A stretch of DNA of 34,160 bases from Candidatus Kapaibacterium sp. GTDB lineage: Bacteria; Bacteroidota; Ignavibacteria; Kapaibacteriales; UBA961. Positions 1-34,160 of the stretch are shown here, piece after piece (within the stretch, counting starts at the first letter, position 1; every line of letters begins with the position of its first letter). The stretch lies in the NCBI GenBank assembly GCA_017302855.1, contig JAFLBY010000015.1:1-34160 (forward strand), in the 5' to 3' direction. Both the position numbers and the translations under genes were made by a program. The notes below the pieces were generated by a model. That model was not told where the DNA came from and searched no databases. It saw nothing but the letters and a program-made list of their open reading frames with translations.

Positions 1-569
1 GTACCTGTCGGTGAAAAAAATTGGCGTGTCATTTTGGAATGGTCATCATAGCGAATGCCAACATTGGGAGAAAATCGTCCAATCCTCAAGATAGGTAAAT
101 CCATGTTGGGCTGAAACAACACCGAAGCACCCCATGCCTGCTGTCCGGGATAACGATTTTTGGAGGAATGCCCCGCATTGTAATTGGCTTCTACTTTTAG
201 TTCATTCATAACAGCGTATTGCGCATACAATGATCCCTGCATGGGAAAATACTTGCGTTCTGCATCCGGCGAACTATGGGCACGCACTGTTTGGAAACGC
301 GCATCGGCACCTACGGTAAGTTTACCATCGAAAAATGTATTCTCTTCAAAAGGTGAGAACAAACTGCCAAGTCCAATACTTTCGGGTTTTACCAAAGCTA
401 CATCCATATAGGAATATGCTCCTAAGTCGCTGCGTAAGCCCCCACCATGCGATTGAATATGACATGAAATACATTTGTTGCCTGTTAACACTGTAAACTG
501 AGGCAGTGCATAAACGGACGGCGCAACTATGAAACAAACTGCAATGGTGAAAAAAGTCTTTAGTACCAT
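1..569 (-). CDS. Exported mono-haem c-type cytochrome fused to a probable outer-membrane barrel (partial)
   Basis: The gene starts at the ATG at 569 and runs off the window edge, leaving about 189 residues with no stop. Residues 1-22 form a signal peptide (MVLKTFFTIAVCFIVAPSVYA). A haem-c attachment motif CISCH follows directly, in the context TGNKCISCHIQSHGGG. The remainder has alternating polar/aromatic stretches typical of beta-barrel strands (for example DGKLTVGADARFQTV and LYAQYAVMNELKVEANYN). One N-terminal CxxCH followed by a barrel is the architecture of fused cytochrome-porins such as Cyc2, and P-x-F-x3-TG-x2-C-x2-CH resembles their haem segment. Assignment to Cyc2 itself is inference because the barrel is truncated. 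The family function would be electron transfer across the outer membrane. No strong ribosome-binding site is visible. A TAGTTTTG promoter-like box lies 32 bases upstream. Confidence 0.7.
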   Translation of the reverse strand, partial: MVLKTFFTIAVCFIVAPSVYALPQFTVLTGNKCISCHIQSHGGGLRSDLGAYSYMDVALVKPESIGLGSLFSPFEENTFFDGKLTVGADARFQTVRAHSSPDAERKYFPMQGSLYAQYAVMNELKVEANYNAGHSSKNRYPGQQAWGASVLFQPNMDLPILRIGRFSPNVGIRYDDHSKMTRQFFSPTG

Positions 570-600
570 AATATCTCTAATAAAAAGTAGTATATTTCTC

Positions 601-608
601 CAAAACTA
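601..608 (-). promoter_or_regulatory. Possible Bacteroidota -7 box for the cytochrome gene
   Basis: On the minus strand this reads TAGTTTTG, an exact match to the Bacteroidota primary sigma -7 consensus TAnnTTTG, 32 bases before the ATG at 569. No good TTTG -33 box lies 19-21 bases further upstream, so the call is weak. The rest of the 570-827 gap between the divergent genes holds nothing else I can support. Confidence 0.3.
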
Positions 609-827
609 CAAAAATTGCACGCAATATGCTTTTCTTTTCTGATGAGAATCTTATTTTGGCTTCATCATTGATCAAACACAAAGATTAATGCAATAACATA
701 TAAAGATGATATTTGTAACATATTCTACGATCAAACTTTCAAGAAAACCTAGTCTTTGATACGTATTTTGGAACAATATTGCGTTTCGATGGTACATAGT
801 GTATGACGCATGAATGAAGGAACAACG

Positions 828-3800
828 ATGATTATTAGAACTCTTATCACATTACTTTTACTGCAATGGACTATATGTGTTGCGGCTGCACAAGTATTAG
901 TTACGGAAGTTTCTCCGGCAAATGGCACCATTCTCAATCGAAATCATTCTTCATCGGATTGGTTAGAATTGACAGCAATCTCGGCAAAAGTTAACCTTAA
1001 AGGTTGGAGAATTTCTGACAAAAACAATTTTGACAAAGCCTATATCTTACCCGATACCGTTTTGAATCAAGGGCAATCCACAATGGTATTTTGCACCGAA
1101 GACAAGAATACCCATCCCGTCACTACAGTAATCGGTGATGCAGCTTGGATTGGCAGATGGTCATCATGGGAACGTAACACCTTCGCATATATGCCCCTGT
1201 CCGGCGATTTTACCATGACAGTAAGAATCAACTCTCTTTACCATGACTCTGTTCCAACGGAAGCTGTACTCTTAATTCGTGATAATACTCTTGAAACATC
1301 ACGCTATATCGGAATCGCTGCTCTCAGTAATAAACACATGTATATACATCATAAAGCAAGCACAAATCCTAATGCTGATGGTTTACATTTTAAATTGCAT
1401 CCTTATCCGGCAGAAGTTAAATTTCCACAATGTTGGCTAAAACTGCAAAAAAAGGGTGACACAATTAGTCTTGCAGCCTCAGCTGACGGATATTATTGGG
1501 CAGAAGAACAATCGTTTTACTTTCCATTTCCGCAAAAAGATTTTTTTGCAGGTATTGCAATCGCACCAACAAATTATGTCTATAGTAAGGATATTCGACT
1601 ACACTATAGCGAGTTACGTATCAACGATAAAGAATATCTGCATGGTTTTCCTCATATAGCAAACATAAAAACAGATAAACCGGCATCACAAAATAAAAAC
1701 AAAGAAATTCACGCTCCATTTCAATTATCTGCTTCCCAAGAAAAGCTATATCTGTGGAATCCCGACGGTAAACTCATTGAAACTATGTCTTGGTCTGATA
1801 TTCCGGGCAATCGGACATGGGGACGCGATTCACTATTGCGCCAAGGGTTTTTATTTTACGCCACACCCGGTTTTAAAAATACCGGAACTGCTGATGGGAT
1901 ATGTACATTACCGGAGTTAAGTGAAAATTCGGGGATAAAAATCTCTCCTTTTACAACGGAATTATTACATTCTAAGGATGATATTATACGATTTACGACA
2001 AATAATGAAGTGCCTGATGAAACATCACCTATCTTACCCCATGATTCTACTTTGTATATTGACAAATCAATGACTATTCGCTTACGGAAATATAAAGAGA
2101 ATCACATTCCAAGCCAAGTTCAGACTTATACTTATATTTTTGAAGACAAAAAAGAATATCCGACCATTTTCCTTACAGCTCCCGATAAACTATGGTGGGG
2201 TGATTCCGTAGGTATTCTCTATGATTCGGCAGGCAAAACAAATGCTTACAACAATGTCGAAATACCTGTTTCTATTGAATACATTAAAAAAGACAAAAGG
2301 GAATTTTATGAAAATGCGGGATGTTCATTACGGGGAGTAACGGCGAGATCTCTACCTCAAAAATCCTTTGATATAGATTTTAAGAACAAATATGGTACAT
2401 CAAGTATTAAGGGTGATTTCTTACCAACATCATACAAAGAACATGAAAAATTGGTATTTCGTACCGGCAGCCAAGACTGGACACTAACTTCATATAGAAA
2501 CAATATCGCTTCTGTTCTTGCAGATAATTCAAAAATAGACAATCAAAAATTTCAACCTGTAAGAGTTTATGTAAATGGTCAATATATGGGTCATTATATG
2601 ATGGAAGAAAATTCAAGTGACGAGTTTATATCAAGCAATTTTAACATAGAAAAATCTAATATTGCACTTGTCGGTTCATCCGGCGAACCACAATATGGAT
2701 CATCTGTTTTATTTCAAAAATTATTAGATGACATAAGAAAAAGTTCTCCAACAAATGACTCAATGTATATATCTGTATCGAAACGAATTGACATTCCTGC
2801 ATTGATTAAATATATATCTTTACAAGTTTATATTGCAAATATTGACTTACCGTCTTCAAACATCAAATACTGGCGTGATACTACAAAAAATTCTCTGTGG
2901 CGACCATTATTTTTTGATGCTGATTATTCACAGGGATGCCTTATGGGTTATGATGGTGATGTACTCTCAAATATACTTAGTGCGAAGCAAACAAATCATA
3001 CAAACCATCCGGATAAAACAATATTATGGCGATATTTGTTTAGTAAACATGAATTCCAAAGTGCATATTTATTAGAATTATCTGATATATTGAACACTAC
3101 ATGCACTACAAAAAACCATATCCGTATTATTGATTCCTTAACGTCAATAGTCGAAAATGAAATGCAAGACCACAGAAAAAGGTGGCAAATGATTACAAGT
3201 GATTGGAACCACGAAGTACAACGCTTGCGTGAATTTGCGACAGTTAGAAAAGATATAGTTCGGCAACAAAGCATTGAGCGTTTTGGGCTTGGCGGAATAT
3301 GTTCTGTATCTGTTGCCGTTCACCCTCCCAATGCATCGGGAACGATTAAAGTAAGTAAAAGTATAGCAACCTCCCAAATGCAACAAGCCGTCTTTTTTCA
3401 AGATGTTCCTTTACCATTATCCATTACTGAACATCCGCAATGGAAATTCCTTCACTGGCGCATAGGGGATTCGATTATTTCCACAGATAAAAATGTGATA
3501 ATGTTACCGGATACAGTATCAATGAATATTATTGCCGAATTTGTACAAGATTCCACAACTATGGGTAATGCCATCCCTATTGTCATTAATGAAATTATGT
3601 ATAAAGCAGCCGAGAGTAAAGATATGAAAGACTGGATAGAATTAACAAATTATGGCAATGAGTCATATAATATCGGTTCATGGATTCTACGTGATAATGA
3701 CAATTCGCATTCATTTATTATTCCACCGAATACGATTATTAACCCTCAAGAATACATTATTATAGCAGAAGACACAACAAAATTTTTAGAATATTATCCA

Positions 3801-4316
3801 CGACCGACAAAAATTATCGGGGAATTTGATTTTGGTTTCGGACGTGGCGATCAAGTACGGCTTTTTAATGCAGAGAATTTGCTCATTGACAGTGTTCACT
3901 ATGGTATTATTTCTCCTTGGGACAGTAATGCCGATGGCACAGGACAATCATTGGAATTACAATCGCCTGTTTTGGATAATACTTTACCGGAACATTGGCA
4001 TGCAACAGGGAATAATGGTGGAACACCGGGCAGACCGAATACCCCGGGTTTATTTGTACAAGACATCGGAGATAATGCAAATATTTCAATTCACAGAAAC
4101 AATAATGTACTTGAAATTCATTGTACCGATACACCGCAAAAACTGCAATGTTCACTTTATTCTATTCATGGAAATCTACTGACACGTATTCACAATATTG
4201 GTACACAAACATCCATACCTTTAACAGGGCTTTCAAGCGGTATATACAATGTAATTATACAAGAAATAGCAACACTCCGAATTATTCATAGAAGTTCTTT
4301 TTCCATAATACAATAA
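828..4316 (+). CDS. T9SS-secreted CotH-kinase-like protein with two lamin-tail domains
   Basis: The start is placed at 828 (1162 residues) because AAGGA lies 6 bases upstream and the hydrophobic signal peptide begins at once. An in-frame ATG at 810 would add six polar residues. Order seen: signal peptide 1-21; a first lamin-tail-like domain about 22-95; a concanavalin/DUF1349-like stretch about 105-265; a chitobiase C-terminal-like module about 370-440; a CotH-like domain about 445-815 with YVNGQYMGHYMMEEN and FFDADYSQG, matching the conserved G-x-Y-x3-E and DxD kinase regions; a second lamin-tail domain about 915-1070 (INEIMY, DWIELTN); and about 75 C-terminal residues ending in LSSGIYNVII, typical of the T9SS sorting domain. 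CotH proteins phosphorylate extracellular proteins in sporulating Firmicutes. The substrate here is unknown. The gene converges with the next one, only 2 bases between stops. Confidence 0.82.
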   Translation: MIIRTLITLLLLQWTICVAAAQVLVTEVSPANGTILNRNHSSSDWLELTAISAKVNLKGWRISDKNNFDKAYILPDTVLNQGQSTMVFCTEDKNTHPVTTVIGDAAWIGRWSSWERNTFAYMPLSGDFTMTVRINSLYHDSVPTEAVLLIRDNTLETSRYIGIAALSNKHMYIHHKASTNPNADGLHFKLHPYPAEVKFPQCWLKLQKKGDTISLAASADGYYWAEEQSFYFPFPQKDFFAGIAIAPTNYVYSKDIRLHYSELRINDKEYLHGFPHIANIKTDKPASQNKNKEIHAPFQLSASQEKLYLWNPDGKLIETMSWSDIPGNRTWGRDSLLRQGFLFYATPGFKNTGTADGICTLPELSENSGIKISPFTTELLHSKDDIIRFTTNNEVPDETSPILPHDSTLYIDKSMTIRLRKYKENHIPSQVQTYTYIFEDKKEYPTIFLTAPDKLWWGDSVGILYDSAGKTNAYNNVEIPVSIEYIKKDKREFYENAGCSLRGVTARSLPQKSFDIDFKNKYGTSSIKGDFLPTSYKEHEKLVFRTGSQDWTLTSYRNNIASVLADNSKIDNQKFQPVRVYVNGQYMGHYMMEENSSDEFISSNFNIEKSNIALVGSSGEPQYGSSVLFQKLLDDIRKSSPTNDSMYISVSKRIDIPALIKYISLQVYIANIDLPSSNIKYWRDTTKNSLWRPLFFDADYSQGCLMGYDGDVLSNILSAKQTNHTNHPDKTILWRYLFSKHEFQSAYLLELSDILNTTCTTKNHIRIIDSLTSIVENEMQDHRKRWQMITSDWNHEVQRLREFATVRKDIVRQQSIERFGLGGICSVSVAVHPPNASGTIKVSKSIATSQMQQAVFFQDVPLPLSITEHPQWKFLHWRIGDSIISTDKNVIMLPDTVSMNIIAEFVQDSTTMGNAIPIVINEIMYKAAESKDMKDWIELTNYGNESYNIGSWILRDNDNSHSFIIPPNTIINPQEYIIIAEDTTKFLEYYPRPTKIIGEFDFGFGRGDQVRLFNAENLLIDSVHYGIISPWDSNADGTGQSLELQSPVLDNTLPEHWHATGNNGGTPGRPNTPGLFVQDIGDNANISIHRNNNVLEIHCTDTPQKLQCSLYSIHGNLLTRIHNIGTQTSIPLTGLSSGIYNVIIQEIATLRIIHRSSFSIIQ

Positions 4317-4318
4317 AC

Positions 4319-5569
4319 TCAAGGCGTACAATGCATTAAATAGAGGCGATTATTTATTCTGCCGATGGATTCATAACGACCATTAAAACGATTATAGCGC
4401 GGTGTGCTTGTTTGGTCAACCATAAGCCCCGCAAAAGCAGTATTTTTTTCTAAATTCAGCATTACCATTGCCACACCCGAAGAAAAGCACATTGTTTTAC
4501 TATAAGGTTTTACGCAATAAGGATTTGTTAAATCCATACCACGCTGAATAACATAGCGTTTTCCATTGATACTGATACCGAAATCTGTATCGAAAGTAAG
4601 AAAAAGTAATTCTTCGCCATTATAAGTAAACATGGGTTTACTTGTTTCCTTGCCTGCGGCATATTCGGTACTACTGAAAACTATTTTGGGAATTTGTTGC
4701 TGATTTATTGCATTAAATGCGTACACAGGAGCTAAAGGATGCAGAGTTAAATTTTCAATTGAAAGATATGATTGACTTTCTATCGGCTCATAATACTCAT
4801 CATTGAGCAAAACAGCCGTTGATGTTTGCCCTTGTTTTCCGACAAATGCCGCAATAGTACATTCTTGATTTATTGCAAACTGCGAAATCATATCATAATA
4901 ACGTGATTGAGGTTCATTTCCTAAATACACACGCCACTGCAAACCATTTGCCGCCACATACAATGGTCTGCCATCATGCCATATTCCAATAATTTTCACA
5001 TCATCGTATAAGGGTGTATCGCCTCGAGAAGTGACTATGACCTTGCCTCCCGACCGTTGTGAGACATACATATATGAATTACCATAACAATCAACAACAA
5101 TAGGACCGCTTCTTTGCAGCAATGCAATTTCCTGACCTTTCCATCGCATCATTTCCATAGTTCCTTGTGCATAGACAATGGCAGGATTACCATTACGACC
5201 ATAATAGACACCGCGCGGCTCGGTAGCAATGATTGGAATAACCGAATCTTTATAGACAATATTCCAAACACCATTCACATTTAAGCCGAAAGTAGCCCAC
5301 GATTCGCCATCAGGAGAAAAATTTGGCGTTTTTAACTCTTGATATACGTCAGTTTTTACGCCATCTACCCATAAACGCGTCTGATTTGAAAATGGTTGTG
5401 TCAATGCCCACCAATGACGTGTAGTATCAACTCCAAAGGAAACAACAGGCTCGCTTCCATCAAGTATAAGTGTTTCCCCGCATTTATTCGATGCTCCAAC
5501 AGGCGCAAATGCAAGGAGAAACGAAGCAATGCCGAATAATAATCGTAAAAGAATCTTAGTGCTGTTCAT
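4319..5569 (-). CDS. Secreted beta-propeller-like protein of unknown function
   Basis: The ATG at 5569 gives 416 residues beginning with a clear signal peptide (MNSTKILLRLLFGIASFLLA...). In-frame codons extend upstream to 5689 but would bury this signal sequence, so the shorter start is preferred. The mature part has repeated short beta segments and phrases such as NFSPDGESWATFG and TYNGEELLFLTFD that resemble PD40/TolB or WD40-like blades. No catalytic motif is recognised. Cysteines are few (KCGE near the mature N-terminus, NPYC and TMCF later). It ends 2 bases from the CotH-like gene on the other strand and is divergent from the glycan locus, with about 250 bases between start codons. The propeller call is inferred from pattern only, and I cannot name a family. 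Confidence 0.6.
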   Translation of the reverse strand: MNSTKILLRLLFGIASFLLAFAPVGASNKCGETLILDGSEPVVSFGVDTTRHWWALTQPFSNQTRLWVDGVKTDVYQELKTPNFSPDGESWATFGLNVNGVWNIVYKDSVIPIIATEPRGVYYGRNGNPAIVYAQGTMEMMRWKGQEIALLQRSGPIVVDCYGNSYMYVSQRSGGKVIVTSRGDTPLYDDVKIIGIWHDGRPLYVAANGLQWRVYLGNEPQSRYYDMISQFAINQECTIAAFVGKQGQTSTAVLLNDEYYEPIESQSYLSIENLTLHPLAPVYAFNAINQQQIPKIVFSSTEYAAGKETSKPMFTYNGEELLFLTFDTDFGISINGKRYVIQRGMDLTNPYCVKPYSKTMCFSSGVAMVMLNLEKNTAFAGLMVDQTSTPRYNRFNGRYESIGRINNRLYLMHCTP

Positions 5570-5817
5570 ATCTATATGTGCAAGAAAAAGGTTATATAAT
5601 TTCTGTACCCCAAATGCAACCGAAGAAACTATACACTGATTATTGTTGCATTCTGATTCAAAACTATGCAAAACAATGGTATATCCCAAAAGAATCGGGC
5701 AAGATTACACTCATAGATTACTTACATTTCCATGAATGGCATATCGTTTGCAACTATACCTCTATCACCTCTGTAATGGTGAATAATAACCATACGAACT
5801 AAAGATGGATAGAGATA

Positions 5818-8800
5818 ATGACTGTAAATCGAGGCAAACGTAATCCTATACGCTATGACGGTTCTACACCGGATGTGATACTGCGTCATGCCCGCAATGC
5901 TGTTCAAAGTAAAGATTTCTTTACTGCCTTTGATTTGTATGAACAACTTATGAGCATTGTGCCCCATCAATCCGTCGAGATACTCAGCGAATTATATGAT
6001 GTGTATCAGTCATTACCTGATACAACTTCTCGTTATTGGCTCTATCAAGGCAGACATTTTAACTTTGGCATTGAACCCCACGAAAAAGTACTTGATATTG
6101 GCAGCGGAAATATACCTTTTCCTTTTGCTACCCATCTTGCTGATCTTGCCGTAACAGATGATATGTATGGAAGAGCAGGAGTTCCGTTTAAGTATCTTGA
6201 TGGCAAACCTGTTTATGAATGTGATGTCGAGAATATGCCCTTTGCCGATAAAGAATTCGATTTTGTCTATTGTTCTCATGTTCTTGAACACACACATAAT
6301 CCCGAAAAAGCCTGTAAAGAATTAATGAGAATTGCAAAAAGAGGATATATAGAAACACCGACACGAGGAAAAGATTTATTCCTTCATACAGGAAAAGTAT
6401 CGAATCATATCTATTTTGTTCAAAATATTGATGGAACATTAATATTCACAGAATATACTCCGGAAGAATTACAAGGATTAGACAATGATATTTTATTGCA
6501 AATGCATGTTAATCCGCAAACACAACGTGAGAAAGCATTTTCCGCATTAATTTATCTCAAATCACATCTGATAAATACAATGCTGTATTGGGAACATGAG
6601 TTTACGGTCGAAGTACGAAAACGCAGCAATAATAATACACTGAAGAGTAGTGCTGTAACTCACCAGCCACATACTATACAAACAGAAAAAGAGAATGATG
6701 TATATGCACTTATTCTTCATCTTTATTATCCCGCATTTTTAGAAAAACATTATAAACAATTTCCGAATCTCTCCAATGCTCCTATTGAAATTCAAAAAGA
6801 TTCACTTATTGCATCTCGATTCGGCGACAGTGATTTTTATTCCAAAAATTTACATTCGCATGGTTGGAAAACGCAAGATTTAATTCTCAATGCCGCACCA
6901 ATACAAGCATTATGGGCACAAGCACATCATATACATACGACTTCAGGATTGGAAATTAGCATTGCACAAATACGAGCAGAAAAACCATCTGTTGTCTATT
7001 TCCACGATATATCAATTGCCACAAAAGAATATATTGAAGCAATACGCCCCTATGTTAGATTAATTGTAGGTCAAATTGCTTGTCCTTTATTTGAAGGGAC
7101 GTATTATCATGGCTTTGATATTCTCATTTCCTCCTTACCGCATTTTGTTGAAAGATTTCGTGCAATGGGAATAAAATCATATTATCAACCCTTAGCATTT
7201 GAATCATCACTGTTTACGGATATTATACCATATCATTCTCGTCCTGTCACATGCAGTTTTGTGGGAGGAATTTCGCCCATACACACGAACTCATTACGTT
7301 TATTAGAACTATTGGCAACAACAACGGACTGTGAATTTTGGGGCTATGGAGCAGAATCATTACCTCCTACCTCCCCCATTCGTGCAAAACACCACGGTGA
7401 AGTTTGGGGAATGGATATGTTTATGACTTTACAACAATCGAAAATAACGGTCAATAGACATGGAGCATTTGCTGAGGATTATGCCAATAATATGCGATTA
7501 TTTGAAGCAACAGGGTGTGGTGCTTTGCTTATTACTGACCACAAAAGTAATATTGAAGATTTATTTGTCATAGGAAAAGAAATAATTACTTATTCCACAC
7601 CGGAAGAATGTGCTGAATATGTTCGCTATTATTCCTCGCATCCCGAAGAAGCAGAAATTATTGCCGAAGCAGGAAGACAAAGAACATTACGTGATCACAG
7701 TTACCATTTGCGTATGAATAAAACATCGCAATGGTTAAAGCGACATCTTCGTTATCAATCTGAGGACTTTTCCGCAGTCAATATCCCTATTTCTCAAGTT
7801 TCTTCGGGTCACACTTTCATTGATACAAAAGATTTAGATGATTCATTACTCAATGGATGGAAAAATCCTGATATCCCGCTTAGACAAAGAGCACTTGTCC
7901 ATAATGAATTACAAGAATTATATAAAGGTTCCCCATCAAGAGTTTATAGTATTGCCGCTGAATCAATGCGATATCATCTTAAAAACGGCTCTTCATTATT
8001 GGAAATAGGCTGTTCAAGCGGCTATTATTCCGAAGTGTTGGAATATGTACTTGGTAAGACTTTTCAGTATTCGGGCATAGACATTTCTGAATCATTTATT
8101 GCTATGGCAAAAGACTATTATCCAGAATGCTCTTTTACTGTAGCTGATGCAAAAAATTTACCTTTTCCTAAGGCATCATTCGATATTGTCTTTTCATCCG
8201 GTGCAATATTATATGAAATTGATTATGGGAAACATGTCCAAGAAACAAGTCGTGTAGCCCGAAACGTTCTCATTTATCACAGAACACCGATTTGCAAAAA
8301 AACAAGCACCCAATTATTAAAGAAAAAAGCATATAATGTTGAAACAGTAGAACGAATATTTAATGAACAAGAATTTCTGTCACTTATTATATCTGAAGGA
8401 TGGCATCTCGAATCATCATTAGTAATCAGTGAAGATTTTTCGCATGACTATTATGACATTACATATACATTTGTTCGAAAATCAGACGACATTATCCACA
8501 AAAAAGAACTTACTCCAGCAAAGGCAATAACAATGACACTTGAAGGAACTCCCCCATTTTCTGCAACGACACAGCCGGAAGATATTTTACGTGATAAAGC
8601 AGTTCAGTTAATGAACAATGCCGTACAATATATGCAGCAAAATAATCACGAATCCGCCTTATCTGAATTAGATGAAGCCATCATACATTATCCGCAAATT
8701 CCTAATTTACAATATCTGCGTTCATTATGTTTATGGAAAACGGGTAAAATGAGCGAGGCATTTATAGCGATGTTTGGTGAATTAAAAGTAGCACCCCATA

Positions 8801-9627
8801 ATGAACAAGTCCTTTATACTGCTTCAATGGCTTCACGAGCAATACAGCCGTATATTGATTCATCATCCGCATATATTCAGAATATAAAACAACAGATAGA
8901 AATGTTGCGTAAGTTTGAGTTTAAGATATTTTCGCAAAGCGGTGAAGATGGTACTTTAATGGGAATTTTATCACGTGTCGGTACAACGAACAAAAAATTC
9001 ATGGAAATAGGTATTGGCAATGGTGATGAATGTAATACTGCCAATTTATCCATAAATCATGGATGGTCAGGTTTTCTTGTGGATGGTGATGATCAGCAAG
9101 TCCGCAATGCACGTCATTTTTACAGACATTGCCCACAAGTCCGTGTTGAACAATGTTTCGTCACAACAGATAATATCAATGAATTATTAATTTCCCATCG
9201 TGTCACAGGAGAAATTGATGTCATGTCATTAGATATTGACGGCAATGATTATTGGATTTTAGAAAAATTAAATGTATTGCATCCGCGTGTCGTTATTTTG
9301 GAATATAATCCTACTTTTGGTCCTGAGCGTTCTGTGACTGTTCCTTATGATCCTGAATTTTATCGTATGAACTATCATAAAAGCGGCTATTATCACGGTG
9401 CATCGCTATCCGCATTAGCAAAATTAATGTCATCACGGGGCTATATACTTATTGGCTGTGATTCAAATGGATATAATTCATTTTTTGTACGCAAAGATGT
9501 CGCAGAAGGTATTTTTATCGAAGTACCGCCACAAATGGCATATTATCCGGCAAAACCACGTTTCAGACATGGTTCACCGGAAGTGCAATTTGCCGTAATA
9601 AAAGAATTACCATTAATTGAGGTATAA
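5818..9627 (+). CDS. Four-enzyme fusion: methyltransferase - CgeB-like glycosyltransferase - methyltransferase - TPR - FkbM-like methyltransferase
   Basis: This single 1269-residue frame shows four enzyme modules. Residues 15-66 look like a TPR pair. About 75-270 is a class I SAM methyltransferase (motif I VLDIGSGNIP at 91-100, HVLEH at 154-158). About 295-640 resembles CgeB/GT-B glycosyltransferases (HGEVWGMDMF near 526, EATGCGALLITD at 563-574). About 690-890 is a second methyltransferase (LLEIGCSSGYYSEV at 727-740). About 925-1000 is TPR-like. About 1038-1235 is a third methyltransferase of the FkbM/Methyltransf_21 kind (FMEIGIGNGDE from 1061, LDIDGNDYWI at 1138-1147). The likely role is building and O-methylating a surface or protein-linked glycan in the cytoplasm. 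It opens a six-gene glycan run and the cupin gene follows after 5 bases. Domain classes are confident. Substrates and the exact third-methyltransferase family are inference. Confidence 0.85.
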   Translation: MTVNRGKRNPIRYDGSTPDVILRHARNAVQSKDFFTAFDLYEQLMSIVPHQSVEILSELYDVYQSLPDTTSRYWLYQGRHFNFGIEPHEKVLDIGSGNIPFPFATHLADLAVTDDMYGRAGVPFKYLDGKPVYECDVENMPFADKEFDFVYCSHVLEHTHNPEKACKELMRIAKRGYIETPTRGKDLFLHTGKVSNHIYFVQNIDGTLIFTEYTPEELQGLDNDILLQMHVNPQTQREKAFSALIYLKSHLINTMLYWEHEFTVEVRKRSNNNTLKSSAVTHQPHTIQTEKENDVYALILHLYYPAFLEKHYKQFPNLSNAPIEIQKDSLIASRFGDSDFYSKNLHSHGWKTQDLILNAAPIQALWAQAHHIHTTSGLEISIAQIRAEKPSVVYFHDISIATKEYIEAIRPYVRLIVGQIACPLFEGTYYHGFDILISSLPHFVERFRAMGIKSYYQPLAFESSLFTDIIPYHSRPVTCSFVGGISPIHTNSLRLLELLATTTDCEFWGYGAESLPPTSPIRAKHHGEVWGMDMFMTLQQSKITVNRHGAFAEDYANNMRLFEATGCGALLITDHKSNIEDLFVIGKEIITYSTPEECAEYVRYYSSHPEEAEIIAEAGRQRTLRDHSYHLRMNKTSQWLKRHLRYQSEDFSAVNIPISQVSSGHTFIDTKDLDDSLLNGWKNPDIPLRQRALVHNELQELYKGSPSRVYSIAAESMRYHLKNGSSLLEIGCSSGYYSEVLEYVLGKTFQYSGIDISESFIAMAKDYYPECSFTVADAKNLPFPKASFDIVFSSGAILYEIDYGKHVQETSRVARNVLIYHRTPICKKTSTQLLKKKAYNVETVERIFNEQEFLSLIISEGWHLESSLVISEDFSHDYYDITYTFVRKSDDIIHKKELTPAKAITMTLEGTPPFSATTQPEDILRDKAVQLMNNAVQYMQQNNHESALSELDEAIIHYPQIPNLQYLRSLCLWKTGKMSEAFIAMFGELKVAPHNEQVLYTASMASRAIQPYIDSSSAYIQNIKQQIEMLRKFEFKIFSQSGEDGTLMGILSRVGTTNKKFMEIGIGNGDECNTANLSINHGWSGFLVDGDDQQVRNARHFYRHCPQVRVEQCFVTTDNINELLISHRVTGEIDVMSLDIDGNDYWILEKLNVLHPRVVILEYNPTFGPERSVTVPYDPEFYRMNYHKSGYYHGASLSALAKLMSSRGYILIGCDSNGYNSFFVRKDVAEGIFIEVPPQMAYYPAKPRFRHGSPEVQFAVIKELPLIEV

Positions 9628-9632
9628 TCATC

Positions 9633-10061
9633 ATGAGCGCAGAACGCATTGAACATAATGGCATTCGTTATGCCGAAGTAATTAGAGCAGATGTAAAAGT
9701 CTCCCATACAATATTCTATTCTCCGCCCGAATCATCATTTCAATTCGGTTTATTGGCGCATGATGCAGGATTTATTGAACCACCGCATTATCATAAACCA
9801 TTCAAAAGAGAAATTGTGGATTTACAACAAATGTTTGTGGTTCAAAGAGGCATCGTTGCTGTGGAACTTTATACGGATGACGGAGAATTATTACGAGAAA
9901 TTACTTTATATGCCGGTGATGGTATTGTCCTTATTCATGGCGTTCACGCTATACGCGTCATTGAAGATATGCAATGTATCAGTGTTAAACAAGGGCCATA
10001 TTTGGGTATCGAAAATGATAAAATATTTGTAGAGGCAAAAAAAAATGATTCCGGTATTTGA
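9633..10061 (+). CDS. Small single-domain cupin protein of the glycan locus
   Basis: This 142-residue protein has a cupin fold signature: PHYHKPFKRE (His52, His54, then Glu60) for motif 1 and a second motif around GDGIVLIHGVHAI (His102, His105). The central VVQRGIVAVELYTDDGE gives the usual beta-barrel strands. Small cupins in nucleotide-sugar clusters act as epimerases, ketoisomerases or metal-dependent sugar-modifying enzymes. The exact reaction cannot be read here. A GAGG lies before the ATG. The 3' end overlaps the aminotransferase start by 17 bases, so the two are very likely translated together and may act on the same sugar intermediate. Confidence 0.7.
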   Translation: MSAERIEHNGIRYAEVIRADVKVSHTIFYSPPESSFQFGLLAHDAGFIEPPHYHKPFKREIVDLQQMFVVQRGIVAVELYTDDGELLREITLYAGDGIVLIHGVHAIRVIEDMQCISVKQGPYLGIENDKIFVEAKKNDSGI

Positions 10062-11151
10062 ACCTATTATAGGTGAAGAAGAAATTGCCTATGTCACTGA
10101 TGCACTTCGCAAAGGAGAAATATCAGGTTCTTTCGGCGGTTATATTCCTGAGTTTGAAAAACAATTTGCGGATTTTTGTGGTGTGAAACATGGTATTGCC
10201 GTTTCGAGCGGTACAACAGCTTTACATCTTGCAGTACAAGCTGCCGGTATTGGTCGTGGAGATGAAGTCTTGGTCAGTGCCTCCACAAATATTGCAACAG
10301 GTTTAGCTGCTTATCATAATGGTGCTGTTCCGATAGCGATAGACTCAGAACCCATCACGTGGAATATTGACCTTGACAAAATTGAGGAAAATATTACACC
10401 ACAAACAAAAGCAATTATTCCCGTTCATTTATTTGGTCACCCCGTTGATATGGATGCACTCATGGACATTGCAAAAAAATATTCTCTCACGGTAATTGAA
10501 GACTGTGCGGAATCTCATGGGGCAACAGTGCGAGGGAAAATGACAGGTTCCTTTGGTGATATGGGTTGTTTTAGTTTTTATGCCAATAAAATTATTACGA
10601 CAGGCGAAGGCGGAATGATTGTCACCGATAATGATATACTGGCAGAAAAATTACGATTATTACGTAATCTTGCATTTACAAAGCCACGTTTTTATCATGA
10701 ATTACCCGGACATAATTTTCGTATGACAGGGTATCAAGCGGCAATGGGTATAGCACAACTTAAAAAAATCAATCAATTTATTGAGGACAAACGAAGAATT
10801 AGTGCAGAATATACACAACAATTATCAACAATACCGTATATTCAAACACCCGCAGAAATGTCTTGGGCTAAAAATGTCTATTGGATGTATGCAATTGTCT
10901 TGAGAAATCATCCAACAGTGACAAGAGATATGCTTGTATCATACCTCCAAGAAAAAGGAATTGAAACCCGAACATTTTTTTGTCCTATGAATATACAACC
11001 TTGTTTTTATGATAGTGAAGGGTGGCGGCATATTCCCTGCCCTATTGCTGAGAATCTATGGCAAACGGGATTATATTTACCCTCCGGATGTACTTTAACA
11101 ATAGAACAAATTACCTATATTTCTTCGATGATAAAGGAGTGTTTGTCATGA
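10045..11151 (+). CDS. DegT/DnrJ/EryC1/StrS-family sugar aminotransferase (perosamine-synthase-like)
   Basis: The 368 residues match PLP-dependent sugar aminotransferases over the full usual length. Visible landmarks are SSGTTALHLAVQAAG (54-68), the PLP-pyridine aspartate in IEDCAESHGA (Asp153), and the Schiff-base lysine in FYANKIITTGEGGM (Lys182). The family transfers an amino group from glutamate to a keto-sugar nucleotide. The ITTGEGGM neighbourhood and overall spacing resemble GDP-perosamine synthases, but the nucleotide and sugar cannot be fixed from sequence alone. It overlaps the cupin gene by 17 bases upstream and the methyltransferase gene by an ATGA junction downstream, showing operon coupling. 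It supplies an amino sugar for the neighbouring glycosyltransferases. Confidence 0.88.
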   Translation: MIPVFEPIIGEEEIAYVTDALRKGEISGSFGGYIPEFEKQFADFCGVKHGIAVSSGTTALHLAVQAAGIGRGDEVLVSASTNIATGLAAYHNGAVPIAIDSEPITWNIDLDKIEENITPQTKAIIPVHLFGHPVDMDALMDIAKKYSLTVIEDCAESHGATVRGKMTGSFGDMGCFSFYANKIITTGEGGMIVTDNDILAEKLRLLRNLAFTKPRFYHELPGHNFRMTGYQAAMGIAQLKKINQFIEDKRRISAEYTQQLSTIPYIQTPAEMSWAKNVYWMYAIVLRNHPTVTRDMLVSYLQEKGIETRTFFCPMNIQPCFYDSEGWRHIPCPIAENLWQTGLYLPSGCTLTIEQITYISSMIKECLS

Positions 11152-11921
11152 TTTCTTATATTGGACGACATGCTGCACTCTATGATATTTTTTATCAGGA
11201 TAAGAATTATAAAAAAGAATCTGAATTTATTCATGAGTATTTTTGTCATAATGGGCATGGGAATGCTCTGTTTGAAGCAGCATGTGGTACAGGAAATCAT
11301 GCTTTCGAGTTTGAAAAATTAGGGTATATTGTCACAGCAATAGACAATTCACCCGATATGATACAAGAAGCTGAAAGAAAGAAATTAGAAAAGAAATCGA
11401 ATGTATCCTTCTCTCTTGCATCAATGAGTGAATTAGATACAGATAAATTCCATAACTATGATTATGCTATCTGCCTTTTTGATTCTTTGGGATATGTATT
11501 GACAAATGATAATATTAAAAATACTTTGTGTAATATATATTCTTTACTGAATCCCGACGGTATTTTCTGCTGTGAAGTATGGCATTCTGCGGCGATGCTT
11601 AAAGGATATTCCCCTGTTCGCTATAAACAATGGAATATTGGCGATACAGAGCTGATACGCATTTCTGAAACTTCACTCGACACAATATCATCCGCGGCAA
11701 AAATTGACTTTACTATTCTTGAACTACATAAAAATGGTTCATATACTAAAATACAAGAGACACAGAACAATCGTTTTTTTTCTGTCAATGAGATAACATA
11801 TTTTCTTACTGAAGCCGGATTTACTGATATTTCTATTTTTGACAGTTTTACTCAGGACACACATATTAACGACCAAACATGGCATTTACTCTGTTTTGGT
11901 CATAAAAAAAACACCAAATGA
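11148..11921 (+). CDS. Class I SAM-dependent methyltransferase
   Basis: The start is placed at 11148 because AAAGGAG lies about 8 bases upstream and the ATGA overlap with the aminotransferase stop is typical of coupled genes. A longer in-frame start at 11058 would lie inside the preceding gene without such a site. The protein is 257 residues. Motif I is FEAACGTGNHA (42-52), followed by VTAIDNSPDMI (62-72) as the SAM-ribose acidic loop and YAICLFDSLGYV (106-117) as the motif IV region. The C-terminal half (ISETSLDTISS, FFSVNEITYFLTEAGF) matches small-molecule or sugar methyltransferases. It probably methylates a nucleotide sugar or glycan residue in this locus. The acceptor atom is unknown. 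Confidence 0.82.
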   Translation: MISYIGRHAALYDIFYQDKNYKKESEFIHEYFCHNGHGNALFEAACGTGNHAFEFEKLGYIVTAIDNSPDMIQEAERKKLEKKSNVSFSLASMSELDTDKFHNYDYAICLFDSLGYVLTNDNIKNTLCNIYSLLNPDGIFCCEVWHSAAMLKGYSPVRYKQWNIGDTELIRISETSLDTISSAAKIDFTILELHKNGSYTKIQETQNNRFFSVNEITYFLTEAGFTDISIFDSFTQDTHINDQTWHLLCFGHKKNTK

Positions 11922-11932
11922 GGAGCAATAGA

Positions 11933-13156
11933 ATGACAATAGGATTTTTTGCAAGTTTTAATGAAACAGCAGGTGGTGTATTTCAATATGCTGTTTCTAT
12001 GTTTAGAGCATTATCGCAACGCAAGGAAAAATTTATAGCGATTCTTGCTCCTCATAGTCCATTATCGGCATATATTCCTAAGCATTGGGACATTATCGAA
12101 TATCCTCAACATTTGTGGACTACCAATGAACATCGTCAAGGAAAAATAAGCGGAGATGGTTTTGATTTAACAGAAAACGGCATAAACCGAGGTGCATATA
12201 ACTTTTTCAAAAAACATAATATTGACTTACTTCTCTTTGCTGCACCTGAGCTTATTTCCTTTGAAAGCGGTATTCCCTATATTATGCCTTTTCATGACTT
12301 ACAGCATCGAATACAACCACATTTCCCGGAAGTATCTGCATTAGGGACATGGCAATGGCGTGAATATTTATTCCGCAATGGTGCAAAATATGCTCATGGT
12401 ATTCTTGTGGACTCCGAAACAGGTAAAGAGGATGTTCTTCACTATTATGGTGATAAAATTACAGCGGATAAACTATTTATCCTTCCTTTGCCGCCGGCAT
12501 ATACCACAGTAAGTACAAAAAAATTTAATCGCGATAATTTTCTCAAAAAATATACTTTACCGGAAAAGTTCTTTTTCTATCCTGCGCAATTCTGGATGCA
12601 TAAAAATCATGCACGATTATTTCATGCTTTACATATCGCACGATTTCGTCATGGTATAGATATGCCCATTGCACTTGTCGGTTCTCGAACAGGGGGAGAA
12701 GCCGAAGCTCGTGAAAGAATACATTATTTAGCGATGTATGTAGCAGAACAATTTGCAGTACAAGACCTCACTCGTTATTTGGGATATGTTCCCGATGAAG
12801 ATATGCCGCATTTATATAAAGAATCATGCGGATTAATTATGCCAACAATGTTTGGACCGACAAATACTCCCGTTTCTGAGGCATGGAGCTTGGGTTGTCC
12901 CGTTATTAGTTCAGATATTCGTGGTATTCGCGAACATATTGGTGATGCAGGGGCTTTGGTAAATCCTAATTCTGCCGAAAATATCGCAGAGGTAATGATT
13001 CAACTTTGGACAGATGATGCCATAAGACAGCAGCTTATTACAAAAGGAAAGCAAAGGATTAGTGAATATAATCCATCACATTTTTCTGTACTGCTGAACA
13101 ATGCGATTGATAGTGTTATGCCAACATTAAAGGAAAAAAGTGATTTTTTTCTCTAA
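11933..13156 (+). CDS. GT-B glycosyltransferase (family 4-like)
   Basis: The start at 11933 is preferred to the in-frame ATG at 11918 because GAGGAG (11920-11925) sits 7 bases before it, and the protein then begins with the Rossmann strand MTIGFFASFNETAGGVFQ. It has 407 residues. The N-terminal acceptor domain spans about 1-195. The donor-binding domain spans about 205-390, with FYPAQFWMHKNHARLF (214-229), ALVGSR (247-252), YLGYVPDEDMPHLY (282-295) and PTMFGPTNTPVSEAWSLG (304-321). In the usual E-x7-E motif the second glutamate is present (Glu316) and the first position is glycine, as in MFGPTN-type members. It probably transfers a sugar from a nucleotide donor during assembly of the locus glycan. 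Confidence 0.85.
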   Translation: MTIGFFASFNETAGGVFQYAVSMFRALSQRKEKFIAILAPHSPLSAYIPKHWDIIEYPQHLWTTNEHRQGKISGDGFDLTENGINRGAYNFFKKHNIDLLLFAAPELISFESGIPYIMPFHDLQHRIQPHFPEVSALGTWQWREYLFRNGAKYAHGILVDSETGKEDVLHYYGDKITADKLFILPLPPAYTTVSTKKFNRDNFLKKYTLPEKFFFYPAQFWMHKNHARLFHALHIARFRHGIDMPIALVGSRTGGEAEARERIHYLAMYVAEQFAVQDLTRYLGYVPDEDMPHLYKESCGLIMPTMFGPTNTPVSEAWSLGCPVISSDIRGIREHIGDAGALVNPNSAENIAEVMIQLWTDDAIRQQLITKGKQRISEYNPSHFSVLLNNAIDSVMPTLKEKSDFFL

Positions 13157-13164
13157 AGGAGAGT

Positions 13165-16100
13165 TTGCATTCACCAATCAAATTCTCCGAAATTAATAAT
13201 ATTTCAACCGGTTCACACGATAAAATTATTATAGCAACGACAATTGCACCTTTTGATATAGAAAAACAAAAAAAAGCAGTGCAGTCGTGGATTTCATTAG
13301 GATTTCATGTCGTTTCGCTTAACTCGAAAGAAGAAATTGAGTCTCTATCGGCACATTTTCCAATGATTACCTTTTATGAATGCAATAAAACGGCAATTGA
13401 TATTTGCGGTAAACCACTTCAGTTCTTTGATAATTTTCTTCATTATTTTCGAGATACCGACACAAAAATATGTGCTATTGTAAATTCTGATGTCATATTA
13501 AGAACAGACAATACTTTTCTTTCCTTTATTCGTGAGAACGTAAAAGATTCTTTTCTCTTTGGTAGCCGTTTGGATGTTGTAGATGCACATTCGGAACATG
13601 GAATAATGTACAAAAACGGTTATGATTACTTCTTCTTTGACCAATCTCTCATTTCTTGCTATCCTGCAACAGATTATGCGTTGGGCGCACCATGGTGGGA
13701 TTATTGGGCAGTATTTTGTCCATTAAATTGTGGACGTTCCGTAAAACAAATTCTCTCCCCTATTGCCATTCATATTCAGCACCCGATGAACTATAATATG
13801 AAGCTATGGTTTCACTATGGCTCATTATTTTCAGAGTATGTACGCAACAATACACGGATATTTGTTAATGAGTTTTCAACTATTTTCCAAGAAGGTGAAC
13901 AGGAGGGAATTAATGCTCTTATTTCCAATATTTCCATAATATCAAATAAACTCATTCATGCGCTTTCACAAAAAATTCTTATAGATATTCCGGCTATAAC
14001 ACAACAAACAACCGATACTTATAAAGTAAGTGCCATTGTGTCGCTCTATAATGCGGAAAAATTTATTGCGGGATGTTTAGAGAATCTTATCAATCAAACA
14101 CTCTACAAAAAAAATCAACTTGAAATTATTATTATTAATAGCAATTCTCCTCAAAATGAAGAAATAATTATTCAAGAATATAGAGAAAAGTATCAACATA
14201 TACGATATATAAAAACGGAGCAAAGAGAAACGGTCTATCAAGCATGGAATCGTGGCATCGCAATGGCTCAAGGACAATATATTACGAATGCTAATGCTGA
14301 TGACCGCCACAGAATTGATGGTTTAGAAATTTTGTCCCGAGCTTTGGATTGTATTCCCGATATTGGTATTGTCTATGCAGATTCCTTTGTCACTTCGGTA
14401 GAAAATCAAACATTTGATAATTGCACGCCCCATTTACGCTATTCTTTACCCGATTTTAATCTTGGTACACAATTATCCAGCAGTTGTTTCGGAGCACAAC
14501 CCATGTGGCGTAAATCAGTTCATACTACAATTGGATTATTTTCTTCTGAGTGGTCTATTGCAGGTGATTATGACTTTTTTATTCATGTCGCTTGGAAATA
14601 TAAAGCTGCTCATATTCAAGAAACGCTTGGTTTATTTTTATCCAGAAATGATAGTGTCAGCGGATATGATAATGCACAAAAAACAATTCAAGAAACTCTC
14701 AATATTCTACGGAAATATCGTACAAATATTCCATTGGAAGATTTATATCCTGCATTACTTCACGATTCTACACCTTTGGCAAGAATGTCAGCATTGTGGG
14801 ATATGGGTAATCTTTGTGCTTTAAGTCCATACAGAGATTATGAACTAGCTCTTGAATTTTATCAAAAAGCTATTGATATTGATGGATTAACGCAACAAGA
14901 AGAAAATGCAATTCAAAAAGGATTAGCAAATAATGCCGGAGTGATAGCTTTTTGTATGAATAACTTCGATCAAGGTCTATCTTTATTGCAAGCGGCTTTA
15001 CCCTCAATCGAAGCACAATCGAATATAGAATTGGTTAAAAAATCTTTGGAACATGGAACACGCCTGTATGCGCTTCATTTTCGCATGACGCAGTTCAATC
15101 ATCCGGTTATACTGCAAGCACGTATGGCAAAGGGAATTCGATTAAATGAATGTGGAAATTTTGAATATTCGGATGATCATCAACAAGTTTTCTGGGATGG
15201 ATATATCGGTATGGATGGTGTACCAGTCACTGATGAAGAAATTCTGACAGCAAAAAAATTATTACCAAGAGTTTCCACATTTATTCCGGAAAATACTATT
15301 CCGACTCCCGCATCAAAAAAAAAGATTCTGATGACAATGTATGGATGGAATGAAGAAGGCGGCGGCACACAATTACCGCGTGCTATTGCTTTTGCCCTTG
15401 CCGAACAGGGTTATGAAGTCCATGTTATGTACGCTGCTGCTTATACCGATTCTTCACTACCTTCCTATTCCGTTGTACGTCAGAAAGATGGCAATATTTC
15501 TCTATATGGAATATTCAATCGCGCTACTGTATTTTATGACCTGCAAAATCCACAAAGAGAAATAGCCGATGCTAAAGTGCAAGCAATTTTCCAAAATCTC
15601 TTGGACGAAATTTCACCGGATATTATTCATTTTCACAATTTTCTCGGTTTATCATTGGCAATCGTAGCAACTGCACGAAATCAATCTATACCATATATTT
15701 TTACTCCACATAATTATTGGACTTTATGCCCGCGTTTGTATCTTCTTAACAAAGATGGCGCTCAATGCTCCGGACCTTCATCCGATGGAAAAAAATGCGC
15801 ACAATGTGTTGATAATAGCGATGAATACAGTCATTATTCTTCACGTCTTTCTCACGCAATTACTTTATTTTCAGATTCCGGCAACAGGACAATTCCTCCA
15901 TCACATCGTACAAAGCAATTACTTGTAGAACATGGATTTACTCATGACACTATCACAGTAATACACCAAGCATCTCCCATCACTGAACAATTATGGCATA
16001 GTGTCGGAAAAGTAAGAAAGAATGGCAATACATCAGAAAAACTCTCTATTCTCTATTGCGGTGCTTTACTGCCAATAAAAGGAGTCCATATTCTTGCGCA

Positions 16101-16602
16101 AGCAGTGCAGTATTTATCTCCTGATGCTATTTCTGTGAATATTTACGGAGGCGGCTCACAAGAGTATATTCGCTATCTGCAATCATTGGATACAAACCAT
16201 ATTCTACATTTTCATGGTAAATATTCTCTCAATGATTTACCGAATATTTTGAAGCAAGCAGATATTATGGTAGCACCCTCATTATGCGAAGAGACAGGCG
16301 GACTTATTTTGACAGAAGCATTAGCGGCGCGTGTACCCGTGATTGCTTCAGCTATTGGAGGTTACACTGATTTTATTCATAATGATAGTAATGGCTATCT
16401 ATTTACGCCGGGTTCATCACAAGAATTATACAATATTTTGCAATTATTAGTGTCAGATAGATCAAAATTACACTCATTACTACAAAAAATGGGTGCGCCG
16501 CGTCTATTTTCCGACTATATTAACGATATAACTGTTCTTTATTCACAATTAATACAATCTCATAACAATGAAAGAAAAAGTTCATATACAAATATTGGAT
16601 AA
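13165..16602 (+). CDS. Three-module glycosyltransferase fusion (GT-A-like - GT2 - TPR - GT4)
   Basis: This 1145-residue frame appears to start at TTG (13165), just after AAAGGAG at 13155-13161. No ATG occurs for about 65 codons. Residues 20-270 form an unfamiliar domain with AIVNSDVIL (105-112), suggestive of a GT-A fold. Residues 287-520 are a GT2 domain (VSAIVSLYNAEKF, then ITNANADDRHR with Asp379/Asp380 in the DxD position). About 555-640 is TPR-like. Residues 718-1112 are a GT4 domain (GWNEEGGGTQLPRA, FTPHNYWTLCPR, and EETGGLILTE with Glu1043/Glu1051 as E-x7-E). A cysteine group, CPRL..CSGP..KKCAQC (855-881), resembles the metal-like insert of some GT4 enzymes. The gene follows the previous stop by 8 bases and overlaps the OsmC gene by 35 bases. 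It probably adds consecutive sugars to one glycan. Confidence 0.83.
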   Translation: MHSPIKFSEINNISTGSHDKIIIATTIAPFDIEKQKKAVQSWISLGFHVVSLNSKEEIESLSAHFPMITFYECNKTAIDICGKPLQFFDNFLHYFRDTDTKICAIVNSDVILRTDNTFLSFIRENVKDSFLFGSRLDVVDAHSEHGIMYKNGYDYFFFDQSLISCYPATDYALGAPWWDYWAVFCPLNCGRSVKQILSPIAIHIQHPMNYNMKLWFHYGSLFSEYVRNNTRIFVNEFSTIFQEGEQEGINALISNISIISNKLIHALSQKILIDIPAITQQTTDTYKVSAIVSLYNAEKFIAGCLENLINQTLYKKNQLEIIIINSNSPQNEEIIIQEYREKYQHIRYIKTEQRETVYQAWNRGIAMAQGQYITNANADDRHRIDGLEILSRALDCIPDIGIVYADSFVTSVENQTFDNCTPHLRYSLPDFNLGTQLSSSCFGAQPMWRKSVHTTIGLFSSEWSIAGDYDFFIHVAWKYKAAHIQETLGLFLSRNDSVSGYDNAQKTIQETLNILRKYRTNIPLEDLYPALLHDSTPLARMSALWDMGNLCALSPYRDYELALEFYQKAIDIDGLTQQEENAIQKGLANNAGVIAFCMNNFDQGLSLLQAALPSIEAQSNIELVKKSLEHGTRLYALHFRMTQFNHPVILQARMAKGIRLNECGNFEYSDDHQQVFWDGYIGMDGVPVTDEEILTAKKLLPRVSTFIPENTIPTPASKKKILMTMYGWNEEGGGTQLPRAIAFALAEQGYEVHVMYAAAYTDSSLPSYSVVRQKDGNISLYGIFNRATVFYDLQNPQREIADAKVQAIFQNLLDEISPDIIHFHNFLGLSLAIVATARNQSIPYIFTPHNYWTLCPRLYLLNKDGAQCSGPSSDGKKCAQCVDNSDEYSHYSSRLSHAITLFSDSGNRTIPPSHRTKQLLVEHGFTHDTITVIHQASPITEQLWHSVGKVRKNGNTSEKLSILYCGALLPIKGVHILAQAVQYLSPDAISVNIYGGGSQEYIRYLQSLDTNHILHFHGKYSLNDLPNILKQADIMVAPSLCEETGGLILTEALAARVPVIASAIGGYTDFIHNDSNGYLFTPGSSQELYNILQLLVSDRSKLHSLLQKMGAPRLFSDYINDITVLYSQLIQSHNNERKSSYTNIG

Positions 16603-16972
16603 ATATCGCTGTTCCTCACAGGCAAGACAGCATATTGTCTATGCCGATGAGCCACAAGAACTTGGCGGAACAGATACTGCACAATCACCCAATGAATTAT
16701 TACTTTCTGCACTTGGTTCTTGCACCGCAATTACCTTAACAATGTATGCAGAAAGAAAAGGTTGGATTTTTTCTCTATTAACTATTGATCTTTCGATGGA
16801 ATCAGAACATAGTACAAATGGTAAAATCTCAAGAATCGAAAGAGTTATTCATTGCGAAGGAAATTTCGGTCATGAGGAAAAAGAACGTTTACTTCATATA
16901 GCAAAACAATGTCCGGTGGCAAAAATACTTACCGGCACAGTCACAATCACAACAACATTATCGGAGTCATAA
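16568..16972 (+). CDS. OsmC/Ohr-family peroxide-reducing protein
   Basis: The 134-residue length is normal for the family. The two redox cysteines are in place: Cys52 in ALGSCTAITLTMYAERKGW and Cys115 in AKQCPVAKIL. SPNELLLSALGSC is the signature segment. OsmC/Ohr proteins reduce organic hydroperoxides through the Cys pair, usually with a dithiol partner. The long-helix pattern and absence of Ohr-specific blocks favour the OsmC/YhfA side. The start lies 35 bases inside the preceding glycosyltransferase gene and the stop overlaps the next ATG by one base, so it is co-transcribed with both despite an unrelated job. Confidence 0.88.
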   Translation: MKEKVHIQILDKYRCSSQARQHIVYADEPQELGGTDTAQSPNELLLSALGSCTAITLTMYAERKGWIFSLLTIDLSMESEHSTNGKISRIERVIHCEGNFGHEEKERLLHIAKQCPVAKILTGTVTITTTLSES

Positions 16973-17406
16973 TGAAAAATATCACAAAAAAATATGATAA
17001 TGGTGAAATTACCGTTATCTGGCAACCCGCAATGTGCAGCCATTCCGCTAAATGTTTTCACGGCTTACCATCGGTGTTTGATCCGAGAAAAAAACCGTGG
17101 GTAACTCCCGAAGGCGGCTCAACGGAAGAAATAATTCGACAAGTTGAGCAATGTCCTTCCGGTGCTTTATCATATATAAGAAATGATGGGAATGTAATAG
17201 AAGAAAAATCAGAGAGTATTGAATCCGAAACAATTATCGAGCCATTACCAAATGGTCCACTTTTAGTCTATGGTACTGTTCATATTCGTCATGGTGACAA
17301 TGAACCGATAATAAAACATAAAGTAACAGCATTTTGTCGTTGCGGGGCTTCTTCCAATAAACCATTTTGCGATGGAACACATACAAAAATCGGTTTTCAT
17401 GGATAA
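16972..17406 (+). CDS. Dual iron-sulfur protein: Fer4_19 (YjdI-type) plus CDGSH domain
   Basis: The start is the ATG at 16972 (144 residues), coupled by TAATG to the OsmC stop and preceded by CGGAG. A longer in-frame start at 16909 lies inside the OsmC gene. Residues 1-70 form a divergent mono-cluster ferredoxin domain with Cys22, Cys28 and Cys61 (AMCSHSAKCFHG, EQCPSGAL). Residues 118-142 are a CDGSH domain with the full three-Cys-one-His set: Cys122, Cys124, Cys133, His137 (CRCGASSNKPFCDGTH). CDGSH proteins hold a 2Fe-2S cluster, as in mitoNEET, with redox or cluster-transfer roles. The two-domain order is known for this family. Pairing with OsmC suggests a redox or peroxide-stress function. 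The gene ends the plus-strand run and is followed by a terminator. Confidence 0.87.
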   Translation: MKNITKKYDNGEITVIWQPAMCSHSAKCFHGLPSVFDPRKKPWVTPEGGSTEEIIRQVEQCPSGALSYIRNDGNVIEEKSESIESETIIEPLPNGPLLVYGTVHIRHGDNEPIIKHKVTAFCRCGASSNKPFCDGTHTKIGFHG

Positions 17407-17420
17407 TGTATAAGGTTACT

Positions 17421-17470
17421 TACTCCCCTCAAATATCCGTAATGATTTCTGAGGGGAGTATTTTATTTTA
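17421..17470 (+). terminator. Rho-independent terminator after the iron-sulfur gene
   Basis: A perfect 11-base inverted repeat TACTCCCCTCA (17421-17431) / TGAGGGGAGTA (17450-17460) with an 18-base loop is followed at once by TTTTATTTTA on the plus strand. There is no T-run on the minus side, so it mainly ends the glycan/OsmC/Fe-S transcript. Confidence 0.85.
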
Positions 17471-17529
17471 TGAGAACCTTCCCAATGTGCTAATCAGATT
17501 ATATGTAATATTCAACAATCTTTGAGTTT

Positions 17530-17829
17530 CTAAATGTTATTTTGCTGATCCGTATTGGCTTCTTTTCTGAAATTTGTAACGCTTTCAAATATTTTTTTGC
17601 CCGCCAGTACATACAACGATAGTACTGATGAATAGAACATTGTACCCAAAGATCCAACAAGCAAAATAGTAGCGCTTGCTGACCAACCGGAGGTAGGATT
17701 GCCATTCATTGTTATATTCTCAGCATGTATATCAAAAACTCCATATATTAATGCAGCGAAGACTGTAACTACCATTGACATTGTTGCTGTGTAAAGAAAT
17801 ATATTCTTAAAATTAAACTCTTTATTCAT
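17530..17829 (-). CDS. Small two-helix membrane protein, unknown
   Basis: I do not recognise this 99-residue protein. Two hydrophobic segments are visible: about 11-32 (FLYTATMSMVVTVFAALIYG) and about 50-76 (ASATILLVGSLGTMFYSSVL), separated by a short polar loop (HAENITMNGNPTSG). The tail is charged (KKIFESVTNFRKEANTDQQ). The start is the ATG at 17829, with no clear Shine-Dalgarno site. The stop is TAG, which no confidently assigned intact gene in this window uses. It is the last of three small minus-strand genes downstream of a decayed Rhs fragment, a position where immunity genes are often found. That role is speculation. Confidence 0.5.
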   Translation of the reverse strand: MNKEFNFKNIFLYTATMSMVVTVFAALIYGVFDIHAENITMNGNPTSGWSASATILLVGSLGTMFYSSVLSLYVLAGKKIFESVTNFRKEANTDQQNNI

Positions 17830-17967
17830 AATTTTATTATATTGATATGTAAATATACTAATTTATACATATTTGTAGTCTTTTCAATATTTCAAACCCA
17901 TATATCAAGTTAATCAATGATGAAAAGATCTTTAATGACTTATTATTTAACAAATAATACAAACACA

Positions 17968-18411
17968 TTACTTGTTCTCCTCTTCATGCTGTTTTGCAAT
18001 TGCAAGAAACTCTTTGGTCATTTCACGGTCAATTTTAAAATCAACATCTAAAGAGAAGTGATCTTTAAAGGTGTCTTTGAAGTTTAGTTGAAAATAATAC
18101 TTACTGCCATCATTAAAAAGTATTGCATAATACCCCCCAAATACTTTTTTAATTTTAAAAAATTCTGCTACATGATAGTACTCTTTTTGTCTAAACTGCC
18201 TTCTCACCTCAAAACGTTTATCATATTCATTATAAACAACGTCGCACATCATATAGGTAGTAAACATAGAATATGGGTATAATATTGATAACAATAAGAA
18301 AACTCGAAAATCTCCTTGAATAATCATTCCTATAATAAAACAGATGCAAATAATATTAATCAATATGATAATCGGCTCATTTCTAGAAGGATAATTTGAT
18401 ATAAATTTCAT
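17968..18411 (-). CDS. Membrane-anchored PH-like protein, unknown
   Basis: The start is placed at the ATG at 18411 (147 residues). An upstream in-frame GTG at 18468 is possible but has no better ribosome site. Residues about 14-50 hold two closely spaced hydrophobic segments (IIILINIICICFIIGMIIQG, then FRVFLLLSILYPYSMF). The remainder is soluble with alternating beta strands and charged residues (RFEVRRQFRQKEYYHVAEFFKIKK, GYYAILFNDGSKYYFQLNF), which resembles small bacterial PH-like membrane proteins. No catalytic motif is seen. It sits downstream of the Rhs remnant with two other small genes, so an immunity role is possible but unproven. Confidence 0.5.
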   Translation of the reverse strand: MKFISNYPSRNEPIIILINIICICFIIGMIIQGDFRVFLLLSILYPYSMFTTYMMCDVVYNEYDKRFEVRRQFRQKEYYHVAEFFKIKKVFGGYYAILFNDGSKYYFQLNFKDTFKDHFSLDVDFKIDREMTKEFLAIAKQHEEENK

Positions 18412-18497
18412 AATATATTTTTTAAGGAATTTTGATAGACAAACCGGTCTTGAAATTAGCACCACCACTAAATATAAAACTCTCTAATTTTCACTAT

Positions 18498-18938
18498 TCA
18501 TTTTACTGAATTATATATTGAGAATTTTTTTACACTTGAATCATTGGAATCCATCATTGAATTGAACAAACTATGTTCAACAAAATTAACACTACAACTC
18601 TGAAAGTCTCGAAATTTCACACTAGGATTTGTTGCGGAATAAACATAGAAAACAACCATGTTATTAGTAACTCTATAAAAAACAGTATTATAATTAGTAG
18701 TAAACACTTCAATTCTTATTCCAGTTACCTCATCTTCAACATACCCCTTTGCGATATATCTAACGTTTATAAATCCTGAAACTGTATGCTCAACTATAAT
18801 CTTATTTCCATTCTGGTTACTAATAACCGTCTCGGTTGTCTTAGGCGATGCCCCCCATAACATAACAACAATAAATACAATAAATGGGAAAATTACGATC
18901 CCCGCTATAATCGTTATTGTCTTTAAACCTGCAAACAA
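18498..18938 (-). CDS. Single-pass membrane protein, unknown
   Basis: This 146-residue protein has one N-terminal hydrophobic helix (about 6-28, ITIIAGIVIFPFIVFIVVML) and then an external beta-rich domain of about 110 residues (ETVISNQNGNKIIVEHTV, GIRIEVFTTNYNTVFYRVTN). One cysteine is present (QSCSV). I recognise no family. It is the first gene downstream of the Rhs-core remnant on the same strand. The roughly 240 bases between them (18939-19182) contain only what looks like further eroded Rhs sequence and no intact frame. Confidence 0.5.
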   Translation of the reverse strand: MFAGLKTITIIAGIVIFPFIVFIVVMLWGASPKTTETVISNQNGNKIIVEHTVSGFINVRYIAKGYVEDEVTGIRIEVFTTNYNTVFYRVTNNMVVFYVYSATNPSVKFRDFQSCSVNFVEHSLFNSMMDSNDSSVKKFSIYNSVK

Positions 18939-19182
18939 AGCACCCTTTATCGCTTATCTTTCATATTATTTATGTTTTTTCTTTACATGTCTATTTGAAT
19001 TTCAAACAGACCGAATCATGTATTATTCTTCCAACCAAGATTTATAACTCTTTGAGAATAAATATCTTCATTGAAATCAAGATTTTTCTCCCTAAAAGCA
19101 TCTACCATTCCAGGCAATAAATCAAAAACAGATTACGGAGAATGTAACCCGCCCCATGTTCCATGTTTTGCATTAATTGCAG

Positions 19183-19398
19183 CTAACTAATTTCCAGCCG
19201 ATCTTCCTGTAAAGTAAAAACCGCCATAAATCTACCTGTACGATAATCATATTTTCTAACACCATGGTCGGCAAGATCACTTTCGCTGTCATGCTCTTTG
19301 CCGATGAATCCTTGACGAGGGGAAATAGAATTATCCATCAAAGTAAAACTCCTTGCCTTTGTGGGCATCTTGCGAAAACAATGTCCTGCAACAACGAA
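19183..19398 (-). pseudogene. Decayed Rhs repeat-associated core fragment
   Basis: The open stretch (ATG at 19368, open from 19398) encodes MPTKARSF, then GFIGKEHDSESDL, then HGVRKYDYRTGRFMAV, ending LQEDRLEIS. This follows the order of the Rhs core: xMPGRSF, GFxGKExDxE, YDYGxRxYDxxxGRFxSVDPL. After GRFMAV the expected DP is lost and the frame ends at a TAG soon after, where intact proteins continue through SPYxYxxNNP. The upstream thousands of bases of YD repeats are absent, since a stop at 19399-19401 precedes it. It is therefore an orphan, eroded tip-proximal fragment of a polymorphic-toxin gene. Small genes of unknown function follow on the same strand. Confidence 0.65.
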
Positions 19399-19448
19399 CT
19401 ATGAAAAAAACCAGAGAACAGTAATATTACATAGTTATATATCTTTGA

Positions 19449-20363
19449 TTACTCTTTCCATTGAATTATTGAGCAACTTAAAATACCATTTGGATTTTCA
19501 AGTCGCAGTAATTGTTTTACATCTCCTGTTTTGAGATTAAGCTCAAGGAATACAATTGCCATTGTTGCATTCTTCTGATTACTTTCTAAATCACCCTCTA
19601 ATAATGTCAAACCTACAATAAGTTTGTCATTAGAAACATTACTAACCGTTAATCCTGATCTGAGTAAAATGCTTTTAGGGTAAGGAGGGTTCCATGGAGA
19701 CAAGTCATATTCATGACAGATCCATTTATTATTATCCCATGTATATATTTCGGTATTTCGATATATTTCAAACATCATTGGTCTATCATAAACTGAAAAA
19801 TATTTTCCTTTATTTTGGTACTGCATATCATATAATCCACCTCCATTGTTCTCTAATAAAAACATTTCCAGACTTGTTGTATCTAAGCAGTATAATACGT
19901 CTTTGTATCCTTGAAAGACAAACATATTTTTCACAAAACCATAGGGCGTTAATCTAGTGGAGAAATATCGTGATGTTTTATTAACATGATTATAAAATAC
20001 ATATATATTCTGTGCGATAGGAAACACAAGATTATTTTCATTCCCACAGCTAAGATTTGGATTAGCAACTTCAGAAATAAAGTTGAGCTTAAATGTATCT
20101 CTATTATAAGAATTTTTTGTTTTTATAAGTTCATGGAGATAATAGCTCCTTCGTCCATACTCTATTGGATTGGTAATGACAAAAATTTTATCATTTGTTG
20201 CTGAAACAACATAAACATTATTTATTGAGTTTATCTTGTAATAGTCTTGTGATGTACTATCAAAGAAATAGAGATTACCATTGAGGATAAAAGAGAAATC
20301 ATTTGCGATGACTTTGCCGTAAAGTAACGAATATATTAGTATTATCAATGAAAGTAATTTCAT
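19449..20363 (-). CDS. Secreted protein, possible beta-propeller, unknown
   Basis: The 304-residue protein opens with a signal peptide (MKLLSLIILIYSLLYGKVIA) and is then rich in short strands with aromatic and Asn/Gly turns (FSFILNGNLYFFDS, NNVYVVSATNDKIFVITN, KDVLYCLDTT). This suggests blades of a propeller. No enzyme motif is seen. The start at 20363 is supported by GGAGG about 10 bases upstream, inside the end of the preceding gene. The preceding stop codon is only 2 bases away, so the two secreted proteins form an operon. The neighbourhood is an accessory island flanked by an Rhs remnant. Confidence 0.6.
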   Translation of the reverse strand: MKLLSLIILIYSLLYGKVIANDFSFILNGNLYFFDSTSQDYYKINSINNVYVVSATNDKIFVITNPIEYGRRSYYLHELIKTKNSYNRDTFKLNFISEVANPNLSCGNENNLVFPIAQNIYVFYNHVNKTSRYFSTRLTPYGFVKNMFVFQGYKDVLYCLDTTSLEMFLLENNGGGLYDMQYQNKGKYFSVYDRPMMFEIYRNTEIYTWDNNKWICHEYDLSPWNPPYPKSILLRSGLTVSNVSNDKLIVGLTLLEGDLESNQKNATMAIVFLELNLKTGDVKQLLRLENPNGILSCSIIQWKE

Positions 20364-20365
20364 GT

Positions 20366-20932
20366 TTATTTATCCTCCGGACCTGGTGGAATTGTAGCAT
20401 ATGGTATATCCAACCAATATGTCAAGCCCCGCATTCCATAGGAGTGAGCATTAAATGTCCATTTTAATGTTATAAAGTTTGTTTGGAATCCTCTATAAGG
20501 ACGAAATTCGCTATTTTTATTTACATAAGGGTTTTGCGGTTGATATCCTTTAGGATAATACCATATTTTCGGCTTCCATTTTTTTACTGCCATGCGAATA
20601 CTATCTTCCAGCATTATCCAAAAATTGTCACTCTTGGGAATATCATTACCAACATTATATAACGGATTAATTTCTAAATACTTTATTTCATTGTTTTTGC
20701 CATAAACATAATAAATTGATACATATATTTCTCGTACATAATGTTTTCCATAGTAAACAAAATCAATTACTTGAGTATGTAGAACAGGAGGCAATCCCGG
20801 ATAAGCAAACTCTTCAAATAATGAGTCGGGTTTCATTTGATTATTTGAATCCTCTTTCAGATATACTTGTCCATATATATCTGATACTACAAAAAAACAC
20901 AGAGCGAATACAGTATAATGTATGTATCTCAT
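20366..20932 (-). CDS. Secreted protein of unknown function, weakly TonB-C-like
   Basis: This 188-residue protein starts with a signal peptide (MRYIHYTVFALCFFVVSDIYG). The middle contains a strand-rich part (VIDFVYYGKHYVREIYVSIYY) and a helix with DSIRMAVKKWKPKIWYYP, loosely like the helix-WKP segment of TonB C-terminal domains. That resemblance is weak and I would not assign function on it. The C-terminal third is rich in Tyr, Pro and Asn. It is the first gene of a two-gene unit with the secreted protein that follows 2 bases later. Confidence 0.55.
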   Translation of the reverse strand: MRYIHYTVFALCFFVVSDIYGQVYLKEDSNNQMKPDSLFEEFAYPGLPPVLHTQVIDFVYYGKHYVREIYVSIYYVYGKNNEIKYLEINPLYNVGNDIPKSDNFWIMLEDSIRMAVKKWKPKIWYYPKGYQPQNPYVNKNSEFRPYRGFQTNFITLKWTFNAHSYGMRGLTYWLDIPYATIPPGPEDK

Positions 20933-21007
20933 AACTTCTTATCTTTTATTTATCATCTTCTTCATCAAATTACCCGACTTGATGCTCTATAATATTTTTA
21001 GAATGTC

Positions 21008-21922
21008 TCACCCAAGTCGAACTTCGGCTTGTATCATCGGTTGTGGCAATGATGATCCAATAGCCGGAACAAAAAGATGCGCCGCTTTTGCACAAAATTC
21101 TCTTTCATCTGCTTGCAAACGACTTGTCATCATACGGAAAGGATTTAATCGCTGCATAGGCACTGAAACCGCAGCCCGCGCAGCTTCTAATATTGTTGAT
21201 TGCAATGCAGGTCCATAGCAAAAGCACATATCAATAAATGGGACATAGCCGGAGAGTAATTTTTCTATTTCTTTTTCACATACTTCGGGAAATGATTCAG
21301 GCGATGGTATAACTAATAAATTATAATATGCTAACTCGCCATTTTTTAAGACACTCACATCACAGTAATTTTCTTGCATGCCAATCAACAAACAAATACT
21401 ATTATGGGCATCGGGGTAATTATACAATAATGCTCCATTTGCTGCAAAGTGGCTTGCTTGAATATTTTTTAATGGTATGCCTGTCATGGTAAGGATAAAT
21501 TCACAAGCCATCAAATATTTTTTTTCCATCATAATGGCAACCATCATTGCGGTGCCGTCTAAACGCGGACACATCGGATACACAGCCGATGTAAAATCAT
21601 CAAATGAATGCTGAGGATAAGCATTTTTGATTTCAAATTCGAGCATTCGCCGTAATTGTTTGGTATCGGAAGTGTCTAATGCCGGGAATTGATGTACAAA
21701 AATATTATCAACAGGAACAGCTATAGTTGCACTGACAGCACCTTCTGCCATCTGCGGTAAAAATGACTCCAAACGTGTGAGTGCGTCCATATAATCGGTA
21801 TCGCTTTTTACGGTTTCGGCAATCACACCTATATCAGTTAATTCAAGCCCTTTTTGCCCGGGTTCGACTTTGGAAATATATGTTCGTTCATTGCCGAAAT
21901 ATAGTGAGAGAGTTGTGTCCAT
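21008..21922 (-). CDS. PilM-like actin-fold protein (type IV pilus/secretion-type)
   Basis: The start is the ATG at 21922 (304 residues). An in-frame GTG three codons upstream is less likely. The N-terminus (MDTTLSLYFGNERTYISKVEPG) and the middle segment LRRMLEFEIKNAYPQ resemble the PilM/GspL fold, in which L-x3-L-x-FEI before a proline is characteristic. SHFAANGALLYNYPDAHNSICLLIGMQ and ENYCDVSVLKNGELAYYN look like the second actin-type subdomain. PilM binds ATP inside the cell and organises the inner-membrane platform of type IV pili. No pilN/O/P genes lie alongside, so this may be a lineage-specific relative. It follows the ComEA-like gene after about 30 bases, hinting at a DNA-uptake or pilus link. 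Confidence 0.55.
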   Translation of the reverse strand: MDTTLSLYFGNERTYISKVEPGQKGLELTDIGVIAETVKSDTDYMDALTRLESFLPQMAEGAVSATIAVPVDNIFVHQFPALDTSDTKQLRRMLEFEIKNAYPQHSFDDFTSAVYPMCPRLDGTAMMVAIMMEKKYLMACEFILTMTGIPLKNIQASHFAANGALLYNYPDAHNSICLLIGMQENYCDVSVLKNGELAYYNLLVIPSPESFPEVCEKEIEKLLSGYVPFIDMCFCYGPALQSTILEAARAAVSVPMQRLNPFRMMTSRLQADEREFCAKAAHLFVPAIGSSLPQPMIQAEVRLG

Positions 21923-21952
21923 AATTATCACCGATAAATAATGAAAGAGTGA

Positions 21953-22447
21953 TTATTTTTTTCCTACCGAAAGATATTGTTTCATTTTTTCAAACTTTTT
22001 TTCACCAATTCCTTTAATATTCATAATATCTGCGGGAGATGAAAATTTTTGCAATTTTCTGTATTCTATAATTTTTTCAGCCGTTTTTTCTCCCACTCCG
22101 GGCAGCATCATAAGTTCTGCTTTCGTTGCAGCATTGAGATTTATGGGCTTGGTAGGTAATGAATTAGATTTTTTTTGCTCTGCTTTTCCTTCGGGCGTAG
22201 TATTGTACGCTGCTGTATCGAGAGCATTGCCTTGGAGTCCCACTCCCGAATATGTACTTTGTTGTTGCGAAGCAACGCTGTCAAGTGTAGCAAAAATTTG
22301 TTTTTCCAGAGCCGAATAATGCAAATGTGAATTATCTTGCGGTGCAAATATTTTAAGAGCAATGCCACAAATTAAACCACCGACGATTATTGCAACCGCC
22401 GTCAATTCTTGTTTTGTAATTCCCAATAATGTTTGCAAATTTTTCAT
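21953..22447 (-). CDS. ComEA-like membrane-anchored helix-hairpin-helix protein
   Basis: The start is the ATG at 22447 (164 residues). A GTG three codons upstream is the alternative. One membrane helix (about 16-36, LTAVAIIVGGLICGIALKIF) anchors a linker and then two helix-hairpin-helix motifs: INLNAATKAELMMLPGVGEK and SPADIMNIKGIGEKKFEKM. This is the ComEA arrangement, in which the periplasmic HhH domain binds incoming double-stranded DNA during natural transformation. Similar HhH proteins have other roles, so the competence assignment is inference. It lies between enolase and the PilM-like gene on the same strand. Confidence 0.78.
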   Translation of the reverse strand: MKNLQTLLGITKQELTAVAIIVGGLICGIALKIFAPQDNSHLHYSALEKQIFATLDSVASQQQSTYSGVGLQGNALDTAAYNTTPEGKAEQKKSNSLPTKPINLNAATKAELMMLPGVGEKTAEKIIEYRKLQKFSSPADIMNIKGIGEKKFEKMKQYLSVGKK

Positions 22448-22476
22448 AATTGACACCGTTGCATTATGAGCTATAT

Positions 22477-22498
22477 CCCCTCACCATAACGTGAAGGG
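22477..22498 (-). other. Small hairpin between enolase and the HhH gene
   Basis: On the minus strand CCCTTCAC and GTGAGGGG pair over 8 bases (one U-G wobble) around a 6-base loop. On the plus strand the same position is a C-A mismatch, so the hairpin is better formed in minus-strand RNA. No T-run follows, so it is not a clear terminator. Confidence 0.35.
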
Positions 22499-22515
22499 AC
22501 TCAGCAATAAAGAAT

Positions 22516-23811
<1,296 letters not shown>

Positions 23812-23836
23812 TCACGAAATAAATATGAAAAAAAAA

Positions 23837-24130
23837 TTATACTTGAATTGCATCAATCTCGGCTGCCAAACGAAAATCTAATTCCGTCAAGCCTCCTTGG
23901 TCATGAGTAGATAAGCAAATTTGCACTTTGTTCCATCCGGTCAAATGAATATCGGGATGATGATCCATTTTTTCCGCCAGAATAGCTATTGCATTGATTA
24001 ACCCTATTGCACTCACAAAATTTGAAGGTGCAAAATAACGAATAATTATCGTATCATGATGTTCCCACAATGGATGCTTGCCCATCAAATACGTAATTTC
24101 TTCCTTTTCTAAAAGTCGAGGACGTGCCAT
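23837..24130 (-). CDS. Pterin-4a-carbinolamine dehydratase (PCD/DCoH family)
   Basis: This 97-residue protein has the family signature EKMDHHPD (His57, His58, Pro59), then Trp66 in GWNKVQICLSTHDQGGLTELD with His76. The family dehydrates 4a-hydroxytetrahydropterin, recycling the pterin cofactor after aromatic amino-acid hydroxylation. No hydroxylase is in this window. The ATG at 24130 has GGGAG 10 bases upstream. The gene lies below the thioredoxin terminator and above eno, so its own promoter probably lies in the roughly 50-base gap or transcription reads through. Confidence 0.92.
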   Translation of the reverse strand: MARPRLLEKEEITYLMGKHPLWEHHDTIIIRYFAPSNFVSAIGLINAIAILAEKMDHHPDIHLTGWNKVQICLSTHDQGGLTELDFRLAAEIDAIQV

Positions 24131-24179
24131 CGAAAGATTCTCCCGCCATTGATTAAAAAGTATTCACAAAAAATAAAAA

Positions 24180-24210
24180 CCCGACATGCATATTTGAAAT
24201 GTATGTCGGG
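24180..24210 (-). terminator. Intrinsic terminator after trxA
   Basis: A 12-base stem CCCGACATACAT / ATGCATGTCGGG with a 7-base loop (one wobble pair) reads on the minus strand into GTTTTTATTTTTT (24179 downward). It sits 25 bases after the trxA stop and before the pterin dehydratase gene. Confidence 0.85.
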
Positions 24211-24234
24211 TAAACGATACTCATGGTCTGTATC

Positions 24235-24561
24235 TTATGCGACGACTGCTTCGAGGCGTTCGGTAATATATGATTTTGACACAGCTCCGATGATAGTGTC
24301 GGCGATTTTGCCGTCTTTGAATATCAATAATGTCGGTATGGAGCGTACACCATATTCCATAGCAACATTGGGATTGTTATCAACATCTAATTTTCCGATA
24401 CGTGCTTTTCCTTCATAATCGGCAGCAAGTTCTTCGATAACCGGTGCTATCATACGACATGGACCACACCATGTTGCCCAAAAATCTACTAAGACAGGTG
24501 AAGATGATTCAAGAACTTCGCTTTTGAAGTTATCATCTGTGAAATGAAGCGCATTAGCCAT
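24235..24561 (-). CDS. trxA: Thioredoxin
   Basis: This is a standard 108-residue thioredoxin with the active site WCGPC (Cys32, Cys35) in FWATWCGPCRMIAP, DVDNNP and the cis-proline loop RSIPTLLIFKDG. It reduces cytoplasmic disulfides using electrons from thioredoxin reductase, which is not in this window. The ATG at 24561 has AAAGG 8 bases upstream. A TAATTTTG promoter-like box lies about 45 bases upstream and a terminator follows, so the gene is probably monocistronic. Confidence 0.97.
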   Translation of the reverse strand: MANALHFTDDNFKSEVLESSSPVLVDFWATWCGPCRMIAPVIEELAADYEGKARIGKLDVDNNPNVAMEYGVRSIPTLLIFKDGKIADTIIGAVSKSYITERLEAVVA

Positions 24562-24604
24562 TAATCTAACCTTTGAATAATAATAATATGTGAAGAGTTT
24601 AAGA

Positions 24605-24612
24605 CAAAATTA
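24605..24612 (-). promoter_or_regulatory. Possible -7 promoter box for trxA
   Basis: The minus strand reads TAATTTTG, an exact TAnnTTTG match, 43 bases before the trxA ATG. The same octamer precedes two other minus-strand genes here (29133-29140, 31895-31902). No TTTG -33 box is found at the right distance. Next to it, 24613-24633 holds an ACAGAA/TTCTGT inverted pair that could be an operator. Confidence 0.33.
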
Positions 24613-24762
24613 CAGAAGATTATCTATTCTGTAAGCGATGTGGATTGACGATGCACATCGTTCATTTGTGTAAAAGTTGATTTTGATTGGTCATATCGTC
24701 GGGTCAACCCCACAAGCACATCTATATAACATTATGATTTTATTGAGATTATATTTTTTCTC

Positions 24763-25968
24763 TTAGAGGTGCTTGAGAATATGCCCCATTTTATACTTTT
24801 TGGTTTTGAGATATTCTTCATTTTCGGGGACAGGCTCGATTTCTATGGAAACTCTGTCCACAACTTCTAAGCCATAGCTTTCCAATCCTACCCTTTTTGT
24901 AGGATTATTGGTCATAAGCATCATTTTTCTTACCCCCAATTGATTGAGTATTTGAGCACCTATACCATAGTCACGTGCATCGGGCTTAAATCCGAGAGCT
25001 TCATTTGCTTCGATGGTATTCATGCCTTGTTCTTGCAAGGAATATGCTTTAATTTTATTGGTAAGTCCAATACCCCGACCTTCTTGGCGCATATAGAGAA
25101 TTACACCTTTTCCGGCATGTTCAATCATTTCCATTGCTCGATGAAGTTGTTTACCGCAATCACAACGCAAAGAATGGAAAATATCGCCGGTCATACATTC
25201 AGAATGTGCGCGCACCAAAATCGGTTCATCGGCAGAAATTTCGCCTTTGACCAGAGCTAAATGCTCTTTACCATCGGTTACATTTTCAAATATTTTTACT
25301 TGAAAATTACCATACTCGGTGGGTAGCTGTGCTTCGGCAACAAAGCGTACCAAAGACTCTTTTTCTAAACGATAGGCAATAAGATCTTTTACCGTGATAA
25401 GTTTAAGTGAGTGCTTTTCAGCAAAATCAAATAATTCTTCACCGCGCGCCATTGTGCCATTATCTGCAAGAATTTCGCAGAGCACTCCGGATGGTTGCAA
25501 GTCTGCCAATTTCATCAAATCAATGACGGCTTCGGTGTGGCCCGCACGACGCAATACGCCGCCGGGACAAGCAATTAATGGGAAAATATGCCCGGGTCTC
25601 CCAAAGTCTTCCGGCTTCGATTGCGGATTGATGAGTGCCTGTACTGTTGCCGCACGATCATGAGCAGAAATTCCGGATGTTGTACCATGCACATAATCAA
25701 CCGACACAGTAAAGCGTGTTCCGTGCAAAGCCGTATTATCGGCAACCATTGACGTAAGTTCTAATTCTTCGGCACGCTGTTGCGTAATTGACGTGCATAT
25801 CAAACCGCGAGCATGGACTGCCATAAAATTAATCATGTCGGGTGTGGTAAACTGTGAGGCACAAATAACATCGCCCTCATTTTCACGATCTTCATCGTCC
25901 ACAACTATGACAATTTTTCCGGCTTGTAAATCGGCGACAGCCGATTCTATTGTATCAAATTTTCTCAT
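24763..25968 (-). CDS. ribBA: Bifunctional 3,4-DHBP synthase / GTP cyclohydrolase II
   Basis: The start is the ATG at 25968 (401 residues, typical length). In-frame codons upstream to 26016 would run into yajC. The N-terminal half (1-200) makes 3,4-dihydroxy-2-butanone 4-phosphate from ribulose 5-phosphate, with DDEDRENEGD at 24-33 and RAGHTEA at 141-147. The C-terminal half opens GTP as the first committed step of riboflavin synthesis, with zinc cysteines Cys258, Cys269 and Cys271 (SLRCDCG) and RQEGRGIGL at 294-302. Both active sites look intact. It follows yajC by 5 bases. No riboswitch is visible upstream because it sits inside the tgt-yajC run. Confidence 0.97.
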   Translation of the reverse strand: MRKFDTIESAVADLQAGKIVIVVDDEDRENEGDVICASQFTTPDMINFMAVHARGLICTSITQQRAEELELTSMVADNTALHGTRFTVSVDYVHGTTSGISAHDRAATVQALINPQSKPEDFGRPGHIFPLIACPGGVLRRAGHTEAVIDLMKLADLQPSGVLCEILADNGTMARGEELFDFAEKHSLKLITVKDLIAYRLEKESLVRFVAEAQLPTEYGNFQVKIFENVTDGKEHLALVKGEISADEPILVRAHSECMTGDIFHSLRCDCGKQLHRAMEMIEHAGKGVILYMRQEGRGIGLTNKIKAYSLQEQGMNTIEANEALGFKPDARDYGIGAQILNQLGVRKMMLMTNNPTKRVGLESYGLEVVDRVSIEIEPVPENEEYLKTKKYKMGHILKHL

Positions 25969-25973
25969 GAATT

Positions 25974-26315
25974 TTATTTTTTTGTTACTGTCACAATTGC
26001 TGTTTTGTCGAACCAAACACGGGTATTTTCTGCAATTTGAATCAGAACTTTACCTTCATTCATATCGCTGATAGTTCCGTGAATCCCTGCGCCCGTTACC
26101 ACTTTATCGCCTTTAGCCATTTCATCCAGCATTTTTTTTACTTCTTTTTGACGCTTCGATTGCGGGCGAATAATCATAAAATAAAAAATAAAAATAATGG
26201 AACCGAACATTAACAATGTCGAAATCATGCTGTTCATGCCATCGCCGCCACTTTGCGGTGAAGGAGCCATTGCCATTGCGGGTGCCGCTGCAAGAAGTAA
26301 AAATGCTAATTTCAT
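25974..26315 (-). CDS. yajC: Preprotein translocase subunit YajC
   Basis: The 113-residue protein has a hydrophobic, signal-like N-terminus (MKLAFLLLAAAPAMAM), a membrane helix about 30-49 (ISTLLMFGSIIFIFYFMI), the YajC signature IIRPQSKRQKEVKKML and the domain GDKVVTGAGIHGTI. YajC works with SecDF at the Sec translocon. The extra hydrophobic N-terminus is longer than in Escherichia coli but common in other phyla. It lies 27 bases after tgt, an order seen in many bacteria. Confidence 0.95.
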   Translation of the reverse strand: MKLAFLLLAAAPAMAMAPSPQSGGDGMNSMISTLLMFGSIIFIFYFMIIRPQSKRQKEVKKMLDEMAKGDKVVTGAGIHGTISDMNEGKVLIQIAENTRVWFDKTAIVTVTKK

Positions 26316-26342
26316 AAATACTGTATCCTTTCGTAAAAAATA

Positions 26343-27470
26343 TTATAAACGTTTACTCATGTCTTGTTGTAAATTTTTGCTCCATTGACGGAAGCTGCCA
26401 TCAAGTATTTTTTGTCGGGCTGTTTTGACAAGCCACAGATAAAACCCGATATTATGAATAGTTGCTAATTGAAGCGCGAGAATTTCCTGTGCAATAAACA
26501 GATGACGTAAATACCCTAAAGTAAAAGAACTTGTATAGGTAATCACTTCGGGATCCACAATATCGTTGCTGAACTTATATTTCGCATTGCGCAAATTAAT
26601 TTTACCGCGAGATGTAAATAATGTCGCATTGCGCGCATTGCGTGTGGGCATCACACAATCAAACATATCAACCCCTAACTCAATGGCATTGAGTATATTT
26701 TCAGGTGTGCCAACGCCCATCAAGTATCGTGGTTTATTCTGCGGAATACAATCGGTGGAAATATCAGTCATTTCATACATATTTTCGGCGGATTCACCCA
26801 CAGCCAAGCCACCAATGCTATAACCGTCAAAATTCATTTCCACTAAATCAGACATACAAGCGCGACGTAAATCGGGATATGTACTTCCTTGTCCGATACC
26901 GAACAGAAATTGTGTATGACCATAGCGTGGTGATGAATTATCAAATGCCTCTTTATTTCTTTTTGCCCAACGTACTGTCATGTCAGCGGATTTTTTTGCA
27001 TAGTCATACGTAGCCGGATATGGTGTGCATTCATCTAAAGGCATCATAATATCCGAGCCAATTATTCTTTGTGTTTCTATTACATTTTCCGGCGTAAAAA
27101 TATGTTTTGAGCCGTCTAAGTGACTTCTAAATTCAACGCCTTTTTCGGTTATTTTTCGTAAATCTTTTAAAGAAAACACCTGATAGCCGCCACTGTCGGT
27201 CAGTAATGGTTTATTCCAAGAATTAAATTGATGCAATCCGCCAAATGATGAAAGCACATCATTGCCGGGGCGTAAATAAAGATGATAGGTATTTCCCAAT
27301 ATTATTTGCACACCAAGCTCGTCTAATTCTCTGTGTTCTATAGCTTTGACAGCACCTTGCGTGCCGACGGGCATAAATATTGGTGTTTCGATAATTCCGT
27401 GATCGGTTTTGAGAATGCCGGCACGGGCTTTACAATCGGCGGCAGTGGTGATGGTGGAAAAAAATGACAT
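26343..27470 (-). CDS. tgt: tRNA-guanine transglycosylase (queuosine), zinc-cysteine-less type
   Basis: The 375-residue enzyme exchanges guanine 34 of certain tRNAs for a queuosine precursor. Visible landmarks are LLTDSGGYQVFSL with Asp92, the substrate-pocket segments GIGQGSTYPDLR and IGGLAVGE, and VDMFDCVMPTRNARN with the acidic pair Asp268/Asp271, one of which is the family nucleophile. The C-terminal zinc motif normally has CxCxxC. Here the aligned segment DPEVITYTSSFTLGYLRHL (306-324) has Val309, Thr311 and Ser314 in the cysteine places, while the histidine of ATIHN (His339) remains. I recall the same loss in Bacteroidota homologues. It is 6 bases after the carboxypeptidase gene and upstream of yajC. 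Confidence 0.95.
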   Translation of the reverse strand: MSFFSTITTAADCKARAGILKTDHGIIETPIFMPVGTQGAVKAIEHRELDELGVQIILGNTYHLYLRPGNDVLSSFGGLHQFNSWNKPLLTDSGGYQVFSLKDLRKITEKGVEFRSHLDGSKHIFTPENVIETQRIIGSDIMMPLDECTPYPATYDYAKKSADMTVRWAKRNKEAFDNSSPRYGHTQFLFGIGQGSTYPDLRRACMSDLVEMNFDGYSIGGLAVGESAENMYEMTDISTDCIPQNKPRYLMGVGTPENILNAIELGVDMFDCVMPTRNARNATLFTSRGKINLRNAKYKFSNDIVDPEVITYTSSFTLGYLRHLFIAQEILALQLATIHNIGFYLWLVKTARQKILDGSFRQWSKNLQQDMSKRL

Positions 27471-27476
27471 AAAATA

Positions 27477-29057
27477 TTATTTCCTACTAAAACTTGCAAG
27501 TCGCATACACACTAAATCCTCCAAAGAATGTATGACAGAAAAAGGTACGGTAAATCCATTACACATAATCGAAAATGCTACGGGTTCACGATCACGAGTT
27601 AGCGCATAACCGGAAATTGTCGAAACCGAGGTCATGCTTCCAGTTTTGGCAAATATATTGGTTTCCGCACGCGAATTTGTCAAGCGTTTATGCAAAGTGC
27701 CTCGTTCACCCGGTATGGCTAATGAGGCAATAAACTCATCGCGATTTGGGGAATTATACATAGCATTAAGCACCTTGACAAATGATAAAGGCGAACAAAG
27801 ATTAAGTCGTGAAAGCCCTGAACCATCGGCAATAGAAATTTTGTCAGCATTCACACCATATTTGGTCAGAAATTTTTTCATCATTTGTATGCCATTGTCA
27901 AAACTGCCGATGCCTGTTTTTTCCTTGGCAATGGTTTTCAATAATACTTCTGCACATAAATTATGACTGAACCTGTTTGTTATGAGAACAATATCCGATA
28001 AAACAGGCGAATTTTGCTCGGCAAGTAAGACTAAGGTGGGATAATTCGGAAAATAATATATTTCCTTCGATTCTAAAAGCGAGCCGCGTATTCGTATGCC
28101 TCGACGCTCTAATTCAGAACGGAGTATTGATGCAAAATATAATCCCGGTTTATGAATTGAAGATTGAATAATGACATTATTACGCTCTTTTCGTAAGGGC
28201 ACACCTCCGGAAATGACAAAGGAATTAGATTCAGCACTGCGCAAGCCTTCGGCAGTAGAAGCAATATTGGAATCCGTAGTAATTAAATCATTGATATACG
28301 TCACATATTCATTTTCGGGAACAATATCAATATGTGGTTTTTCGCCGGGTGCAATCCCCGGTTCACAAAGAAATTCCACCGTATTATCATAATAATTTAA
28401 GCCACTCACCTCGGGCGAAAATGCAAATGGTATATCTTCGATTGACCATCCTTTCGGATACGGCTCATCGGTAAAATAGGTATCATCGGCAATAATATTT
28501 CCCCGAATCGAGGTTATGCCCAATGAATCAAGTTTATTGAATACGGCATCGAAGATGAATGTTGCATCACGGTAAAAGAACTGCGACAATGTGGGGTCGC
28601 CACCACCACGAATGATAATATTGCCGATAAATTCACCGCCACGATTAGCGGTTCCATCCAAATAGAAACGAGTTTTGTAGCGGAAATCTTTGCCCAAATA
28701 CTCCAATGCTGCCGCCGTTGTGATGAGCTTCAGATTCGATGCCGGAGTAAAGTTTTTCTCATCATTGCGACGATAAAGGAACTCGCCGGTCTCTATGTAT
28801 TGGGCAGAAACACCAATATTGGCATTCGATATCTCAGCTCCTTCAAAAATGCCGTCAAGATCACGCTGCAATTCTTTCAGCATCTGCGCACGATATTGCA
28901 AACGTTCTTTTGACAATGTATCGGCTTTCTTTAGGGTTTTACCCGTTGTAGCCGGACGGCGAATAAGTAAAGAGTCAGTACGAGCATAGCTCAGGTATCC
29001 ACATAGTGACATGAATAACAATAAGATACCCGTTCTCACAAGTTTCTTGTTTATCAT
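27477..29057 (-). CDS. dacB: D-alanyl-D-alanine carboxypeptidase/endopeptidase, PBP4 type (peptidase S13)
   Basis: The start is the ATG at 29057 (526 residues), which puts the signal segment MINKKLVRTGILLLFMSLCG first. In-frame ATGs at 29099 and 29135 would add up to 26 polar residues. The three penicillin-binding motifs are present: SNLK (Ser107, Lys110), SHN (364-366) and KTG (471-473), with the large S13 insert between motifs 1 and 2 (about 120-350). It trims or cleaves peptidoglycan cross-links in the periplasm. It follows the TonB receptor gene by 94 bases with a possible promoter box at 29133-29140, and precedes tgt by 6 bases. Confidence 0.95.
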   Translation of the reverse strand: MINKKLVRTGILLLFMSLCGYLSYARTDSLLIRRPATTGKTLKKADTLSKERLQYRAQMLKELQRDLDGIFEGAEISNANIGVSAQYIETGEFLYRRNDEKNFTPASNLKLITTAAALEYLGKDFRYKTRFYLDGTANRGGEFIGNIIIRGGGDPTLSQFFYRDATFIFDAVFNKLDSLGITSIRGNIIADDTYFTDEPYPKGWSIEDIPFAFSPEVSGLNYYDNTVEFLCEPGIAPGEKPHIDIVPENEYVTYINDLITTDSNIASTAEGLRSAESNSFVISGGVPLRKERNNVIIQSSIHKPGLYFASILRSELERRGIRIRGSLLESKEIYYFPNYPTLVLLAEQNSPVLSDIVLITNRFSHNLCAEVLLKTIAKEKTGIGSFDNGIQMMKKFLTKYGVNADKISIADGSGLSRLNLCSPLSFVKVLNAMYNSPNRDEFIASLAIPGERGTLHKRLTNSRAETNIFAKTGSMTSVSTISGYALTRDREPVAFSIMCNGFTVPFSVIHSLEDLVCMRLASFSRK

Positions 29058-29132
29058 AACACACACACCGACTATGGGCGGTATTGGGGATGGTTTCATC
29101 TGATTTTTACTTGAACGTATAAAAATGTTGCA

Positions 29133-29140
29133 CAAAATTA
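29133..29140 (-). promoter_or_regulatory. Possible -7 promoter box for dacB-tgt-yajC-ribBA
   Basis: The minus strand reads TAATTTTG, an exact TAnnTTTG match, 75 bases before the dacB ATG. It is identical to the octamers before trxA and before the HYC_CC_PP gene. A TTG lies 16 bases upstream rather than the usual 19-21, so the call is tentative. Confidence 0.3.
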
Positions 29141-29151
29141 TGATTGATTAC

Positions 29152-31362
29152 TCACTCAATAACCCATCTGATGCCCGAATAGTACATTCTGCCCATAATC
29201 GGACCCCACACTAAGGACGCGTCGAAGTTCTCTCCATACGGATTTTGCGGGTCAATTATAGGGTGATGTTGCATCCTATCGAGCAGATTTTCCACTCCGG
29301 CATAGAGTTCAATTCCCATAAACTTGTATTGGGCTTGCAGGTTCACTATTGAGAAGCCGTCGAATGATGTGGCATAATCATGACTTTCATCACTACCAAG
29401 AGAGTGTTTGGCTGCAACGAATGGAATCCGTCCCCCACTGCGATATGTCCATGTGGCATCAAATTGCCAATCACTCGGCGTATAGGATATGCTGAGAAAT
29501 GATTTATGAGGACTGTAAAGTGCTCTCTGTTGCAATATGCCATTGGTCGTAAATTGCACATCATTGAAACGATATGCCACAGCAAGAGTCAGAGCAGAAG
29601 AGATTTCGCCTTGTAATCGGATTTGCGCGCTATTGGAAAAACTGCCGGAACTATTCGTGAAATGTACGGCATTGGGCGATATGTCAAGATCCGAGATTAC
29701 TTGATTAATAAATTCCGTTCTGAAAATATCTGCATCAAGGGTAAACATTTTATCAAATACCGAAAAATAAACGACAGTTCCTATACCAATATTCCATGAT
29801 TGTTCCGGTTGTAATGAGGCGGGAATAATGATAGTGCGTGAGCTTGCCAAAAATGCAACATTTTCTGCAAATATATTCGCAAAGCGCAAACCTTTACCCG
29901 CCGAAAGTCGAATTGTAGATTGTTCATCAATATCATATTTTACCATTATTCTCGGCACAATAATATCTCCTGCAATATTATGTCTGTCATAGCGAATACC
30001 GGTTAAAAATGTCCATGTATTATCCGGTTTTATTGTTGCTTCAGCAAATATTCCGGGCACACTTTCATAGCGATTTATAGTATTGATATCAAATTTTTCT
30101 TCAATATTATCAACCAGATAGCTTGTGCCGGAAACAATCGAAAAATTATCATCGAATTTTGCAGTAAATACCGCACGAGCAGTAAAAGTACGCTCATTAC
30201 CATTATAATGACGTAATCCGAATAATGATCGCTGGCTATGCGTTTGAAATGTGCCGAAAAATGCCAAATGATATTTTTCATTCTCATCAAGCACATGACC
30301 GCTCTTAAAAAATGCTTCATAACGTTCTGTATTTACCGTTATGCCATAAGGATTCCAACGTGCAATAGTTTGTGATGGACTAAAAGTATTTTCTCCGGCT
30401 ATTCTTTCTTCTGTAAGTGCTTTTATGCCCCATTGCACCATCGTAAATTCATTCGCATAGCGCCAGCGATTAAATATATTGATTTGATTGCGCTTTGGCA
30501 AATCAAGAAAACCGTCGCCATTATTGTCAATAACATTATTCAAAAGAGTGCCATGCGCTAAGAGTGTTGTCCCGAAGTCCTCTGTAAAACTGTAAGAATG
30601 TACCAAATTCCCCTCCCATCGCCCAATGGGATTAAAGTAAGCATTGAGATGCAAACGCTCGCTTTCATGTGGTTTTTTTAGTTCGATTTCCATTTGACCG
30701 GTCATTGCTTCATAGCCATTAACCACCGAAGCCACGCCTTTCGATAATGAAATACTTTCTAACCATGTGCCGGGAATATATTCCAATCCATACGATGAAG
30801 CTAAACCGCGAATCGTAGGCAAACACTCGGTAAGCACCTGCACATAACTTCCTTGCAAACCTAACATTTCTATTTGTTTAGCACCTGTTACCGCATCTGA
30901 GTACGAGACATCAACCGTGGCATTGGTCTCGAAACTTTCGGCAAGTGAACAACAAGCAGCCCGCTTAAATTCCTTCTGTGTCATTTTTTCTGTCGGCAAG
31001 ATTGTGGATGTTGATATCGTCGTAGCTTCGGATTCCGCTTCTACAATTACTTCTTGCGATACTTTGGGTTGCAATGCTATGGCAAGGGTATCGCCTGCCC
31101 TATAATCATGCACATGGAATGTGTCGGTAACAAACCCCAATGCAGAGATTATCAGTTCATGCGTTTGTTGAGATTCTTGCAGCCGGAACACACCATTTTT
31201 TGTTGTCAGTGCTCCTTTATTGGTTCCGTTCCATTGCACCCTTATGCCTTCCAAAGCGGTATTATCCTGTGCTGAAACCACTTTTCCAATAATATAATTT
31301 TGTGCTTTTCCTGTTATGACCAACGATAAAAACACGAGTAATATACAAAGATTCCTTTTCAT
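29152..31362 (-). CDS. TonB-dependent outer-membrane receptor, probably metal-related
   Basis: The 736 residues comprise a signal peptide 1-20 (MKRNLCILLVFLSLVITGKA), a carboxypeptidase-regulatory-like beta domain about 22-98 (IIGKVVSAQDNTALEGIRV), a plug domain about 125-230 and a barrel to the end. The plug carries KRAACCSLAESFETNATVD (134-152) and AKQIEMLGLQGSYVQVL (161-177). I associate this CC-containing plug with receptors encoded beside HYC_CC_PP proteins, as here, and implicated in metal uptake. The cargo is not proven. The start codon is only 23 bases after a strong intrinsic terminator on the same strand and lacks a Shine-Dalgarno site, so expression is probably attenuated relative to the gene upstream. 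Confidence 0.9.
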   Translation of the reverse strand: MKRNLCILLVFLSLVITGKAQNYIIGKVVSAQDNTALEGIRVQWNGTNKGALTTKNGVFRLQESQQTHELIISALGFVTDTFHVHDYRAGDTLAIALQPKVSQEVIVEAESEATTISTSTILPTEKMTQKEFKRAACCSLAESFETNATVDVSYSDAVTGAKQIEMLGLQGSYVQVLTECLPTIRGLASSYGLEYIPGTWLESISLSKGVASVVNGYEAMTGQMEIELKKPHESERLHLNAYFNPIGRWEGNLVHSYSFTEDFGTTLLAHGTLLNNVIDNNGDGFLDLPKRNQINIFNRWRYANEFTMVQWGIKALTEERIAGENTFSPSQTIARWNPYGITVNTERYEAFFKSGHVLDENEKYHLAFFGTFQTHSQRSLFGLRHYNGNERTFTARAVFTAKFDDNFSIVSGTSYLVDNIEEKFDINTINRYESVPGIFAEATIKPDNTWTFLTGIRYDRHNIAGDIIVPRIMVKYDIDEQSTIRLSAGKGLRFANIFAENVAFLASSRTIIIPASLQPEQSWNIGIGTVVYFSVFDKMFTLDADIFRTEFINQVISDLDISPNAVHFTNSSGSFSNSAQIRLQGEISSALTLAVAYRFNDVQFTTNGILQQRALYSPHKSFLSISYTPSDWQFDATWTYRSGGRIPFVAAKHSLGSDESHDYATSFDGFSIVNLQAQYKFMGIELYAGVENLLDRMQHHPIIDPQNPYGENFDASLVWGPIMGRMYYSGIRWVIE

Positions 31363-31384
31363 TTTTTTAATACATAATAATGAG

Positions 31385-31412
31385 AAAAAGTAACACTGCC
31401 ATGCAGCATTAC
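31385..31412 (-). terminator. Intrinsic terminator/attenuator before the TonB receptor gene
   Basis: Minus-strand RNA forms a 10-base stem GUAAUGCUGC / GCAGUGUUAC with an AUG triloop, followed by UUUUUC. Two wobble pairs make it complete only in minus-strand RNA, as the plus strand has C-A mismatches there. It lies between the HYC_CC_PP stop (31441) and the receptor ATG (31362). Confidence 0.75.
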
Positions 31413-31440
31413 AACATTTGAATTAAAAAAAATGAAAATC

Positions 31441-31890
31441 TTATAGTCGAAGAATTTGAATAGAATGGGCTAATTCTTTATCGGGTGGATTATCCGATTC
31501 TGCGACAGCACTAAGTAAGAATGGATTAAGTTCTTGTATATTATGGAGATGGAGAACAGGTAAGACAATAACTGCTATTTCGGCATCAAAGGAATTTAAT
31601 TGGGACACAAGCCACGAATCATTGCTATCAAAAGTAAGTATTTCATCACCGCATTTATTGTCATCATATTCTGAGTTGCAACAATTTTCTTGTTCTGTAT
31701 TTTCACAACATGAGCTTTCTTGATTTGTATGATGATTATCTTTTTGTATAGCCGATTGATGCAAGCCAAACAGAAATTCGGTATTTTCAATAGTTCCGCA
31801 ACAAAAATGTTTTACCACACTAATCCCACCCGCATAAATCGGAATAAGAACAATGAGTATAATTGTGCCGAGTGCTTTGCCGTATTTCAT
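31441..31890 (-). CDS. HYC_CC_PP-type Cys/His-rich protein, partner of the TonB receptor
   Basis: The 149-residue protein shows the elements that name the family: HFCCG (28-32, in place of HYC), a Cys-Cys pair at 61-62, and Pro-Pro at 135-136 in ESDNPPDKEL. The N-terminal hydrophobic helix (about 5-24) suggests export or membrane anchoring. The middle is rich in possible metal ligands: His53, His54, and CC pairs at 61-62 and 70-71, plus Cys80. In Bacteroidota these proteins sit next to CC-plug TonB receptors. Their biochemical role is unknown, and metal binding is inference. An apparent promoter (TTG, 20 bases, TAATTTTG) ends only 4 bases before the ATG, implying a nearly leaderless transcript. 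Confidence 0.82.
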   Translation of the reverse strand: MKYGKALGTIILIVLIPIYAGGISVVKHFCCGTIENTEFLFGLHQSAIQKDNHHTNQESSCCENTEQENCCNSEYDDNKCGDEILTFDSNDSWLVSQLNSFDAEIAVIVLPVLHLHNIQELNPFLLSAVAESDNPPDKELAHSIQILRL

Positions 31891-31894
31891 GATG

Positions 31895-31925
31895 CAAAAT
31901 TAAGAATAAAAAGTAATTATGCCAA
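31895..31925 (-). promoter_or_regulatory. Bacteroidota-type promoter for the HYC_CC_PP gene
   Basis: The minus strand has TTG (31925-31923), a 20-base spacer and TAATTTTG (31902-31895). Both element and spacing match the Bacteroidota -33/-7 promoter. The -33 part lies inside the end of dut. The -7 box ends 4 bases from the start codon, so the mRNA would be leaderless or nearly so. Confidence 0.45.
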
Positions 31926-32375
31926 CGATGTAGTTCCGGTGCTGCCAAAACCTCCTTCACCGCGTTCGGTTTGCCCCAACACTTCTACTAACTCCCATTG
32001 TATCTGCTCATAACGTGCGATAACTATTTGAGCAATGCGATCACCATGATGAACAGTAAAGTCTTCTTTACCGAAATTGGCAAGTATCACTTTAATCTCA
32101 CCGCGATAGTCGCTGTCTATTGTACCCGGAGCATTAAGGCAAAAGACACCGTTTTTAGCAGCCAGTCCGGAACGAGAGCGCACCTGACATTCAAATCCTT
32201 GCGGCAAAGCAATTGCAAGCCCCGTTGGAACAAGTGCTATTGCATTTGGAGCAATAACAATCGGTTTATCGCACACAGCACATATATCCATGCCGGCAGC
32301 ACCGACCGTGGCATAATGCGGCAGAGCATAACCTGCTTCTGTTTCGGCATAAAGTTTCTTTATCTGTACATTCAT
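31917..32375 (-). CDS. dut: dUTP diphosphatase (dUTPase)
   Basis: The 152-residue trimeric-type enzyme hydrolyses dUTP to dUMP, keeping uracil out of DNA. Conserved motifs are in order: GAAGMDICA (25-33), RSRSGLA (66-72), [13 protein letters not shown] (about 81-93, with the catalytic Asp and the base-binding Tyr), GDRIAQIVI (110-118) and the flexible C-terminal [11 protein letters not shown]. Length and start are normal. It is divergent from the bacilliredoxin-like gene, with about 80 bases between start codons. Confidence 0.97.
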
Positions 32376-32458
32376 TTGATTGATCCGTCACACAATGTCA
32401 CTATTTTTTTTCTGTTATCGTCTGAACGACATCTTTATTTCATTTTGAGGAAATTATC

Positions 32459-32881
32459 ATGGCTTATGATCCACTTATAGTACAGCCGATGCGCGAAGAG
32501 TTAACCCGTCATGGCTTTCAGGAATTGCGCAGCATCGAAGATGTTGACAGTGCAATGCAAAAAAAAGGTACAGCCCTTGTTGTCATCAATTCCGTTTGCG
32601 GTTGCGCTGCCGGAACAGCAAGACCGGGTGTGGTAAAATCATTAGAACACAGCGTAAAACCGGAATTCTTGTTTACAGTTTTTGCCGGACAAGATATTGA
32701 AGCTACCCAAAAAGTACGCGAGTATTTACAACAACCCCCTTCGTCTCCATCAGTGGCAATATTAAAAGATGGTCAGTTAGTAGGTTTTTTACCGCGTCAT
32801 AATATTGAAGGAGCAAGCGCAGATATGATTGCCAATGCCTTGATTGGTGCTTATGATAAGATCTGTGTTGATGCTGATTAA
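32459..32881 (+). CDS. BrxA/BrxB (YphP/YqiW) family bacilliredoxin
   Basis: The 140-residue protein has the family's CGC motif (Cys47-Gly-Cys49) in NSVCGCAAGTARPG and the thioredoxin-like segment SPSVAILKDGQLVGFLPRH. The length is normal. Bacilliredoxins remove bacillithiol from protein thiols in Firmicutes. The same family occurs in Bacteroidota, some of which make bacillithiol. Whether this organism does cannot be told from the window. GAGGAAA lies 6 bases before the ATG. A 14-base hairpin follows about 70 bases after the stop. Confidence 0.93.
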   Translation: MAYDPLIVQPMREELTRHGFQELRSIEDVDSAMQKKGTALVVINSVCGCAAGTARPGVVKSLEHSVKPEFLFTVFAGQDIEATQKVREYLQQPPSSPSVAILKDGQLVGFLPRHNIEGASADMIANALIGAYDKICVDAD

Positions 32882-32948
32882 ACAATGACGCCTGATATTG
32901 TGACAGCTCAGGCTACAGAATTTACACACTTCCTTCCCGTCTCTTTAC

Positions 32949-32981
32949 CATAAAGCGGTATTTTTGCAATACCGCTTTATG
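32949..32981. terminator. Perfect 14-base hairpin, possible bidirectional terminator
   Basis: CATAAAGCGGTATT (32949-32962) pairs perfectly with AATACCGCTTTATG (32968-32981) around a 5-base loop. A short A-run precedes and a short T-run follows the GC core (AAAGCGG...CCGCTTTAT), as in bidirectional terminators, though no long U-tract is present. It lies between the bacilliredoxin gene and the AI-2E gene. Confidence 0.6.
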
Positions 32982-32998
32982 AACTTACCTCAAAACCA

Positions 32999-34160
32999 AT
33001 GGCGAACTTCTCACAATTTTTACCTATTGTTTTTACCGTTGCCACTTTGTGCTTCGGTTATTTTCTATGGCTGACCGGGTTGGCAACAAGCCCCCTTGCT
33101 TTATTTGGTATAACGATTTTTCTGCTTGTGCCTTTACGCAAAGAACATCCTATTGTAAGAAGAATATTATTGTTGGTTCTGATTAGTTTTGTTTTATGGC
33201 TGTTTCAGGATTTGGGTGTCGCACTTTTACCTTTTGCAATCTCTTTCTTATTGGCTTATCTGACGGATCCCTCCGTGAGTTGGCTGGAAAGAAAAAAGAT
33301 ACCCCGCTGGTTGGCTGCTCTGACAATCGTTTTATGTATGGGCGGTATAGTTACCATGATTGCAATCTTTGTTTTTCCGGCGGTGTTTTCTCAGTTAGAT
33401 GACATCATTTCGCAGGTATCATCTTTTGTAACCAATAGTCAGAAATTTTTAGAAAGTCGTAAATTTTATCGTATGCTTGATGGGTTAGGTTTACCGAAAG
33501 ATACGTTGAAAGACATAGTTCAGAATGAATTTGCGCCCCGCATAGAAAGTGTGTTTACGTCAATATTGCAAGCACTTGCATCATTGCTCACAAGTTTATC
33601 TTTATTGGCTTCACAGGTTATCAATGTTATTCTTATACCGATTTTGTCATTTTACTTCGTGAAAGATTTACCGAAGCTCAAAACCCTTTTACGTGAGATA
33701 TTGACCAAAAAAGACAAAAAAGTGTTCCATGATGTTGAAAGAGTGAATGCAATAGTAAGGACCTATATCGGATGGCAAATTGTGGCAGCATTCTTTATTG
33801 GCACAGTCTCTTCCATTCTATTTGCGATTTTTGGCGTACCCTATCCGATCGTGTTGGGGATAATATGCGGATTGTTGAATCCTATACCGATTTTTGGAAC
33901 AATTGCCAGTATGATTATTGCCATTGTGACGATATTGCTCATCAATCCCGACAATGCAACGGGCTCTGTGATTGTCGTAACATGCGTAATTAATGGATTA
34001 CATTTTGTGAATGCTTATGGAATAGAACCAAGGGTTTAGGGGAAAAAATCGGCTTGCACCCCATTATTCTTTTAGCTTCACTTTTTGTATTCAGCCACTT
34101 CTTTGGTTTCTGGGGTTTGCTGATTGCAGTACCCGTTACAGCAGTTTTGGTGATGTTTTT
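32999..34160 (+). pseudogene. AI-2E-family membrane permease gene with a one-base frameshift (partial)
   Basis: From ATG 32999 the frame gives 346 residues of a typical AI-2E-family protein: paired helices near the N-terminus (about 8-75), LLPFAISFLLAYLTDPSVSW, a central soluble part, ILIPILSFYFVKDLPKL and later helices. It then stops at TAG (34037-34039) just after NAYGIEPRV. The family usually continues there with LGxxIGLHP. That continuation is present one base out of register: from 34036 the next frame reads LGEKIGLHPIILLASLFVF and on to AVPVTAVLVMF at the window edge. One extra T in the TTT run at 34035-34037 would restore the frame. This is a real frameshift or a homopolymer sequence error. 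The family includes exporters and Na+/H+ antiporters; its substrate is unknown here. Confidence 0.82.

What the first reader, a model, noticed from the sequence alone, without database searches (positions are those of the whole stretch)
5818..9627. One polypeptide with three methyltransferases and a glycosyltransferase
Four complete enzyme signatures lie in one uninterrupted 1269-residue frame, with TPR-like spacers. The three methyltransferase modules are of different subtypes. Such a chain could elongate and methylate a glycan processively. I know of no described enzyme with exactly this order.
Basis: partly seen in the sequence, partly recalled or inferred. Interest (0 to 1): 0.72.

Follow-up and report, generated by a model that had tools for sequence, protein, structure and literature searches.

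The report
Three methyltransferases fused to a glycosyltransferase
An uncultured Ignavibacteria-type bacterium encodes one 1269-residue protein that joins a predicted sugar-transferring domain to three predicted methyl-transferring domains; it is likely a single machine that adds a sugar to a surface glycan and methylates it, and relatives of its parts lie close together as separate genes in other bacteria and in phages.

Summary
In detail: 5818-9627 is one open frame of 1269 codons with a methyltransferase (MT1), a CgeB-type glycosyltransferase (PF13524, GT-B fold), a second methyltransferase (MT2), a TPR-like helical stretch and an FkbM-type methyltransferase. It is not an assembly artefact: six listed proteins share the whole architecture at 68-98% identity. 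The catalytic modules evolve under purifying selection and keep their motif positions. GT-MT2 is the widespread core (fused in 191 of 192 GT-bearing sequences compared, a biased sample); MT1 comes and goes; the TPR-FkbM tail marks one 10-protein clade. A WbuC-like cupin gene follows directly and occurs in exactly the 4 of 99 related genomes with the FkbM-fused form. Elsewhere the parts are nearby separate genes (Rhizobium, Azospirillum, Sinorhizobium plasmids; phage contigs). Likely function: transfer of a sugar and several O-methylations of it in the cytoplasm, more likely on a protein glycan such as flagellin's than on an exported polymer, though the evidence on that point is mixed. Processive elongation is not supported: one GT domain. 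MT-plus-GT enzymes are known (WsaE, Klebsiella O7 ORF6), so this is a new variant of a known kind. No activity was tested.

The parts
5818..9627 (+). the whole fusion gene, 1269 aa: N-terminal helices, MT1, GT, MT2, TPR-like helices, FkbM
5818..6003 (+). residues 1-62, N-terminal helices (TPR-like by shape only)
   Evidence: model helices 18-30, 34-47, 49-64
6004..6642 (+). residues 63-275, MT1, MetW/Methyltransf_23-like, with shortened nucleotide-binding region
   Evidence: own gene with 57% identity in Azospirillum
6706..7761 (+). residues 297-648, CgeB-type GT-B glycosyltransferase domain
7888..8487 (+). residues 691-890, MT2, class I methyltransferase with E729/G735/D755 kept
8560..8883 (+). 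residues 915-1022, TPR-like helical stretch
   Evidence: (below cut-off); TPR and FkbM modules alone together in P0192
8884..9597 (+). residues 1023-1260, FkbM-type methyltransferase
9633..10061 (+). WbuC-like cupin (25 bits, cut-off 42), 5 bases after the fusion gene; occurs in 4 of 99 related genomes, the 4 with the FkbM-fused form
10045..11151 (+). DegT/DnrJ/EryC1 nucleotide-sugar aminotransferase, nearest to LegC and PseC models but under their cut-offs
11058..11921 (+). separate class I methyltransferase
11918..13156 (+). GT4-type glycosyltransferase
13165..16602 (+). 1145-aa protein with a GT2 and a GT4 domain; first 280 residues match no Pfam family

Best explanation
The gene encodes one chain in which a CgeB-type glycosyltransferase domain is joined to three methyltransferase domains, and it likely works in the cytoplasm as a glycan-finishing enzyme: the GT domain would transfer one sugar to a growing glycan, MT2 would O-methylate that sugar at once, and MT1 and the FkbM domain would add further methyl groups to it or to its neighbours. 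Shown by calls: the fusion, its conservation, the kept motif positions, and the recurrent linkage of the parts in other genomes. Inferred: every activity, their order, and the substrate. The acceptor is more likely a protein-bound surface glycan such as that of flagellin than an exported polysaccharide; the aminotransferase two genes on suggests an amino-deoxy sugar, and the cupin likely acts on the same product. GT-MT2 is the functional core; MT1 and TPR-FkbM are add-on modules that hold further tailoring steps at the same site.
For: Architecture in P0001-P0006 and L005. Purifying selection on the catalytic modules. GT-MT2 fused in 191 of 192 GT-bearing sequences. Motif positions kept: D93/G95/G97/D109/E138 of MT1 in at least 95% of 41 relatives, E729/G735/D755 of MT2 and E563 of GT in all 46 rows, E1063/D1139/D1141/G1142 of FkbM in all 55 rows. 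GT fold of GT4 type; MT2 matches D-glucose O-methyltransferase 6uv6 (E 0.0016) and RebM 3bus by sequence (identity of RebM as a sugar O-methyltransferase is recalled). Parts as nearby separate genes: Rhizobium GT and MT2, Azospirillum MT1 and GT-MT2, Sinorhizobium MT1-like and FkbM-like, phage contigs MT1-like/GT/MT2. For a protein acceptor: no flippase, polymerase or ligase in the cluster, 0 of 9 genomes with Wzt_C, flagellin in 5 of 5 core carriers against 57 of 99 genomes, the phage setting, and flagellin islands of Enterobacteriaceae with GT-MT fusions, DegT and FkbM genes (PMC4875605 passages).
Confidence: 0.55

Rival explanations
1. It finishes an exported polysaccharide: the methyl groups cap the chain end, as in WsaE, WbdD and Klebsiella O7 ORF6, and an exporter then moves the product.
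For: Relatives of the modules lie in clusters with Wzm/Wzt exporters bearing a Wzt_C domain in Azospirillum TSH58, A. thermophilum and Sinorhizobium B11; capping by methyl groups with such exporters is described in PMC2943079 and PMC11231755 (passages); the carriers have Wzx-type and Wzy_C genes elsewhere.
Against: 0 of 9 genomes of the window's lineage have Wzt_C; no flippase, polymerase or ligase domain was found in the cluster; the phage copies sit between head and tail genes. In Azospirillum TSH58 the exporter is about 23 kb from the GT-MT2 gene.
Confidence: 0.27
2. Only GT and MT2 are active; MT1 and/or FkbM are decayed or structural modules.
For: MT1 needs 25 changes of state on the core tree and lacks the usual helix after its first strand; P0010 has K in place of the invariant motif I acid of FkbM.
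Against: MT1 and FkbM are the best-kept modules against L006 (85% and 83% identity; GT 65%, MT2 58%), and their motif positions are kept.
Confidence: 0.1
3. The chain is a convenience fusion for joint expression; the modules act on unrelated substrates.
For: Linkers are poorly kept (18% and 42% identity to L006) and module content varies widely in the family.
Against: The same modules recur together as separate genes in other phyla and in phages, and GT-MT2 stays fused.
Confidence: 0.08

Closest known systems
WsaE of Geobacillus stearothermophilus (PMC2943079, passages)
   Same: One chain with an N-terminal methyltransferase and glycosyltransferase modules, acting on a surface glycan
   Different: WsaE has two rhamnosyltransferase modules and one methyltransferase; here one CgeB-type GT and three methyltransferases. 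No sequence comparison with WsaE was made.
Klebsiella pneumoniae O7 ORF6 (PMC11231755, passages)
   Same: Methyltransferase and glycosyltransferase modules in one chain, shown biochemically there
   Different: It has a kinase, a coiled coil and two GT2 modules; here neither kinase nor coiled coil was found by Pfam
C. difficile type B flagellin GT2 (PMC5207246, passages)
   Same: GT plus PF08241 methyltransferase in one chain, proposed to add and methylate rhamnose on flagellin
   Different: PF00535 GT, one methyltransferase, gene downstream of fliC
MT1-GT-MT2 proteins of other phyla, e.g. P0011 (Pelotalea chapellei) and P0044 (Nitrospira sp. KM1)
   Same: Same three modules in the same order; 51% identity over 70% and 47% over 67% of the chain
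   Different: No TPR-FkbM tail; P0011 has extra N-terminal sequence matching MT modules weakly. No function known for them here.
GT41-type glycosyltransferases with methyltransferase domains in enterobacterial flagellin glycosylation islands (PMC4875605, passages)
   Same: GT-MT fusions in clusters that may also hold DegT aminotransferases and FkbM methyltransferases
   Different: Different GT family by the paper's label; islands lie between fliC and fliA, the window's cluster does not lie by a flagellin gene

Membership tests
PF13524 (CgeB-type glycosyltransferase) | match over the curated cut-off | tested here: met
   111.1 bits, cut-off 25
FkbM methyltransferase (PF05050) | match over the curated cut-off | tested here: met
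   25.2 bits, cut-off 22.7, a narrow margin; 1676 homologues of the module, many without a PF05050 label in the 120 listed
TPR protein | match over the curated cut-off of a TPR family | tested here: not met
   best 18.5 bits against 32.7; helices in the models make it TPR-like in shape only
WsaE / O7 ORF6 polymerase-terminator type | methyltransferase and glycosyltransferase in one chain | tested here: met
WsaE / O7 ORF6 polymerase-terminator type | two or more GT modules in the chain | tested here: not met
   one GT region in Pfam and in the listed architectures
WsaE / O7 ORF6 polymerase-terminator type | ABC exporter whose ATPase bears a carbohydrate-binding C-terminal domain | tested here: not met
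   Wzt_C in 0 of 9 genomes of the lineage, control rings in 2 of 14; met for some plasmid relatives of the modules
WsaE / O7 ORF6 polymerase-terminator type | methylation ends chain growth | not testable with these tools
   needs glycan analysis
Flagellin glycosylation island | GT-MT fusion, DegT-type aminotransferase and FkbM together, flagellin in the genome | tested here: met
Flagellin glycosylation island | location beside flagellin genes | tested here: not met
   flagellin hits of carriers lie on other contigs
WbuC cupin (for 9633-10061) | match over the TIGR04366 cut-off | tested here: not met
   25 bits, cut-off 42: WbuC-like, not filed as WbuC

The most novel reading that the evidence does not exclude
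A one-chain glycan-finishing line: one sugar transfer and three methylations by four active sites in fixed order on one polypeptide, with a dedicated cupin partner, making a multiply methylated cap sugar on flagellin or another surface protein; the same MT-GT-MT set has been taken up by tailed phages as a cassette between head and tail genes to decorate virions.
Probability: 0.3. Interest if true: 0.65.

Novelty: new variant of a known kind. Interest (0 to 1): 0.42.

Why it matters
Nature offers here the same catalytic modules fused and split, so that one can test whether putting sugar transfer and O-methylation on one chain changes product or rate. It also points to a GT-MT2 core, found in bacteria of several phyla and in phages, for which I found no described substrate (searches gave no paper on a PF13524 or CgeB fusion with a methyltransferase in the held library), and to a cupin that travels with the FkbM-fused form and gives a handle on its function.

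Tried and rejected
Assembly artefact: rejected, because the fusion recurs in six listed proteins and in an independently deposited MAG.

Processive polymerase: not supported, one GT domain.

Phage origin of the window's gene: no match in 50,697 phage records; IMG/VR contigs carry only split and distant relatives.

Wzt-linked terminator in this organism: not favoured, 0 of 9 genomes with PF14524, though relatives of the modules elsewhere lie with such exporters.

Flagellin link by adjacency: not found. In Azospirillum no flagellin is annotated in the stretches read of TSH58_p06, about 118 of 200 kb (the gene table is incomplete). The presence link (5 of 5 against 57 of 99) is weak: 4 of the 5 carriers are from one family.

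Nonulosonic acid as donor: NeuB in 4 of 9 genomes, among them 4 of the 5 core carriers but not G004, so not required.

Distribution: 3 of 395 genomes of a phylum sample (E <= 1e-60) and 5 of 391 of a class sample (E <= 1e-50) match the core, so it is rare here; no donor lineage was identified and transfer was not tested.

Module trees (congruence of MT1 with the core) were not built.

Literature: searches. Of PMC2943079, PMC5207246, PMC11231755, PMC4875605 and PMC5109656 I saw passages found by term; of the rest, WbdD (PMC3482155) included, only the search listing and the start of the abstract. Most subscription papers are not held.

Limits of counts: the homologue tables list 120 of 327, 120 of 1574 (only 7988 candidates scored) and 120 of 1676 matches, and 191 of 192 is biased, as top scores favour proteins with both domains. 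The 192 include the query, P0001 and P0121, a 99% identical fragment that is not an independent case. The tree has 189 rows: P0001 and P0121 were dropped and P0073 has no MT2. It is a FastTree tree, with 98 of 186 inner branches starred. A1 holds 45 and A2 54 listed homologues, picked by architecture and length. Foldseek does not show aligned ranges, so its methyltransferase hits for residues 1-915 cannot be given to MT1 or MT2; the sequence search does that.

Full report

Is it real. A MAG named Ignavibacteria bacterium UBA2373 holds a 99% identical copy and another MAG a 69% copy cut at its contig end. P0001-P0006 share the whole architecture at 68-98% identity. Between the window and UBA2373, Ka/Ks is 0.10 for MT1, 0.12 for GT, 0.22 for MT2 and 0 for FkbM. 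Against the 69% copy, MT1 and FkbM are best kept (85% and 83%), TPR and GT 65%, MT2 58%, linkers 18% and 42%; synonymous sites are largely saturated there.

How it is built. Among 192 GT-bearing sequences (the query and listed homologues), 191 also carry MT2, directly after GT; the lists favour such proteins. In the tree of 189 cores, 42 rows have MT1, and its presence needs 25 changes; 10 rows have FkbM and form one clade with one change, 6 of them with MT1 and 4 sisters without. The nearest rows outside that clade, P0146 and P0049, have the core without MT1, so the tail may have been joined before MT1, but loss of MT1 is not excluded. P0073 joins FkbM and GT in another order, and P0192 has TPR and FkbM modules without GT. 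Some other listed proteins join the core to radical SAM, GT2, GT47 or epimerase domains by their precomputed Pfam labels.

The parts as separate genes. On a Rhizobium plasmid GT and MT2 are two overlapping genes (44% and 42% identity), after a methyltransferase gene only weakly like MT1 (28%, E 6e-5). On an Azospirillum plasmid an MT1 gene (57% identity, other strand) lies about 4 kb from a GT-MT2 gene with a further methyltransferase, with an epimerase and a DegT gene between them; a Wzt_C exporter lies about 23 kb away. On a Sinorhizobium plasmid an MT1-like (34%) and an FkbM-like gene (35%) lie on either side of a Wzm/Wzt exporter, but the GT-MT2 core was not found on that record. In G469 GT and MT2 are neighbours. 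In the IMG/VR contigs L047 and L051, MT1-like, GT and MT2 stretches follow each other; in L048 a methyltransferase gene, GT and MT2 do; in L049 they are spread over about 7 kb and weaker. L047 and L048 are phage by head, portal or tape measure proteins; L049 and L051 were not tested. A GT47-type gene follows in L047, L048 and L051. The repeated linkage is the best evidence that the modules serve one product.

Surroundings. From 5818 to 17406 the genes overlap or lie at most 8 bases apart: fusion, cupin, LegC/PseC-like aminotransferase, methyltransferase, GT4, GT2/GT4, OsmC, CDGSH protein. The cupin is found in 4 of 99 related genomes, the same 4 that carry the FkbM-fused form, each time directly beside it; G065, which has MT1-GT-MT2 in a broken frame and no FkbM, lacks it. 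In G004, fusion (without MT1) and cupin stand without the other sugar genes. All 99 genomes but four thus lack both.

How it likely works. The GT domain would transfer a sugar, MT2 would methylate it, and MT1 and FkbM would add methyl groups elsewhere on it or on neighbours. That the acceptor is a protein glycan is a judgement. For it: no flippase, polymerase or ligase domain in the cluster, no Wzt_C in 9 genomes, flagellin in 5 of 5 core carriers against 57 of 99, a phage setting in which lipid-linked export is hard to picture, and the make-up of enterobacterial flagellin islands. Against it: no flagellin gene lies on the fusion's contig, Wzx-type and Wzy_C genes are present in the carriers, and plasmid relatives of the modules lie with polysaccharide exporters. 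I give the main statement 0.55 and the exported-polymer rival 0.27.

What is known. MT and GT in one chain is described for WsaE, Klebsiella O7 ORF6, C. difficile type B GT2 and GT41-type proteins of flagellin islands. None of the passages I read describes PF13524 with three methyltransferases, and the searches found no such paper in the held library. Hence a new variant of a known kind.

Noticed in passing
L047 (8001-13041), L048 (6973-11700), also L049 and L051: IMG/VR contigs carry relatives of the GT and MT2 modules (35-40% and 26-40% identity), with a methyltransferase before and a GT47-type gene after them; in L047 and L048 they lie beside portal, head or tape measure genes, so a phage glycan cassette is likely.
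   Followed up: partly
L047 4857-5978: Phage gene with collagen repeats (PF01391) and a weak carbohydrate-binding module match, a few genes before the MT/GT set: a possible target of its glycan.
   Followed up: no
9633-10061: WbuC-like cupin, 81-100% identical among 4 genomes and absent from 95 of 99 related ones; better kept than GT and MT2 of its neighbour.
   Followed up: partly
13165-16602: Second multi-domain protein of the cluster (GT2 and GT4 domains), with 280 N-terminal residues that match no Pfam family.
   Followed up: no
810-4316: CotH kinase protein with lamin-tail domains and a weak type IX secretion tail next to the cluster; 82% identical in UBA2373, where the sugar genes are 98-100%.
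   Followed up: no
4319-5689: 456-aa protein on the opposite strand just upstream of the fusion, no Pfam or NCBIfam match, 99% identical in UBA2373.
   Followed up: no
L029 8699-11619: In G065 (70% complete MAG) the MT1-GT-MT2 gene is split inside the GT domain, by decay or assembly error; pieces were only compared apart.
   Followed up: partly
P0010: FkbM module of this relative has K where the other aligned rows have the motif I acid, so it may be inactive.
   Followed up: no
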